64,000 nt of DNA, from assembly GCF_020405225.1 (NCBI RefSeq), contig NZ_CP084472.1:2108001-2172000 (forward strand), read 5' to 3'. The translations under genes were made by a program, and so were the position numbers. The stretch comes from Natrinema sp. DC36. Lineage in GTDB: Archaea > Halobacteriota > Halobacteria > Halobacteriales > Natrialbaceae. Shown here in pieces: positions 1 through 64,000 of this stretch (the first letter of the stretch is position 1; every line of letters starts with the position of its first letter). The notes beneath the pieces were generated by a model, which did no database searches, was not told where the DNA came from, and saw only the letters and a program-made list of their open reading frames with translations.

Positions 1-1
1 T

Positions 2-2164
2 ATCTCCGTCGGCGTCACCGACGGCTTCATGGAAGCGGTCCAGAACGACGAGGAGTACACCTTCACTAACCCGCGGACCGAAGAGCCCCACATCGCCACC
101 GAGGAGACCAAGGAGATGTACAGCCGGTACGACCTCGGCGAGCACGTCGAGGTCGGCGAACCCCTCTCCATCCCGGCGGAACTCGTCTGGGAGCGCATCG
201 TACAGGGCGCACACGAGAACGGCGAACCGGGCGTCATCTACCTCGAGCGAGTGAACAAGGAACACTCCTTCGACGTCGAGAAGCAAGACGATCACCGGAT
301 GCTCGCCACCAACCCGTGTGGCGAACAGCCCCTCGAGGAGTACGAGGCCTGTAACCTCGGCCACATCAACCTCTCGACGCTGGCAGACCTCGACGCCCCC
401 GACTGGCGCGTCTGGTCCGACGAGCACGGCGACGAGTACGACAGCCAAGAAGCGGCCGTCGCGGCCTTCCTCGAGGAGGCCATCGACTTCGAGGAGTTCG
501 ACGAGCGCATCGAGTACGGCACCCGCTTTTTGGAGAACGTGGTCACGATGTCGGACTTCCCGGTCGAGGAGATCGAGGAGAAGGTCCGCGACATGCGCAA
601 GATCGGTCTGGGCGTCATGGGCCTGGCCCAGCTGTACGTTCAGCTCGGGATCAAGTACGGTAGCGACGAAGGGAACGAAGTCGCCAGCCAGCTGATGACC
701 CACATCAACCACGGCGCGAAGGCGACGAGCCACGAGCTCGCTCGAGAGCGCGGCTCCTTCAACGACTGGAACGAGTCCAAGTACGCCAACCCGACGGAGT
801 ACCGCGAGTGGTTCGAGCGCCAGACCGGCGAGGACGCCGACGACTGGGAAGACGGTTTCCCCATCCGCAACCACAACGTCACGACCATCGCGCCGACCGG
901 GACGACCTCGATGGTCGGCAACACCACCGGCGGCTGTGAACCCATCTACAACGTCGCCTACTACAAGAACGTCACCGACGACGTGCAGGGCGACGAGATG
1001 CTCGTCGAGTTCGACGACTACTTCCTCCGCGTCCTGGAGGACAACGACATCGATATCAACGCGGTCAAGGAAGAGGCCCAGGAGCAGATGGCGACGAACC
1101 AGTTCGACGGCGTCGAAGGCCTCTCGACGGTGCCTGACGCGATCGGCGAACTGTTCGTCATCACGTCGGACGTCTCGGCGAAACAGCACGCAGCGGTGCA
1201 GTGTGCCTGCCAGAACGGCGTCGACTCGGCCATCTCGAAGACGGTTAACGCGCCCAACGATTCCACGCTCGAGGACGCCAAGGAGGTCTTCGAGTGGGTC
1301 TACGAGAACGGCGGCAAGGGCGTCACCTACTACCGCGACGGCACCCGATCGAAGCAGGTGCTGACGACGCGCGCCGACAACGCCGACTTCGCCGACGAGA
1401 CCGAAGCCGCACAGGCCCTGGTCGAACAGATCGACGAGATCTTCGGCGGCCTCGAGGCCTTCCTCGAGAGCGAGGAGGTTGCGGACGTCCTCGAGGAGGA
1501 CGTCGACTCGCTGCTCGGCGACGGCCGCCAGCCGATTCAGGTCGACTTCACCGAGAAGCGCGAGCGACCCGACGCGCTGCAGGGCGTCAGTCAGCGCATC
1601 GACACCGGCTACGGAAAGATCTACGTGACGATCAACGAGGATCCCGAAACTGGCCAGCCGTTCGAACTGTTCGCGAACATCGGCCACTCCGGTGGGTTCA
1701 CGAACTCCTTCACCGAGGCGCTGGCGAAGGTCATCTCGACCTCGCTACGTTCGGGCGTCGACCCCGAGGAGATCGTCGACGAACTCTGTGGCACTCGCTC
1801 GCCGAAGGTGGCCTGGGACAAGGGCGAACAGATTCAGTCCATCCCCGACGCCATCGGCACCGCGATGCGCCGATACCTCGAGAACGAGATCGACAAGCCG
1901 TACCCGAAACAGCAGACGCTCGAGGAGTCGGCCGACGCCGATGCGGACATCGACGTTGACGCCGCCGAGTACGACGGACCCAAGACAGACGGCGGTGCGG
2001 CCGCCGCGGAAGGCGGTCCGTCCGCGGACGCCGACGCTGACGACGCGACGCAGGACCTCATCGATGCCGGCGAGTCGCCGGAGTGTCCCGACTGTGGCTC
2101 GCTCGCGCTCGAGTTCAGCGAAGGCTGCAAAACCTGCAATAGCTGCGGCTGGTCGGAATGCTGA
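2..2164 (+). CDS. nrdJ: Class II (adenosylcobalamin-dependent) ribonucleotide reductase, C-terminal part
   Basis: Reduces ribonucleotides to deoxyribonucleotides in the cytoplasm. The reading frame is open to the left edge of the window, so the N-terminus is missing. The active-site loop NPCGEQPLEEYE is seen at nt 311-346, followed by CNLGHINLS, and the APTGTTSMVGNTTGGCEP barrel region lies further on. An acidic linker leads to a C-terminal Cys cluster with CPDCGS, CKTC, NSCGW and a final SEC, as expected for the redox-active or zinc tail of class II enzymes. Dependence on B12 rather than a diiron subunit is inferred from the family resemblance. Confident in the family. Confidence 0.93.
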   Translation: MSVGVTDGFMEAVQNDEEYTFTNPRTEEPHIATEETKEMYSRYDLGEHVEVGEPLSIPAELVWERIVQGAHENGEPGVIYLERVNKEHSFDVEKQDDHRMLATNPCGEQPLEEYEACNLGHINLSTLADLDAPDWRVWSDEHGDEYDSQEAAVAAFLEEAIDFEEFDERIEYGTRFLENVVTMSDFPVEEIEEKVRDMRKIGLGVMGLAQLYVQLGIKYGSDEGNEVASQLMTHINHGAKATSHELARERGSFNDWNESKYANPTEYREWFERQTGEDADDWEDGFPIRNHNVTTIAPTGTTSMVGNTTGGCEPIYNVAYYKNVTDDVQGDEMLVEFDDYFLRVLEDNDIDINAVKEEAQEQMATNQFDGVEGLSTVPDAIGELFVITSDVSAKQHAAVQCACQNGVDSAISKTVNAPNDSTLEDAKEVFEWVYENGGKGVTYYRDGTRSKQVLTTRADNADFADETEAAQALVEQIDEIFGGLEAFLESEEVADVLEEDVDSLLGDGRQPIQVDFTEKRERPDALQGVSQRIDTGYGKIYVTINEDPETGQPFELFANIGHSGGFTNSFTEALAKVISTSLRSGVDPEEIVDELCGTRSPKVAWDKGEQIQSIPDAIGTAMRRYLENEIDKPYPKQQTLEESADADADIDVDAAEYDGPKTDGGAAAAEGGPSADADADDATQDLIDAGESPECPDCGSLALEFSEGCKTCNSCGWSEC

Positions 2165-2199
2165 GCGCTGATAAGGCCGTTTCTGCGCCGTAGTTTCTG

Positions 2200-2212
2200 C
2201 CGTTTTTTCTCG
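2200..2212 (+). terminator. T-rich terminator-like tract after nrdJ
   Basis: A run of six T (2203-2208) within a pyrimidine-rich stretch lies about 40 nt after the nrdJ stop, with no strong hairpin. Archaeal RNA polymerase often stops at such U-rich tracts. This is an inference from sequence alone. Confidence 0.35.
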
Positions 2213-2293
2213 TCTTCGTGTTCTCTGCTCTCTTTTCCGTCGCTGACCCACGGGAACACCACACTTAGCATCGCCCGGTGTGAACGCTGGTGT

Positions 2294-2521
2294 ATGACTG
2301 CCGACGGCGGAACGGGATCGGATGGTGGTGCCGACGCGGACGGTTCCGCTGGAGGTGCCGACGTGGGCGACGCCAGTAGTGCCGGCGCGGCCGGCTCGAA
2401 CGATCGAGCGACCGGTGCGCCGCGCTGTCCGCACTGCGAGGCCCCGATGTACAAACGCCACTGCAAGTACGTCTGTCCCCAGCACGGGGTCATCATCGAT
2501 TGCAGCGACCCCTTCCGTTGA
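2294..2521 (+). CDS. Small haloarchaeal zinc-finger protein
   Basis: A 75-residue protein. The first 40 residues are low-complexity Gly/Ala/Asp (GADADGSAGG and similar). The C-terminal 30 residues hold a compact CPHC...C..CPQHG motif with another Cys in DCSDPF, a probable zinc ribbon with four or five Cys/His ligands. It resembles conserved haloarchaeal zinc-finger proteins (HVO_2523-like, from memory). A TATA-like stretch (cttagcat, about 2266) lies about 27 nt before the ATG, suggesting a leaderless transcript separate from nrdJ. The role is unknown; such domains bind nucleic acid or protein partners. Confidence 0.75.
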   Translation: MTADGGTGSDGGADADGSAGGADVGDASSAGAAGSNDRATGAPRCPHCEAPMYKRHCKYVCPQHGVIIDCSDPFR

Positions 2522-2628
2522 AATCGCGGTTTTCTCGAGGTGAATCGACTCTTTCAGCAGCCGACTCGAGCCGTGAGTCGCCCGGAACCCCTACAAGACG
2601 GCGGTCTGTGGTCTCGGACAACGAATAC

Positions 2629-3153
2629 ATGTCCGCGCAACCGACGATCCTCGTCGTCGACGACGAACGGGAACTCGCCGACCTCTACGCGATGTGGGTC
2701 GGCGAGGATTACGAGGTCGTGACCGCCTACGACGGCTCCACCGCCCTCGAGCAAATGAGCGACGCGATCGATATCGTCCTGCTCGACAGGCACATGCCCG
2801 ACATCACCGGCGACCGGGTGCTCGAGGAGATCCGAGCGACGGGCTACGACTGCTGGGTGCTCATGGTGACCGCGGTCGATCCCGGGCTCGATATCGTCGA
2901 ACTGGACATCGACGACTACCTCACGAAACCCGTCACGCGAACCCAGCTCACGCGGATCGTCGAGAACCTGCGGGTCCAGGCGCGCTACGGCGACGACGAC
3001 CGGCGGGAACTCGAGTCCATCTCGAACAAGATGGAGACGTTAGAGGACGAAGCGTCCATCGAGGAGCTGACCGACACCGAGGCCTACCGACAGCTCGAGT
3101 CGGATCTAAAGGAGATGAGCGATTCGCTCGTCGAAGGCCTCGACGAGGAGTAA
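2629..3153 (+). CDS. HalX-type response regulator
   Basis: 174 residues. A receiver domain fills residues 1-115: ILVVDDERELA gives the acidic pocket, LLDRHMPD holds the phospho-acceptor Asp, VTAVDPG is the Thr switch and YLTKPV is the conserved Lys. The last 60 residues are a charged helical HalX-like domain with no obvious DNA-binding motif. I chose the ATG at 2629 because upstream codons in this frame are Ser/Arg-rich and not protein-like. No histidine kinase is adjacent, so it is an orphan regulator in this window. It probably signals through protein contacts rather than direct transcription control. Confidence 0.88.
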   Translation: MSAQPTILVVDDERELADLYAMWVGEDYEVVTAYDGSTALEQMSDAIDIVLLDRHMPDITGDRVLEEIRATGYDCWVLMVTAVDPGLDIVELDIDDYLTKPVTRTQLTRIVENLRVQARYGDDDRRELESISNKMETLEDEASIEELTDTEAYRQLESDLKEMSDSLVEGLDEE

Positions 3154-3309
3154 CCGCCCGGTCGATAGCTCCCGGTTGCAGAACGGATTCTCTCGACGCA
3201 GTTCCCCTCCCCTGTCGGATACCGGATTCGAAGCGCCAATGATCGACGATTCCGAAATCGGAGCCTCGGGTATCGCGACGACGAGGTCGGAGACCGCGGA
3301 AACGGAGCG

Positions 3310-4068
3310 TTAGCTGTCCGTCGATCGTCCCGAATTCTCCGTCTCGTCCGGTTCCGGTCGACGTTCTGTTCGGACGGTACCGTATGCGGGGCCGGTGAGG
3401 AGGACGAGGGCAGCGGCGGCACAAACGAGCGAGAACGCCACGCCGAGTTCACCGACCCCGCTCGCGGTGATCGTCGCCGCCGAGGCACCGACGACGACCG
3501 CGGCGGTCGTCCACGGAAGTTCGCCGATCACCGTTCCGACCACGAACTGACGGAGCGAAACGCCACTGACCGCGGCGGCACAGGTCGCGATATCCGACGG
3601 AATCGGTGCGAGTCGCGAGGCGATAACGCCCCGAAGCGGTCCCGCCGTCTCGTAATAGCGTGCGACGGTATCGCCGGCTCGCTCGAGGAGCCGGCTGCTA
3701 TCGCCTTCGCTCTCGGAGGGAGTGCCTCGAGTGTGGGGGGCCGTCGACGCGTCGTCCGAACTGAGCCAGCGAGCGGCGACGAAGACGGGGAGCACGGTCA
3801 CGACGACGCCGAGAAGTGCGATCGGGAGTCCGACGGCCACGCCGAAGCCGTAGCCGACAACGGCTGCGAGTGGCGTCGTCGGCCACGCGAGTAGCGGCCG
3901 CACGAGGTAGAGGCCGGCGACGACGAGCCCGAAGAGGAGCGGATCCGCGGTGAGCGAGTCGACGGCGCCGAGCGTCGTCGACGGCGAGACGAGGAGGCCC
4001 GCAGCGACCATCGCGGTGGCCATAATGGCACCGACGAGCGCGCGCGTCCGAGCCGACGACAGCGACAT
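3310..4068 (-). CDS. VTT (SNARE-associated/DedA-like) membrane protein
   Basis: 252 residues with about six hydrophobic segments. The centre carries the VTT-type pattern: ASRLAPIPSDIATCAAAVSGV followed by FVVGTVIGELPWTTAAVVVG, where small residues around the Pro-x-Pro step form the re-entrant loops of the family. Family members are implicated in lipid or small-ion transport across membranes; the substrate here is unknown. The start at 4068 (MSLSSARTRA) begins just before the first membrane segment; the open frame further upstream overlaps non-protein-like sequence. It stands alone, convergent with the response regulator gene. The C-terminus is polar and rich in Glu and Arg. Confidence 0.85.
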   Translation of the reverse strand: MSLSSARTRALVGAIMATAMVAAGLLVSPSTTLGAVDSLTADPLLFGLVVAGLYLVRPLLAWPTTPLAAVVGYGFGVAVGLPIALLGVVVTVLPVFVAARWLSSDDASTAPHTRGTPSESEGDSSRLLERAGDTVARYYETAGPLRGVIASRLAPIPSDIATCAAAVSGVSLRQFVVGTVIGELPWTTAAVVVGASAATITASGVGELGVAFSLVCAAAALVLLTGPAYGTVRTERRPEPDETENSGRSTDS

Positions 4069-4302
4069 CGGTCGATGATTTCGCTCGAGTACTGAAACTT
4101 TTGTGTCTCTCGCGGTTCGATTGACGACCGCACAGCAAGCGAATCTGGTGGGACCGTGATCGGTGACGCCCGCGAAACGAGCGGGTCGAGTATCCGTCAC
4201 TCGCCGGCCGCAATTCCGTGGGACACGGCCGCAGTCGCCGACCCAAAGGAAAGGGCTTTTATAATCACGCTGGATACGATTGAGTGCAGACAGAGACCGC
4301 GA

Positions 4303-4680
<378 letters not shown>

Positions 4681-4886
4681 CTTACCGACGCTACTCCCGA
4701 CGAGCGATGGCTTCGGCTATCGCGACGGGTACGACTCGAGGCCGAGAGAACAGCGCCCCCCAGCCGACAGTGCGGTGACCATCGACTGAGTGTGTCTGAA
4801 CCGTGGGTCGACGAGCGGTGGTTCGATCGCCTGAAGGGTTCCATTTGCCGACATGTATATGCTGTCCCTCTCTGAATTGCCGTTGA

Positions 4887-5135
4887 ATGCCCGCGATATC
4901 CCTGTTCGGTCTCGTCGCGTTCGTCCTCCAGCTCGGTGTCGGATACCACGTGTACCGGTCCGTTGCTGCCACCGGAAACGGTTCCGCAGCAATCGCTGGG
5001 GTGATCACCGCGGTCGCGGGTATCGTTTTCCTGATTCGGTACGGGATGGTGGCGGCGCTCGTATTCGATTTCGTCCTCCTGCTCGTGTCCGTCCTGATGC
5101 GGGGCCGATCCGAGCGGCGGTCCGCTGCGAGGTAG
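4887..5135 (+). CDS. Small membrane protein, unknown
   Basis: An 82-residue protein with three likely membrane helices: residues 4-25 (SLFGLVAFVLQLGVGYHVYR), 32-50 (SAAIAGVITAVAGIVFLIRY) and 54-71 (VAALVFDFVLLLVSVLM). It ends in a short Arg-rich cytoplasmic tail (RGRSERRSAAR). There are no catalytic motifs and I recognise no family. It lies 100 nt before the DUF420-like gene on the same strand, so the two may share a promoter. The even spacing of membrane segments and normal haloarchaeal codon use support a real gene. Confidence 0.6.
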   Translation: MPAISLFGLVAFVLQLGVGYHVYRSVAATGNGSAAIAGVITAVAGIVFLIRYGMVAALVFDFVLLLVSVLMRGRSERRSAAR

Positions 5136-5238
5136 GCAAGTCCGTCGCGGTCCGTCGGTCCCCGCGCTGTCGTCCTCCGTCGCGGGGTCGCCAAGCAGAG
5201 AGAGCAACCACTTTCCCGTTCCGCTCGAACAATCACAC

Positions 5239-5802
5239 ATGGAATACGTCCCTCGAGAGCGCGTGCGCCTCCTCACCGGCGTGTTGAGCGTCGTGTCGCT
5301 GGCGGTCGTCTTCGCGGCCGCGGGCGGCCGAATTCCGTCCTCGAGCGTGCCGGCGGCACCGGAGCGGGTCGTCGACGCGATCCCGCTCGTCAACGCCGTG
5401 CTCAGCGCGATCGCCATCGGGACGATCACGGTCGGCTGGCGAGCGATCCGACGCGGCGAGATCGATCGCCATCGGGTCGCGATGCTGTCCTCCTTCGGCC
5501 TGTTCGCGAGCTTTCTCGCGCTCTATCTCTACCGGCTGACCGTGACCGGTGGGCCGCAGGATTTTCCGGGACCGGCGGCCATCGAACAGTTCGTCTACCT
5601 GCCGATCCTGGCGATCCACATTCTGCTCGCGATCGTCTGTATTCCGCTGCTGTACTACGCGCTGTTGCTCGCGCTCTCCCGTCCGGTCGCGGAGCTGCCG
5701 GAAACGAATCACGCCCGTGTCGGTCGGATCGCGGCGACGCTGTGGCTGATCTCCTTCTCGCTCGGGATCGTCGTGTTCGTACTGCTTCACGTCATCTACT
5801 GA
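5239..5802 (+). CDS. DUF420 family membrane protein
   Basis: 187 residues with five predicted membrane helices. His residues sit near membrane edges (DRHRVAMLSSFGLFASFLALY and the final LLHVIY), and AIHILLAIVCIPLLYYALLL fits the DUF420 family, which resembles cytochrome-oxidase assembly membrane proteins. The role here is inferred from family context only; no oxidase genes are in the window. The next gene (5835-6032) is convergent. Confidence 0.8.
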   Translation: MEYVPRERVRLLTGVLSVVSLAVVFAAAGGRIPSSSVPAAPERVVDAIPLVNAVLSAIAIGTITVGWRAIRRGEIDRHRVAMLSSFGLFASFLALYLYRLTVTGGPQDFPGPAAIEQFVYLPILAIHILLAIVCIPLLYYALLLALSRPVAELPETNHARVGRIAATLWLISFSLGIVVFVLLHVIY

Positions 5803-5834
5803 GGAGAGCCGTTCGAAGACGCGGGTCGACCGAC

Positions 5835-6032
5835 TCAGTCCAGAATATCGCCGATACGGCGCGGTTCGCCCTGCAGGTTCGGCTGTTCGGCGACGATCTG
5901 TAACACCTCGTGGTCGGTCACGTCGTAGTAGGACTTCTCTGTTGCTTCCTCGATGAGTTCCTGCTCGAGGCGGAACTCGGTGCCTTCGTAGACGACGTCG
6001 ACGCCCTCGTCGTCGAATGCGAGCGTAGTCAT
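5835..6032 (-). CDS. Small conserved haloarchaeal protein (DUF5800-like)
   Basis: A 65-residue acidic soluble protein beginning MTTLAFDDEGVDVVYEGTEF and ending PRRIGDILD. The mix of predicted strand and helix with a conserved-looking YYDVTDHEVLQI core suggests a compact folded domain. From memory it resembles DUF5800 proteins of haloarchaea, but I cannot verify that. There is no metal motif, membrane segment or signal peptide. It is convergent with the DUF420-like gene, 32 nt away. Function unknown. Confidence 0.68.
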   Translation of the reverse strand: MTTLAFDDEGVDVVYEGTEFRLEQELIEEATEKSYYDVTDHEVLQIVAEQPNLQGEPRRIGDILD

Positions 6033-6155
6033 GGCTGGTCGTATGCAGCGTGAGTGTAAAAGCGAGGCGACTGTGTTCGGCGGCTGCAGGAGGCGAGCGA
6101 TCGGCGCGGCAGACGGGCGTCAGACGAACGACCGACGACGCGCGAGGTTTATTAG

Positions 6156-7037
6156 GTGGTACTCCCTTTGGATGCGAATGTGGCCTTCAGCAGGGATCCG
6201 CTCGACGAACTCGTCGTTCCCGACGGGACGGAAGCCCAGGAACGCGACCTCGTAACGGATGGGGACGTCCTCGTGGGCGGCCGTTCGACCATCGAGTTCG
6301 GCGTCCGCGGCCGAAACGTGCTGGCCGGCGAGAGCGCCGAGTTTCGCGGTGCGATCGAGGCCGACGGCGACTGCCGACTCGACATGTGGTGTGACGTCGC
6401 GGAAAACGTGCTCGTCGGACAGGACGCCTACATCGGCGAGCGCGTCCACATCGGCGGGAAGCTGAAAGTCGCGGGCGACCTCGATATCGGCGACGACGTC
6501 GAGATCGAGGAGGGGTTCGAGGCCAACGGCTGGATCGTCATTCGGAACCCGATGCCGACGATCGTGTTGCTCTTCGTCTACCTCAAACACCTCCTCCTGA
6601 TCGGCGAGGAAGACGCCGCCCAACGGCTCATCTCCGAACTCGTCGACGAGGAAGACGGCGAGCCGGATACAGAGCCACTCGTCATTCCTCGGAACGCGAC
6701 CGTCGGCGACGACGCCTGGCGGGTCTCGACGCCCGCGACGATCGGCGACGACTGCCGACTTCACGGCAACGTCCGCGCGGAGACGATCGACGTCGGTGCC
6801 GATTGCAACGTCTTCGGGAGCCTCCGAGCCCGCGGTGACGTCACCGTCGGCGACGGAACCCGCATCCACGGCGACGTGACCACTCGAGACGGCGACGTCA
6901 CCATCGACCGTGACGCTCGCATTCTCGGCGACGTCTCCTGTGACGACCTCGAGCTCGGCCCCGATGCCGAGATCGACGGCACGATCCGTGCCGACGGCGA
7001 GATCACGATGCGAACGACCGAACGCGAACGCGAGTAA
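6156..7037 (+). CDS. Bactofilin-like polymer-forming beta-helix protein
   Basis: 293 residues built from two beta-helical blocks. Residues 30-130 and 190-285 contain repeated short strands of the type GDVTVGDGTRIHGDVTTRDG, as in polymer-forming cytoskeletal (bactofilin) and hexapeptide proteins. Between them lies one hydrophobic stretch (MPTIVLLFVYLKHLLLIGEE) and an acidic linker. The frame opens with a GTG at 6156. The protein probably assembles into a scaffold, perhaps at the membrane. No partner gene is evident; the fix operon follows after about 195 nt. Confidence 0.78.
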   Translation: MVLPLDANVAFSRDPLDELVVPDGTEAQERDLVTDGDVLVGGRSTIEFGVRGRNVLAGESAEFRGAIEADGDCRLDMWCDVAENVLVGQDAYIGERVHIGGKLKVAGDLDIGDDVEIEEGFEANGWIVIRNPMPTIVLLFVYLKHLLLIGEEDAAQRLISELVDEEDGEPDTEPLVIPRNATVGDDAWRVSTPATIGDDCRLHGNVRAETIDVGADCNVFGSLRARGDVTVGDGTRIHGDVTTRDGDVTIDRDARILGDVSCDDLELGPDAEIDGTIRADGEITMRTTERERE

Positions 7038-7222
7038 CCGGCATTTCTCCGGTCCGTTTGCTGCTCGGGGGAGCGACCCGACCCTCTCGATGTGAGTTAT
7101 TGCAACCGTCCGGGAAGCGTTCGACGCGGAGAGTACGTTTTGACGGCGGTATTCACCCCTATTCTTAATACTGATACTATGATAGGGTGACACAGGCATG
7201 CTAAATAAAGGCACACACAGGC

Positions 7223-7228
7223 GGAGGT
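7223..7228 (+). promoter_or_regulatory. Shine-Dalgarno site of fixA
   Basis: GGAGGT lies 4 nt before the ATG at 7233. Most genes here appear leaderless, so this strong site marks the fix mRNA as having a 5' leader. An AT-rich candidate promoter (cttaatactgatactatgat) lies further up at about 7164-7183. Confidence 0.7.
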
Positions 7229-7232
7229 ATCC

Positions 7233-8096
7233 ATGCGGTCGATCGTACTGACGAAAGGCGTTCCGGACTTCTCGGAGGGTGCCGTCTCGTTCGACGAGGA
7301 CGGCCATCTCGAGCGCGGGAAGACGCCGACGGTGATGAACCCGAACGACGAGCTCGCGCTCGAAGCTGCACTGCAGACGAAGGTACGCCACGGCGGCCAC
7401 GTCACCGGCATGAGTATGGGACCGCCGGGCTATGCCGACGTCCTGAAAGGGGCGATGGAGACGGTCTACACCGACGACAGCTACCTGCTCTCGGACCGCG
7501 AGCTGGCCGCCTCCGACACGTGGGCGACGGCGATCACGCTCAGCGCCGGCCTCGAGACCTATCAGGAGAACGTCGCCGACGTCGACATCGTGTTCGCGGG
7601 CTTCAAGACGGCGGACGGGGAAACCGGACAGACCGGTCCCCAGACCTGCTGGGCGATGGACTGGCCGATCGTCACCCACGTGGTCGCGCTCGACATCGAC
7701 CCCGAGGAACGGACGCTACGCGCGAAACGACTCGTCGAGGGCGATGTCGACGAGATCGAGACGGTCGAAGCGCCCTTACCCTGTTTCGTCATCACTGATC
7801 CCGAGTTCGAGCCGACGTATCGAAAGGCCTCACACAGGCTGACGCACAAAGCGCTGCGAGCCGAAACCGAGGAGCGAGCCGCCGAGCACGAGGAGTACCT
7901 GACGACGTGGGATCACGAGGACCTGAAGCTCGATCCCGACTACATCGGACTCGACGGCTCGCCGACGATCGTCTCGTCGGTCGATCCGATCCCCAAAGCG
8001 CCCTCGGAACGGGAGGCGACGATGATCGATCCCGACGGCGGCATGAGCGAAGTACTCGAGGAGATGCAGCCCTACGCCGCGGAGGCGGGTGATTGA
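7233..8096 (+). CDS. fixA: Electron transfer flavoprotein beta subunit, FixA type
   Basis: 287 residues. The N-terminal KGVPDF, MNPNDELALEAALQ and GMSMGPPGYADVLKGAM blocks are typical of ETF beta/FixA; the latter two line the nucleotide site. The central FAGFKTADGETGQTGPQ loop matches the AMP/FAD-binding signature. It should form a heterodimer with FixB that bifurcates or passes electrons to the FixC-FixX protein encoded next. It is the first gene of a tight four-gene operon, with the stop only 1 nt before the chosen fixB start. Confidence 0.92.
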   Translation: MRSIVLTKGVPDFSEGAVSFDEDGHLERGKTPTVMNPNDELALEAALQTKVRHGGHVTGMSMGPPGYADVLKGAMETVYTDDSYLLSDRELAASDTWATAITLSAGLETYQENVADVDIVFAGFKTADGETGQTGPQTCWAMDWPIVTHVVALDIDPEERTLRAKRLVEGDVDEIETVEAPLPCFVITDPEFEPTYRKASHRLTHKALRAETEERAAEHEEYLTTWDHEDLKLDPDYIGLDGSPTIVSSVDPIPKAPSEREATMIDPDGGMSEVLEEMQPYAAEAGD

Positions 8097-8097
8097 A

Positions 8098-9714
8098 ATG
8101 ACGGCGATCGATCCGGACGACCACACGGTCGACGAACTGACCGAGCGGCTCCAGACGATCGACGACGAGGACGAACTGCAGGCGATCCTCGAGGCCGAGC
8201 GCGCCGGACGGGACAGGCAAACTGCCCGCGAAGCGGTCCACCGGCGGCTCGAGGGAATCGGTGCCGCCGACGACGACAGCGACGGTGTCGAGGAGGGCAC
8301 GGAGACGGAGGGCGAGTACGAGGAGACGAAAGAGGACGTCGGCGACGAAGCCGAGGCCGATGCGGAGGAAGCGGAAGCTGTGGACGACGAGGATGAAGCG
8401 GCGGAAACGGTGGACGAAGCCGAGGCCGACGAGGATGAAGCGAAAGAGGCAGACGACGAACCGGCAGAAGACGACGACCTCTCGCATCCCACCCGTGACA
8501 AGAAACACATCCGGGGACTCGCGGACGGCGACTACGCGGACCTGTGGGTGTTCTGTGAGACCCAGGGCGGCGAGTTACTCGAGGTCTCGAAAGAGATGCT
8601 CGGCAAGGGCCGCGAACTGATGGACCAGTTCGAAGCGGACTACGGGGACGAGGAGCGCGTCGTCGCATTCTTGATGGGCGACGACTGCCAGGGCCTCGCC
8701 GAGGAGTGCATCGCCTACGGGGCCGATATAGCCGTCTATCACGAGGACGAGCGCCTCGAGCGCTTCCTCCACAAACCCTACACCGAAATTTCGGCGCACA
8801 TGGCCCGCGGAGAGGGGACCGTCGAGAGCACCGACTGGCGCGACTACGACAAGCCGCGCTACGTCCTGTTCCCGGCGACGAACAACGGGCGGGACCTCTC
8901 GGCAAAGGTTCAGGCCGAACTCGACTCCGGGCTGGCCTCGGACTGTTCGGACCTGTTCATCGAAGCGAACGAGATCTCGAACCCGGTCAAGACCGGCGAA
9001 CCCGGCGTCAAGAAGACCGTCGAGAAGGTCCTGCACATGAAGCGACCGGACTTCTCGGGCTTCGAGTACTCGACGATCCTCTGTCTCGACAATCCGGATC
9101 GGGACTTCCACCCGCAGGGGTGTTCGGTGATTCCGGGCAGCTTCGACCCGATCGAGCGCGACCCCGACCGCGAGGGACTCGTCGTCGAACACGACATGGA
9201 CCTCGAGGACGACTGGTTCCGCGTCGAGATCACCGAATACGACCGGCTCGAGGCCGGAATCGATCTCACCGGCCACGACGTGATCGTCTGTCTCGGCCGC
9301 GGAATCGCCGACGATCCGACCGGGGGGATGGAACTCGGCCTCGACCTGGTCGACGCGTTCGACGACGCCGAACTCGGCATCACGCGCGGAATCGTCACCT
9401 CCTCCTATCAGTTCGAGGGTCACGTCGAGCAGTACTCGAAAGAGGAACGCCAGATCGGCGAGACCGGTCAGGTCGTCGCCCCCGACGTGTACATCGCGGC
9501 GGGCGTCTCCGGCGCGGTCCAGCACAAGGTCGGGATGGACGAGTCCGACACCATCGTCGCGATCAACACCGACACCGACGCCCGGATCCGGGACTTCTCG
9601 GATTACTTCGTCGAGGGCGACCTCTTCGAGGTGTTACCCCGACTCACCGAGGCCGTAGAGGCGGGCGAGACGGCCCTCGAGCCCGAGGCTGTCGCCGACG
9701 GGGGTGACGACTGA
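8098..9714 (+). CDS. fixB: Electron transfer flavoprotein alpha subunit, FixB type, with acidic N-terminal extension
   Basis: 538 residues. The C-terminal 400 are ETF alpha/FixB, with the FAD-binding segment at the end: LGRGIADDP, GITRGIVTSSYQFE, QIGETGQVVAPDVYIAAGVSG and INTDTDARI. Residues 1-55 form a helical unit (VDELTERLQ ... ILEAERAGRDRQTAREAV), and about 80 nearly pure Asp/Glu/Ala residues follow. That 135-residue extension is absent from ordinary FixB proteins. The start could also be the GTG at 8089, which would overlap fixA. The TGA overlaps the fixC ATG by one base, indicating translational coupling. Confidence 0.9.
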   Translation: MTAIDPDDHTVDELTERLQTIDDEDELQAILEAERAGRDRQTAREAVHRRLEGIGAADDDSDGVEEGTETEGEYEETKEDVGDEAEADAEEAEAVDDEDEAAETVDEAEADEDEAKEADDEPAEDDDLSHPTRDKKHIRGLADGDYADLWVFCETQGGELLEVSKEMLGKGRELMDQFEADYGDEERVVAFLMGDDCQGLAEECIAYGADIAVYHEDERLERFLHKPYTEISAHMARGEGTVESTDWRDYDKPRYVLFPATNNGRDLSAKVQAELDSGLASDCSDLFIEANEISNPVKTGEPGVKKTVEKVLHMKRPDFSGFEYSTILCLDNPDRDFHPQGCSVIPGSFDPIERDPDREGLVVEHDMDLEDDWFRVEITEYDRLEAGIDLTGHDVIVCLGRGIADDPTGGMELGLDLVDAFDDAELGITRGIVTSSYQFEGHVEQYSKEERQIGETGQVVAPDVYIAAGVSGAVQHKVGMDESDTIVAINTDTDARIRDFSDYFVEGDLFEVLPRLTEAVEAGETALEPEAVADGGDD

Positions 9715-11396
9715 TGGCGGCCGCAACCGACGACTACGAACAGTACGAGGCCGTCGTCGTGGGCTGTGGTCCCGGCGGGGCCGCGGCGGCCGCGCGGCTG
9801 GCCGACCACGATATCGAGACGCTCGTCCTCGAGCGTGGGACCGAAGCGGGCTCGAAGAACGTCTCCGGCGGGCTGCTCTACGCCGAGGACTCGGCCCCCT
9901 ACACGCTCGACGACCTCTTCGACGGCTTCCGCGAGGAAGCCGCCGAGCGCCCGGTCACGGACTACTACATCCACAACGTGGCCGGAAACTCGGTCAAGAC
10001 CTACGATCTGGCCGATCTCCACGAACACGACACCGACTGGTGTGACGCCGTCCTCCGCCGCGAGATGGACTCCTGGCTCGAGCAGCGGGTCCACGAGAAG
10101 ACGAGCGAGACCGGCGGCGGCGTCCTGACGAACGTGCGGGTGAACGGCCTGCTCGAGGAGAACGGAGAGATCGTCGGCGTCACCTGCGACGAACTCGACC
10201 CGATCAGAGCCGATCTGATCGTCGCGGCCGACGGCGTCAACTCCGAACTCGCCCGCGAGGCGGGACTGATGGACTGGGAGGAACCCGACGAGTGGTTCCA
10301 GGGCGTCAAGGCCGTCGTCGATATGGACCCCAACGCGATCGACGACCGGTTCGATATCGGGCCGGACGAGGGTGCGGCCCACCTGTTCTCGGGCGACCTC
10401 TTCGAAGACGTCCGGGGCGGCGGATTTCTCTACACGAACGAGGATTCGCTCTCGATCGGGACCGTCTTCCACCTCGACAGTCTCGTCGAGCAGGAGGCCG
10501 AGCCCCACGAACTGCTCGACGCCCTGCTGTCGCATCCGCTGTTGGCGGGCTGGTTCAAAAACGAGTATCACGAGCGGGAGTACGCGGCGAAGCTCGTCCC
10601 CGACTCGAAGAAGGTCGCCCACCGCGAACCGTATCGCGATCGACTCGTGCTCGTCGGCGACGCCGCCGGCCAGATGCAGGCCCAGGGGCCGATCATCAAG
10701 GGAATGAACCACGCCGTCACCGCCGGGGCGCTCGCGGCCGACGCCTTCGCCGTCACTCGCGGCAACAGCGACCCGGACGCTGCGGGCCGCCGATACACGA
10801 AGATGCTCGAGGACTCGGGGACGATGGACAAGCTCCGCCCCAGGCAGTACGAGTTGAGCCGGACCGTCGGCGAAAACGACGCCGTTACCGCGGCGGTCGA
10901 GCGGGTGCTGGACTCGCCGATCGGCTCGCTCGCGGTCGGCAATCCGGTCGCGGATCGCCTGCTACAGCGGGCGTACAACTCGCCGTTCCTCGTGTCGATG
11001 CTCCCCGATACGAAGACCGGCTACGTCTCCCTGCCGACGCTGATCGCCGAAGAACACGGCAAGACGATCCACTGGGAGAGCGAGATCGAACCGCCGACCC
11101 TCGAGGAGCGCATCGGCGACCTGACCTACGATACCGACGTGGGGAATCCCCACATCGAACTCCGAGACGAGTCCTACGCGGCAAGCGGCGCAGCCGTCAG
11201 CGCCTGTCCGGTCAGCGCCGAGGACTTCGGCGGCGGCTGTTACCGCTCGGAGACGGTCAAAACGAACGGCAGCGAGGAGACGCTGGTCAGCCTCGACACG
11301 CAGCCCTGCGTCGAGTGTGGCACCTGTGCGATCGTCGCCGACACCGAGTGGGAGCACCCCCGCGGCGGCAAGGGTGTGGAGTACCGCGAGGGGTAG
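9714..11396 (+). CDS. fixC: FixC flavoprotein fused to FixX ferredoxin (ETF:quinone oxidoreductase type)
   Basis: 560 residues. Residues 10-45 are the FAD dinucleotide fold (VVVGCGPGGAAAAARLA ... VLERG), followed by KNVSGGLLY and the second FAD motif DRLVLVGDAAGQMQAQGP. The last 85 residues match FixX end to end: PHIELRDES, ACPVSAEDF, CVECGTCAIV and WEHPRGGKGVEYREG, giving four Cys for a 4Fe-4S cluster. FixC and FixX are separate in E. coli and rhizobia but are one polypeptide here. It should accept ETF electrons and pass them to ferredoxin or menaquinone at the membrane. Confidence 0.9.
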   Translation: MAAATDDYEQYEAVVVGCGPGGAAAAARLADHDIETLVLERGTEAGSKNVSGGLLYAEDSAPYTLDDLFDGFREEAAERPVTDYYIHNVAGNSVKTYDLADLHEHDTDWCDAVLRREMDSWLEQRVHEKTSETGGGVLTNVRVNGLLEENGEIVGVTCDELDPIRADLIVAADGVNSELAREAGLMDWEEPDEWFQGVKAVVDMDPNAIDDRFDIGPDEGAAHLFSGDLFEDVRGGGFLYTNEDSLSIGTVFHLDSLVEQEAEPHELLDALLSHPLLAGWFKNEYHEREYAAKLVPDSKKVAHREPYRDRLVLVGDAAGQMQAQGPIIKGMNHAVTAGALAADAFAVTRGNSDPDAAGRRYTKMLEDSGTMDKLRPRQYELSRTVGENDAVTAAVERVLDSPIGSLAVGNPVADRLLQRAYNSPFLVSMLPDTKTGYVSLPTLIAEEHGKTIHWESEIEPPTLEERIGDLTYDTDVGNPHIELRDESYAASGAAVSACPVSAEDFGGGCYRSETVKTNGSEETLVSLDTQPCVECGTCAIVADTEWEHPRGGKGVEYREG

Positions 11397-11397
11397 C

Positions 11398-11787
11398 GTG
11401 AGCCGGTACGGACCTCAAATCGCCGCGCTCGCCCGCCGGGCCGAGCGCGAGCGGGCGGCGCTCGAGGCCGACGGTTCGGACGGCGAGGCGGCCGTCGATC
11501 CGAGTCCGGACGCCGCCGATGCGTACCTGCGCGAGGGGGCGGGTCAGGCTATCTGGCTCTACGTCCAAGCCCGAACCGGCGGCCGACTGGTGCCGTTTAC
11601 CGAACCCGAGCTCGAGGCGCTCGAGGACGCGATGAACCGCTGGCTCGAGTGTTACGCCTCCTGTCACGGCGTTTCTCTCGAGGCCGAGTTCACGGTTCGG
11701 GAGGCGGCGGAACTACTGCTCGAGACGCGGAACGTAATCGATACGGCGCAGCTGTTGACGTGCGTACCCGAGTGTCGCAGTTGGTAA
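11398..11787 (+). CDS. Unknown Cys-containing protein coupled to the fix operon
   Basis: 129 residues starting at GTG 11398, one base after the fixC stop, so translation is probably coupled. It is mostly alpha-helical and charged. Four Cys and a His lie in the C-terminal half: LECYASCHG and LLTCVPECRSW, i.e. two CxxxC pairs that could bind a metal or form disulfides. I recognise no family. Its position makes a part in Fix electron transfer or FixC assembly the simplest guess. Confidence 0.7.
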   Translation: MSRYGPQIAALARRAERERAALEADGSDGEAAVDPSPDAADAYLREGAGQAIWLYVQARTGGRLVPFTEPELEALEDAMNRWLECYASCHGVSLEAEFTVREAAELLLETRNVIDTAQLLTCVPECRSW

Positions 11788-11991
11788 CAGCCGTGTCCGA
11801 GCGTCGCTGTGGCTGACGTGCAAGCTTGCTTGAAACTATATCTAAATTGCTGTTAATTGGTTACTATCATTCTATCGATGGTAATATTCCAGTATGGAAA
11901 CCGGCAAGATAACGCCTCAGACCGACCCGTACTTGACTTCCACGCAGTAGACGGGTATTCGACTATTCGCGTCGAGAGCAAAGTCACGGTG

Positions 11992-12591
11992 ATGTCACGA
12001 GACGATCGGTTATCCCGACGACGGATGCTCAAGCTGACAGGTGTCGCAGGTTCGACCGCGTTTGTCGCCGGTTGCGGTGGCGGCGGTGGTGGTAACGGCG
12101 GCAACGGCGGCAATGGTGGTAACGGCGGCAGTACTGACGGCTTCGAGATCAGTCCCGACCAGGATATTAGATTTGATGGCCAGACAAGCGCCTGGGTGGG
12201 TCTCCAGCCGGAATCGATCGCAGAGGAAGAGAATCCGACGCTGATACTCGAGGCCGGCGAGAACTACTCGATCGGCTGGACGGAAGGTGACGGTGCCGCA
12301 CATAATCTGGAACTCCGGAACGACGACGGCGAAGTCGTCGAGGACTACACGACGGGCGACCCCGTCTCTGACCCGGGCACCGAAGAGGTCTTCGAGTTTC
12401 AGGCACAGGACGTGATAACCCTCTACCGCTGTGAGCCCCATCCGGCGATGGAAGGCGAAATCCAGGTTCAGGGCCCAGCGAACGGTGGCGGCGGCAACGA
12501 AACCGCTGGCAACGAAACTGGCAATGAGACCGGTAACATGACTGGCAACGAAACTGGTAACGAGACTAGCGGGAACAACACGACCGAGTAG
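11992..12591 (+). CDS. Halocyanin-like blue copper Tat lipoprotein with glycosylation-sequon tail
   Basis: 199 residues. RRRMLKLTGVAGS and the lipobox ending at Cys28 mark Tat export and lipid anchoring. A GGNGG repeat linker (29-46) leads to a cupredoxin domain in which His104, Cys147, His150 and Met153 (AHNLEL, CEPHPAM) form a type 1 copper site. The last 30 residues carry eight overlapping N-x-T sequons (Asn169, 174, 178, 182, 186, 190, 195, 196). It is a likely surface electron carrier. The start is the Met before the twin-arginine motif; the upstream in-frame codons look non-coding. Confidence 0.85.
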   Translation: MSRDDRLSRRRMLKLTGVAGSTAFVAGCGGGGGGNGGNGGNGGNGGSTDGFEISPDQDIRFDGQTSAWVGLQPESIAEEENPTLILEAGENYSIGWTEGDGAAHNLELRNDDGEVVEDYTTGDPVSDPGTEEVFEFQAQDVITLYRCEPHPAMEGEIQVQGPANGGGGNETAGNETGNETGNMTGNETGNETSGNNTTE

Positions 12592-12635
12592 AGACCCGCC
12601 TCAGTCGATCGGTTGTGCCGTCGTGGACGGGACGA

Positions 12636-13307
12636 TCAGTAGATCAGTTCGTCGTCGTTTTCGACCATGTAAAGCGTCCGCGCGGCGATGTTGACCGCGT
12701 GGTCGCCGACGCGCTCGAGGTCGCGAATCGTCAACAGGAGCCGCGAAACGTCCTGGAGCAACCGTTCGACCTCGTCCGGCGTATCGAGTTCGCGCTCGAT
12801 GAGGTCGCGGACGACGATCTCGCTTGCGCGTTCGGCGAACTGATCGAGTTCGTCGTCACGGGCTGCGAGTTCTCGACAGGTTTCGATATCCTCGGTATCG
12901 TAGGCGAGCATCGCGTCCTCGAGCATGTCGAGGGTCAGGTCGCCCATCTCCTGGACGTCGACGTCGGGGAACAGGTCCTGTTCGGCGTCGAACGTGTACT
13001 CCCCGAGGTTCGTCGCGAGGTCGGCGATCCGCTCGAGATCGGTGATGATCTTGAACGAAGCGGCGATGAATCGCAGGTCGCTCGCCACCGGCTGCTGCAG
13101 CGCGAGCAGGTCGATACAGTCCTGCTCGAGATCGAGATACATTCGGTTGATCTCGCCGTCGCCCTCGATCACTTCGCGGGCGAGAGCTTCGTCTTTCTGC
13201 TCGAGGGCGTCGAGTCCCATACGAAGGCGTTCCATGACGACTTCGCTCATGTAGAGCACGTCCTCACGGAGCTCCGTGAGCTTGTCCTGGTAGGATTGTC
13301 TGGCCAT
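12636..13307 (-). CDS. phoU: PhoU phosphate-uptake regulator, pst1 set
   Basis: 223 residues with two PhoU helical repeats. Each carries the metal-binding E/DxxxD signature: KIITDLERIADLATN (residues 87-101) and RDLERVGDHAVN (about 196-207). PhoU couples Pst activity to phosphate supply and in haloarchaea is usually the last gene of pst operons. It is separated from pstB1 here by the small hydrolase-like gene 13518-14009. The start at 13307 (MARQSYQDKL) aligns with the second PhoU ([10 protein letters not shown]). Confidence 0.93.
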   Translation of the reverse strand: MARQSYQDKLTELREDVLYMSEVVMERLRMGLDALEQKDEALAREVIEGDGEINRMYLDLEQDCIDLLALQQPVASDLRFIAASFKIITDLERIADLATNLGEYTFDAEQDLFPDVDVQEMGDLTLDMLEDAMLAYDTEDIETCRELAARDDELDQFAERASEIVVRDLIERELDTPDEVERLLQDVSRLLLTIRDLERVGDHAVNIAARTLYMVENDDELIY

Positions 13308-13517
13308 GTCTTTGAAAGCTCGCTCGTCCCTGATAAAGACTGCGTGCGAACGACTCGCTTCGCCGGCGACGGTGTGAGGAGAGACCCGTCGTAGACGCCT
13401 TCCTCGCGCTGGTAGATTTCGAGGGTGTCCTCGACTCGAGACGCACGCTCGTGGGGAAGCCACGACGCGCAGGTTCGGCGGCCGAGCCAGAGCGATTTCG
13501 GCCGGCGTTGAGGGATA

Positions 13518-14009
13518 CTACCGGGATCGCTCGGGTGTCGTTTCAGGAGCGCGCGAGACGACTTGCTGGCCGAGATCGTATTTCATGCCGAGCAAGCCGC
13601 CGAGGATCACGGTGACGGCGATGATCGAGATCAGCATATTCAGTAGCAGCCAATCGACGGAAACCCCATACAGCGTGGGGTCGAACGGGGCGAACGGACG
13701 GACGCCGCCGCTCAGGAAATCGAGGAGGACGTGCGAGCCGAACCCGACGGCGGCGGCCCGCCAGGGGCCGAACGCAGCGAGGAGGACGGTGAGAGCGATC
13801 CCGGCCAGCAGCGAGTGTGTCAATCCCCGATGCATCCACAGCACCCCCTCGACGTAGCCGAGTTCGACCAGCGGCCGAAAGACGAACGTATCGATATCGG
13901 GGCCGGCCGCCGCGAGCGCCGCGATGAGGTACGGTTCCGGCCGTTCGGATCGGAAGAGCAACACGACCAGCGCCAGACTGATCAAGATGTGGACCCCGTT
14001 CGCGACCAT
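13518..14009 (-). CDS. YdjM-family membrane metal-dependent hydrolase
   Basis: 163 residues with about four membrane helices. The conserved motifs PDIDTFVFRP, WMHRGLTHSLL and SHVLLDFLSGG match the YdjM/LexA-binding inner-membrane hydrolase family (PF04307), in which His and Asp bind metal. The substrate is unknown in haloarchaea. It sits between pstB1 and phoU1 on the same strand, 71 nt after pstB1, an unusual neighbour for a Pst operon. The Met at 14009 is chosen because the upstream extension is basic and not membrane-like. Confidence 0.82.
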   Translation of the reverse strand: MVANGVHILISLALVVLLFRSERPEPYLIAALAAAGPDIDTFVFRPLVELGYVEGVLWMHRGLTHSLLAGIALTVLLAAFGPWRAAAVGFGSHVLLDFLSGGVRPFAPFDPTLYGVSVDWLLLNMLISIIAVTVILGGLLGMKYDLGQQVVSRAPETTPERSR

Positions 14010-14080
14010 GTGTGGAGTTAACACGGCACGCAAACGGATAAACGGCACTGTCAGTACCGGACAGTGATCAGCGGGACGGA

Positions 14081-14950
14081 CTATCCGAATTTGCCGGTGA
14101 TGTAGTCCTCGACGCGATCGTGTTCGGGATTCTCGAAGATCTTGTCGGTGTCATCGAACTCGACGAGTTCGCCGCCGGTCAGGAAGACCGCCGTCTTATC
14201 CGAAATGCGAGCCGCCTGCTGCATGTTGTGCGTGACGATGATGACCGTGTACTCCTCGGCGAGATCCTCGATCAGGTCCTCGATCTTCGAGGTCGCGACC
14301 GGGTCCAGCGCCGAGGCCGGCTCGTCCATCAGTATCACGTCCGGATCGGGGGCGATCGCTCGAGCGATACACAGCCGCTGTTGCTGGCCGCCAGAGAGTT
14401 CCAGCCCGCTCGAGTCGAGTTGGTCCTCGACTTCCTCGAGTAACGCCGCTCGCTCGAGGGCCTTGTGGACCTGTTCGTCGACGTCGTCGTCTTTCCCCTG
14501 GACTTTCAGTCCGTACGCGACGTTGTCGCGAATGCTCTTCGGGAAGGGGTTCGGCGTCTGGAAGACCATCCCGATCTTCCGGCGCAGCGCGACCGGATCG
14601 ACGTCCTCGTCGTAGACGTTCTTGCCGTCGAACAGCAGTTCGCCGTCGACGCGAGCGCTGTCGACGAGGTCGTTCATTCGGTTGATACACCGGAGGAACG
14701 TCGATTTCCCACAGCCGGACGGGCCGATGATGGCCGTGACTTGCTTTTCGGGGATCTCGATGTCGACGTCGTTGAGCGCCCGTTCCTCGCCGTAGTGGAC
14801 GCTTAGATTTCGCGCCTCGAGGAGCGTTCGATCCGTCGTCGTCTCCCCCTCGGCGTCGCCGCGGTCGGCGAGGCTGTCGGTTCCCGGCGTCGGCGCTGGT
14901 TGATCGGTGGTCGGTTCCGTTTCCGAGGAAGTCATCTGTTCGTTAGTCAT
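14081..14950 (-). CDS. pstB: Phosphate ABC transporter ATPase PstB, copy 1
   Basis: 289 residues. Walker [10 protein letters not shown] (residues about 77-85), signature [16 protein letters not shown], Walker [14 protein letters not shown] and the H-loop [10 protein letters not shown] are all present. RCINRMNDL after Walker A and the ending EDYITGKFG are typical of PstB. The first 40 residues are a polar, Thr/Glu/Asp-rich extension. ATP hydrolysis drives phosphate import through PstCA. The stop of pstA1 lies 2 nt before this start. An internal Met at 14935 is a possible alternative start. Confidence 0.95.
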
Positions 14951-14952
14951 TG

Positions 14953-15843
14953 TCAGGTTCGCTGTTGATAGCGGTTCCGGATGATGATCGCGATCGAGTT
15001 GATCGTGAGCAAGACGACGAGCAGCGTGACGACGCCGGCGGCGACGACGCCGTACTGGAACTCGGTCTGCGGGTAGGACGCCCAGTTGTAGATCTGCAGG
15101 GGCATGGCGCTGACCTTGCTAAAGAGGCTGTTGGGCATCCCGAAGACGGTGGTCGGCGCGGCGATCATGATCAGCGGCGCCGTCTCGCCGATGGCACGCC
15201 CGAGCGCGAGGATGGTTCCGGTCATGATGCCGGGCATCGCTCGCGGCAGGACGACGTTCCGAATCGTCTGCCACTTCGTCGCGCCCATCCCGTAGGAGGC
15301 CTGCCGTTGGGAGTCCGGAACCGCCCGGATCGCCTCCTGGGCCGCGATGATGATGATCGGGAGGATCAGCAGGCCGACGGTGAACGCCGCGGCCAGCACC
15401 GTTCCGTACCCGAATCCGAGGAGGCCGACGAACAGTCCCAGACCCAACAGCCCGTAGACGACCGAGGGAACGCCCGCGAGGTTCGCGATGTTGAGCTGAA
15501 TGAATCGTGTGAGGTAGCCGTCACTGGCGTACTCCTCGAGGTAAACCGCCGCTCCGACGCCGACCGGGAATGTAATCAGCGCGATTACGAGCATGATCGC
15601 GATCGAACCGATCAATGCAGGAAGGAAACCGGCCTCGTACGGATCCGGATGCGGCGGGCTCGTGAGGAATCCCCAGTCGAGCCAGCCGACGGCGTCGACG
15701 GCGACGTTCGCCAGCAGGGCCGCGAGCGAGACGATGCCGACGAGTGTCGCCGCCAGCGCGAGCAGGCGGAAGGCGATATCTTTCGTCCGGCTGACCTGCC
15801 CGAAGCCGGAGTCGGCGGGTGCGTCTCGTGTGTCGGCCGCCAT
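14953..15843 (-). CDS. pstA: Phosphate ABC transporter permease PstA, copy 1
   Basis: 296 residues with six membrane helices, the normal length for PstA. The cytoplasmic EAA loop reads [29 protein letters not shown] and is followed by [15 protein letters not shown], both diagnostic of PstA. It forms the membrane channel with PstC. The ATG overlaps the pstC1 TAA by one base. Compare the 727-residue PstA of the second operon. Confidence 0.95.
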
Positions 15844-16766
15844 TAGCGATACACCTCTCGATAGCGCGAGGCGACGAGTTCACTGATGAGGTTCATGACG
15901 AAGGTAATGACGAACAGGGTCAGTCCGACCGCGAAGAGGCTCTTGTACGCAGGGCCTTGCCCGACGAGATCTCCCGTCCCGATCTGGACCATCGCGGCGG
16001 TCATCGTCTGGATCGAGTTGAGGAACAGCCCTGCGGGGTCGGTCACGTCGACCAGTCGCGGGGTCTGGCCCGCCGCGATGGCGACGATCATCGTCTCGCC
16101 GATCGCTCGCGAGAGCGCGAGGATGAACGACGAGAAGATCCCCGAGAGCGCGGCCGGCACGACCACCGAGGTGGAGACGGTGAATTTCGTCGCGCCGAGG
16201 CCGTAACTGGCCTGACGAAGTGAATCGGGGACCGCGCTCATCGCGTCCTCGCTGATCGAGGAGACCATCGGGATGATCATGATCCCGACCATGATCGACG
16301 CCGACAGCGTGTTGAACGTCGAGAGCGGCAAGAAGGTATCGAGCGCCGGCGTGACGTAGACGAGCGCGAAGTAGCCGTAGACGACCGTCGGGACGCCCGC
16401 CAGTACCTCGAGCGCGGGCTTGAGGTAGGCCCGTCGGCGCTCGGAGGCGTACTCGCTGAGATAGATCGCGGTCAGCAGACCGATGGGGAGGGCGACCGCC
16501 GCCGCGCCGACGGTGACCGCCAGCGTGCCCGAAATCAGCGGCAGGACGCCGAACGAAGTCGGCTCGTTCGTCGGGCTCCACCGCGTTCCCGTGAGGAACT
16601 CGACGAGCGAGACCTGCGCGAAGAAATCGACCGCGTCGACGAGCAGCGTCAGGATGATCGCGACGGTCGTCAGGATCGACAGGAGCGCACAGAGCATGAA
16701 GAGGTACCGAAACGCCGTGCCACGCGCCGTGCGGATCCCGTCGTGGGAGAAGTCCGGCTGGCTCAT
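15843..16766 (-). CDS. pstC: Phosphate ABC transporter permease PstC, copy 1
   Basis: 307 residues with six membrane helices. The EAA loop is [25 protein letters not shown], followed by [20 protein letters not shown], the PstC version of the permease motif. [15 protein letters not shown] is also characteristic. It partners PstA1. Its ATG overlaps the pstS1 stop by four bases (ATGA), so the two are translationally coupled. Confidence 0.95.
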
Positions 16767-17737
16767 TCGGTCACCTCTGCGATCGCATCCTCGAGTTTCT
16801 CGAGGTTCTCGTCGCGTTGTTCCTCGGTGTTCGGCACGTAGCCGACATCGGAGACCAGGTCCGTCGCGGAACGTTTCATGTAGAAGCGAGCGAAGTCACG
16901 CACCGCGGGTTTGGCGAGCGATTCCTTCGCGACGTAGATGAACAGCGGTCGCGAGAGAGGCGTGTACTCGCCGGACTTGGCAGTTTCGATCGACGGCTCG
17001 ACGCAGCCATTCCCACTGTCGATCGATATCGCCTTGATTGAGTCCGGGTTCTCGCTGTAGTAGGCGAACCCGAAGTAGCCGAGCGCGGCCTCCGTGCCCT
17101 GAACTCCCTGTACGATCGTTCGGTCGCGCTCGGTCGCGTAGTAGTCGCTTCGGTGGTTCAATTCTTCGCCGAGGACCGCCTCGTTGAAGTAGTCGAACGT
17201 GCCCGACGTCGTCGCCGCGCCGTACAGCTCGAACTCCTCGTCCGGCCACTCGTCGTTAATATCGCTCCAGCGCTGGGCACCGTCGGCCTGCCAGATCTCC
17301 TGTAGCTGTTCGACGGTGAGACAGTCAACCCAGTCGGCCTCCGGATTGGCGACGACCGTCAGCGCGTCCGTCGCAATCGGAAACTCGAGCGGCGTAATGT
17401 CGTTTCCGCCACACTGTTCGACTTCGGCGTCGGCGATCTCCCGACTCGCGTTGTTAATGTCGGTCCGTCCCGCACAGAAGAAGTTCCCGAACCCACCGCC
17501 CGTCCCGGTCTTGCTGAGCGAGAGGTTGACCGTCGGGTTTTCTTCGGAGAAGGCGGACGCGATCGCCTCGGTCACGGGGAACACCGTACTGCTTCCCGCG
17601 ATGTTTACGTTGTTGCCCTCCGCGGCGAAGACGCCGGTACAGCCGGCTAATCCGCCGGATAGGGCAACGCTTGCCGCGGCGAGAAAATCACGTCGACCGG
17701 ATCCGGCCGACAAAGACGCCGTGGTATCTCTCGACAT
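16763..17737 (-). CDS. pstS: Phosphate-binding lipoprotein PstS, copy 1
   Basis: 324 residues. A Tat signal [15 protein letters not shown] and lipobox Cys33 place it outside the cell, anchored by lipid. The phosphate-binding blocks [33 protein letters not shown] and [10 protein letters not shown] are classic PstS. The pair of ATG/GTG codons at 17737/17740 makes the exact start uncertain by one residue. It is the first gene of operon pst1. Compared with the second PstS it lacks the insert after the first motif. Confidence 0.94.
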
Positions 17738-17830
17738 CACCGAATCGAAGTCACAGAGCAGGTAAGTATACTACTATGTGATCTATATAGCTCTATGTAC
17801 TCGATTCGCCGGATCGCGGGACGAGGGGTA
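17738..17830 (-). promoter_or_regulatory. pst1 promoter region
   Basis: On the minus strand, a TATA-like gtatactta (17762-17770) lies about 30 nt before the pstS1 ATG. Just upstream is CTATATAGA (17782-17790 on plus as TCTATATAG), flanked by CTATGTG and CTATGTAC. The same nonamer stands in front of pst2. It may be a phosphate-responsive box of the kind reported for haloarchaeal pst operons; this is an inference. The rest of 17741-17975 is AT-rich and gene-free. Confidence 0.5.
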
Positions 17831-17975
17831 ATAGCGCTCACGATGCGCTGGACGTATATATGTGCCACTAGTTGTCACCCACCACGTTCAACCACACTAC
17901 TAGTCCGTGAGAAGAGCGAACGATAGGCCAGACATATATAGACGAAGGGGGATCGGAACCGATCCAACGGTCGCA

Positions 17976-18692
17976 TCAGCCGAGCAGGTCCTCGTTGCTC
18001 TCGAGCGCGTACAGCGTCCGGGCGGCCACGTTCACCGCGTGATCGCCGACTCGCTCGAGGTCGCGAACGATCACGAACGTCCGCGAGACGTCGGCAAGTA
18101 CGTCCGCGACTGGCGGACCGCCACCCTCATTCCCGACTCGCCGCTCCTCGTTTGTCCCGCTCCCGGCGCGGAGATCGATGAGGGTCCGCACGACGCGCTC
18201 GGCGACGCTGGCACAGCGGGCGTCCAGTTCGTCGTCGCGCGCTGCGACCGCAACACAGCCGTCCGCGTCGTCCGTGACGAACGCTTCGATCGCTCGCTCG
18301 AGTTGCTCGAGCGCGAGCGCGGCGATCCGTTCGAAGTCGACGTCCGGAAGCGTCGGGGCGGAGCCGGTCGAATCCCGCGTGTACTCGGCCAGATTGGTCG
18401 CGAGATCGCCGACCCGCTCGAGGTCGGTGACGATCTTGAACGCGGCGACGACGAATCGGAGGTCGCCGGCGACCGGCTGCTGGAGCGCGAGCAGGTCGAG
18501 ACAGTCGCCTTCGATCTCGAGAGTGCGACGGTTGACGGCCGAGTCACCCGCGATAACGTCACGCGCGAGTTCTCGATCGCCGGTAAACAGTGCGTTGAGT
18601 CCGTCCGCGAGCTGCTCGCGGACGAGGTCGCCCAGTGCGACGACCGCCTCGCGGAGGCGCTCGAGGCGTTTCTGGTAGTCCTCTCGGGCCAT
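17976..18692 (-). CDS. phoU: PhoU phosphate-uptake regulator, pst2 set
   Basis: 238 residues with two PhoU repeats: KIVTDLERVGDLATN (residues 86-100) and RDLERVGDHAVN (210-221) carry the metal-binding acidic motifs. It aligns along its length with the PhoU at 12636-13307 but has an insert of roughly 15 residues, Gly/Glu-rich (AGSGTNEERRVGNEGGGPP, about 176-194), between helices of the second repeat. Its ATG overlaps the pstB2 TGA by one base. Having two diverged PhoU proteins suggests each serves its own transporter. Confidence 0.93.
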   Translation of the reverse strand: MAREDYQKRLERLREAVVALGDLVREQLADGLNALFTGDRELARDVIAGDSAVNRRTLEIEGDCLDLLALQQPVAGDLRFVVAAFKIVTDLERVGDLATNLAEYTRDSTGSAPTLPDVDFERIAALALEQLERAIEAFVTDDADGCVAVAARDDELDARCASVAERVVRTLIDLRAGSGTNEERRVGNEGGGPPVADVLADVSRTFVIVRDLERVGDHAVNVAARTLYALESNEDLLG

Positions 18693-19615
18693 CACCCGAA
18701 CTTGCCGGTGATGTAATCTTCGACGCGCTGGCTCCGCGGGTTCTCGAACACCTGATCGGTGTCGCCGTACTCCACGAGTTCCCCGCCGGTGAGGAAGACG
18801 GCGGTCTGGTCGGAGATACGGGCGGCCTGTTGCATGTTGTGCGTGACGATGACGACCGTGTACTCCTCGGCGAGGTCCTCGATGAGGTCCTCGATCTTGG
18901 CGGTGGCGATCGGGTCGAGCGCCGAGGCCGGTTCGTCCATCAGAATGATTTCGGGATCGACGGCGAGACATCTGGCGATGCACAGCCGCTGTTGCTGGCC
19001 GCCGGAGAGTCCCAGCGCGTTGTCGTCGAGACGGTCTTCGACCTCGTCCCAGATGGCAGCGTCGCGAAGGCACCGCTCGACCAACTCGTCTTCTCTGTCC
19101 TTGTCGTCGCGTCCGAGTAACCGAGGGACCAGCCCCCGCTCGAGGTCGCCGTGTTTTCGCGGGCCGTAGGCGACGTTCTCTCGAATCGACTTTGGGAACG
19201 GGTTCGGGTGCTGGAACACCATGCCGATGCGCTTCCGCAGTTCGACGAGGTTGGCCCCATCGGCGTAGATGTTCTGCTCGCTGAGGGTGACATCGCCCTC
19301 GATACGAGCGGCTTTGATCCGATCGTTCATTCGGTTGAGACACCGAAGGAACGTGGATTTCCCACAGCCCGAGGGGCCGATGAGCGCCGTAACGCTCTTT
19401 TCTGGAATGTCGATCGAGATATCTTTGAGCGCGTGATCGTCGCCGTACCAGACGTTCAGGTCCTCGACCGACAGAACCGGGTCGCCGGCGAACGAGTACT
19501 CGCGCCACTCCGCTCTCGTGCGCTCGTCGCTCTCGCCGGTCGTCGTTTCGTTGCTCGACGGGTATCCGTCGGCGTCCGTTCGGTCCGCTGTCGTGGTAAC
19601 GCTGGATTCTGTCAT
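18692..19615 (-). CDS. pstB: Phosphate ABC transporter ATPase PstB, copy 2
   Basis: 307 residues. Walker [10 protein letters not shown], signature [16 protein letters not shown], Walker [14 protein letters not shown] and the ending EDYITGKFG are present. Unlike PstB1 it has an insert after the Q-loop ([23 protein letters not shown]), which lengthens the helical subdomain that contacts the permease. This fits a partner as unusual as the long PstA2. The start at 19615 overlaps the pstA2 stop (ATGA). Confidence 0.94.
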
Positions 19616-21795
19616 TGGTGTAGCTTCCTCCTGAAGTACCGTCGGCTCGCGACTCCCATCGCGAAGAACGAGAGGACGACGCAGAGCAAGACGAGCGCCG
19701 TTCCCCAGCCGAACGTCTCTTCGGCACCGACGCCGGCGGTGATGACCGCGTACAGCTGGTAGGGGAGTGCGCTCGCCCGCTCGAGCAGTGCGGGGTTCGA
19801 AACGTGGACGAACGGCGGCTGGAGGCTGACCCGGACCATGAAACTGGAGAGGATACCGGGCGACTTGGTCGGGAAGTTCGGTCCGTTCAGGACGAGCAAC
19901 AGGGGTGCGGTTTCGCCGGCGATTCGACCGACACCGAGTATAACCCCGGTGATGATCCCCGGCATCGATGCGGGGACGACGACGCTTCTGATCGTTTCCC
20001 ACTTCGAAACGCCGAGTGCGGCGCTCGCGTCACGGTACTCGTCGGGCACGCTCTTCATGGCTTCCCGACTCGTGATGAGCACGAGCGGGAGCAGCATGAA
20101 TCCGAGCACCAACTGGCTCGCGAAGATGGAGGGGGTACCGCCGAACCGCGGGACGAGGAACGCGAGGCCGAACAGGCCGAAGACGATGCTGGGGGTGCTC
20201 CAGAGTCCGTTCGTGGCGATGTCGACCGCGCGGGTAAAGATGCTATCCTCGGCGTACTCGGTGAGGAAGACGGCGGCACCGACCGCCAGCGGGACGGCGA
20301 AGACGACGGCGCCGAGGACGATCCAGATCGTCCCCACCATCGCCGGCATTACGCCTTTCTGGATGCCGAGCCCCTTCGACGGGTTCATCACGAACGGCCA
20401 GTCGACGGCACCGCTGGCGGCGATACCGACAGTGCCGCCGACCGAGTCGCCCGTGGCGATGGCGTGGAGACAGCAGACGACGAACGTCACCGCTGCGATG
20501 CTCGCGGTCCACGTCAGCGGCGGGATCCACGACGGGAGAGCGCGCCCTGTAAATCGCGCTCCCAAAGTCGCGACGAGAGTTGTCACCGAAACGCCGCCCA
20601 CGACGATCGCGACTATCGGGACGATCCCGATTCCGCCGAGCCCGAGGGTCGTTCCGACGAGGAACTCGACCAGTACGATGGCACCCATGACACCCAGCAC
20701 GATGTGAAGAGCTCGGATGACGGGGTGACCTGCCTTCATATCGGGAAGCGACGAGCCACCCGACCGGCGAAGCGCGTCAAGAAAGACGAGGCCGGCAACG
20801 AGTCCCGGCAGCGCACCGACGACGGCCGTCGGTTCGATCGTGACCGCGTATCCCGAGATGGTGTAATTCATTGCGATCGCAGCCGCGAGAACGACGCCGA
20901 CGAGTCCGATGACGCTCGCCGCGGCGAGAGAAACGAACGAGACGAGGGTCTCGGTGCCGTCCGCGGTCGCCGGGTTGACGTGTCCGTACCGAACCAGTAA
21001 GACGAGTACCGCCGCAAGGAGGAACAGCACCGTCCCGGCACTGACCGCGAGGTTCTCGAGTACGACCAGTATCCCCCGCTCGAAAACGAACGCGAGGAGG
21101 AACAGGAGCACCGAGATCGTGAGCAGCACGACCAGCGAGATCAGCAGGAACGCGCCGTTCTGTCTGCCGCGCGTTCCGAACCCCGCGTAGGCGGTCGCGC
21201 TCGACTGACCAGTGAGAATGCTCCCGACCAACGTCAGCAGGGGGATCGCGAGCTGGCCGGGAACGATGGCATCGAACGCCGCTGGTTGCCACGTCCACGT
21301 CGGCGATATCACGCCGGTCAGAACGAGGACGCCGACGAAACTGACGAAGGTCGCGGCGGGGACCGTCGCGCCGAGGTCCTCGCGGGCGGTGATCGTGAGG
21401 TAAGCGACGAGCAGCCCCACGAACGCGGCGACGAGCCATCCGAGTGCGCCGAGTCCCAGCGTGTTGCCGGCGACGAAGGCAGCGGTGATCGTCCAGAGGG
21501 TCGCCTGGCTGCCGACCGTGCTGAGACCGGGTGAACGGTCGGGAGTCGTTCTAACTCCGTTCCACCGCGAAAACGCACCGAGCGCTCCGGTCGCCACTCC
21601 CAGGAGGAGCAGCGCACCACCGAAGTAGATCGCCGTCGACACGCCGCTTACCGTCCCGTCGACCGCGACCCACTCGAACAGCGCACCGATGCTGAGCGCG
21701 AAGAGCACGAACGAGCCGATGACGACACCGATCGCCATCCGTTCGTAGGCCGTTCCGCCGGTCTCGACGAGTCGGGCCTCGTACGCGTCGCTCAT
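19612..21795 (-). CDS. pstA: PstA-type phosphate permease with very long N-terminal membrane extension, copy 2
   Basis: 727 residues, more than twice the usual PstA. The C-terminal 290 residues are a PstA domain: EAA loop [21 protein letters not shown], then [18 protein letters not shown]. The first 430 residues hold about 12 extra hydrophobic segments with no motif I recognise; several pairs look like internal repeats of two-helix units. The frame is continuous and codon use is uniform, so this is a true single polypeptide. The extension could sense, or interact with, the PstC2/PhoU2 partners; that is an inference. Confidence 0.88.
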
Positions 21796-22880
21796 TGGCC
21801 GCCCTCCAGTTTGCGATGCATTCGTTGCTCGATGAGTGCAGAGGCGATACCAAGCCCCGTCACGATAATCATCAGGACGACGCCTGCTGCGAACAGTGCA
21901 CTCCAGAACAGCTGTCCGGGAGTCACGTGCCCGTAGCTGGAGGCGATAAACGTCGTCAACGTTTCCGTGCTATCGAAGACGTTGTACAGTTCGGGCTGGG
22001 GCAACCGACGGCTGTGTGAGATCATGACCGTCGCAGCCATGGTCTCGCCGATCGCCCGCCCGATCCCTAGCAGGACGGCCGCAGAAACTCCCGAAAAGGC
22101 GGTCGGGATCGAGACGCTCTTCATCGTCTGCCATTCCGTCGCACCCATCGCTATCGAGCCGTCTTTCATCGACTCGGGGACTGCCGACAACGCATCTTCG
22201 GCAACGGAGATGACCGTCGGAAGCGCCATGAAGCCGATCACGAGACCGATGGCGAACAGCGCACCGGGATTGATCGAGAGCAAATTACCGACGTACGGGT
22301 TGATGATCGTAAACCCGATGAATCCGTAGACGATCGACGGAATACCAGCCAACAGCTCGATAGCCGGCTTGACAATTTCACGCAACCAATCGGGTGCGAT
22401 ATCGCTGATAAACAGCGCGCCCGCGACGCCGAACGGGGCCGCGACCAGAATCGCGGTGGCCGTCGTGAGAAGCGTCCCCCAGAGCATCGGGACGAGCGAG
22501 AACTGCCCCTGCGAGGTACTCCACTCGTTTGAGCCGAACGGCCATATGAGATCGAGGCCGGCGTGGCGGAACGCCGGAACCGCCTCGAGGACCAGAAACA
22601 CCGCGATGAGGCCGAGCGTCGAGAGCGTTGCGGCGGTCATCAGAAACGTCACGATCTTCGCGGTCAGCGCCTGTCGGACGACCCAGCCGGCGCCGACGGC
22701 CAGCAGGAAGCCGTACAGGAACGTGGTCGTCCACACCGATTGGACGATGAAACCGACGAACGCCCCGATGATCAGCAGTATCTGTGCCGTCGCAAGGAGC
22801 AGACTCGGCCGGTCCAGTTCCATCGCCGTTCGAACCAGCGACTGCGTTCGGCGCGACGTCTGCGACGCCGCTTGCGACAT
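21792..22880 (-). CDS. pstC: Phosphate ABC transporter permease PstC, copy 2
   Basis: 362 residues. The PstC loop DGSIAMGATEWQTMKSVSIPTAFSG and GIGRAIGETMAATVM are present, with LLAGIPSIVYGFIGF upstream. About 60 extra N-terminal residues add two membrane helices compared with PstC1. The ATG at 22880 (MSQAASQ) is chosen; an in-frame ATG at 22910 is possible. A TATA-like ggtatattgaatata (about 22890-22904) stands just upstream. It overlaps pstA2 by ATGA. Confidence 0.93.
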   Translation of the reverse strand: MSQAASQTSRRTQSLVRTAMELDRPSLLLATAQILLIIGAFVGFIVQSVWTTTFLYGFLLAVGAGWVVRQALTAKIVTFLMTAATLSTLGLIAVFLVLEAVPAFRHAGLDLIWPFGSNEWSTSQGQFSLVPMLWGTLLTTATAILVAAPFGVAGALFISDIAPDWLREIVKPAIELLAGIPSIVYGFIGFTIINPYVGNLLSINPGALFAIGLVIGFMALPTVISVAEDALSAVPESMKDGSIAMGATEWQTMKSVSIPTAFSGVSAAVLLGIGRAIGETMAATVMISHSRRLPQPELYNVFDSTETLTTFIASSYGHVTPGQLFWSALFAAGVVLMIIVTGLGIASALIEQRMHRKLEGGQ

Positions 22881-22983
22881 CGTCGTGCGTATATTCAATA
22901 TACCTAACATGATAGTGTATGGTTCTCGACTTGGAGACGATCAGGCCGGACGAGGGCCGGGTGACGCGAGTCGGAAGCGCGGC

Positions 22984-24045
22984 TCAGTCCTGGTCCGCCA
23001 GCTTTCCTCGTTCCTCCTCGCGGCGCTCCGGCGGGAGTTTGAAGTAGTTGTTCGGTTCGACGAAGTTCTGCTGCCCGAAGTCCGAGAGGATCATGTTGAG
23101 GAAGGCGCTCTCGCGCTTGTCGGTATCCTCGTAGGTGTAGCAGTGAAGGTCGCGGCTGAGCGGGTACTCCTTCGCACCGAGGTTCTTGCCGTACTCGTAG
23201 AGGGTGCCGTCCAGCTCGAGGCCGATCGGCGGGGTCCCGCCGTCCGGTTCGACGAACGCGAGCGCGATGTAGGCGATCGCGTTGTCGTTCTGCTTGACGA
23301 GCTTCGCCACCTGCTGGTTCTGTCCTTTCCGGGTATCGGGCGAGATCGGTGCCTCGGGGTCGCCGTAGAGGTTCTTCCGGAACGCGGTGTCGGTCCCGGA
23401 GTCCTCCGCACGACCGATCGCGTAGATATCCTTATCCGGGCCGCCGAGTTCGCTCCAGTTCGTAATCTCCCCCTTGTAGATCGCGCGGAGTTCGTCGCCG
23501 GTGACCTGCGTGACGCCCGCGTCGTAGATTTCCCGGCTTACGACGATCGGCTGGCCGTCGACGGCGACGACGTGGTCGACGATGTTGTCCAGTTCTTCGT
23601 GGTCCGATCCGAGGATGGATTCGGCCGTCGAACTCGCGTCACCGATATCGACGCGCTCGTTGATGACGCCCTCGACACCCGTCCCGGAGTGGCTCAACGC
23701 GATCTGTGTCGAAAACGGCGGGACGCTGCGCTCTTCGGTCGGTTCGAAGCCGTAGAGACCCGCCCAGTAGTCAGCGAGGTTTTCGTCCGTATCGATGTCG
23801 TACTGTCCCGGACCCCAGTACTCCTCGTCGTCGGCCGGCGGGTTCCCGTTCCATAGCGAATCGGCGTCGTTGGTGATCGGGTAAACGGTCGACGAGCCGT
23901 CGGCCGTTAGCGGTTTGATGCTATCGTCTTCACCTGCACTTCCGAGGCACCCAGCGGCCGCCATCGTTCCGATAGCGCCGGTCGCCGCAATGAACTTCCG
24001 TCGCGATACCCCGTCAGCAGAGCGTCCGAACTGGTTGTCTGCCAT
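22984..24045 (-). CDS. pstS: Phosphate-binding lipoprotein PstS, copy 2
   Basis: 353 residues. Tat signal SRRKFIAATGAIG and lipobox Cys33. The phosphate-binding blocks TADGSSTVYPIT, LSHSGTGVEGVI, DASSTAES and AEDSGTDTAFRKN match the PstS/PBP-like II family. An insert of about 50 residues after the first motif (WNGNPPADDEEYWGPG onward) is absent from PstS1, so affinity or specificity may differ. It is separated from pstC2 by about 100 nt containing a possible second promoter. The exact start could be the GTG at 24048. Confidence 0.92.
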   Translation of the reverse strand: MADNQFGRSADGVSRRKFIAATGAIGTMAAAGCLGSAGEDDSIKPLTADGSSTVYPITNDADSLWNGNPPADDEEYWGPGQYDIDTDENLADYWAGLYGFEPTEERSVPPFSTQIALSHSGTGVEGVINERVDIGDASSTAESILGSDHEELDNIVDHVVAVDGQPIVVSREIYDAGVTQVTGDELRAIYKGEITNWSELGGPDKDIYAIGRAEDSGTDTAFRKNLYGDPEAPISPDTRKGQNQQVAKLVKQNDNAIAYIALAFVEPDGGTPPIGLELDGTLYEYGKNLGAKEYPLSRDLHCYTYEDTDKRESAFLNMILSDFGQQNFVEPNNYFKLPPERREEERGKLADQD

Positions 24046-24130
24046 CACGTGTGAGATTCGAGAGGCTATAAAAATAGGATGCTATGAGCCATATATATGG
24101 ATCAGTGCCCACATAGTTCTATATAGGTTT
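24046..24130 (-). promoter_or_regulatory. pst2 promoter region
   Basis: On the minus strand, a TATA box tttttata (about 24067-24075) lies about 26 nt before the pstS2 ATG. Further up are CCATATATATGG (24090-24101), a 12-bp palindrome, and CTATATAGA next to CTATGTG (plus strand 24111-24126). The last pair is shared with the pst1 promoter. These are candidate phosphate-responsive operators. Confidence 0.5.
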
Positions 24131-24262
24131 ACTGAAGTGAAATATCGTCGAGCCGACGCTCACGCGAGTCTGATCCTCGACAACTCTACCGATCGTGTGA
24201 TTCACCGCGAACGCCCCGACGAATCGCTACACTGACTTGCGGCCGGCGGTAACGGTCGAGGT

Positions 24263-24598
24263 ATGGTTTCGCTGCAGGGGATCGCAGTCGCGGTGGTCGG
24301 GTTCGCGATCGTCCTCGGCTGTGCCGGCGTCGTCTACCGGGATGCGACTCGGCTCGAGGTCTCGAGGCCCGCGCTCTGGGCGGGAATCGTGTTCGCCACC
24401 TGTGGCGGTGGGCTTGCCCTCTATCTCGCTCCGCCGAACGTACCGATCCCCGGTCTGCTCGTGATCGTCGTCGGGGGCCCGGCGCTCTACCTGTTCGAAC
24501 GCGACGACACCCGACACGGCGACGAGCCGCCAGATCCCCACTCGCTGCCGGAGCGGCCCGGCGGCGAGTCCTCGAGCGAGCGGCAGCGCGACGAGTAG
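24263..24598 (+). CDS. Small haloarchaeal membrane protein, unknown
   Basis: 111 residues. Three membrane segments: LQGIAVAVVGFAIVLGCAGV, LWAGIVFATCGGGLALYL and IPGLLVIVVGGPALYLFE. A polar, Pro/Glu/Arg-rich tail of about 35 residues follows (HGDEPPDPHSLPERPGG). No motif suggests a function. It lies 70 nt before taw1 on the same strand but taw1 has its own leader, so co-transcription is uncertain. Confidence 0.68.
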   Translation: MVSLQGIAVAVVGFAIVLGCAGVVYRDATRLEVSRPALWAGIVFATCGGGLALYLAPPNVPIPGLLVIVVGGPALYLFERDDTRHGDEPPDPHSLPERPGGESSSERQRDE

Positions 24599-24667
24599 GC
24601 GGCCGTCGGGACGAATCGCCCGGAACACCACACGTCTTTTGACTGCGCCCGTCCAACGGCCGACAAC

Positions 24668-25714
24668 ATGAGCGACTCCGCGAACCCCGGGGCCGACGGC
24701 GCGAGCGCCGACGCCACGACCGACGCCGACAGCGGCGACGGCGACGACGGCGGGCCGGCACAGGTCTCGAGTCCGGATTACCACAGCGAGAATCACACGG
24801 CCGCCCAGACCTGCGGCTGGACGGCCAACGCCCTGCGCGGCGAGGGGAAGTGTTACAAGAACATCTTCTACGGCATCGAGTCCCACCGCTGCATCCAGAT
24901 GACGCCGGTCGTCCGATGTAACGAGCGCTGCGTCTTCTGCTGGCGCGACCACAAGGGCCACTCCTACGAGATGGACGACGTCCAGTGGGACGACCCCGAG
25001 GAAGTCGTCGACGCCTCGATCAAACTGCAGAAGAAACTGCTCTCGGGCTTCGGCGGCAACGAAGAGGTCCCTCGAGAAGTGTTCGACCAGGCGATGGAAC
25101 CCCGTCACGTCGCCATCTCGCTGGACGGCGAACCGACGCTCTACCCCTACCTCCCCGAACTCATCGAGGCCTTCCACGACCGCGACATCACCACCTTCCT
25201 CGTCTCGAACGGCACCCGCCCCGAGATGCTTCGGGACTGCGATCCCACGCAACTGTACGTCAGCGTCGACGCTCCCGAACGTCACACCTTCGATCAGGTC
25301 GTCGGCGCGATGGAGGACGACGCCTGGGAGAAGCTCCTCGAGACGATGGACGTTCTCGCGGACAAAGACGAGACCCGGACGGTGCTCCGGACGACGCTCG
25401 TCAAGGGCGAGAACATGCGGAATCCGGACTGGTACGCCGGCTTCTACCAGCAGGCCGACCCCGACTTCATCGAGCTGAAGGCGTACATGCACGTCGGCCA
25501 CTCGCGGGGCCGACTCGACCGGTCGGCGATGCCCGAGCACGAGGAAGTCGTCGAGTTCGCCGAGGACGTACGGGAGTACATGCCCGGATTCGACGAGGTC
25601 ATGGGAGTCCCGGCCTCCCGCGTCGCACTGCTCTCACAGACCTCGGATACGTGGGTCCCGAAGCTGCAGAAGGACAGCGAGTTCTGGGAGCGAGATCCGG
25701 TCACCGGCGACTGA
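24668..25714 (+). CDS. taw1: 4-demethylwyosine synthase Taw1 (radical SAM)
   Basis: 348 residues. Makes the tricyclic core of wyosine at G37 of tRNA-Phe from N1-methylguanosine and pyruvate. The radical-SAM cluster motif CNERCVFC (C-x3-C-x2-C) lies at residues 82-89. Further Cys (TCGWTANALRGEGKCYK) sit upstream, matching the second cluster of TYW1. VAISLDGEPTLYPYLPELI and VSNGTRPEML are SAM-binding elements. The acidic N-terminal 35 residues are a haloarchaeal extension. No flavodoxin domain is present, as is usual for the archaeal enzyme. Confidence 0.93.
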   Translation: MSDSANPGADGASADATTDADSGDGDDGGPAQVSSPDYHSENHTAAQTCGWTANALRGEGKCYKNIFYGIESHRCIQMTPVVRCNERCVFCWRDHKGHSYEMDDVQWDDPEEVVDASIKLQKKLLSGFGGNEEVPREVFDQAMEPRHVAISLDGEPTLYPYLPELIEAFHDRDITTFLVSNGTRPEMLRDCDPTQLYVSVDAPERHTFDQVVGAMEDDAWEKLLETMDVLADKDETRTVLRTTLVKGENMRNPDWYAGFYQQADPDFIELKAYMHVGHSRGRLDRSAMPEHEEVVEFAEDVREYMPGFDEVMGVPASRVALLSQTSDTWVPKLQKDSEFWERDPVTGD

Positions 25715-25735
25715 CGGCCCCGGTCCGCGGTCGGT

Positions 25736-27208
25736 TCATACGTGCTCCGACCACGATCCCGGAAGCCACCGCTCGAGTCGCGATCCCCGGAGGATGCCGA
25801 CGATCGTGACGCGGAGTTTTTCGCTGATCGCCAGGAGCACCGTCCCGTAGACGACCGCACCCAGTGCGACGATCGCGAGGAGCTGATACCAGTGATCGAT
25901 CGGGACGGCGCGCTCGGCGGCGACGACGACGACGAACATCACCGCGCCGGCCGCGAACTGCTCGCCGAGCGTTCGGGGAAACAGGACGACCGTCGAGAGT
26001 TCCCGTTTGACGACGACAGCCGAAAGGGCGTATCGAAGCGTCTCGGCGACGGCCGTTGCGACCACGACGCCGATCGCACCGTAGGCGAGCGTCAGCGCGA
26101 CGCCGAGAGCCACGTTGATCGCCAGCGTCAGGGCCGATATCCGCGTGTTGACGTCCGGACGATCGATCCCGTAGAGCACGCTCGTGAGCACGCCGGCCTG
26201 GGTCTTCGCGATCTGGTACGCCGCGAGTCCGACGAGGAGCCCCGCGGCCGCGGCGTAGTCGGGACCGAAGAACGTCACCACGAGCTGTTCGGACATCGCG
26301 ACGGCACCGAAGAACATCGGGATCGCGAAAATGCTCGTAAAGGAGAGCGTGTTCGAGACGTCCGTCCCGAGCTCCTCGCCCTCGCTGTGGCGGTGGCTCA
26401 CGCGAGCCATCAGCCCGCTCGAGGCGGCCATCGTCACGAACGTCGCCGGCACCGTAAGTTTGAGCGCGACCTCGTACCGCCCGGCGGCGGCGGGGGCTAG
26501 CAGGTAGCCCAGCAGGATGATGTCGAAGCGGTCGTAGGCCTGTCCGAGAAACGAGTTGGGAATGCTGTATCTGGCGTACGACCAGAGGTTCGAAACGGTC
26601 GCCCGGCTCGGCGCGACCGGCCGCGTCCGGACGTAGTACCAGAGGACCGGAACCGTCAGGAACGTCGCCGCGGCCAGGCCGTAGGCCATGCCCGCAGCGC
26701 CGAATCCGAGCACGATCAGGCTGAGCTGGATCGGGAAGGTGAGCACCGATCGAAGCGTATCGGTCCACATCGAGGCCCCGACTCGGCCGCGCGCCTGCAC
26801 GATCAGATCGAGCGGTTCGAAGAGCGTGACCGCGAACAGCAAGACGACGAACAACACCGGCGCGTCGGGGAGGCCCGTGTAGGAGGCGAGCCAGCTCGAG
26901 GCGACGGCGGCGGCTGCGATGGCCAGCGCCATCCACACCAGCGTGAACAGCCCCTGACTGCCGATCAGCTCCCCCGACGGGGCGTCGGCCTCCGAATACC
27001 GCTTTTTGACCGCCGTTCCCCAGCCGTTGACCGCTCGATCGGCGATCTTCACCAGCGAAAAGAGGAGGTAGTAGCCGCCGAACCCGGTCGGCCCGAGCGC
27101 TCGAGCGAAGACGATCGTTCCGAGGAACCCGATCGCGGCCATCGTGAACTTCGCGGCCGTCGCCTTGATCGTCTCGCCCCCGAGGCTGACCGACGTCGCG
27201 TCGCTCAT
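25736..27208 (-). CDS. Polysaccharide/oligosaccharide flippase (Wzx/AglR-like)
   Basis: 490 residues with about 14 membrane helices and the family start GETIKATAAKFTMAAIGFLGTIVFARALGPTGFGGYYLL. It should flip lipid-linked glycans across the membrane for S-layer or surface polysaccharide assembly, like AglR. It is the last gene of the minus-strand glycan cluster, 19 nt after the sulfatase-like gene. The C-terminus ends in a short polar tail after the last helix. Confidence 0.9.
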   Translation of the reverse strand: MSDATSVSLGGETIKATAAKFTMAAIGFLGTIVFARALGPTGFGGYYLLFSLVKIADRAVNGWGTAVKKRYSEADAPSGELIGSQGLFTLVWMALAIAAAAVASSWLASYTGLPDAPVLFVVLLFAVTLFEPLDLIVQARGRVGASMWTDTLRSVLTFPIQLSLIVLGFGAAGMAYGLAAATFLTVPVLWYYVRTRPVAPSRATVSNLWSYARYSIPNSFLGQAYDRFDIILLGYLLAPAAAGRYEVALKLTVPATFVTMAASSGLMARVSHRHSEGEELGTDVSNTLSFTSIFAIPMFFGAVAMSEQLVVTFFGPDYAAAAGLLVGLAAYQIAKTQAGVLTSVLYGIDRPDVNTRISALTLAINVALGVALTLAYGAIGVVVATAVAETLRYALSAVVVKRELSTVVLFPRTLGEQFAAGAVMFVVVVAAERAVPIDHWYQLLAIVALGAVVYGTVLLAISEKLRVTIVGILRGSRLERWLPGSWSEHV

Positions 27209-27227
27209 GGCTGTACTGAGGCGGCAG

Positions 27228-28640
27228 TCACAGATACCCCAGATCCTCGAGCTGTGATTCGAGCCCGGAGAGGTCCGCCTCGCCGAGGCCGTCCCGCGTC
27301 TCGAGGTCGGTGATCAGTTCCTCGAGGTCCGACTCGAGGGCCGCCGGGTCGCAGTCGCCGAGCAGTTCGGTCCCGAACGGGCCCTCGAAGTAGTAGCAGT
27401 CGGCCGTCGCGATGCCGTGGCGCTCGCGGTCGACGGGGGCGGTGTCGTAGCCGTCCTCCTCGAGCGCGAGCGCTCGTCGCTTCGAGATGCCGTGGTACTC
27501 GAGCAGCGCGTTCGCCCGGGGGTCCGTCGCGATCGGGGCGCTCGAGAGCAGCGGCCGGAACGACTCACCGCGGCGGTGGTCGGACTCGATTCCAGCGAGG
27601 TCGAGTACCGTCGCGTAGACGTCCAGCAGGTTCACGAGGGCGTCCCGCGTCGCTCGCCCCGCGCCGTCCGCGTTCGGGGTTCGATCGTCGGGGTTCGGTC
27701 CGGGCGCGGAGACGACAAGCGGAATCTTCGTCACGGGCGGGTGGAGCCCGCCGCCGTGTTGCCACGCGCCGTACTCTCCGAGCGCTTCGCCGTGGTCGGC
27801 GAGCGTCACGACGTAGTCGAACTCCGCCGCGAGTTCGGCGTAGATGTCGCGGTAGATGTCCGAGAGATATCGCACGGCGTCGTCGTACGCGGTCCTGATC
27901 CGGTCCGGATCGGCCGACGGCTCCCGGAGCGTGGCCTTCACGCTGTCGAAGTGGGGCGACTCCTCGTCCGGATAGGTGCGGTACTCGTCGGGCGGATCGT
28001 ACGGCAGGTGTGCCTCCATGAGGTTCGCGAAGAGGAACTCGGAGTCGCGGTTCCACGAGCTATCGCGGACGTACTCGAGGAACTCGGCCGCACCGTCGTC
28101 GGGGTGACGGCCCTTGAGTCCCATATCCCGGAGCTTCATCAGCGCCCCCTGTTTCAGCGACTGAGTCGTGTCGCAGTCGTCGTCGACGCAGCGCCAGAGC
28201 GCGCGGAGGTAGCGTTCGGGGCCGTCGGACTGGTGTTCGGCGATGAACTCGTCCCAGTCGAAGACGTCCTCGCCGAGGCCGCGGAGTCGCCAGCCGCCGT
28301 CGAACTCGTCGAACCCGTGGTGCCAGCCCAGTTGCGCCGAGATGTTGACGTTACAGCTGAACGCCCGCGTTCGATACCCCTCGTCCTGTAGCAGTTCGGG
28401 AAGACGAACGGTTTCTCGATCGAAGTCCTGTGACTTGATCGTCACGCCGGCCTCGACCGCGTAGCGACCGGTAAACAGCGAGGCGTGGGCCGGGGCCGTC
28501 CAGTGGGTCGTGCTCCACGCGTTCGTGAACTGCACGCCCGGCAGCCACTCGAAGTGCTCGTCGAACGAGTCGGCTCGAAGCGTATCGAGCACGACGAGGG
28601 CGATGGATGGCTCGTCTCCCATGGTCGCGTGTCCGCTCAT
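27228..28640 (-). CDS. Sulfatase-like hydrolase/transferase (alkaline phosphatase superfamily)
   Basis: 470 residues. Metal ligands are in VVLDTLRADSF (near residue 20) and LADHGEALGEYG. The nucleophile region reads WTAPAHASLFTG, with Thr where sulfatases have the formylglycine Cys/Ser and His in place of the following Arg. A phospho- or sulfo-transfer on glycans by a Thr nucleophile, as in phosphoglycerol transferases, is therefore more likely than classical sulfatase activity. It ends LEDLGYL, a tail shared with neighbouring relatives. The start at 28640 is chosen; Met at 28622 is an alternative. The N-terminal side has no signal peptide. Confidence 0.85.
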   Translation of the reverse strand: MSGHATMGDEPSIALVVLDTLRADSFDEHFEWLPGVQFTNAWSTTHWTAPAHASLFTGRYAVEAGVTIKSQDFDRETVRLPELLQDEGYRTRAFSCNVNISAQLGWHHGFDEFDGGWRLRGLGEDVFDWDEFIAEHQSDGPERYLRALWRCVDDDCDTTQSLKQGALMKLRDMGLKGRHPDDGAAEFLEYVRDSSWNRDSEFLFANLMEAHLPYDPPDEYRTYPDEESPHFDSVKATLREPSADPDRIRTAYDDAVRYLSDIYRDIYAELAAEFDYVVTLADHGEALGEYGAWQHGGGLHPPVTKIPLVVSAPGPNPDDRTPNADGAGRATRDALVNLLDVYATVLDLAGIESDHRRGESFRPLLSSAPIATDPRANALLEYHGISKRRALALEEDGYDTAPVDRERHGIATADCYYFEGPFGTELLGDCDPAALESDLEELITDLETRDGLGEADLSGLESQLEDLGYL

Positions 28641-28793
28641 CCTACCAGACCCCCCACAAAGAACCTGTCCCCGGAATTCGAACCGAATGCGGCACCGAGC
28701 GTCGCCGTCGAACGCGGGGTCGCCAGTCGCTGGCTCCGGACCCGTTTCCCACCAGCGGGCAGCCCTCAATTCCGGTCGCAGGGACGGTCACGC

Positions 28794-29810
28794 TCACAGG
28801 ACCGTCGCGATCCCCTCCTCGAGCGCGTCGACCTGCGCGTCCTTCTCGCGCTCGAGTTCGTCCATATCGAACCGAACCGGCTCGGCCGTGACGTCGCCGT
28901 CGATCGGAACCCGATCGAACAGGTTCGCTCGCGGGGTGTCGAAGTAGAACTGGGCCCTGTTACCGTACGTTAGCGCAGGAAGGCAGGCGTGGATCCGGTC
29001 CGACCGCACCACGTCCGCGTTGGCGTAGAGGAAGAGGTAGTCGGTCACCAGATCGGAGACGAAGACGTTCTCCACCTCGAACAGCGGCGTCTCGAGGCCG
29101 ACCAGTTTCCTCGCCCGCTCGCCGACGGGGAAGTGATACGGTTCGTCGAAGGGAGCGTGATCGGGCCGAATGATCGTCGACGGCGACGCCTCGTCGATAT
29201 CAGGTTCCTCGAGTTTATCGAACGTGTGGACGTCGAACGCCCGGTTCGCCTCGGGCGGCCGGTGACTGTCGCCCAGGAACAGCGAACAGTCGATACCGTC
29301 GTACAGGTACTCGACGAGGTCGCCGTACTCCTCGTAGGCGGTTCGATCCCGCGTAAGCAGGACATCGATATCGAGCGCGTCAAAGACGGCTTCGACGTAT
29401 TTCCGCTCGTCCTCGTCGTACTCCTCGCCGCCCCCGCCGATGACGACGATCGGAATATCTCGCTCCCTGAGTTGCCGGAGCGTGTCGTAGTACTTCCGAA
29501 AGGTCGGTCTCGAGAGCACGCAGCCCGGCAAGACGGCCAGGTCGGCGTCGATCAGTTCGCTGACGTTCACCGTATTCTGCCGAATCGGGTGGGTCGGCGA
29601 CTCGTAGCTGCCTCGATCGTACCCCGTCATCCGCGCGAGCTTCCGGGTGCCGCCCCACAGCGCCGCGGTGTCCGCCGCGTGATTGGGATAGCCGCCCGTT
29701 TCGACGATCTCCGCGTCGGGAAACGCCCGCTCGAGCATCGCTCTCGCCCCGTAGTCGATGAAGCCGTTCCCGATGTTCGTCGTCCACGTCCGAAGAAGCA
29801 GGATTCGCAT
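28794..29810 (-). CDS. Polysaccharide pyruvyl transferase family protein
   Basis: 338 residues. The N-terminal block RILLLRTWTTNIGNGFIDYG and the central VIGGGGEEYDEDE resemble CsaB/WcaK-type pyruvyltransferases (PF04230); SDRIHACLPALTYG near the end is the usual conserved motif. These enzymes transfer pyruvate to sugars of surface polysaccharides. It lies 153 nt upstream of the sulfatase-like gene in transcription order. The Met at 29810 is chosen since upstream residues (MEGTP) are not conserved-looking. Confidence 0.85.
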   Translation of the reverse strand: MRILLLRTWTTNIGNGFIDYGARAMLERAFPDAEIVETGGYPNHAADTAALWGGTRKLARMTGYDRGSYESPTHPIRQNTVNVSELIDADLAVLPGCVLSRPTFRKYYDTLRQLRERDIPIVVIGGGGEEYDEDERKYVEAVFDALDIDVLLTRDRTAYEEYGDLVEYLYDGIDCSLFLGDSHRPPEANRAFDVHTFDKLEEPDIDEASPSTIIRPDHAPFDEPYHFPVGERARKLVGLETPLFEVENVFVSDLVTDYLFLYANADVVRSDRIHACLPALTYGNRAQFYFDTPRANLFDRVPIDGDVTAEPVRFDMDELEREKDAQVDALEEGIATVL

Positions 29811-29924
29811 TGGGGTTCCCTCCACCGGAACCGGTGATAATTATGCAGCTACTACGTCGCGTGAACGGTCCATTTCGATGCTGACTGCTCGTTCCGACCG
29901 CCGCATCACCGCATCGCCGAACCG

Positions 29925-30842
29925 TCAGTCGAGGTAGCCGAGTTCGCGCAGGCGATCGGTCGGCATGTCGATCCCCTCGTCGCCGCCGGACGCGCTCGCT
30001 CCGGACTCCGCCGCGCGTTCCTCTACCCATCGCCGCACGTCGTAGACCGACTCCGGACAGGTGTCCGCCGTGGAACTCGCGTACGCGCGCCAGGAGTGAC
30101 TGGCCGGCTTCTCCCCCGCGTCGGGCGGATAGAAATCGGCGCGCATCCCGTGATCGCTGACGACGAGGAGGTCGTCGTCCTCGCCGAGGGCGGCGACGAT
30201 CTCCTCGACGTACTCGCCGACGCGATCGTAGGCGCGACCCAGCGCGGCTTCGTCGTCGGCGTAGGCGTGGCCCGCCGCATCGAGCGTGTGGACGTGGACC
30301 CCGGCGATCGAGACGGGGTGTGCGAGCATCTCGCGGGCCCAGCCGAACTGCTGGGCGCAGAGCCCGAACAGTTCGCGCTCGAACTCGTGTCGGGGCATCC
30401 CCTCCGCGACGGCGTTCATCAGGTCCCAGGCCCGCTGGAGCGGCCGTCCGTCGTGGACGCCCGGCCAGTTGTGGACGACCGCGTCGTCGGCGTCGAACAT
30501 CGACTCGCGGTCCGTCTCGCCGATGCGCTCGCGCGTCCCGGTCCGCGACCGAACGAGTTTGCCGAGCGTTCCCCTCGTGGACTCGTCGAGGCGACCGGTG
30601 AACGACGACGCGAGGTCGAGCGCGGGGTTCTCCCACTGGCTCGTGCCGCCGCCGGTGATCCCGTGTTCGGCCGGCTCGAGCCCGGTCGCGACGGTCGCCC
30701 AGACCTCCGGCGTGTACGGAACCGACTGCGTGTTCGCGAACGTCTCGATCTCGCCGCCCGACTCGAGGCGGACGGCGTCGAGGTCGAAGTGCTCGACCAG
30801 TCCGGCGTCGAGCGCGTCGAGCGCGAGGACGACGACAGTCAT
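29925..30842 (-). CDS. Alkaline-phosphatase-superfamily phosphodiesterase
   Basis: 305 residues. Related to nucleotide pyrophosphatases/phosphodiesterases: VVVLALDALDAGL holds the first metal Asp, PYTPEVWATVATGLEPAEHGI places Thr as nucleophile followed by the family's AEHGI motif, and LVVSDHGMRADF gives the second metal site. HTLDAAGHAYADDE is the third metal loop. No signal peptide. It ends LRELGYLD, echoing the tails of its three relatives in the cluster. Its ATG overlaps the stop of the upstream gene (ATGA). Substrate unknown; a lipid-linked sugar or nucleotide sugar fits the context. Confidence 0.85.
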   Translation of the reverse strand: MTVVVLALDALDAGLVEHFDLDAVRLESGGEIETFANTQSVPYTPEVWATVATGLEPAEHGITGGGTSQWENPALDLASSFTGRLDESTRGTLGKLVRSRTGTRERIGETDRESMFDADDAVVHNWPGVHDGRPLQRAWDLMNAVAEGMPRHEFERELFGLCAQQFGWAREMLAHPVSIAGVHVHTLDAAGHAYADDEAALGRAYDRVGEYVEEIVAALGEDDDLLVVSDHGMRADFYPPDAGEKPASHSWRAYASSTADTCPESVYDVRRWVEERAAESGASASGGDEGIDMPTDRLRELGYLD

Positions 30843-31960
30843 GCGTATCCCAGATCCTCCAGATCTTCCTGCAGCGCGTCCTCCTTGACGACGTAGGCGG
30901 GATCGAACCGCTCGAGTTCTGCCTCGAGCGCGGGATCCTCCACCGGTTCGCCGTCCGCGAGTCGATACGTTCCCGCCTCCGTCGCGATGCGGTCGACGGT
31001 CATCGCGGCCTTTCGGTCTCCATAGGCGGCGAAGGCAATTTCGCGCTCGAGCGTGCCGACGCCGTGTTCTGTCCCCCGAAGGATAGTCGGAACGTCGACC
31101 AGCGAGACGACCTCGCCGAGGTCGGGCGCGTTCCGCGTGCCGAACGGGACGTTCAGGAGCTCGGGGCGCATCTCGCCGGGGTGGCCCCACAGGCCGTCCT
31201 CGCCGAGCAGTTCGCCGTGATCGCCGCAGAAGACGACGCGAGCGTCGTCCGGAACTGTGGTCCAGAGGGACTCGAGGGCCGCGTCGAGTTCGGCGACCTC
31301 CTGCCGGTAGAGTTCCCGGACGAGGGCCTCGTCCTCATCGGAGCCGCGATCCGAGAGCACGCGGCGAGTGATCCGCTGCGCCTCCGCTCGGTCGATATCC
31401 GCGCCGTCGGGATCGTAGGGATGGTGGGGCTCCATGAAGTGCAGCCAGCCGAACCACTCCTCGCGGCCGTCGATTTCGGATCGAAACTGGTCGACGACGT
31501 CGTCCGCCGGCCGGAACGACTTCTCGGTCTCGTCGACGTAACTCCGGAGCTGCTGATACCGGTTGTATCCCCAGCTGGCGACCTTGTAGGGGAGCGAGCC
31601 GCGCTCGAGCAGGATCGCACCCTTGTCCTTCAGCGACTCGCCGCCGCCTTTCGGCGACGTGAACGAGTCGAATCCGGTCGCGTAGTCGTACTCCGCGGAC
31701 AGCAGGTGATTCGTCGTGATCCCGACGCGGTAAGCATCGAACTCGTGGGCGACGCTCGCGCTCGGTTCGAGCCCGCTGCCGGCCGGATACTCCCCGCCGA
31801 TAATCGCCGGGAAGCTGCCGGGCGTCGCGGTGCTCGTTGCGAAGGTGGCGTCGTGGGTGTCGTCCAGAAACTCCTGCGTACGGGGCATGTACTGCAGGTG
31901 ATCGGTTCGAAGCGAGTCAACCGTGACTAGCAGGGTTGTATCCGTGGTTTGTTCGGTCAT
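30839..31960 (-). CDS. Sulfatase-like protein (alkaline phosphatase superfamily)
   Basis: 373 residues. LVTVDSLRTDHLQYM supplies the first metal site and VFCGDHGELLGEDGLWGH the second. The nucleophile region STATPGSFPAIIGGEYPAGSG has Thr/Ser but no Cys-x-Pro-x-Arg motif. FMEPHHPYDPDG is a typical sulfatase His/Pro motif. It ends LEDLGYA. Both start and stop overlap neighbours by ATGA, so it is part of a translationally coupled series. Its reaction on glycans is inferred from context only. Confidence 0.84.
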   Translation of the reverse strand: MTEQTTDTTLLVTVDSLRTDHLQYMPRTQEFLDDTHDATFATSTATPGSFPAIIGGEYPAGSGLEPSASVAHEFDAYRVGITTNHLLSAEYDYATGFDSFTSPKGGGESLKDKGAILLERGSLPYKVASWGYNRYQQLRSYVDETEKSFRPADDVVDQFRSEIDGREEWFGWLHFMEPHHPYDPDGADIDRAEAQRITRRVLSDRGSDEDEALVRELYRQEVAELDAALESLWTTVPDDARVVFCGDHGELLGEDGLWGHPGEMRPELLNVPFGTRNAPDLGEVVSLVDVPTILRGTEHGVGTLEREIAFAAYGDRKAAMTVDRIATEAGTYRLADGEPVEDPALEAELERFDPAYVVKEDALQEDLEDLGYA

Positions 31961-33420
31961 AGGTATCCCAGGTCCTCGAGTCGCGCGCGGCTCGCCGCGT
32001 CCACCTCCTCGGCAAACGCCTCTGCATCGTTCTCGTCGCCGGTCACCCACTCGCCGAAGGCGGACTCGAAGAGCCCGTCCGGCACCGTCTCGTCGGGCAG
32101 TTCGACCTGTTTCGACGGCGGACCGGAGACGTCGTACACCGCCTCGGTGCCGAGCTGATCGCGGTAGTACTTCCGGTCGCCCCGATAGATCACCCGCTGT
32201 CCCCGGTCCCAGTACGATTCGTCCCCGCCCTCCGGGATGCCGGAGCCGGAGCCGACGATCTCGGCTCGAGCGCGCTCGCGTTCGAACGCGAACGGATCGA
32301 ACGGCTCCTCGCTCGCGAGCGCTCGAATCACGCCGTCGAGATCGGCGTGGGAACTGAGCCCGTTCACGTCGACGGGAGTCTCTTCCGCGACCTCGAGGGC
32401 GCGGTCGCTCGTGGGAACGATGTCGAACGGAACGTGCAACAGCCCCTCCGAGAGGCTGCTCATGTGGTTCATGAGGAAGCCGTCGGACTCGTAGCCGAGG
32501 TTCTCGCCGTGGTCGGCCGTCACGATCAGGATCGATTCGCGGTCGTCGCCGGTCTCCAGTGCGGCAACGAGGTCGGCGACGAGCCGGTCGAGGTAGTCGA
32601 CGGTCGCGGCGTAGAGTCGGCGGACGCGCTCGACATCCGATTCGCACTCGCCGAGACCGTCTGCGGCGTTCACGTCCGAATCCCGAAACGAACTCGAGTG
32701 GAAGTCCGCGGAAACGCCGTGAATCGAGTCGTCCAACCCGCGAAACGGGGTGTGGGGGCCGTGGGCGTCCATGAGGTTGGCGAAGGCGAGCACCGGCCCG
32801 TCGGGTTCGGTGACCTCGCGCTCGAGGGCTCGAGCGATCGACCGACCGCCGAAGTCGGTCGGCTTCTCGATCGGAAGCTTCCGACTCACGTCGTCCAATT
32901 TGAGGAGGACGCCGTTGGCCAGCGATCGAAGCGGATGGTCGTGGTCGATGGCCTGGCGGACGAAATCGGCGTAGGCAGCCACACCCTCGGTCGATCGATC
33001 GGAAATGTGTTGCTGGACGTCCATCCCCGCGGGAAGCCGGCGACTCGGAGAAACGGGGACCGTCCGGTCGAAGAATCGGTCGAACCCGAAGACTGGACTC
33101 GCGTAGATGTTCGACGTAACGCAAACCGACTCGTATCCCTGCCGCTCGAGGGGCGCGATCCAGGTGTCCTCGCGGTCGATCGGGTCGAACCGGCGCTGGT
33201 GAGCGTGGACGCCCGTTTCCGAGGGGACCGAGCCGGTCAGCATCCCGGCGTGGCTCGGGACGCTCCAGCCGCCGAGCGCCCGCATCCCCTCGAATCGGAC
33301 GGACGCCAGTTCCCGTAACCGGGTCGCGTATCGGTCGTAGACGTCCTTTCTGACGGTGTCGAGACAGACGACGACGATGTTCGGTCGGTCCGGTCGGTCC
33401 GGTCGGTCGGCCTCGGTCAT
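31957..33420 (-). CDS. Sulfatase-like protein (alkaline phosphatase superfamily)
   Basis: 487 residues. NIVVVCLDTVRKDVYD and IVTADHGENLGYESDG are the metal sites; GGWSVPSHAGMLTGSVPSETGVH is the nucleophile segment, with Ser in the formylglycine position but His instead of Arg two residues after Pro. ANLMDAHGPHTPF is the third motif. It starts with a DRPDRPDRP repeat (5-bp-rich GGTCGGTCC on the minus strand) and ends LEDLGYL. It overlaps both neighbours by ATGA. Confidence 0.85.
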   Translation of the reverse strand: MTEADRPDRPDRPNIVVVCLDTVRKDVYDRYATRLRELASVRFEGMRALGGWSVPSHAGMLTGSVPSETGVHAHQRRFDPIDREDTWIAPLERQGYESVCVTSNIYASPVFGFDRFFDRTVPVSPSRRLPAGMDVQQHISDRSTEGVAAYADFVRQAIDHDHPLRSLANGVLLKLDDVSRKLPIEKPTDFGGRSIARALEREVTEPDGPVLAFANLMDAHGPHTPFRGLDDSIHGVSADFHSSSFRDSDVNAADGLGECESDVERVRRLYAATVDYLDRLVADLVAALETGDDRESILIVTADHGENLGYESDGFLMNHMSSLSEGLLHVPFDIVPTSDRALEVAEETPVDVNGLSSHADLDGVIRALASEEPFDPFAFERERARAEIVGSGSGIPEGGDESYWDRGQRVIYRGDRKYYRDQLGTEAVYDVSGPPSKQVELPDETVPDGLFESAFGEWVTGDENDAEAFAEEVDAASRARLEDLGYL

Positions 33421-34538
33421 GTGAATTGCGCGAGTGCGGTGCTGAATCGGTCGCCCTGATTCGATTCGGTCAGGTCGGTCACGAGGCTTCGCTGCTCGCG
33501 ACCGACGGATCGGCGCTCCGCCGGAGCCCGCTCGAAGACGTCCGACAGCCCCTCGAGCAGGCCCGCCTCGGTCGGCGGAACGACCTGTCGAGACGGCAGT
33601 AGCTCCCGAACGCCGGTCGCCTCGGTGACCATCGTCGGCGTCCCCGAGAGAATTCCCTCGAGCGCCGCGACGGGAAACGCGTCGCCCCGCGACGACTGGA
33701 CGTAGACGCTGGCCCGATCGAACCAGTCGGCGAAGGTGTCCAGATCGACGAATCCGGGCGTGATCACGTGCGATCTGTCCGCGTACGCTTCCGCCTCGTG
33801 GCCCTCGCCGAGGACGACCAGTCGAACGTCGGCGTCGACGGTCCCGGCGAATCGTCTGACCGCTCGACTCAATCGATCGTAGCCGTTCGCGGGTTTGGCT
33901 TCGCCCGCCGAGAGGATCGTAAACGGATCCGGAGGCGAGCGCGGGGAGAGCGACGCGAGTCGCTCGTACTTCTCGTCGGCGATCGGCGGCCGGACGTACG
34001 CGACCGGGACGTCGCCGATGTACGGTCGCGCCCAGCGGTAGACGTCGCGACCGACCGCGATCACGCCGTCCAGCAGCCGATTCGACAAGGGTTCGAGCGC
34101 GCGCCAGAGGTATCGCGTCGGCCGCTCGGAGAGGGTGTAAAACGTCTCGTCGGCGGCGAGATAGACGAGGGTCGTTCCCGGCCGCCGCAGTTTGTACGCG
34201 AGCCCGGTCTGGAGCGGGGCACTCCCTTCGGCGATGACGGTATCGTACGCCGGCAGCGTCCCTCCAGTACGGAGCCGATCAAGGGTCCGGTCGGTGTTGC
34301 CGTCCGGTTCCGGCGCTCGAGCGCCGGTCTCGAAGTGACGACGCTCGGCGCGCACGGCGTCGGCGAACACCCGGTGTGCGGGGTGTGCGTCGCTGTTCTG
34401 ATAGAGCAGACACCGGTCGCTCGTCGTCGAGCGTTGCGCACGCGACGTCTCGGTCCCCGTCCGTCCCACCGAATCACCGTCTCGACTATCACCGCTCGAG
34501 TCGCCGCCTCGACCGCCAGCAGTCGTGCTCGCCGTCAT
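33417..34538 (-). CDS. Glycosyltransferase, GT4-like
   Basis: 373 residues with a two-domain GT-B layout. The C-terminal half holds FTILSAGEAKPANGYDRL (domain start), LVVLGEGHEAEAYAD, VYVQSSRGDAFPVAALEGILSGTPTMVTEATGVREL, the last being the nucleotide-sugar binding EGILSGTP motif. The first 40 residues are Ser/Thr/Arg-rich and disordered. Soluble, it probably adds a sugar to a lipid-linked glycan at the membrane. Overlaps both neighbours by four bases. Confidence 0.86.
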   Translation of the reverse strand: MTASTTAGGRGGDSSGDSRDGDSVGRTGTETSRAQRSTTSDRCLLYQNSDAHPAHRVFADAVRAERRHFETGARAPEPDGNTDRTLDRLRTGGTLPAYDTVIAEGSAPLQTGLAYKLRRPGTTLVYLAADETFYTLSERPTRYLWRALEPLSNRLLDGVIAVGRDVYRWARPYIGDVPVAYVRPPIADEKYERLASLSPRSPPDPFTILSAGEAKPANGYDRLSRAVRRFAGTVDADVRLVVLGEGHEAEAYADRSHVITPGFVDLDTFADWFDRASVYVQSSRGDAFPVAALEGILSGTPTMVTEATGVRELLPSRQVVPPTEAGLLEGLSDVFERAPAERRSVGREQRSLVTDLTESNQGDRFSTALAQFT

Positions 34539-35791
34539 CGATCCGTCGCCTCCTCGAGATCGCGGGGGTCGTCGGCGTCGTCGACCGGCTGTGACGTCTC
34601 CTCGGCGCGCTGCTGGCCTGCGGTTCGTCTCGTTTCGGTCGGGCGCTCCGGTTGCCGATCCGCTTCGCGTTTCGGCGTTTCGATGCCGGCGGCAGCCGTT
34701 TGCTCGACGACGTCGCGAAGCCCCTCGGCGAACCGGTCGTACTCGTATCGCCTCGCCGCCGCCCGAATCTCCGTCGAATCGAAGTCGTCGGGATCGAACC
34801 GCCGAACCGTCTCGCGGATCGACTCGACGGTCGGCTCGAAGAGCAGTCCCGTCCGACCGCCCTGCACCTGATACTGCGTGAATCCCTCGTTTACGCCGAG
34901 CAGCGGTTTGCCGGCCATCATGGCCTCCGCCCCGACGAGGCCGAAGTCCTCCTGTTTGGGCGCGTAGACGACCGCGGTCGCCCGCGCGACCAGCGACTCG
35001 ATGTCCTCGACGTAGCCCCGCACCTCGATGTTGTCGTAGTCGGCCGCGAACGCCTCGAGCGCCTCGCGCTGCTCCCCGTCGCCGGCGATCACGAGCCGCT
35101 CGTCGAGTCCGGCGAAGGCCCTCGCGATCAGGTTAATCCGCTTCTCGGGGGCGAGTCGGGACCAGGTGACGAAGTAGCCCTCGTCGCCGTCGTTTCGCCA
35201 CTCGCCGGTCACCGGCGGGTAGACGACGGTCGCGTCGCGGTCGTAGAACCGCCGAATCCGATCGCGGACGAGTTCGCTGTTCGCGACGAAGCGGTCGACG
35301 TAGTCGTTGGCCTCCTTGTCCAGCGCTCGCCACCCCTTCGCGTAGGCCTTGAGCCCGGTCTCGATGAACGGGTACTCGAACGACGAGAGCCGATCGCGAT
35401 AGAGGTCGTACAGCCACCGCGGCGGGCTGTGTGGGTAGTGGACGATCCGCTGACCGACATCGGGGACGTAGTACTTCGACAGCGGCGCGCTCTCGAGGAT
35501 CACGTCGTACGCCGCGAGATCCGGGTGGGCGTCGGTCATATCGAGCGCGACGTTGAGCGTCTCGAGGGGGTTCATCCCCTCGTTCTTCCACTCGAGGAAG
35601 GGCCGCCACGGTAGCGAGGAGTACTTGGCCTGCCGGAACGGGATCACGTCGACGTCGTCCGGGATGTCGGTCCCCTCGGCGACGTAGGCGGTGTAGATCG
35701 GCGCGTCGAGCACCCGGGCGGCCTCGATGGCGAACTCCTCGCCGCCGCCGATGCCGGGGAAGCGATCGTGGAGGATCGCGACGTCCGTCAC
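34535..35791 (-). CDS. Glycosyltransferase family 4
   Basis: 418 residues from a GTG at 35791, which overlaps the stop of the GT2 gene (GTGA). N-terminal VAILHDRFPGIGGGEEFAIEAA is the acceptor domain; C-terminal YFVTWSRLAPEKRINLIARAF and VYAPKQEDFGLVGAEAMMAGKPLLGVNEGF carry the E-x7-E motif of GT4 enzymes. The final 50 residues are a charged, disordered tail. It likely uses a nucleotide sugar such as GDP-mannose; the sugar cannot be read from sequence. Confidence 0.9.
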   Translation of the reverse strand: MTDVAILHDRFPGIGGGEEFAIEAARVLDAPIYTAYVAEGTDIPDDVDVIPFRQAKYSSLPWRPFLEWKNEGMNPLETLNVALDMTDAHPDLAAYDVILESAPLSKYYVPDVGQRIVHYPHSPPRWLYDLYRDRLSSFEYPFIETGLKAYAKGWRALDKEANDYVDRFVANSELVRDRIRRFYDRDATVVYPPVTGEWRNDGDEGYFVTWSRLAPEKRINLIARAFAGLDERLVIAGDGEQREALEAFAADYDNIEVRGYVEDIESLVARATAVVYAPKQEDFGLVGAEAMMAGKPLLGVNEGFTQYQVQGGRTGLLFEPTVESIRETVRRFDPDDFDSTEIRAAARRYEYDRFAEGLRDVVEQTAAAGIETPKREADRQPERPTETRRTAGQQRAEETSQPVDDADDPRDLEEATDR

Positions 35792-36951
35792 TGCAACACC
35801 TCCCGGAGTTCCTCGTCGGGCGACCAGGTGCCGTCGTGGCTCGCTTCGTCCCCGTCGACTCGAGCACGGATGAGCGAGACGTTCGCCCGAAGGAGCGAGA
35901 TCTGGGTGTCGAACAGGGAGTACAACGGCTGGAGCGGGCCGAGCGCGTCGCGCGAGCCCAGTGCCGTAAAGACGAGAACGCCGGCCGGGGTCGCCAGCCC
36001 GAACGGCCCGGCGATCGCCAGCGACCCGATCGTGGCCACGGCGATCCCCGTCGCGACGAGCCACGGGGAGACGACCATGAACCACCAGTTGAAGGGCAGG
36101 ACGACGCGGCCGTAGGCCCCGTGGCGGCCGAGCGCGTCGCGCTGTCGCCACAGTAATCGGAGGAGCCCCATCGCGCGCCGGTCCTTCTGCTCCCGTCGCT
36201 TACTGAATTCGGAGTGAGCGGCCTCCCTGTAGTGGATGTCGGGATCGAAGACGACCCGGTCCCCGTTGCGCCGGATCTTGAGCGCGAGTTCGGTGTCGTC
36301 GGCGATCGAGTCGTCGTCGATCGGGACGATCGCATCGCGCTCGAACGCCGAGAACGGCCCGTGGAAGATCAGCGTCGAGTCGATGTGGGACTCGAGGACC
36401 TGGATCATCGTCTGGATGTCGCGATACCCCTGTTCGACCTCGCTGTCGCCGAGAACCTCGGCGTTGCGGCCGGTCACCGCTCCCACGTCGGGATCGGCGA
36501 GGTTCGCGACCGCCGTTCGAACCGCGTCGGGTGCGATCCGCGAGTCGCAGTCGGTCTTGACGACGACCTCGTTCGCCGCGGCGGCGTAGGCCTCGTTCAG
36601 CGCGGTCGCCAGTCCCCGCCGCTCGTCCTCCCGGATGAGCGTCAGCTTCGGCTCCTGACGGCCGGCGAAGAACGTCTCCACCAGCTCCGCCGTCCCGTCG
36701 TCGCTCGAGTCGACGACGACGAGTTCGACCTTCTCCATGGGGTAGTCGAGTTCGACCAGTTCCTCGAGTTTCGACTCGACGATCGCGGCCTCGTTGTACG
36801 TCGGGAGGACGATACTCACCGACGGCTCCCGGGGCCACGCGTCGGCCGGTGTCCCCGTCGGCCGTCGGACGTAGTACACGCCGAGGTAGATCAGATACGG
36901 GAGGCCCGTCAGTGCGATCAGTCCGAACAGGGCCTCGAGGAGACGTTTCAT
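35788..36951 (-). CDS. Glycosyltransferase family 2, membrane-anchored
   Basis: 387 residues. An N-terminal helix (LLEALFGLIALTGLPYLIYLG) leads to a GT-A domain: SIVLPTYNEAAIVESKLEEL, VVVDSSDDGTAELV, VVKTDCDSRIAPDA (DxD-type metal site) and VTGRNAEVLG. Two or three C-terminal helices follow (about residues 290-345). It resembles hyaluronan/cellulose-synthase-like GT2 enzymes that extend a polymer or decorate a lipid carrier. It is the first gene of the coupled series. The start is preceded by a TATA-like ctatattct (36971-36979). Confidence 0.9.
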   Translation of the reverse strand: MKRLLEALFGLIALTGLPYLIYLGVYYVRRPTGTPADAWPREPSVSIVLPTYNEAAIVESKLEELVELDYPMEKVELVVVDSSDDGTAELVETFFAGRQEPKLTLIREDERRGLATALNEAYAAAANEVVVKTDCDSRIAPDAVRTAVANLADPDVGAVTGRNAEVLGDSEVEQGYRDIQTMIQVLESHIDSTLIFHGPFSAFERDAIVPIDDDSIADDTELALKIRRNGDRVVFDPDIHYREAAHSEFSKRREQKDRRAMGLLRLLWRQRDALGRHGAYGRVVLPFNWWFMVVSPWLVATGIAVATIGSLAIAGPFGLATPAGVLVFTALGSRDALGPLQPLYSLFDTQISLLRANVSLIRARVDGDEASHDGTWSPDEELREVLQ

Positions 36952-37302
36952 GCGAATGCACCTATACGCTCTATATTCTACGGTAAAACCGGTATCCTTG
37001 CATTATACAAGAAAGGTTTTATTAATTTATTCTATTTGTGTATGTCACGGTAGAGAGAAGGTCATCTCGAGCTGTAATTCACTAGACCGTACAAGCGATT
37101 GCTGCGGAGAAATCGGCCGTACGGCGGAGACGAGACGTACCGATCGATCGAATGCGCTCGAGCGGCGTTCAGCGGACCGGTGGCTTTTTCCACCCGGTCG
37201 GTCATTTCCGAGTACGCGATAAACGGTCGTGAACACCATCACAGTTCCGTTACGCATGCCACATTCGATATACTTTTACGGGGCTACGGTATAGATGCGT
37301 GT
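36952..37302. promoter_or_regulatory. Divergent promoter region between the glycan cluster and ribK
   Basis: A gene-free stretch of 351 nt. For the minus-strand glycan genes, ctatattct lies about 24 nt before the ATG at 36951, next to an AT-rich block (37017-37040). For ribK, gatatactttta (37267-37278) lies about 30 nt before its ATG. A hairpin-like GACCGGTGG/CCACCCGGTC surrounds a T5 tract near 37178-37202. No gene or RNA could be supported here. Confidence 0.5.
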
Positions 37303-38010
37303 ATGTCAGTGCTAGCTGAGTCCGCCGTCGGGCACGACGAACTCGCCGTGCTCAAACTCCTCGCGCTCGAGGGCGGGCTCGAGGGCGACGTCAAGATATC
37401 CTGTTCTCACCTCGCGGAACGCCTCGACGCGTCGAACCAGACCGCCTCGCGGCGACTCCAGCGCCTCGAGAGCGCCGACCTGCTCGAGCGCGACACCGTC
37501 AGCGACGGCCAGTGGGTCGCGATCACGGAGACCGGTGAGCGAGCGCTCCACGCCGAATACGAGGATTACCGTCGCATCTTCGAGACGGACTCCCAGATCG
37601 GCCTCGAGGGGACCGTCACCAGCGGCATGGGCGAGGGTCGCCACTACATCTCGCTGTCGGGCTACCAACGCCAGTTCGAGGAGCGACTCGGCTACGAGCC
37701 GTTCCCCGGCACGCTGAACGTCGACCTCCGCGAGGATAGCGTCCGGCGGCGCAGCGCCATGGCCTCGCTCGAGCCCGTCCCCATCGACGGCTGGGAGTCC
37801 GACGAGCGGACCTACGGACCCGCCGTCTGCTACCCCGCGACGATCGAGACCGCCGACGGCGAGACCTACGAGAACGCCTACACCATCGCCCCCGAACGCA
37901 CCCACCACGACGACGACCAGCTCGAGGTCATCGCGCCCGAGAAACTCCGGGAGGAACTCTCCCTCGAGGACGGCGATCACGTCACCGTCTCCGTGGGGGA
38001 TCGCGAATGA
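37303..38010 (+). CDS. ribK: CTP-dependent riboflavin kinase RibK with N-terminal HTH
   Basis: 235 residues. The first 85 are a winged helix ([31 protein letters not shown]); the rest is the archaeal riboflavin kinase (DUF120) fold with [40 protein letters not shown]. It makes FMN using CTP. The fused HTH may regulate the riboflavin genes, as shown for related archaeal RbkR proteins. The ATG at 37303 sits about 30 nt after a TATA box. Its stop overlaps ribB (ATGA). Confidence 0.93.
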
Positions 38011-38756
38011 CGGGCCACCACGCCGGACCGCAGTCGAACGCCGATGCCGGGGCGAACGCCGACGGCGGGACGAACGCCGATACCGGGGCGAACTCGAGCG
38101 TCGACCCGTCCGCGAACTCGTTCGAGCACGCCCTCGAGTCGCTCCGGGCGGGCGAGCCGATTCTCGTCCACGACGCGGCCGACCGCGAGGGCGAGACGGA
38201 CCTGATCTACCACGCCGATAGCGTGACGCCCGAGGCCGTCGCCCGACTGCGAAACGACGCCGGCGGGCTGGTCTGCGTCGCGCTCGGCCACGATATCGCG
38301 GAGGCGTTCGACCTGCCCTTCTACTCGGACGTGGTCGACCATCCCGCGACGGCCGACCACGAACTCGGCTACGACGATCGATCGTCGTTCTCGCTGACTG
38401 TCAACCATCGGGACACCTACACCGGAATCACCGACGACGATCGCTCGACGACCATCCGAGCGCTCGGCGACGCCGCCGCCGCACCCGACGAAACCGACTT
38501 CGCCGCGGAGTTCCGGGTCCCCGGTCACGTTCACCTGCTCAAGGCCGCGCCGGACCTGCTCGCCCAGCGCGAGGGCCACACGGAACTCGGGGTCGCCCTG
38601 GCCGAGGCCGCCGATCTCTCGCCCGCCGTCGTCGTCTGCGAGATGCTCGACGACGAAACTGGCGAGGCCCTCTCGCCCGCCGACGCCCGCGCTTACGCGG
38701 ACCGACACGGCTTCGCCTACCTCGAGGGTCGCGAGGTCCTCGAGCGAATGGAGTAG
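38007..38756 (+). CDS. ribB: 3,4-dihydroxy-2-butanone 4-phosphate synthase RibB
   Basis: 249 residues. Converts ribulose 5-phosphate to the four-carbon precursor of riboflavin. The active-site acidic loop [13 protein letters not shown] lies at about residues 57-69; [38 protein letters not shown] holds the catalytic His/Glu/Thr blocks, and GHVHLLKA and GHTELGVAL complete the site. No GTP cyclohydrolase II domain is fused. The first 35 residues are Asn/Ala/Gly/Asp repeats ([11 protein letters not shown] type). Operon with ribK. Confidence 0.93.
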
Positions 38757-38904
38757 CGACCGGAGTCGTAGAACGCGTACTAGTACCGAAGCAGACGCGA
38801 TGCAGACGTGCGAACTCCCGGCTCCCGGCTAAAAACCGGTATCTATCGCATTAACGTTCGTATCTTGCAACCGATTCGGTCCGATTTGAAAACAGTAGGA
38901 CACG

Positions 38905-38910
38905 TTTATT
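38905..38910 (+). promoter_or_regulatory. TATA-like box, leaderless promoter of the regulator gene
   Basis: TTTATT is centred about 27 nt upstream of the ATG at 38935, the distance expected when the transcript begins at or next to the start codon. Confidence 0.6.
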
Positions 38911-38934
38911 GAGCCCTATGTGGTCCTTGCTAGC

Positions 38935-39915
38935 ATGGCTGAACCCCGGTTGACACCAGCGATCGATCTGGACGGTATTTCCCCGGACGAGGCCTTCACC
39001 ATCCTTGGCAACGAGATTCGGTTAGACATCATCCGCGTGCTCTGGCACACCGATGCCGCCCACAAATACGACGACGTCTCCGATACCGCCGAGACGATAT
39101 CGTTCTCGGAGCTGCGTCGTCGGGTCGACGTCGACGACAACGGGAAATTCAACTATCACCTCTCGCAACTGGCTCCCCACTTCGTTCGGCAAACCGATGA
39201 CGGGTACCGATTGAGCAGTGCCGGCAAGCAGATTGCCAGAACCGTGATCGCCGTCTCGGGAGCGGAAGAACTCGACTTCTCCGCCGATCTCGAGCAGGAC
39301 TGTCCGCTGTGTGACGCGCCCATGACGGCGACCTACGAGGACCAGTGGCTTCGGATCAGTTGTACCGAGTGTGACGGGATGTTCGGCGACAAAGCGCCAC
39401 GGGACTCGGTCTTCTTTTCGAACTACCCGGCTGCAGGGCTGACGGATCGGACCCCCGACGAGGCACTCGCAACCGGATTCTACCGGTGTATGTTGGATAT
39501 CGCCTCCATGATGCGCGACGTCTGTCGGGAGTGTGCGGGCTCCATCTCGGCGTCGGTTTCGGTCTGTGAGACACACCGGGTTCGGGAGGGGAAACCGTGT
39601 TCGCACTGTGGGACACGATTCCCCGTTTGGGCGGAACAGCGGTGTGATACCTGCGGGTTCGCCAAGAACTTGCCCGTCGAACCGTTCGTCATGAGTCTCA
39701 CCCCCGTGATCGCATTCCTCGACGACCAGGGATTCGACGTGCTCGCTCCCTCCTTCGACGAAGTCATCGACTTGCTTCGGACCCGCTTCGAGACGGCCGT
39801 CACGGAGGATCCGTTCCGCATAACCGTGACGATCGAAGGCGAGGCGACGACGCTCACCGTTTCGGTGGACGACAGCATGAACGTCGTCGGTCTCGACGAA
39901 CAGCCGTCGGTCTGA
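38935..39915 (+). CDS. Winged-helix transcriptional regulator with zinc-binding domains
   Basis: 326 residues. Residues 15-100 are an ArsR-like winged helix (EAFTILGNEIRLDIIRVLW, then FSELRRRVDVDDNGKFNYHLSQL and the wing VRQTDDGYRLSSAG). A Cys cluster follows: CPLCDAPM, SCTECDG, then CRECAGS, CETH, CSHCGTRF and CDTCGFA, enough ligands for at least two or three zinc ribbons. The C-terminal 85 residues resemble a ligand or dimer domain. It belongs to a type common in haloarchaea; the target genes and the signal are unknown. Confidence 0.83.
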   Translation: MAEPRLTPAIDLDGISPDEAFTILGNEIRLDIIRVLWHTDAAHKYDDVSDTAETISFSELRRRVDVDDNGKFNYHLSQLAPHFVRQTDDGYRLSSAGKQIARTVIAVSGAEELDFSADLEQDCPLCDAPMTATYEDQWLRISCTECDGMFGDKAPRDSVFFSNYPAAGLTDRTPDEALATGFYRCMLDIASMMRDVCRECAGSISASVSVCETHRVREGKPCSHCGTRFPVWAEQRCDTCGFAKNLPVEPFVMSLTPVIAFLDDQGFDVLAPSFDEVIDLLRTRFETAVTEDPFRITVTIEGEATTLTVSVDDSMNVVGLDEQPSV

Positions 39916-40060
39916 TATCGGGACCCCGCCGGTTTCCGACCCGGTTGGAGGGAATACGAGCCCACCGGTCGGGTCCGTGAACGGAATTTCACTAGAATCG
40001 GCTAGAGAAATGTAATTCTCCTTATGTATAAGTGCGATCCCGTCGTAGCCCTAGCCGGTC

Positions 40061-40372
40061 ATGTCAGAACAAGACCTGATCGACTTCGGTATCTGGCGCG
40101 AGATGGACGAAGACCTCACCACCGAGGAAGCAAAACAGGAGGCGCTCGCGGCGTCTCAGCGGGCGATCGCGGAACTCAGCGAGGAAGACGTCGAGGTGGA
40201 GTGGGTCCGTACCGACGTGCTGGCGGACACGGACGACGACACCGACTGCGCGTACTGTCATTACCGCGCCCCGAGCGAGGAAGCCATCGCGGAGCACTCC
40301 GAGCGCGCGGGTCTCCCGGTGACTGAACTCACGCGCCTCGACGACCAGTTCGATCGAAACGACCTCGAATAG
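40061..40372 (+). CDS. Small protein with C2H2-like zinc finger
   Basis: 103 residues, acidic and largely helical. DCAYCHYRAPSEEAIAEHSERAG gives C-x2-C and a downstream His, consistent with a partial zinc finger. A TATA-like ttatgtataag lies at 40022-40032, about 35 nt before the ATG. The cupin gene starts 9 nt after its stop, so the two are probably co-transcribed. I recognise no named family. Confidence 0.72.
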   Translation: MSEQDLIDFGIWREMDEDLTTEEAKQEALAASQRAIAELSEEDVEVEWVRTDVLADTDDDTDCAYCHYRAPSEEAIAEHSERAGLPVTELTRLDDQFDRNDLE

Positions 40373-40381
40373 CCACCAATA

Positions 40382-40816
40382 ATGTCAGAACTAAAAACAA
40401 TAAGCCTCGACGAGCTCGAGCTCGTCGGAGTGACGCAATCGGAATCGGAGATGGACGTGAGCGTGAACTTCCCGTTCTCACCGGCGTTCCCGGCGACAAC
40501 CGGGATAGAACTCGAGGGCGGCCACAACGTCGTCTACTTCGAGATCGAACCCGGGAAGGAACTCGGGACCCACACGGACAGCCCCGAGGAACTCATCATC
40601 TGTCTCGACGGCGACGAAGTCGAGGCTTGGGCCGGGGGCACAACGGGAGTGATCAGTGCCGGCGACCTGGCGGTGATTCCGCCGATGGCTCCCCACGGGT
40701 TCCGTAATACCGGTTCCGTGACGGCCCGGTTCCTCGGCGTCTTCTCGGATAGTACCACCGTCTCCGAGTTCGAAGCGGACCTCGAACCGTTCGAGGAACG
40801 GACCGTCAAGGCGTAG
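40382..40816 (+). CDS. Cupin-domain protein
   Basis: 144 residues forming a single cupin barrel. Motif 1 reads IEPGKELGTHTDSPEELIICLDGDEVEAW and motif 2 is AGDLAVIPPMAPHGFRNTG. His in THTDSPEE and His in APHG are likely metal ligands, though only one His is seen in motif 1, so metal binding may differ from canonical cupins. Substrate unknown. It sits between the zinc-finger gene and the Tat-exported gene with short gaps. Confidence 0.82.
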   Translation: MSELKTISLDELELVGVTQSESEMDVSVNFPFSPAFPATTGIELEGGHNVVYFEIEPGKELGTHTDSPEELIICLDGDEVEAWAGGTTGVISAGDLAVIPPMAPHGFRNTGSVTARFLGVFSDSTTVSEFEADLEPFEERTVKA

Positions 40817-40857
40817 CGTCGTTTCGACCGATCCCAACCGAACCGAGAACTGAAACA

Positions 40858-41835
40858 ATGACATCGAGACAAAAAACGAGAGGGCACATCGACGGTATCG
40901 ATCGACGACTGTTCCTGAAGACGACGGCTGTACTGGCGGGTGGAACGCTCGTGACCGGAGCGGCCAGCGGATCGCAGCGCGACTCAGCCCCGCCGGAACT
41001 CCCGAAGCCGGCGAACCACGACGTCCACTGGGGTGAATCGGATGCGGATGGAGGCGTCCGGACGTACGCGACCACCGACCGGGACGGGCGACTCTCGTCG
41101 CTGGGCGTCCACGTCGGCGGCGACGCCCTGATGGCTTTCGACGAGGAGGAGCGCGCAGCACACCTCCACTTCCCGGACGAAACGGACGACGGGGCCGAGA
41201 TCGACCGCCATCAGTTTACCCACATGGGGTTCCACTACAACCCCCAAGGTCATCCACCGCCGGACATCTACGACGTTCCCCACTTCGACTTCCATTTCTA
41301 CATGATGGGCGAAGACGGCGTCGAGGGGATCAGTGGGGGACCGCTCGAGTCCACGCCGCTGCCCTTCGTCGGTCTGGCCGACTACGACGTTCCCGCGAAC
41401 CAGTTCCCGCAGGGGTACATGTTCGAGCAGCATCGGCTCATCGTCGAGGGGATGGGGGAACACCTGCTCGACGAGACGGCTCCGGAGTTCCACGGTGAAG
41501 CGTTCACTCATACGAACGTCTACGGCGCGTACGATCCGAGTATCGATCCGGAGCAGCCCGTCGACACCGAGGTGATAGAGCTAGAGAGAGAACGCGTCGA
41601 GCTCCCGGTCTACGAAGGGGACGGTAAAGGGAGGGTTCACTTCGTCGAGCCGATGGTTACGACCGACTTCCTTCGCAACGACCTCGAGGAAGAGACGGCA
41701 GTGGACATCGCGACGCCGGGTGTGTACTTCGAGACGGACGACTACCCGACGGCGTACGCGTTGATGCCGGACGGCGACGGCGGCGCGTACGTCTCTCTCC
41801 GCGAGTTCGAGGAGTTCTCCGGACCGGACCAGTAG
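40858..41835 (+). CDS. Tat-exported protein, possibly TTHB210/DUF5602-like
   Basis: 325 residues. DRRLFLKTTAVLAGGTLVTGA is a twin-arginine signal without a lipobox Cys, so the protein is probably released outside. The centre is His-rich: DRHQFTHMGFHYNPQGHPPP, YDVPHFDFHFYMMG, EQHRLIV and GEAFTHTNVYGAYDP, a pattern suggesting a metal-bound beta fold. From memory it resembles TTHB210-type (DUF5602) proteins; this could not be checked. It may act with the adjacent cupin in an extracellular redox or binding role. It is followed directly by a hairpin at its stop codon. Confidence 0.7.
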   Translation: MTSRQKTRGHIDGIDRRLFLKTTAVLAGGTLVTGAASGSQRDSAPPELPKPANHDVHWGESDADGGVRTYATTDRDGRLSSLGVHVGGDALMAFDEEERAAHLHFPDETDDGAEIDRHQFTHMGFHYNPQGHPPPDIYDVPHFDFHFYMMGEDGVEGISGGPLESTPLPFVGLADYDVPANQFPQGYMFEQHRLIVEGMGEHLLDETAPEFHGEAFTHTNVYGAYDPSIDPEQPVDTEVIELERERVELPVYEGDGKGRVHFVEPMVTTDFLRNDLEEETAVDIATPGVYFETDDYPTAYALMPDGDGGAYVSLREFEEFSGPDQ

Positions 41836-41856
41836 CCCGGACGGCCGCCGGGCTAC
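41832..41856 (+). terminator. Hairpin at the stop codon of the Tat protein gene
   Basis: GTAGCCCGG and CCGGGCTAC (41832-41840 and 41848-41856) form a perfect 9-bp stem with a 7-nt loop. The TAG stop lies inside the stem. No T tract follows, so it may act in mRNA stability rather than termination. Confidence 0.55.
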
Positions 41857-42156
41857 GCAGTGTCGCCGACCATATTTTGCGCAAATTTCGAACTCATCGA
41901 CTCGAGGGTCCCGGTTCGTCTCTCGGAGATTTCGCCGACGGTCCCGGACCGGCTGTTCGAACGCTTTCCACGACTGGTCGACGGCGTGCACGAGAACGCG
42001 TCCGGATCGCGATGATCGCCGGCACAGTCGCTGGTGAGGAGCTGTGATCGCCGGCACTCGACTGAGCGGCGTTCGGCGGGCCTCTCCCTCGATCCCCGAC
42101 GGTTCGCTTCCGAAAACCGCGAACACTTAGTACGGTGGCTTGCAACACTCCCGATC
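41857..42156. other. Gene-free stretch before ilvE
   Basis: About 300 nt without a supportable gene. It has a short direct repeat, TGATCGCCGGCAC (about 42013-42025 and 42042-42054). The ilvE ATG is preceded by a weak cttagtacgg TATA-like element (42126-42135). Nothing else was seen. Confidence 0.4.
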
Positions 42157-43092
42157 ATGGGATTCGACGAGATGGACGTCGACACGATCTGGCTGGATGG
42201 CGAGTTTGTCGACTGGGACGACGCGCAGATCCACGTGCTTACACACGGGCTCCACTACGGTAGCGGCGTCTTCGAGGGCGCGCGCTGTTACGACACCGAC
42301 AACGGACCGGCGCTCTTTCGCTGGGAGGAACACCTCGAGCGCCTGTTCCAGTCCGCAAAGCCCTACGAGATGGAGATCGACTTCACGAAGGACGAGCTCA
42401 CCGAGGCGACGAAAGAGCTCATCAAGCGCCAGGAACTCCCCTCCTGTTATCTCCGGCCGATCGCCTTCTACGGCTACAATTCCCTGGGCGTCAGTCCCAA
42501 GGACTGCCCGACCCGCACGGCCGTCGCCGCGTGGCCGTGGGGCGCCTACCTCGGCGAGGAGGCCCTCGAGAACGGCATCGACGTGATGATCTCCTCGTGG
42601 CGGAAACACGCCTCGAGCCAGATTCCGACGAACGCCAAGACGACCGGTCTCTACGTCAACAGCATGCTCGCCGGCGAGGAAGCGCGCCGGAACGGTTACG
42701 CGGAAGCCATCGTCCTCAACAAGGAGGGCAACGTCGCGGAAGGCCCCGGCGAGAATATCTTCCTCGTGCGCGACGGCGAACTCTACACGCCCGGCCTCTC
42801 GGAGTCGATCCTCGACGGCATCACTCGAGACTCCGTCATTCGGATCGCGGAGGATCTGGGCTACACCGTCCACGACAACGTCTCCATCTCGCGCGGCGAG
42901 CTCAACACGGCCGACGAGCTGTTTTTCACCGGATCCGCGGCCGAAGTGACGCCTATCCGGAAAGTCGACAACGTCGTCATCGGAAACGGCTCTCGCGGCC
43001 CCGTTACCGAGGAGATCCAGCAGAAGTTCTTCGATATCGTCGAAGAAGGCTCCGAAGAGTACGACGAGTGGTTCGAGTACGTCGACGTGTGA
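42157..43092 (+). CDS. ilvE: Branched-chain amino acid aminotransferase IlvE
   Basis: 311 residues, the usual length of class IV aminotransferases. HVLTHGLHYGSGVFEGARCY begins the family signature, TNAKTTGLYVNSMLA contains the PLP lysine, and VAEGPGENIFLV binds the cofactor phosphate. It interconverts Leu/Ile/Val and their 2-oxo acids. The ATG at 42157 (MGFDEMDVDTIW) is chosen because the upstream open frame is Arg/Ser-rich and not protein-like. It stands alone, convergent with the DUF502 gene. Confidence 0.93.
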   Translation: MGFDEMDVDTIWLDGEFVDWDDAQIHVLTHGLHYGSGVFEGARCYDTDNGPALFRWEEHLERLFQSAKPYEMEIDFTKDELTEATKELIKRQELPSCYLRPIAFYGYNSLGVSPKDCPTRTAVAAWPWGAYLGEEALENGIDVMISSWRKHASSQIPTNAKTTGLYVNSMLAGEEARRNGYAEAIVLNKEGNVAEGPGENIFLVRDGELYTPGLSESILDGITRDSVIRIAEDLGYTVHDNVSISRGELNTADELFFTGSAAEVTPIRKVDNVVIGNGSRGPVTEEIQQKFFDIVEEGSEEYDEWFEYVDV

Positions 43093-43511
43093 GAAGCGCC
43101 ATTTTTGCGGCATAGAACGCGTCGAACCGTCTCGAGACCGGGGCCGAACGCTCGAGTCTGTGATGGTGTGTTCGACTCTTCGAGAGTGACCGCTGTGGCC
43201 GGGAGCGCGCCTCGAGCACTGCGAGAGGTGCGCGACTCGGGGAAGGGCAGGCGGTCGACCGACAGTCACCGCGAGCGAACGAATGCGCGGCGCGCAGCGC
43301 CGCGGGAAGGCGAACGGCGTAGCCGTGGGCCAGTGAGCGAGCGGGCCGACGACCGACCCGGAGAGCGCGGCGCGAAGCGCCGCGGCAAGGCGAGCGGCCA
43401 AAGGCCACGAGCCAGGGGAGGGAGGAGTGTCTTCGTGAGCGGAGCGAACGAAGGCTCGGAAGTCGCAGCCTGCGAACGAAGTGAGCAGGAACGTCTTCCG
43501 TTGCTTTTGAT
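43093..43511. repeat. GC-rich low-complexity, palindrome-rich intergenic block
   Basis: About 420 nt without a supportable gene. It consists of near-repeats of GCGGCGCGNAGCGCCGCGG (43292-43310 and 43369-43387) and AAGGCGANCGGC words, with local palindromes. Codon statistics do not favour any frame. It lies between the convergent ilvE and DUF502 genes. Similar blocks elsewhere in the genome could not be tested. Confidence 0.55.
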
Positions 43512-43583
43512 CGAAATTTTGCCGAGGGACGTCGCGCTGGCGGCTTCGCCGCTCAGCGCGACAGACCGCAGAGCAAAATTTCG
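43512..43583. terminator. Large nested hairpin, probable bidirectional terminator
   Basis: The outer arms CGAAATTTTGC (43512-43522) and GCAAAATTTCG (43573-43583) are perfect 11-bp inverted repeats with T4/A4 tracts. Inside, GTCGCGCT (43531-43538) pairs with AGCGCGAC (43555-43562), and GCGGC/GCCGC (43540-43552) close a TTC loop. It lies 3 nt past the stop of the DUF502 gene and 420 nt past ilvE, so it could stop both converging transcripts. Confidence 0.7.
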
Positions 43584-43586
43584 GTG

Positions 43587-44303
43587 TTAGTCGTCACCGT
43601 CGGCGCGGTCGGTTCCGGCGCGGTCGGATTCGTTCGCTTTCGCGTCGTCGATGACGTCGATGGAGATGCCAGCGTCCATGCCCCGGTGGTTGGCGTCGCC
43701 GAAGCCGGCGCTCAGGACGCGAGTGAGCGCATCCTCGACGTCCTCGTCGAGTTCGGTGATCTCGTCGGATTCGACTTCGACGACGTACCCCGTCGTGATG
43801 TTCGGCGAGGTAGGTAAGAAGAGCACCTCGCGGCCGTCGTCAGTCACCTTGCCGGTCTTGAACGCCGTCATCCGCAGCCCCTCCCAGGTCTCGATCTTGA
43901 CCGGTTTCTGGAGCGAATCCTGCTCGCCGAAGGCCGTCTCGGCGGCCATCTTCGAGGCGTTGTAGACAAGGCGGATCACGGGCACGCGGTTCGCGATGTT
44001 GTCGACCAGCCGTTCGACCAGCCCGCCGACGGTCGTCCGCATGAGATAACCGACAGAAAACGTGAGAATGACGAAGACGGTCAGCGCGACGATTACGCGG
44101 AGGAGCTGCGCGAGTTGCTCGCGCGTCTGCTCGGCCTGCGGGCTCGAACCCGCGATGAGCGGTCTGAGCGCCTCGGCGTCGAGAATGAGGCCGGGTGTCA
44201 GCCCGGCAACGAGTCCGTAGAGCCAGTAGATCGCGTAGAGCGTGACGAGGATGGGGCCAAGGACGACGAGCCCGCTCGCGAAATCCCGCTTCCACGAAGC
44301 CAT
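43587..44303 (-). CDS. DUF502 family membrane protein
   Basis: 238 residues. Two N-terminal helices (DFASGLVVLGPILVTLYAIYWLYGLV and LLRVIVALTVFVILTFSVGYLMR) precede a soluble domain with VERLVDNIANRVPVIRLVYNASKMAAE and VLFLPTSPNITTGYVVEVES, the DUF502 signature. Function unknown; relatives occur in bacteria, archaea and plants (LCV-like proteins). The C-terminal 25 residues are acidic. It is divergent from the MFS gene. Confidence 0.88.
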   Translation of the reverse strand: MASWKRDFASGLVVLGPILVTLYAIYWLYGLVAGLTPGLILDAEALRPLIAGSSPQAEQTREQLAQLLRVIVALTVFVILTFSVGYLMRTTVGGLVERLVDNIANRVPVIRLVYNASKMAAETAFGEQDSLQKPVKIETWEGLRMTAFKTGKVTDDGREVLFLPTSPNITTGYVVEVESDEITELDEDVEDALTRVLSAGFGDANHRGMDAGISIDVIDDAKANESDRAGTDRADGDD

Positions 44304-44454
44304 GTGCTGGATCTCACACTACTGGCTAATGAGCCCTTCCCTTTGTCGTATCCACGCGCTATCAGCGTCGGTGGCAGCAGCGTCGGTGGCAGCAGCGGCG
44401 GCAGCGTCAGCCGACGGATCAAATTTCAAGCTGTCGGCCTGCGAAGCGACGCGC

Positions 44455-45831
44455 ATGAGCCTCGAGCAGGAGTCCACGGACCAGGAGGCCGATCCGCTGG
44501 ATCCGTTTCGGCAGTTCTTCGCGCTCGAGCGGGACGTACTCGTCCTCTCGGTGGCGATGTTCGCGTTCAGTCTCGGCTTCCAGATGACGAGCCGATACAT
44601 GGCCGAGTACATGTCGGCGCTGGGCGCGTCCGTGTTCGTCGTCGGGCTGTTCGGGACGTTCGGGAACGTTATCAGCGCCGTCTATCCCTATCCGGGCGGG
44701 GCGATCTCCGATCGAATCGGCTCGCGATACGCCCTGACCGCCTTCGGTCTGTGCTCGACGCTCGGCTTCGGTATCTGGCTCGGTGCGCCCGCACTCGCCG
44801 GCGTCTCGATCGGCTCCACCTCTCTGGCCATCGTCGCGATCTTCGTCGGATTAGGGCTCTCGCAGGCCTGGAAGTCGTTCGGGCTCGGGGCGACGTTCGC
44901 CATCGTCAAGCAATCGGTTTCGCCCTCGAAACTGGCTGCCGGCTTCGCGAGCACCGAGACGTTCCGCCGCACCGCCTTCCTCGTCGGCCCGCTGTTTGCC
45001 GCCGCACTCTTCTCTCCGTTCGGCTCGAGCGACGGCGAGATCGTCACCGCGTTCCAATTCATCCTGCTCGTCGCCGTCGTCTTCGGCGTCTTCGGGACCG
45101 TCGTCCAGCACGTTCTCTATCGGTCCGCGGACGACGATTTTGGCAAAGAGTTCGAGGGAGCGTCACAGCTCATTGCCGACCTCCGGGCGATGCCCGAAGA
45201 ACTCCGACCCCTGCTCGTGGGCGATACCCTCGTCCGGTTCGCGAACGGGATGGTCTACGTCTTCTTCGTGCTCGTCGTCACGCGGTTTCTCGAGGTCGGT
45301 CTCTCCGTTTCCCTGCCGGCCGTCGGCGCGGTCGACCTCTCGCCGCAGTCGTACTTCGGGATCCTGCTCGGAATCGAGATGGTGGTCGCCCTGGTGACGA
45401 TGATTCCGGTCGCGAAGGCCGCCGAACGCGTCGGCCTCAAACCGGTCGTCGCGCTCGGATTCGCGGTCTACGCGATCTTCCCGATTTTGCTGATCAACGC
45501 GCCCGAAGACGCGGCCGTCCTCGCGGCCCTCTTCGCGTTCTCCGGGCTTCGGTTCGCGGGGCTGCCCGCCCACAAGGCGCTGATCGTCGGCCCCGCCGAA
45601 CGGGGTGCCGGCGGCCGAGTGACCGGCGCGTACTACCTCCTTCGGAACCTGATCGTCATCCCGAGCGCGGCGCTGGGCGGACTGCTGTGGGGCGGGTTCT
45701 CGAACCCGCTGACGGGGACGCAGGTGTTCGGCGGCGATCCCATCGTCGCGTTCACTATTGCAACGGGAATCGGACTGGTCGGCACCGCCTACTTCCTGGT
45801 GTTCGGGAAGGAATTCGAAGCCTACCAGTAG
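44455..45831 (+). CDS. MFS transporter
   Basis: 458 residues with 12 membrane helices. YPYPGGAISDRIGSRYALTAFG (loop 2-3) carries the MFS signature, and AKAAERVGLKPVVALGF is its counterpart in the second half. An acidic loop of about 40 residues (SADDDFGKEFEGASQLIAD) separates the halves. The start at 44455 (MSLEQESTDQ) is chosen; the upstream in-frame stretch is an Ala/Ser run encoded by an imperfect GTGGCAGCAGC tandem repeat (44370-44405). Substrate unknown. Confidence 0.86.
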   Translation: MSLEQESTDQEADPLDPFRQFFALERDVLVLSVAMFAFSLGFQMTSRYMAEYMSALGASVFVVGLFGTFGNVISAVYPYPGGAISDRIGSRYALTAFGLCSTLGFGIWLGAPALAGVSIGSTSLAIVAIFVGLGLSQAWKSFGLGATFAIVKQSVSPSKLAAGFASTETFRRTAFLVGPLFAAALFSPFGSSDGEIVTAFQFILLVAVVFGVFGTVVQHVLYRSADDDFGKEFEGASQLIADLRAMPEELRPLLVGDTLVRFANGMVYVFFVLVVTRFLEVGLSVSLPAVGAVDLSPQSYFGILLGIEMVVALVTMIPVAKAAERVGLKPVVALGFAVYAIFPILLINAPEDAAVLAALFAFSGLRFAGLPAHKALIVGPAERGAGGRVTGAYYLLRNLIVIPSAALGGLLWGGFSNPLTGTQVFGGDPIVAFTIATGIGLVGTAYFLVFGKEFEAYQ

Positions 45832-45953
45832 CGACGCAGCGTCGAAGAGTCGCTTCCATTTCGCTACCGGGGCCATTCGTCATCCCATCCGTTGCCGGGC
45901 TCTGCTCGAGGGGCCGACTCGTTCGATAGAGGCAATCTATGTATCAGTTCGGA

Positions 45954-46115
45954 CTGGTCAACCGGCATGCTGTGGCGCGCGCTGTCGACCGGCCGAACGA
46001 GAGTGAGGCCGGTCGATGACACTGCGCGAGGGATGAGTGAGCGAGCCTGCGAGCGAGCGAATCGGTTGGGGAGAGCGTGGCGATTCCCTGTTGCCACGAA
46101 AGCAGGACGCTTCGT
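45954..46115 (+). repeat. Dispersed repeat element, copy A
   Basis: A 162-nt block with an inverted second copy at 53198-53360, about four-fifths identical without gaps. A 10-bp perfect stem TCGACCGGCC/GGCCGGTCGA (45985-45994 and 46007-46016) lies in the first half. The second half holds the most conserved part (GCGCGAGGGATGAG through GAGCGAATCGG). It sits between the convergent MFS and SpoIIM-like genes. The rest of 45832-46298 holds two hairpins (see 46204-46250) and nothing else. Confidence 0.85.
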
Positions 46116-46203
46116 TTCCCGCAACCCAATCAAAGCCGACTGCTACATTCACACGAAAGACGTATCGAACGGTCTTCGTGAACCGCCTCGAGGTCAAGTG
46201 GTT

Positions 46204-46250
46204 CGAGACGCCTCCGGCGTCTCGTCATCCCGAGAATCTTCGATTCTCGG
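46204..46250. terminator. Two adjacent perfect hairpins
   Basis: CGAGACGCC/GGCGTCTCG (46204-46212, 46216-46224) and CCGAGAATC/GATTCTCGG (46230-46238, 46242-46250) are both perfect 9-bp stems, with TCC and TTC loops, 5 nt apart. They lie about 50 nt beyond the stop of the minus-strand SpoIIM-like gene and could act as its terminator or as part of a structured RNA. Confidence 0.55.
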
Positions 46251-46298
46251 ACGACCCTAAGGCACTCACCTTTCTTATCTGAAGAGAACGGCAGTTCG

Positions 46299-47825
46299 CT
46301 AGAGAAAGAGCCGATAGTAGAACGGACTGACGAACCCCTCGATAACCGCGGCGATCGCCAGCAGGATCCCGATCCCGATCAGCACCCAGAACGCGCGCTC
46401 GAGCGCGTCCGCGAGAGCCGTTCGACTCGCGCGACCCCGCCACGTCCGCCACGCGGTCGCGCCGACGGACACCCCCAGCGCGCCCGCGATCAGGATGGCC
46501 GGGATCTCGAGAACGCCGTGGGGAACGACGAATGCGGCGAGTTCCAGCGGATCGACCTCGAGGCGGGCCATGATCCCGAGGAAGACGCCGTTGAACAGCA
46601 GCGATACGATCGCGGGGACCGCGAGCGCGACCCCGGCGTAGGCCGTCGTGAGCGCGACGAACCAGTTGTTGCCGAACAGATTGGCCGCCATCGTCGGCGG
46701 GAAGATCCCCTCGAGTCGAGCCGTGATTGACGCATCGAACGTCCCGACGTAGGGGCCGGCAGCGGCCCAGCCCATCCAGAATCCGAGGAGACCGAGGCCG
46801 AGGACGAACGCGTGCGTCCCGGGCCGCGCCCGGACGAACGACACCATCTCGCGCCAGCCGCGGCGGAGTCCGGCCCGGACCCCGTCCCGAAGCGATCGCG
46901 TCGGTGGCTCCGGCGGAGTCAATCGGTCCCGATAGCCGCAGTAGACGGCGGACTTCAGCAGATCGAGGGTCGGCATCGCGACCAGCACAGAGACCAGCGA
47001 GCCGACGGTGACGACGTCGACGAGCGAGAACAGTCCGGTGAGCGTCGACAGTCCGATCAGCATCCCGATCGCGATCACGTAGTAAAAGCCCGCGTCCACC
47101 GGCCGTGCGCGAATGAACCCCGCGGCGCTCCGCAGCGATCCGAATACGCCCGCATCGTCGACGACGATCGCGACCGGCGCAAAGGCGAACAGCGCACGAA
47201 CGACGAGGAGGACGACGAACGCGACGAGCGCACCGAGCAAGATGACGGGGAGAGCGAGGGCTGCGGACCCCGTCGCGAGCGAGACGATGCCGCCGAACAG
47301 CGCCGCTCCGATGCCGATGGCACCGAGTACCGCCACCCAGCACAGCAACTCGAGGACGAACAGGCCGAGAAACCGAAGCCAGTAGCGGCGGACGCCGTCG
47401 ATCCCGGCGACGAGGCCGCGCTCGTCCCGAAGCCGACCGTAACAGGCCGCGAGCTGGCCGGCGGCGACAATGGCGGACAGCACCGCGAACAGGACGACGC
47501 TCACGGCGATCGCCACGAGGGCGAGGACGACCAGCGATGGCGTCACCAGTTGCTCGAAGATCGGCTCGAGGCCGGTGGCCCACGCGTCGAACGCCTCGGG
47601 ATCGGCCTCGGGACTCGGCGGCGAGTCGAGTTCGACGAGGTGTGTTCGAATCGACTCGAGGCGTCCGGACCTCGAGAGGTGGAGATACGCGATGCCGATC
47701 GCGAGAAACGGAACGACGCGGACGATCGCGGGGATCGCGACGCCGAGCAGGTACAGGGGCAGGAGATCCCCCGGGCGACGACGGAGGACGGCGACGACGG
47801 CGGCGACGAAATCGGAGAGGGACAT
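46299..47825 (-). CDS. SpoIIM-like membrane protein
   Basis: 508 residues with about 11 membrane helices in two halves. The first half has five or six helices and short loops; the second matches the stage II sporulation protein M domain: FLGIMARLEVDPLELAAFVVPHGVLEIPAILIAGALG with the final AAVIEGFVSPFYYRLFL. In archaea the SpoIIM domain is not linked to sporulation; roles in membrane shaping are suspected. No partner gene is adjacent; its start faces the rhodanese gene divergently. Confidence 0.83.
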   Translation of the reverse strand: MSLSDFVAAVVAVLRRRPGDLLPLYLLGVAIPAIVRVVPFLAIGIAYLHLSRSGRLESIRTHLVELDSPPSPEADPEAFDAWATGLEPIFEQLVTPSLVVLALVAIAVSVVLFAVLSAIVAAGQLAACYGRLRDERGLVAGIDGVRRYWLRFLGLFVLELLCWVAVLGAIGIGAALFGGIVSLATGSAALALPVILLGALVAFVVLLVVRALFAFAPVAIVVDDAGVFGSLRSAAGFIRARPVDAGFYYVIAIGMLIGLSTLTGLFSLVDVVTVGSLVSVLVAMPTLDLLKSAVYCGYRDRLTPPEPPTRSLRDGVRAGLRRGWREMVSFVRARPGTHAFVLGLGLLGFWMGWAAAGPYVGTFDASITARLEGIFPPTMAANLFGNNWFVALTTAYAGVALAVPAIVSLLFNGVFLGIMARLEVDPLELAAFVVPHGVLEIPAILIAGALGVSVGATAWRTWRGRASRTALADALERAFWVLIGIGILLAIAAVIEGFVSPFYYRLFL

Positions 47826-47981
47826 ACTCGACCGTTAGACGGCGTATCAGTTAAATGAACCCTCTCAGCGGCCGGGGAATGCGACCGGTCGAGACAGCGG
47901 ATGATGCGATGGCGCGATATCGAGAGCGACCCCGGAGACTGACGCCTCACTATTTACGTCCCTCGCGTCGTACGGTCGTGT

Positions 47982-49124
47982 ATGGTCACCACAATCTCGC
48001 CCGAACGGCTCGCCGAGTTGCAAGACGAGCACGCCGATTTCGCGCTCGTCGATACCCGTCCCGAAGACAGCTACGAGTCCTGGCACATCGCGGGCGCGCT
48101 CCACTTCCCGTTCGGTCCCGAGGAGGAACTTGACGGCCGACTCGAGGAACTCAGAGACGTCGTCGGTGACGCCGACCGCGTCATCACCGTCTGCGCGAAG
48201 GGGCGCTCCTCGGGCAATCTCGCGACGCGCCTCGAGTCGGCGACCGACGAGTACGAGGTGGCGGCCGTCGACGGCGGCATGAAGGGCTGGAGTAGGGTCT
48301 ACGACCGAGTCGAGATGGACGTGGACGACGGGCTGACGATCGTCCAGATCCAGCGGCGCGCGACGGGCTGTCTGGGCTACGTCGTCGGCTGTACGGAGAC
48401 GGGCGAGGCCCTCGTCGTCGATCCGACCGCGGACACCGACGAGTACGCGGCCGCGGCCGAGGAAGCCGGCCTGACCGTTACCGGCGTGATCGACACGCAC
48501 GTGCACGCCGACCACATTTCCGGCGGTCGAGATCTGGCGGACGACCTCGCGGTACCGTACTATCTCGGCGAGCGCGCGAGCGAGCGCGACGTCGAACGGG
48601 AGTACACGCCGCTCGAGCGCAACGAGGTCCGTCCCATCGGCGAGCGCGAGATCAAAGCGGTGTCCGCGCCGGGCCACACGAGCGAGATGATCAACCTGCT
48701 GGTGGACGACGCAGCGCTGGTGACCGCCGACACGCTGCACGTCGACTCGACGGGGCGGACGGAACTCGAGTTTGGCGAGGGCGAGGGGGAACGAGGCGCT
48801 CGAATGCTCTACGAGACGCTTCATCGCACGATTCTGGCCGAACCCGAAAGCGTCGTCGTCCTGCCGGGGCACGTGACGGTCACCGCCGACGGCGAGTTCG
48901 AACGCGGCGCGCCGGGCGAGCCGATTCGGACGACGATCCGCGCTGCGCGGACGGGGATCGACCTGCTCGGACTCGAGGAAGAGGAGTTCGTCGAGCGGAT
49001 GGCCGACGCCGGCGAGAAGCCGTCGAACTACGAGGAGATCATCGAGTACAACCGCGGCGTAGCGGAGATTCCGCCCGAGGAACGGGTCGAACTCGAGTTG
49101 GGGCCGAACAACTGTTCCGCCTGA
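47982..49124 (+). CDS. Rhodanese-MBL fusion, sulfur-metabolism hydrolase
   Basis: 380 residues. Residues 1-110 are a rhodanese domain with the active-site loop VCAKGRSSGNLA (Cys). Residues 120-330 are a metallo-beta-lactamase fold: IDTHVHADHISGG (H-x-H-x-D-H), SAPGHTSEMINLL and VLPGH. This arrangement, reversed relative to bacterial persulfide dioxygenase-rhodanese fusions, suggests persulfide or thiosulfate handling. Ends in a CSA tail. Single gene with an upstream region of 156 nt. Confidence 0.87.
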   Translation: MVTTISPERLAELQDEHADFALVDTRPEDSYESWHIAGALHFPFGPEEELDGRLEELRDVVGDADRVITVCAKGRSSGNLATRLESATDEYEVAAVDGGMKGWSRVYDRVEMDVDDGLTIVQIQRRATGCLGYVVGCTETGEALVVDPTADTDEYAAAAEEAGLTVTGVIDTHVHADHISGGRDLADDLAVPYYLGERASERDVEREYTPLERNEVRPIGEREIKAVSAPGHTSEMINLLVDDAALVTADTLHVDSTGRTELEFGEGEGERGARMLYETLHRTILAEPESVVVLPGHVTVTADGEFERGAPGEPIRTTIRAARTGIDLLGLEEEEFVERMADAGEKPSNYEEIIEYNRGVAEIPPEERVELELGPNNCSA

Positions 49125-49134
49125 GTTAGCCGAG

Positions 49135-49494
49135 TCAGCGCGAGTACGTCTCGAGTCGGGCCAGCCGTCCGCCGTCGGTTTCGAAGAAGTCGGCGAATTC
49201 GAAGAGCGTCGTCCCCTCTTCGATGACGCGGCCGCGCACCGCGATCCGACCGTCCCCGGCGATCACCGACTCGAGATCGTGACTGGTGTCCGGGTTCGGC
49301 CGCTTCTCGCGCATGAATTCGATGAACTCGTCACGACTCTCGAACGTCCGATCCGGCCGGTGCTGGACGAACGCCGGTGAGAGGGTCTCCTCGAGCGCGT
49401 CGTAGTCGTGGTCGTCGAGTGCGTCGTAGTATCGCCGGACGAGGGCGCGCGCGTCACCGCTCGAGTCGTCTCTCGCATCCGACTCCGTATCCAT
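49135..49494 (-). CDS. SnoaL-like/NTF2-fold protein
   Basis: 119 residues. [38 protein letters not shown] and the remaining strand-rich half match the SnoaL-like polyketide-cyclase/NTF2 superfamily. An internal His (QHRPDR) may be catalytic in relatives. Role unknown. The Met at 49494 is chosen as it precedes a normal acidic N-terminus, [10 protein letters not shown]. It is convergent with the rhodanese-MBL gene. Confidence 0.82.
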
Positions 49495-49548
49495 ACCACC
49501 ACATTCGTCGCCACCGGCAAAAACGTACGACTCCGGTCCTCGAACCGT

Positions 49549-50085
49549 ATGCTTTTCTCTCGGCTCCTCCTCCCTCCGTCCGTGGAGTGTCACGTCTACT
49601 ACGAGGGCGACGACGACCCCGAGAAGTGTACCGCGCGTCGCCTCGAGAAGTTCGATAAAGCGACCCTCTACCGGTCGATGGGGCAGGTGCCCTACGGGGT
49701 CGTCCTCAACCCCCACGCCGAGCGGGCGCTCTCGCCGGACGACCTCGAGGAGGGGCTGGGGACGCTGGTCGCCCTCGATTGCTCGTGGGAGTCCGCCGAA
49801 GCGGCGTCGTTCGAAATGCGCGGCGTCCACCGGGCGCTCCCCTTCCTCGTCGCCGCGAACCCGATCAACTACGGGCGGCCGTTCCGGCTGACCACCGTCG
49901 AAGCGCTCGCCGGCGCGTGCTGCATCTTCGACGAGTGGGAGCGCGCCGAGGACCTGCTCGAGCCGTTCCGCTGGGGCGAGACCTTTCTGACGCTCAACGA
50001 GGAGCCCCTCCGCCGCTACAGCGAGTGTACGGACTCGAGCGAGGTCGTCGCGGTACAGGAGGACTATCTGGCCGACGAGGAGTGA
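49549..50085 (+). CDS. tsr3: Tsr3 rRNA aminocarboxypropyltransferase
   Basis: 178 residues. Adds the acp group from S-adenosylmethionine to a hypermodified uridine of small-subunit r[27 protein letters not shown] (residues 10-33), [61 protein letters not shown] match Tsr3 (DUF367). The ATG at 49549 is just before the first conserved block. Single gene. Confidence 0.9.
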
Positions 50086-50106
50086 CGACACGGCGGCGAC
50101 CGGCTC

Positions 50107-51045
50107 CTATCGGCTCCCCTCGGACGGCACACCGTCGTCACCCGTCCGCCGACTGCCACCGCGGCGTGCGAGCCACGATTCGTAGCCGGCGTAGCCGAGC
50201 GAAATGGCGCCGAACAGCACGAGGAGGACGACGGGGTAGAACGCGCGTCCGCCGCCCGTCTCCCCCGATCGGAGGACGAGCGCGGTGAAGCCGAGCGCGG
50301 TCACGACGAACCCGAGCCCGATCGCCGCCAAGACGATTCGCATCGGACGAGTCGTTCCGGCCGTCTTCGGCTCCGCGGTCGGGGGCGATCTTCGTCCGCT
50401 CTCGAGCGCGTGATCGAACGGCTCGACGTGGCGGTCCGGAACCGGGACGAACAGCGGCGGGCCCTGAACCCGACGGAGTACGACGACCCGCCAGGGCGAG
50501 AGCGGACCCAGCGGGAGCCGCCAGGCGCTGCGGACGTTCTCGAACTCGACGACGACCGCACCGCCGAACCGGTCGTCGTCACCGAGCGTCAACCGCCGTT
50601 CGGCGATCTCGAGTTCGACGTCCGTTGCGAGCGGACTAACGACGACGAGCGACGCCAGCAGGCCGGCGAACAGGATGGCCAGTAGTTCGGCCGCGACGGC
50701 GACCGAGACCACGATGAGGGTCGCACCGACGACCGTCGAGATGGCGATGCCGCGGTTCGTGAGTCGAGCCGGTCCCGTGTACTGGTCGAACCACTTCGAT
50801 CCGTTCGGTCCGTATCGTACGAGGATCAGGAGGTATAGCAGCGACATCGGTCCGCCAATGAGGGCGAGTATTAGCGCCACTGCAAGCGCCGACGCATCGA
50901 ACGCGCCGACCACGACGAGCGTGACGCCGCTGATCGCGAGCAGGAGGCCGAAGCCGCCGAAGAGGCCGTAGGGGGCGTAGGTCGCAACCTGCAACAGCCA
51001 ACTCTCACGCGGCCCGAACGTCCACCGCACCGATTCCGTCTCCAT
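50107..51045 (-). CDS. Multi-spanning membrane protein, unknown
   Basis: 312 residues. Four membrane helices in the first 150 residues (two around YGLFGGFGLLLAISGVTLVVVG and ALAVALILALIGGPMSLLYLLIL, two around ISTVVGATLIVVSVAVAAELLAILFAGLL), a soluble PH-like stretch of about 90 residues, then two more helices. No motif identifies a function. The polar C-terminal tail ends in GSRRTGDDGVPSEGSR. Codon use is normal. Confidence 0.68.
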   Translation of the reverse strand: METESVRWTFGPRESWLLQVATYAPYGLFGGFGLLLAISGVTLVVVGAFDASALAVALILALIGGPMSLLYLLILVRYGPNGSKWFDQYTGPARLTNRGIAISTVVGATLIVVSVAVAAELLAILFAGLLASLVVVSPLATDVELEIAERRLTLGDDDRFGGAVVVEFENVRSAWRLPLGPLSPWRVVVLRRVQGPPLFVPVPDRHVEPFDHALESGRRSPPTAEPKTAGTTRPMRIVLAAIGLGFVVTALGFTALVLRSGETGGGRAFYPVVLLVLFGAISLGYAGYESWLARRGGSRRTGDDGVPSEGSR

Positions 51046-51132
51046 CGTCGGCCCCTACGGCCGGTCCGCCCCTAAGTGTTTACTCTGTAACCAGTTTTTC
51101 GAGTTGCGACCTGGCCCGTCGGATCACAGCGA

Positions 51133-51138
51133 TTAAAT
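51133..51138 (+). promoter_or_regulatory. TATA box of rpl40e
   Basis: TTAAAT is centred 25-26 nt before the ATG of rpl40e at 51161, fitting a leaderless transcript. Confidence 0.65.
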
Positions 51139-51160
51139 GCACCACGGGCGAAGGCCGAGT

Positions 51161-51310
51161 ATGGCCAGTTTCGACGCCGCTGAGAAACGGACGCTCGAGA
51201 AGATGATCTGCATGCGCTGTAACGCTCGCAACTCCAAGCGAGCCAACCGATGCCGGAAGTGCGGATACAAGAAGCTTCGCCCCAAGGCGAAGGAAGCCCG
51301 CGCCGCATAA
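51161..51310 (+). CDS. rpl40e: Large-subunit ribosomal protein L40e
   Basis: A short 49-residue gene that is easy to miss. Translation gives [20 protein letters not shown], then [20 protein letters not shown] and a final PKAKEARAA. The four Cys in CMRC and CRKC form the single zinc site of archaeal L40e. It is basic while its neighbours are acidic, as expected for a ribosomal protein. A TATA box 26 nt upstream supports the start. Unlike eukaryotic L40 it has no ubiquitin fusion. Confidence 0.95.
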
Positions 51311-51426
51311 TCGACCGCGGCGGATCGCGACCACGGCGGATCGGTCGTTTCGATCCGCTTTCTTCCGGTCTACCGTCTCACTCGCAGTTACAACATCGTC
51401 CGAGCAGCGGACGCTCGGAACGGCCG

Positions 51427-52053
51427 CTACTCGTCCGGATACTTCGGCTCCCGCTTTTCGGCTCGCTCGAGCGCCGTCGTCACCACGTCGCGCACGTCGC
51501 CGTGGAAGACGCCACCGTGGCCCGCGTACATGTGCTCGACGCCGGCAGACTGACTGCCGTCGGGCATGCGCTCGAGTAAGTCCTGAATGCTCTCGATGAG
51601 TCGCTCGCGGGACTGACCGGCCATGTCGGTGCGGCCGAAGCTCCCGTACTCGAACGCGCCGTCGTCGTGGACGACCACGTCGCCGGAGAACAGCGACGAG
51701 TCGGAGACGAACGAGACGTGGTCGTCGGCGTGCCCCGGCGTGTAGACGACGTCGAACTCCTCGTCGCCGATCCGGACCGTATCGCCGTCGTCGATTTCGT
51801 GCGTCCGCGTCGGGTGATCGTCGTAGGCGTACACCTCGGGATCGAACGCATCACAGACCGCCTCGAGCTGGGCGACGTGATCGCCGTGCTGGTGGGTCAT
51901 GACGACGGCCTCGAGGTCGTCGGTGTGCTCGCGGATCTCGTCGACGACGCCGTCCATCGCACCGGCGTCGACCAGCGTCGTCCGATCGCCGACGACCAGA
52001 TAGGCGTTGCACGTGAACGTCTCCGCGTCCTCGGTGACGTGGTGAACCTCCAT
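51427..52053 (-). CDS. MBL-fold metallo-hydrolase
   Basis: 208 residues. VVMTHQHGDHVAQ gives the H-x-H-x-D-H metal site, VVYTPGHADDHVSFV the next His, SLFSGDVVVH the bridging Asp and MYAGHGG the last His. Typical glyoxalase-II-like binuclear hydrolase, substrate unknown. The start at 52053 (MEVHHVTED) precedes the first strand; the frame upstream is not protein-like. Single gene, convergent with rpl40e. Confidence 0.87.
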   Translation of the reverse strand: MEVHHVTEDAETFTCNAYLVVGDRTTLVDAGAMDGVVDEIREHTDDLEAVVMTHQHGDHVAQLEAVCDAFDPEVYAYDDHPTRTHEIDDGDTVRIGDEEFDVVYTPGHADDHVSFVSDSSLFSGDVVVHDDGAFEYGSFGRTDMAGQSRERLIESIQDLLERMPDGSQSAGVEHMYAGHGGVFHGDVRDVVTTALERAEKREPKYPDE

Positions 52054-52285
52054 ACGGGGACAGTTGCGGGCCGACGGCAAAAACGGTGCCCTCGATACCC
52101 GCTCTGCAATCAGCCAGCAGTAGCAGTACTCTCTCACTCACCCTCCCGCATATTTGATACTATTCTTATATGCAACGTTCCTTACAGTGGTATTGGCCGG
52201 TCTCCGGGGCGTCTCATCTACTTGGAAACACCTACTAAACTGGAACCATTGACTTTTTCAATCGGACTCTCATAGGTAACACCGT

Positions 52286-52491
<206 letters not shown>

Positions 52492-52492
<1 letters not shown>

Positions 52493-53070
52493 TGAAGTCC
52501 GGGGTGCGGGCGCTGGGTATCGCCGAATCGTACCGCGCCGATCGGACCCGTGGTCGAACCCGAAGTACGCTCGCCGGCGCCGTCGTTCGCGCCGATCGAG
52601 CGTTCGATGGGCTCGCGTACGGCTCCTGTCGCGTCGGCGGTACCGACGGAACCGCCGCCGTGATCGACCTGATCGACGAACTCGATCGGCCGGACGCGAG
52701 GTACATCCTGCTCGGCGCCGTCGCCCCCGCCTGGTACAACGTTCTCGATCTTTCGACGATACACCGCGCAGTCGACCAACCGGTACTCGCCGTGACGTTC
52801 GAAGCGAGCGGCGGCCTCGAGGCCGGTCTCCGGGACGCGTTTTCGGGACCCGAACTCGAGGAGCGACTCGAGACCTACCGGGCGCTGCCGGAACGACGCG
52901 AACTGTCGGTCAACGAAGAGACCGTCTACGTGAGGTGCGTGGGGCTCGAGCCCGCCGATGCCGACGAGGTTGTCCGAGCATTCACACCCGCGGGCGGCCG
53001 TCCGGAGCCGATTCGGGTCGCGAGGCAGGCGGCTCGAGCGGGAGCGTCCTACGTTCGATCGCTCGAGTAA
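52492..53070 (+). CDS. DUF99 family protein
   Basis: 192 residues. VRALGIAESYRADRTRG, LAGAVVRADRAFDGLAYG, YILLGAVAPAWYNVLDLSTIH and VLAVTFEASGGLEAGLRDAF match the archaeal DUF99/UPF0215 family, whose fold resembles endonuclease V. Activity unproven. It is coupled to the upstream DUF5786-like gene (ATG overlaps TGA). Normal codon use. Confidence 0.85.
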
Positions 53071-53197
53071 GCGCGTCGTGGACGTCTCAGCGAACGGGTC
53101 CTGGGACACCACTATCGGACGAATGCGTCGCGATTCGGCTACCCAGCCGGTCGGTCCGAACGTTTGCTGAACAGGGTGTTCAGGAGTGAGTTCGATG

Positions 53198-53360
53198 AAC
53201 GAAGTGCTCTGCTACCGTGGCAACACGGAATGGCCACGCCCTCCCCAGCCGATTCGCTCGCTCGCAGGCTCGTTCGCTCATCCCTCGCGCAATATCGTCT
53301 GCCACCCTCGCTAGCGCTCGGATGGCCGACAGCGCGCGCCACCGCACGCCGGTTGGCTGG
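53198..53360 (-). repeat. Dispersed repeat element, copy B (inverted)
   Basis: Reverse complement of the element at 45954-46115, about four-fifths identical without gaps. The stem of copy A is kept here by different bases: TCGGCCATCC against GGGTGGCAGA (read on minus) retains eight Watson-Crick pairs and one G-T. It fills most of the gap 53071-53488 between the DUF99 and uracil-DNA glycosylase genes; nothing else was seen there. Confidence 0.85.
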
Positions 53361-53488
53361 TCTGGAGCGATACGTCGTTCGCCTGTGCCGATCGATCCGG
53401 TGGATCGTTCGCACTGGATTCGTCGCCCGTTGTCACACTCGTTACCCGCGTCCGAAAGACGTAGGAGGCGGCCAGCCGAGAGCCCACT

Positions 53489-54085
53489 ATGGGAGAGATG
53501 GAGGATCTCTGCGTCACGGAGTGCATGCGCTGTCCGGCGCTCGTCGACTCTCGAAGCCGGATCGTCAACGGTGCCGGACCCGAGGATGCCGACCTGCTGT
53601 TCGTGGGTGAGGGCCCCGGCGCGAAGGAGGACGAGCAGGGCGAACCGTTCGTCGGCCGTAGCGGCACCGTCCTGGACGACGGGCTCCGAGACGTCGGCCT
53701 CGAGCGAGGCGATATCCGGATCACCAACTGCGTGCGCTGTCGCCCGCCGGAGAACCGCGATCCGAAGAAAGACGAACTCGCGAACTGTCGGGGCTACCTC
53801 GAGCGGGAGATCGATCGCCTCGATCCCGAGGTGATCGTCACGCTCGGGAAGGTACCGAGCGAACACCTGCTCGAGCGGTCGGTCGCAGTGACCAAGGAGG
53901 CGGGCGATCTCGAGGAGATACGGATCGACGGCACGCCGCGGCGACTCCTGATCTGCGTGCACCCGGCGGCGACGCTGTACGACCGCAGCCAGGAGGAAAC
54001 GTTCGAGAACGCCCTCGAGCGGGCGGCCGAACTCGCGGGCGTTGCCGACAGCGAGGGCGGACAGTCGCGACTCGACGGTTTCTGA
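53489..54085 (+). CDS. Uracil-DNA glycosylase, family 4 type
   Basis: 198 residues. Removes uracil from DNA. CMRCPALVDSR with CVRCRPPENRDPKK provides Cys ligands of the 4Fe-4S cluster (with a further Cys in ELANCRGYLE). The active-site loop GEGPGAKEDEQGEPFVGRSG and the C-terminal CVHPAATL motif match family 4 enzymes. The start could also be Met at 53498. Single gene, 90 nt before hisH. Confidence 0.91.
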   Translation: MGEMEDLCVTECMRCPALVDSRSRIVNGAGPEDADLLFVGEGPGAKEDEQGEPFVGRSGTVLDDGLRDVGLERGDIRITNCVRCRPPENRDPKKDELANCRGYLEREIDRLDPEVIVTLGKVPSEHLLERSVAVTKEAGDLEEIRIDGTPRRLLICVHPAATLYDRSQEETFENALERAAELAGVADSEGGQSRLDGF

Positions 54086-54177
54086 GCGCAGGTGTCGCTC
54101 ACCGGAGACGGCGAACGCGTCCGGTGAAAATTGACTGGAAGGGGAATACACTTTACCACGCCGCACCGATTACCGGT

Positions 54178-54840
54178 ATGAGCACCGTCTCGTCTCCACA
54201 GGAGCAGTCCCTCGCCTCCGTCGTCATCGTCGACTACGGACTGGGGAACCTCCGCAGCGTCACTCGCGGCCTCGAGCGCGCGGGTGCCGATGTCGAGATC
54301 ACCGACGATCCGGCGGCGTTCGCGGCGGCCGATGGCGTCGTTCTGCCGGGCGTCGGCGCATTCCGCGAAGGCGTCGAGAACGCCGACCCGCTCCGCGAGG
54401 ACCTCCTCGAGGTGGCTGACAGCGGCACCCCTCTCTTCGGCATCTGTCTCGGCATGCAGATGCTGCTCACGACGAGCGAGGAGGGCGAAACCGACGGCGA
54501 GTCGGCCGTCCAGGGGCTGGATCTGATCCCCGGAACCAACGTCCGATTCGCGGAGGGCCAGAAGGTTCCGCACATGGGCTGGAACGAACTCGACGTCCAG
54601 CGGGATCACCCCCTCGTGGAGGGCGTGGACGGAAACTACGCGTACTTCGTTCACTCCTACTACGCGGCCCCGGACGACGAGCACGCGACGGTGGCGACGA
54701 CGGACTACGAACTCGAGTTCCCCTCGATCGTCGCAAACGAGGCGGGGAACGTCTTCGGCACGCAGTTCCACCCCGAGAAGAGCGGCGAGACGGGGCTGCA
54801 GATCTTGCGAAACTTCGTTGAAATCTGCGCCGAAAAGTGA
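54178..54840 (+). CDS. hisH: Imidazole glycerol phosphate synthase glutaminase subunit HisH
   Basis: 220 residues. The glutaminase triad is visible: Cys in FGICLGMQML, His and Glu in TQFHPEKSGETG. VIVDYGLGNLRSV begins the domain and VPHMGWNEL is the HisF contact region. It supplies ammonia to HisF in histidine synthesis. HisF is not in the window. The ATG at 54178 is chosen; upstream codons look non-coding. Followed by the probable replication origin. Confidence 0.94.
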   Translation: MSTVSSPQEQSLASVVIVDYGLGNLRSVTRGLERAGADVEITDDPAAFAAADGVVLPGVGAFREGVENADPLREDLLEVADSGTPLFGICLGMQMLLTTSEEGETDGESAVQGLDLIPGTNVRFAEGQKVPHMGWNELDVQRDHPLVEGVDGNYAYFVHSYYAAPDDEHATVATTDYELEFPSIVANEAGNVFGTQFHPEKSGETGLQILRNFVEICAEK

Positions 54841-55083
54841 TTTGACCGCGAACGACCACCGGGAGTGAGCGGCCTTTTTGGTCCAGGTTTTTGCCGTGGG
54901 TGGTCGGCGAAACCGAGCCGGACGGGAAAAGGTGAGTGAGTGAGTGGGAGAGTGCGACGGGAGTACGGATCTGCGGAACTTCGTCGGGAGCTGCGCAGCA
55001 GAGTACGGTTACTGGAGTTGATCGGGAGACGTGACTGCTCCCACCAGATGGGGAGGGTTGGATCGAGCCAAGTGACGAAGGGA
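54841..55083. other. Left flank of the origin region
   Basis: 243 nt without a gene. Two T5 tracts (54875-54879 and 54888-54892) after hisH may terminate it. A GTGAGTGAGTGAGTG run (54932-54946) is a short tandem repeat. No ORB-like box was seen in this part. Confidence 0.4.
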
Positions 55084-55805
55084 CACACCCCAGAGTGCCG
55101 CTGTAAGTCCTCCGTATAATGGCCGAACTGCGATATTTCGCTCGATCTGGACAAGTCTCGAGTTCAACTATCACGGCATCTGAAACGGGAGACGGTACTG
55201 TTAAATAGTACTGGTGTGTCACAGTTCACTGAGTGTTTTGAACGCAAGTACGTTCAATCGGTTTCGAACGCAAGTACGTTCAATCGGTTTCGAACGCAAG
55301 TACGTTCAATCGGTTTCGAACGCAGAATCGTCACTCGAGTCGATTCAGCCCACTACCGCCGTCCACCTAATTACTCTCCTGTACCCGTCTTTCGCTCGAT
55401 TTGCGCGCTCGAACCCTCGTTTCTGGTACTCCCCCACCGCCGCATCGTTACAGCGGCACCGTAGGGTGTGTGACTCCGAATACAGCGGCACCGAGGGGTG
55501 AGGAACAGTGGTATCAGCCCATCTATAAACTGCTCCGACGATATACAGCAGAAATCCGGTACGCAACTGCAGGTGAACCCGGCGAATCGGCTCTCGAGAG
55601 GAGGGATCCGAGTACGATACATCGAGATCGTACGGTCACGGACGGACAATACAGCGGAAATGCGGAGTTGTATTCCGACTATACAGCGGCAGTGAGGGGT
55701 CGAAACTCCTATCTCTACATCCTCTAAAGCATATTTAGACAATATACAGCGGCACCACGGTTCGAATGGATTAAGTGGTCCCCAACGAACCGTTCGACCA
55801 ACTGA
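55084..55805. other. Probable replication origin (oriC) with ORB-like boxes
   Basis: TTACAGCGGCACTCTGGGGTGTG occurs on the minus strand at 55084-55106. Related boxes on plus are at 55448 (CACCGTAGGGTG end), 55480, 55649, 55681 and 55744, each starting WTACAGCGGMA; a weaker one is at 55543. The inverted left box and direct right boxes bracket about 340 nt with AT-rich words and a 26-bp tandem repeat, the usual layout of archaeal origins where Orc1/Cdc6 binds. The orc1 gene starts right after the last box. No gene lies inside. Confidence 0.82.
55240..55329. repeat. 26-bp tandem repeat with internal palindrome
   Basis: Three identical copies (55240-55265, 55266-55291, 55292-55317) and a partial fourth (from 55318) of GAACGCAAGTACGTTCAATC plus GGTTTC. 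GAACG/CGTTC around CAAGTA makes each unit partly palindromic. No spacers, so it is not a CRISPR. It lies between the inverted ORB-like boxes and may be an iteron-like binding site. Confidence 0.85.
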
Positions 55806-57005
55806 ATGTCCGACTCGATGGATTACTTCGGCAGCGAAAATGAGATCTTCCGGAACAAGGAACTCCTGCAGGTCTCACACCTCCCGGACGGTGACCGGAT
55901 TATCGGCCGCGAGGACGAACTGACGAACCTCGCGAACGCGATTAAACCGGCTACGCGCGGGAACACGCCGAACAACGTTCTCGTCTACGGAAAGACGGGT
56001 ACCGGGAAGTCCCTCTGTTCGAAGTTCATCACGAATCACGCCGTCGAGCGTGCGAAGGACAACGACGTGTCGATCGGCGTCGCCTACGTCGATTGTCTCC
56101 AGGAATCGACGGAGACACAGGCCGTGCAATCGGCCGGTCATCAACTCAACGAGCAGACGGAAACGGAGATCTCGATCCCCCATTCGGGGTTGAGTACGGC
56201 CGAGTATTACCGTCGCCTCTGGCGCATCGTCGACACTCGGTACGACGTTGCGCTGATCATCCTGGACGAAGTGGACAAGATCGAAGACGACGAAATCCTG
56301 ATGCAGCTCTCGCGAGCGGTCGAATCGGGAAAACTCACCGAGAGCACGATCGGCGTCATCGGAATCTCGAACAAAGTCCGGTACAAGGACTCGCTGGACG
56401 AACGGATCAAATCGAGCCTCTGCGAACGGGAGTACGTCTTCTCTCCGTACGACGCGACACAGATCCGAGAGATTCTCCGGTCGCGCTCCGACGCGTTCCA
56501 CGAGAGCGTGCTCGAGGACGGCGTCGTCCCTCGCGTCGCCGCGCTCGCAGCCCGCGAACACGGTGACGCGCGGAAGGCGATCGATATCCTCCGATTCGCC
56601 GGCGAGATCGCCGAGGAGAACGACCGCGACGCCGTCACGGAGGACTGCGTCGATCACGCTCACGAGCGCGAAGAAACCAGTCGCCTCGCCGAACTGATTT
56701 CCAAGAGCCCGAGTCACGCGAAACTGGTTCTCGAGGCGATGGCGCTGCTCACCCAGCAAAAAGAGGGGGACAACGCACCGATAACGACGAACGAAGCGTA
56801 CGACCTCTACAGGCGATTGTGTGATCGCGATCGGTCTGAGCATCTGAAGCTCCGGCGCGTCCGAGACATCCTTTCGGAACTCGAGTTCCTCTCGATCATC
56901 GATCAGGAGCGCAAGTGGGCCGGCAGAGGGAAAGGGAACTACATGGAGAATCGGCTGATTGACGATCCGAAAGTCATCATCGCCGCCTGCAACGAATCTG
57001 ACTGA
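55806..57005 (+). CDS. orc1: Orc1/Cdc6 replication initiator
   Basis: 399 residues. AAA+ domain: Walker A YGKTGTGKSLCSKF (about residues 60-73), Walker B ALIILDEVDKIEDDE, sensor 1 IGVIGISNKVRYKDSLDERIKSSL and sensor 2 HGDARKAIDILRFAG. The C-terminal winged helix follows: HAKLVLEAMALL to IIDQERKWAGRGKGNYMENR. It should bind the ORB-like boxes immediately upstream and load MCM. Being next to the origin suggests autoregulation through the last box at 55744. Confidence 0.94.
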   Translation: MSDSMDYFGSENEIFRNKELLQVSHLPDGDRIIGREDELTNLANAIKPATRGNTPNNVLVYGKTGTGKSLCSKFITNHAVERAKDNDVSIGVAYVDCLQESTETQAVQSAGHQLNEQTETEISIPHSGLSTAEYYRRLWRIVDTRYDVALIILDEVDKIEDDEILMQLSRAVESGKLTESTIGVIGISNKVRYKDSLDERIKSSLCEREYVFSPYDATQIREILRSRSDAFHESVLEDGVVPRVAALAAREHGDARKAIDILRFAGEIAEENDRDAVTEDCVDHAHEREETSRLAELISKSPSHAKLVLEAMALLTQQKEGDNAPITTNEAYDLYRRLCDRDRSEHLKLRRVRDILSELEFLSIIDQERKWAGRGKGNYMENRLIDDPKVIIAACNESD

Positions 57006-57078
57006 CAAAAATCGATCGACCAACCGGTAATTCGAACCCGAAACGACGGCAATAACAGTTACGCACAGCGGCAACCGG

Positions 57079-57534
57079 CTACAGCAGTTCGCGGACCTCC
57101 GAGTACCACATATCGTGGTAGTCGACGTGGCCGACTCGACGAGCGATCGCGACGGCCAGCGAGTGCCAGCACTTCTCGGTCGGGTCGTCCGCGTCGAGGT
57201 TGTACTCGCTGTCCTTGCAGGTACAGCCGCCGTCCTCGACGATGTACTCGTCGTCGTAGCCGACGACGATCGTGAAATCGCGGTAGGCCTTCACCCGGTT
57301 TTCGCCGACCGCCTCGATGGCGCGAACCCCACGGTCGCCGTGGACCTGCGAGATGTCGCCGACGATCGCGGGCGTGAGTTCGCCGGCTTCCTCGAGGGCG
57401 GCCTGCCATCGTTCGACGGGGTTGGCCTCCGACACGACCGGAACTGTGTCCCCAACTGTAAAATCGGTTTGGTTGTTGTGCCGCGACGACGGACCGATCG
57501 GATCCGCCTCGACGTCCGGGTGCTCGAGCCGCAC
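57079..57534 (-). CDS. SWIM zinc-finger protein
   Basis: 151 residues. The SWIM motif C-x-C-x(n)-C-x-H is [10 protein letters not shown] ... [10 protein letters not shown] (residues about 103-126). The N-terminal part includes a short tail without motif and the [23 protein letters not shown] helix region. SWIM domains bind DNA or protein. It is convergent with orc1, 73 nt from its stop, and divergent from trm1 (42 nt), so it may share a control region with trm1. Confidence 0.82.
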
Positions 57535-57575
57535 GAGACCACACCGCTTTTCGCCCGCTACCGACGAGACGTGGT

Positions 57576-58697
57576 ATGCGCGTCACCGAGGGCGGGGTCG
57601 AACTCGAGGTCCCCGGCGAGCAGACCGAGGGCATCGAGGAGGCGGTCTTCTACAATCCGCGACAGGAACTGAACCGGGATCTGACCATCGCGACGCTGCG
57701 AGCCTACCGCGAGCGCGAGGAGCGCGCCACCTCGTATCTGGACGCGATGACCGCGAGCGGCGTCCGCGGCGTTCGGGCCGCCGCCGACGGCTGGGAGGTC
57801 ACCTGCTGTGACGTCGACGAGGAGGCGGTCGCCCTCGCGAGGGAGAACCTCGAGCGAAACGACTTCGACGAACACGCGCGGGTCGAACACCGCAACGTCT
57901 CCGCCCTCATGCACGAGGAGCCGTTCGACGTGATCGATCTCGACCCCTACGGGACGCCGATGCCGTTCGCCGACGCCGCGTTCGCGAACTGTCGGGATCT
58001 CGTCTGCGTCACCGCGACGGACACCGCGCCGCTGTGTGGGGCCCACTTCAACAGCGGCGTGCGCTCCTATTCCGCGATCCCCCGGAACACGGACTACCAC
58101 GCCGAGATGGGCGTTCGCATCCTCATCTCGGCGCTCGCACGCAGCGCCGCGCGCGTCGACGTCGGCGTCGAGCCGCTCCTGACCCATGCGACCAGTCACT
58201 ACGTCCGGACGTATCTCGAGCTCGAGCACAAGCCCACCGCGGCCGACGCCGCGATCGACGAGTTAGGCCACGTCTACCACTGCGAAGACTGTCTCTACCG
58301 GGAGGCCGATTCCGGGCTGATCGCCGATCCGCTCGAGACGTGCCCCCACTGCGGCGGGAATCGAATGCTCACCGCCGGCCCCGTCTGGCTCGGCCCCATC
58401 CGGAATCCCGCGTTCGTCGCCGCGGTCCGCGACGAAATCCCGTACACGTTCGATACCGCACCCGAGGCTCGAGAGCTCTGCGACGCACTCTCGGCCGAAC
58501 TGGACGAGCCGACACACTACGATCAACACAAGCTCTGTCGGAACTGGGGACTGCCCGCGAACGCGATGGACGAGTTCCTGGCGGACCTAAACGAAGCGGG
58601 GTATGCGGCCTCGAGGGCCCACTACGGCGGGACGACGTTCAAGACGGACGCCAGCGTGGGCGAGATCCGCGCGGCGACCGAAGGGAACCTCGACTGA
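57576..58697 (+). CDS. trm1: tRNA (guanine-26 N2)-dimethyltransferase Trm1
   Basis: 373 residues. Methylates G26 of tRNA twice. [21 protein letters not shown] starts the enzyme; [17 protein letters not shown] binds [18 protein letters not shown] is the catalytic DPYG block; [12 protein letters not shown] and CPHCGGN form a zinc ribbon in the C-terminal domain. Full family length. The start at 57576 lies just before the first conserved block. Confidence 0.94.
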
Positions 58698-58702
58698 CCG
58701 CG

Positions 58703-58903
58703 CTACGCTACGTCGGCGTACAGGCGGACGAGCCCGCACTCCGGACAGCAGACGCCCTGAAGTTTCGTCGTGTTTTGCAGGCCGATCTTCCCAAGCAGTC
58801 CGTCGCGTTTCCCGGTCGCGATGGACGGCTTCATGCCCTCGCCATCGCGGACGCTCACCGCTTCCATCGTCACGCCGCAGTCTGGACAGCGTCGTTGCTC
58901 CAT
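58703..58903 (-). CDS. Small zinc-ribbon protein
   Basis: 66 residues with CPDCGVTM near the N-terminus and CCPECGLVRLYA near the C-terminus, a two-knuckle zinc ribbon separated by a basic/Gly stretch (SIATGKRDGLLGKIGL). The start at 58903 (MEQRRCP) is preferred to 58921. It is convergent with trm1, 5 nt apart. Function unknown; the family seems conserved in haloarchaea from memory. Confidence 0.74.
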   Translation of the reverse strand: MEQRRCPDCGVTMEAVSVRDGEGMKPSIATGKRDGLLGKIGLQNTTKLQGVCCPECGLVRLYADVA

Positions 58904-59219
58904 ACGATCGGGTTCACCCACTGACAGAAAAACGAGGCGGGTTCGATTCGCTCGACGGCACGACCACGAGCCGATACCGCCGACGGACCCCGCCGGCCGT
59001 CAGGCGCGAACCGGGTCCCGACGGCCGAACTCGGTCCGAATAGCGACGGCTAATCGGCTTCGTACAGCCGCTAGCGGGACCGTACGAGGGCAGCCCGATA
59101 GAACCGGGCGTCAACATCGCTCCTGACTCGCAGAGCGGACGCCATCGCACCATCGTAACAGACCGTTGCAACGCCGTGCCGGGCGATTACATATTGGGGC
59201 CCGCGTCGAAGGATCGCGT
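58904..59219. other. Gene-free stretch before the YihY gene
   Basis: 316 nt with no supportable gene or repeat. A TATA-like ttacatatt (59187-59195) lies about 28 nt before the YihY start and is the only element identified. Confidence 0.5.
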
Positions 59220-60524
59220 GTGCTCGATCACAGACGGGGACTCGAGGTGACGGGCGAAGCCGTTCGGCTCGCCAGGGACGAACAGTTGACGCTGCTCGCA
59301 GCGGGCGTCGCGTTCTACGGCTTCATCTCGCTCGTCCCGCTCATGCTGCTCGCGCTGGGGATCGCGGCGTCGATCGGCGGCGAGGCGCTCGCGGCGCGGC
59401 TCACGGCGGCGGCGAGCGACGTACTCACGCCGGACGCTCAGGAGTTGCTCGCCGAGACGATCGTGGACGACACCGGCCGCCAGGGAGCGACCGTCGTCGG
59501 CATCCTCGGCCTGCTCTGGGGCTCGAGCCGGGTCCTCCGCGGTCTCGATCGGGCCTTCTCGCAGGTGTACGGCACTGCGGGGGAGAAATCGCTGCTCGAC
59601 ACCGTCTGGGATGCGACGGTCGTCTCCGTCGGCATCACTCTGGGCCTCGTCGTCGTCGGCGCGCTCGAGCTGGTGATCCTGTTCGTCGCCGAATTCGGCG
59701 TCTCGGTCGTCGGACAGCTGTTCATCGTCCTCGGGCTGGTCGCGACGTTCCTGCCGCTGTACGTCATCTTTCCGGACGCGAACGTCGGCCTTCGCGAGGC
59801 CGCACCGGGAACGATCGTCGCCGCGGTCGGCTGGTTCGCGCTGAGTCGCACGTTCTCGCTGTACACCGGTCTGGCCACCGGATACGCGGTCTACGGCGCG
59901 CTCGGTGCCGTGTTCCTCGTCCTCGTCTGGCTCTACGTCGGCTCGATCATCCTCGTCTTCGGTGCGGTCCTCAACGCAGTCCTCGCCGACCGTGAAGTGG
60001 ATCGGCAGCTACAAAGTCCCGGACATCGACAGATTTCGACAGAAGCGATGACCGACGACGCCACGGGTGCCGACGAGGGGGCCACGGAGGATCGCGCCAG
60101 TGACCGCACCAGCGCGAGGGCGAGTCGAACGAGCGCTCGGACGCGCGACCGCGCGGACGACCCCGAGGTACTGCGCGAAGAGATCGAACGGCTGCGCGAT
60201 CGCGTCGACTCCTTCGAGGACGACGTCGAGAGCCGAACCGTCAGGAAAGAGTCCCTCGAGGGAGAGCTCAAACGCTACGTTCGACGGCGAATGCGACGCG
60301 GCCACGCCCACGACTGGGGGCCGTACCTCGTCTTGCTGTACGGGACCGCGATGTCGATCGCGGCGTTTTACTTCCTGGCGGGCGGCTGGTCAATCCTCGC
60401 GATGTTCGTCGTCTGGACCTCGACGCTCGGACTCTACGTGCTAATGGTGCTGTTCGGGTTCGGAATCTCCCTGCTCGGACTCCCCGGCCGGCTACGCGAT
60501 GCGATCGGCGATCGACGTTCCTGA
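59220..60524 (+). CDS. YihY/BrkB family membrane protein
   Basis: 434 residues from a GTG at 59220, placed 28 nt after a TATA-like box. Six helices in the first 270 residues with LTLLAAGVAFYGFISLVPLMLL, ILGLLWGSSRVLRGLDRAFSQVYG and ASLVLVWLYVGSIILVFGAVLNAVLAD-like blocks typical of the YihY/BrkB (formerly RNase BN) family. An Arg/Asp/Glu-rich linker with a coiled-coil stretch (EEIERLRDRVDSFEDDVESR) and two more helices follow; this extension is unusual. Role in transport or membrane biology unknown. Confidence 0.85.
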   Translation: MLDHRRGLEVTGEAVRLARDEQLTLLAAGVAFYGFISLVPLMLLALGIAASIGGEALAARLTAAASDVLTPDAQELLAETIVDDTGRQGATVVGILGLLWGSSRVLRGLDRAFSQVYGTAGEKSLLDTVWDATVVSVGITLGLVVVGALELVILFVAEFGVSVVGQLFIVLGLVATFLPLYVIFPDANVGLREAAPGTIVAAVGWFALSRTFSLYTGLATGYAVYGALGAVFLVLVWLYVGSIILVFGAVLNAVLADREVDRQLQSPGHRQISTEAMTDDATGADEGATEDRASDRTSARASRTSARTRDRADDPEVLREEIERLRDRVDSFEDDVESRTVRKESLEGELKRYVRRRMRRGHAHDWGPYLVLLYGTAMSIAAFYFLAGGWSILAMFVVWTSTLGLYVLMVLFGFGISLLGLPGRLRDAIGDRRS

Positions 60525-60686
60525 ACTGCCGGCCGCTTCCGGGCCGCCCGTTGGCCACCTGATCGAAGCCGCTGTGAGTCTGCGATTCTTCCGGACGTTC
60601 GCGCCACTACTGACACAGCCGCGTACGCCCTTGAGCAAACGTCTTTCCGGTGTTTGAACGGACGCATCCGGCGACGAACGCCTGCC

Positions 60687-61484
60687 CTACTGCTTCGTCG
60701 GGACGGTTTGCTGGACGAACCGTCGAACCCGATCCGTGTACGTCGCCGGTCGGTGGAGGTTGCAGATGTGGCCGGCGTCCGCAAGGACTTCCACGCGGCC
60801 GTCCCGCGCAGCCCCGGCGTGGGCCCGCTCGCCGCGGCGCATCAGCTTGTCGTTCTCGCCGTTGAGGATGAGCGTCGAACCGGGGTACGTGGAGAGTTTC
60901 GACCGGAAGTCCTCGCCCGCGATGTCCGGCCCCGCGTCGCCGAACTGCTTCGGATAGAAGCCGGACTCGATGATCTCCCGCTTGATATCCGGCGGGAGGT
61001 CCCGGTTTTGCACCCAGCGCGTCGCGAGTTTCTCAACGGCGCGCTTTCCGACATCGGGTTTCGTCAGGAGCCGCGATAGCCCCCCGGTTAGCCGCGTGCC
61101 GAGTTCCATCGTTTTCACCGGGTTCACGCTGCTTCCCGACAGCACCAGCGCGTCGACATCGTCGGGATGTCGATACGCGTACTCCGTGACCGCGTAGCCG
61201 CCCAACGAAAGCCCAACGAGGACGGCCGATCCGTCGACGTGCGTCTCGAGGGTGTCCTCGAGGACATCGATCGCCGGCTCCATCCGAAACGGTTTGCCGG
61301 CTCGAGTGCCGTGGCCCGGTAAATCGGGGGCGACGGTGTGAAACTCTTCGGAGAGTTCACGCGTTTGGGGAAGCCACATTTTCCGCGTGAACATCGCGCC
61401 GTGTACGAACACGATCGACTGTGCGTCCGACGGGCCGGTGACGTCGACACCTTCGGAGCCGCCGCTTTCGCCTGTCCAAGCCAT
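60687..61484 (-). CDS. Alpha/beta hydrolase
   Basis: 265 residues. IVFVHGAMFTRKMW (oxyanion HG), VLVGLSLGGYAVT (nucleophile Ser in GLSLGG), STLILNGENDKLM (acid Asp) and LADAGHICNLHRP (catalytic His) complete the triad. Typical esterase/lipase-like or carotenoid-ester-type hydrolase, substrate unknown. Single gene, start MAWTGESGG. No signal peptide. Confidence 0.87.
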   Translation of the reverse strand: MAWTGESGGSEGVDVTGPSDAQSIVFVHGAMFTRKMWLPQTRELSEEFHTVAPDLPGHGTRAGKPFRMEPAIDVLEDTLETHVDGSAVLVGLSLGGYAVTEYAYRHPDDVDALVLSGSSVNPVKTMELGTRLTGGLSRLLTKPDVGKRAVEKLATRWVQNRDLPPDIKREIIESGFYPKQFGDAGPDIAGEDFRSKLSTYPGSTLILNGENDKLMRRGERAHAGAARDGRVEVLADAGHICNLHRPATYTDRVRRFVQQTVPTKQ

Positions 61485-61589
61485 AGCCCACGTAGCAGTA
61501 GGAGGGGCTTAGTAGGCAACCCGGCGAAATACGGCACCGAGTTCTCCAGTCGCAGGTGCGCGCGATTCCGCCGTCGCAACCGGACGATG

Positions 61590-62144
61590 TCACTCGTCCC
61601 CGCGGTCGTCGGCGTCGTCGCCGATATCGACCGCGGCGTCCGTCCGCCGGTCGTCGTCATCAGGTTGGACCGAGAGCCCGGAACCGCGGCCCGCCAGTTC
61701 GGTCGGGTCGACCTCCGCACCGCGGGCCCGATCCTCGACCGTATCCGTTTCGTCGGGCGCGCTCAGATCGTCGTCGACCACGTCGTCGGCGATTTCCGTC
61801 TCATCGGTCCCGCTCAGTCCACCGGCCGGCTCCGTCTCCGGAGTTCGGTCCGACGACTCGCTACGTTCTGTCTCCACATCGGTCGTCGAATCGTCCCGTA
61901 TCGGAAGCGACCCCTCGAGCCGAACGGCGTCCGCGGTGATCTCGCGAACCGATTTTCGGTCGAGCGTGACCGTCGTCTCGGCCCCCTTCTCCCAGCCGAG
62001 CGACGATTTGATCGAGCCGACGACCGCCGGATCCGGCCTGACGTAGGCAACGTCGCCTTCGACGGCGGTGACGACTCCGACCGTCTCGTCGGCGTCGTTC
62101 TCGATGGGCTTGCCGACATCGTCGTCCGAAAACGTAGCACACAT
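61590..62144 (-). CDS. Haloarchaeal protein with N-terminal barrel-like domain and acidic tail
   Basis: 184 residues. Residues 1-80 (MCATFSDDDVGKPIENDADE ... VGVVTAVEGDVAYVRPD) look like a small beta-barrel, PRC-like domain. Residues 85-184 are disordered, Asp/Glu/Thr-rich. I recognise no named family. The start at 62144 is chosen because the upstream frame is Arg/Gly-rich. Role unknown. Confidence 0.68.
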   Translation of the reverse strand: MCATFSDDDVGKPIENDADETVGVVTAVEGDVAYVRPDPAVVGSIKSSLGWEKGAETTVTLDRKSVREITADAVRLEGSLPIRDDSTTDVETERSESSDRTPETEPAGGLSGTDETEIADDVVDDDLSAPDETDTVEDRARGAEVDPTELAGRGSGLSVQPDDDDRRTDAAVDIGDDADDRGDE

Positions 62145-62270
62145 ACCATCTGTTATCGCGACTCGAGGCAAGCCGGTGGTGCCTGCAACGGCCAGTCGAC
62201 GCCGAGGGAAGATACCGGTCTCCGACCGCACTCGAGCCGCCAATCGATCGAAAACCGCACCTCGAGGCTG

Positions 62271-62486
62271 TCAGTCGAGCGGAAAACACAACGGCGCGCC
62301 CATGCCGCCGAACGCGTCACGCGATCGATTCCCGTCAGGGAAGTCGTCCGGAACGACGACGGTCTCTCCGCCCTGCTCGGCCGGTCGGTCGCCGAACTCC
62401 CGCAGGTCGCGGCCCTCGAGCCCCGTCGAGAGCAACAGCGTCTCGACCGCGTCGTTCACGAGGGCGTCGTCGTTCGCGAGAGACAT
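62271..62486 (-). CDS. Small hypothetical protein
   Basis: 71 residues: MSLANDDALVNDAVETLLLS start, EGRDLREFGDRPAEQGGE middle and GAPLCFPLD end. Acidic with normal haloarchaeal composition. No motif. The real-gene call rests on codon use and composition only. It lies between the gene 61590-62144 and dcd, all on the same strand. Confidence 0.5.
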   Translation of the reverse strand: MSLANDDALVNDAVETLLLSTGLEGRDLREFGDRPAEQGGETVVVPDDFPDGNRSRDAFGGMGAPLCFPLD

Positions 62487-62581
62487 CGGTAGCGTGGGTA
62501 TCCCGGCTACGAGTGACTCGGAAGTGAATCCCGTGTCGGCGCGTTCAGCCGTCGACGTTCGGCTGGCTCTCGCGACCGGGT

Positions 62582-63184
62582 TCAGTCCTCGCGCTCGAGT
62601 TGATCGCCGCCGAACTCGTCGTCGCTCTGAATCCGGGAGGCCTGCGGCCCGTCCTGATCCTGGTACTTCGAGCCGCGCTCGCTGCCGTAGGGCCGCTCCG
62701 CGGGCGTCTTGAGTTCGGTAAAGGTGAGCTGCGAGATGCGCATTCCCGGTGTGAGCGCGACCGGTGCGGAGCCGAGATTCGATAGCTCGAGGGTGATTTG
62801 ACCGCGATAACCGGGATCGCAGAGGCCGGCAGTTGCGTGAACGACGACAGCGAGCCGTCCCAACGACGATCGGCCTTCGACGTGGGCGATCAGATCGTCC
62901 GGAATCTCGACGCGCTCGTGGGTCGTCCCCAGCACGAAATCTCCGGGGTGCAGGATGAAATCGTCGCCGTCCTCGACGAGCGTTTCGGTGACGTAGTCGT
63001 CGACCTCGTCCTCGGAGTTGGGGTGGATGCAGGGGATGTTCGTCCGCTGGAACTCGAGGAACTCCCGACCGAGTCGGAGGTCGACGCTCGCGGGCTGGAT
63101 CTGCAGTTTCGGATCGTCGAGGGGGTCGACGACGAGGTCGCCGGCCTCGAGGCGCTCGAGGATGTCCGCATCGGAGAGGATCAT
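62582..63184 (-). CDS. dcd: dCTP deaminase
   Basis: 200 residues. Converts dCTP to dUTP for thymidylate synthesis. [25 protein letters not shown] (catalytic/substrate site), [16 protein letters not shown] (with Glu of the active site) and GMRISQLTF are the family blocks. Length fits monofunctional Dcd. The C-terminal [19 protein letters not shown] closes the site. Nearby nrdJ and dcd both serve dNTP supply but are 60 kb apart. Confidence 0.94.
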
Positions 63185-63311
63185 ACCGTGTCAGAGCGAG
63201 TACGGGGCCCTAAATTTCCCGGTCCGAGTTCGGCTCTGAGCGATCGGTGTGACTGTCACCCCTTCGTTCTATACCCCCATCAGAATTCACCGCGTTTGCG
63301 CAGCCAATCAA

Positions 63312-63318
63312 TTTAATA
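63312..63318 (+). promoter_or_regulatory. TATA box of the truncated 3'-end gene
   Basis: TTTAATA is centred about 28 nt before the ATG at 63343, as for leaderless haloarchaeal transcripts. Confidence 0.6.
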
Positions 63319-63342
63319 GCCTCTCCGAACGTAGGAACGCAC

Positions 63343-64000
63343 ATGAGGGGGCAGAAGGGGGTATTCAATGGGAACGCGGCGGTTCTCCATCAGCGAGGAG
63401 TCAGAACACCGCTTCCGGACGCGGAGGCAGAGCGGGTCTTTCACGAGAACATGATGCTCATCGCGGACGCCCAGGAGCGAAAGGCGGACCTGCTCGCCGA
63501 TCCGGATGTCCCACTGTTGAACGCCCACGAAGCGGAAATCGATCTAATCGCTGAGAGCTTCGAACGGCGACTCCGTCGGATCGCCGGTGACGACTACCGC
63601 GAGGCCGCGATGGCGTACAACCGTGGTGAGCGCGATGACCTGATCGGAGCGCTCGCCGCATACTACTTCGAGGGGCTGTGGCGAATCCAGCAGCGGACCA
63701 CTGTGACGGACATGCTGTTTGCACCCATCATACTCCGTTATCCCGAGTGCTTCACGGTGAACATCCGATTTGCCAGCGGGTACACCACGACGAAATCGAT
63801 TCGCTACGAGTCGCCGGAACACTCGACGGAAGAGCTAGATGACGAGTACGCCGAGACGTACTACGAGGAGAGTCTGTACTCCCAGCGGCAGGCAGCGGAG
63901 TATATCAGAGAAATGGCACGGATCATCCGCGAGGCGTTCCCCCATCCCGACGAAACCTCGTTCGAGGAGCGCAAGTACGGCGGGATCGTCTATGCCGGCG
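63343..64000 (+). CDS. Unknown protein, cut by the window end
   Basis: 219 codons are visible and the frame is still open at 64000. It starts MRGQKGVFNGNAAVLHQRGV and continues PLPDAEAERVFHENMMLIAD, with a strand-rich middle around FEGLWRIQQRTTVTDMLF and LRYPECFTVNIRFASGYTT. It is charged, with no membrane segment or signal peptide. No motif was recognised. A TATA-like box 28 nt upstream supports the start. Confidence 0.72.
   Translation, partial: MRGQKGVFNGNAAVLHQRGVRTPLPDAEAERVFHENMMLIADAQERKADLLADPDVPLLNAHEAEIDLIAESFERRLRRIAGDDYREAAMAYNRGERDDLIGALAAYYFEGLWRIQQRTTVTDMLFAPIILRYPECFTVNIRFASGYTTTKSIRYESPEHSTEELDDEYAETYYEESLYSQRQAAEYIREMARIIREAFPHPDETSFEERKYGGIVYAG

Follow-up and report, generated by a model that had tools for sequence, protein, structure and literature searches.

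A candidate BOX/ERIC-like structured intergenic repeat in Natrinema and other haloarchaea

We describe a dispersed intergenic repeat in Natrinema sp. DC36, which we interpret, with moderate confidence, as an ancient haloarchaeal structured repeat of the BOX/ERIC-like kind, folded at the RNA level and shuffled by ectopic recombination. It is BOX/ERIC-like in its behavior, with many dispersed extragenic copies and a conserved fold; membership in a known repeat class by descent is not claimed. One strand is predicted to fold into a helix (P2) capped by a long variable stem, followed by a tandem G-A helix and then by an invariant G-rich strand. The window, i.e., the whole stretch of 64,000 nucleotides that was analyzed (contig NZ_CP084472.1), contains two copies, and only these two score with the covariance model (E about 1e-35 or better):

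45954-46115, plus strand: copy A as first described; modelled core 45968-46110 (BLAST, covariance model)
53204-53346, minus strand: core of copy B, first described as 53198-53360 (BLAST, covariance model)

Both copies had been reported in an initial annotation, and we found them again at these coordinates and in opposite orientation, with a BLAST identity of 83% over positions 6-162. Copy A sits between convergent genes. It had also been proposed that a ten-pair stem, TCGACCGGCC/GGCCGGTCGA in copy A and TCGGCCATCC/GGGTGGCAGA in copy B, changes with its pairing kept. The two Watson-Crick swaps (A-U to G-C and G-C to A-U) and the single U-G pair are indeed there, and the proposal left out one broken pair in copy B, where a G stands opposite an A. 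The near-invariance ascribed to the GCGCGAGGGATGAG block was borne out. Elsewhere in the window, TACAGCGGCACC..GGGGTG-type repeats in both orientations were observed at 55086-55105, 55448-55500, and 55682-55764, together with a 26-nt tandem repeat at 55235-55324, upstream of a plus-strand gene (55806-57005) that reads like Orc1/Cdc6; the repeats beside this gene likely represent a replication origin.

The family is far larger than chance would allow: BLAST gave at least 49 matches in the genome (40 candidates scored), and a covariance model (R1), for which 29 plain copies were used, gave at least 112 (150 candidates scored), all of them on the 4.1-Mb contig C1. Large copies are split into two R1 matches, and hence matches were merged before the elements were counted, which left at least about 100 distinct elements. 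Thus, the further copies anticipated in the initial annotation exist, and the covariation holds when they are included. Non-chromosomal matches numbered 0 in this genome versus 27 expected; a strict chromosome-only rule was rejected, given that the 987-kb replicon of N. thermotolerans has 6 places. Along the chromosome, 45 copies lie on the plus strand and 56 on the minus strand, with no evident bias. Gene context, obtained with a codon-usage gene finder written for the purpose, could be assigned to 64 copies, of which 28 are in convergent, 30 in tandem, and 6 in divergent arrangements. Copies are therefore found mainly on the downstream (3') side of genes, and in the tandem arrangements both orientations are equally used (16 versus 14). 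Head-to-head pairs, with the 3' ends facing each other across about 27 to 170 nt, are recurrent; one of them, at site S2, apparently lies between divergent genes and is common to many species. Between the head-to-head S2 copies of one genome (G004, L157:7355-7440), we observed about 86 nt of inserted DNA bounded by inverted ends of 30 nt (CTATAGTAGCCGCTGAAAG...), which G005 also has at this site, which G026 lacks, and which is limited to two species. Many further matches to the middle of this insertion are spread over Natrinema genomes, also where the RNA repeat is lacking, and the insertion appears to belong to a separate MITE-like family.

In the aligned copies, GCGGUGGCGCGCGCU is followed by two variable stems with GYGCGAGGGAUGAGYGA between them, by GAAUCGGYUGGGGAGGGYGUGGC, and then by a 3' part ending in GCCACGAUAGCAGGACGC. 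The parts of this arrangement are as follows, with coordinates referring to copy A:

45972-45976, plus strand: 5' strand (GTGGC) of outer helix P1, partner GCCAC at 46093-46097 (RNAalifold)
45978-45982, plus strand: 5' strand (CGCGC) of helix P2, partner GCGCG at 46024-46028 (covariation)
45984-46017, plus strand: hypervariable stem 1, GTCGACCGGCC / GGCCGGTCGAT (helices 3 and 4, covariation)
46024-46037, plus strand: conserved block GCGCGAGGGATGAG (aligned copies, class-wide pattern search)
46032-46063, plus strand: helix P3, GAT..ATC (covariation, including cross-family)
46064-46080, plus strand: G-rich conserved strand GGTTGGGGAGAGCGTGG (aligned copies, class-wide pattern search)
Stem 1 loop, in some other copies: insert X1 (aligned copies)
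P2/P3 junction (GCGCG/GGATGAG), in some other copies: insert X2 (aligned copies)
Stem 2 (within P3), in some other copies: insert X3 (aligned copies)

P2 (CGCGC/GYGCG) supports stem 1 and is paired in 98.4% of cells, with double changes in four of its five pairs, and stem 1 itself shows double changes in all 12 pairs of helices 3 and 4 (both in the fitted alignment described below). The stem 1 loop of copy A is GAAC-GAGA-GTGA, which contains a tandem G-A pair and corresponds to the family form GAAC-NNNN-GUGA. P3 (GAU/AUC) continues as 2-bp steps with tandem G-A pairs between them, and these G and A residues are present in 80 to 100% of copies. The G-rich strand hardly changes from family to family; its consensus is GGYUGGGGAGGGYGUGG. 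At the three fixed points listed above, hairpins of about 60 to 130 nt are inserted in some copies. P1 is paired in 89 to 97% of cells and hardly varies, and it is therefore not demonstrated; a local hairpin (46076-46081, CGTGGC, with the same GCCACG) is a rival pairing, and P1 is restricted to the Natrinema form and not kept in other families. With the quadruplex option of RNAfold, whose calibration is far from haloarchaeal intracellular potassium levels, a G-quadruplex in the G-rich strand was predicted in 0 of 39 copies versus 23 of 117 shuffled sequences. The G runs of the 46064-46080 consensus would suit a two-layer quadruplex, although RNAfold predicts none.

The pairing was evaluated in 94 matches aligned by the covariance model. 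Since such a fitted alignment leans toward the model, an unfitted MAFFT alignment was counted as well. In the fitted alignment, 92.7% of the cells were paired, compared with 76.7% after shuffling and 18 to 41% in slid controls, and 415 cells were double-changed, compared with 148 after shuffling; in the unfitted alignment, double-changed cells numbered 78 versus 28. Neither count was reached in any of 500 shuffles. Among the non-Watson-Crick cells of the fitted alignment, G-U (183) was favored over A-C (52), and the selected form is therefore this strand alone. Class-wide sequences, with no model involved, gave a similar picture: the closing pair of P3 was U-A in 50, C-G in 27, U-G in 12, and C-A in 0 of 89 distinct sequences, and the pair next to it forms in 54 of 58, versus 46% expected. 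The selected molecule would most simply be RNA, with single-stranded DNA as the alternative form. The initial annotation had read the pattern as a folded RNA or structured element rather than a gene, and this agrees with the conserved pairing and compensatory changes of some 100 copies, with the tolerance of G-U over A-C, and with the covariation of the same fold in other haloarchaeal families. A coding frame is further disfavored because the copies are not of one length, varying by single bases as well as by inserted hairpins.

R1 matches were found in 41 of 61 genomes (this genome and its relatives), and copy number within the genus ranged from 0 (G011, G016, G017, and G022) to at least about 50. 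Beyond the genus, the core pattern GCGAGGGAYGA-N22-52-TCGGYTGGGGAGG occurred in 147 of 391 Halobacteria genomes, representing 45 of 86 genera, with up to 75 occurrences per genome; the exact pattern was absent from the other 244, and the reversed pattern gave 0 occurrences in all 391. What follows GUGGC in the 3' part is different outside Natrinema. The same core together with the covarying helix in other genera suggests one haloarchaeal element family. Rfam, at gathering and relaxed thresholds, gave nothing on the element except weak matches with E values of 1.9 and 6.3 (tRNAs were detected elsewhere in two loci), and there was no match in the INPHARED phages, in the IMG/VR contigs, or in three large plasmids. 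The literature that we searched on haloarchaeal repeats, MITEs, structured RNAs, and the core sequence contained no description of the element; most subscription journals were outside this search, and a prior description is possible.

Element positions are mostly inherited. The loci analyzed surround the matches. In the nearest relative (G018), the flanks at copy A are 93 to 97% identical, and 17 of 20 loci align with a locus of this genome, 16 of them with the element in both; the exception is the copy B site. At that site the relative (L107) is not empty and carries about 570 nt of unrelated DNA, i.e., a replacement of intergenic DNA. Along a 50-kb stretch, element sites recur at the same positions in four other species, with two exceptions, both in G007: a single partner of the pair is retained at site S5, and the sequence stops short of S1. 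Sites are occasionally gained or lost within the genus: Natrinema versiforme and two others lack an element at the copy A site, and S2 is filled in eight species and reduced to only 13 nt in G016, G002, and G011. Comparison of filled S2 with these 13-nt spacers, which is limited by divergence, gave no readable duplication or sharp boundary. The mobility suggested in the initial annotation is supported only in part, by this gain and loss of sites; the positions are mostly inherited, and a transposase link or terminal repeat was not found. Target-site duplications were sought as well, and within the limit set by this divergence none were found.

Stem modules are exchanged between copies as blocks. 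At shared sites, median identity was 0.98 in the core and 0.93 in the outer upstream flank, compared with 0.65 in stem 1 and 0.63 in stem 2, for which random unrelated copies gave 0.57 and 0.50, respectively. Within the genome, stem 1 similarity and stem 2 similarity between copies were uncorrelated (Mantel r=-0.03, p=0.67), and the 3' tail and both flanks did correlate. For instance, L013b and L097 are alike in stem 1 (0.93) and not in stem 2 (0.09), and L072 and L094 are alike in stem 2 (0.92) and not in stem 1 (0.24). Furthermore, the replaced stems of the nearest relative resemble non-orthologous copies at 0.81 to 0.95 and not the copy at the same site. In one head-to-head pair (L021/L021b, compared with L120), the stem 1 sequences of the partners are apparently swapped in the relative, with the middle keeping its orientation. 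No two of 59 copies had an identical stem 1 (median nearest neighbor, 0.85). Frequent simple conversion would be expected to leave identical stem pairs, so the simple model is a poor fit, and new stems may have to come from some further source or from other species.

Several other explanations were weighed against this evidence. One of them, possible though rather doubtful in our judgment, is a host-functional multicopy noncoding RNA or protein-binding tag in transcript ends, each copy of which is selected: a cellular protein would bind the G-A helix and the G-rich strand, acting for example on stability or termination, and the stems would need pairing only. The core, 98% identical at shared sites while the near flanks drift, the single-strand blocks conserved across families, the covariation of P2 and P3, and the preference for gene 3' sides are all in line with such a role, whereas the element looks dispensable, its copies varying from 0 to >50 within one genus and its exact pattern missing from 244 of 391 genomes. 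Besides, the tandem sites lack an orientation bias, which is odd for a function at the 3' end of mRNA. Action at the DNA level, as in REP/BIME, in which gyrase, a nucleoid protein, or a recombinase recognizes the single strand that supercoiled or replicating DNA extrudes, would account for that lack of bias, for the placement between gene ends, including convergent pairs, and for the recurrent head-to-head pairs. We nevertheless consider it improbable, since G-U is tolerated and A-C avoided and since the G-A mismatches are conserved on one strand only, which indicates an RNA-like single strand rather than a double-strand palindrome.

Origins from known classes of mobile elements fit less well. 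The element is small, palindromic, and multicopy, and haloarchaea are rich in PATEs and IS1341-type elements (PMC3119063), as a nonautonomous IS200/IS605 derivative (PATE), a RAYT-driven REP, or a TnpB omega RNA might lead one to expect; such an identity is very unlikely, however, because Y1_Tnp (PF01797) had 0 matches in this genome and in the copy-rich genomes G004, G006, G020, G021, and G027 and was uncorrelated with copy number in 29 genomes. A RAYT-driven REP was rejected on the absence of the REP-associated Y1 transposase from the genome. Of 11 TnpB-domain matches, 10 are on other contigs and the remaining one, on C1 at 1446133, adjoins no copy; the adjacency to a tnpB end that an IS605 PATE or an omega RNA would have is thus missing, and no sharp element boundary was seen. 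An ordinary MITE with terminal inverted repeats, moved by a DDE transposase, is hardly credible. GTTCRATAG ... CTAYTGAAC can be seen by eye at the ends of some copies, and with its weakly conserved flanks the element measures 200 to 300 nt, but own flank pairs match no better than mismatched pairs from other copies (inverted-match scores of 7.55 versus 7.57), and filled and empty sites, whose divergence limits the reading, gave no readable duplication.

We therefore return to the ancient structured repeat shuffled by ectopic recombination. Copies would first have spread as a nonautonomous element; those present today would be fixed repeats that lie for the most part downstream of genes. Between them, stems would be swapped by ectopic recombination or gene conversion, with the conserved blocks serving as homology. 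The element is probably transcribed within neighboring transcripts, and selection would maintain the fold, most simply as RNA that acts, or is tolerated, in transcript ends. The even orientation at tandem sites counts against this reading too, as do the failure to find identical stem 1 pairs and the negative search for an insertion boundary, target duplication, terminal repeat, or transposase. It is conceivable, and we hold this only tentatively, that the repeats form a class-wide noncoding RNA family with a cellular role, which would reach about 100 fixed copies per genome and combine an invariant functional core with hypervariable stem cassettes replaced at each locus by recombination, giving a mosaic RNA repertoire. 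If our interpretation is correct, haloarchaea own an abundant structured intergenic repeat that is missing from Rfam and without description in the literature searched, in which the stems are renewed block by block and the core and location stay the same. It would offer a natural system for ectopic gene conversion in polyploid archaea and a large number of covarying examples from which a fold with stacked tandem G-A pairs could be solved, and the GAGCGAGCGA-type sequence that annotators meet again and again between haloarchaeal genes would be explained.

Among known repeats, QMITE2 of Coxiella burnetii is short, lies mainly in 3' untranslated regions, and has a transcript that folds (PMC10969869); it possesses terminal inverted and direct repeats, which were not found here. 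The PATEs, SMRs, and MITEs of Haloquadratum walsbyi are transposase-free multicopy elements defined by terminal palindromes or inverted repeats, with strain-polymorphic insertions, and its SwitchRepeats are sites where two strains carry different repeats (PMC3119063). Our element, in contrast, shows neither of these, and most of its positions are inherited. With REP/BIME and their RAYT it shares extragenic location 3' of genes, few divergent sites, and head-to-head pairs, whereas here the RAYT-type transposase is absent and the structure is longer and strand specific. BOX of Streptococcus pneumoniae is a dispersed modular intergenic repeat for which an RNA fold is predicted and whose conserved ends flank a variable middle, and ERIC elements may carry optional internal inserts. 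ERIC, of enterobacteria, is a palindromic intergenic repeat with a copy number highly variable between related genomes, and BOX elements are treated in the same work (PMC10969869). The present repeat is likewise palindromic, intergenic, variable in copy number, and equipped with optional inserts, although it differs from ERIC in its helix of repeated tandem G-A pairs and in a single G-rich strand that does not vary, and no terminal repeat was found. Its likeness to BOX lies in being dispersed and modular with a predicted fold, and a sequence relation is not claimed. The differences are that entire stems are replaced at sites that do not move, with the core blocks left in place, and that the repeat occurs class-wide in haloarchaea.
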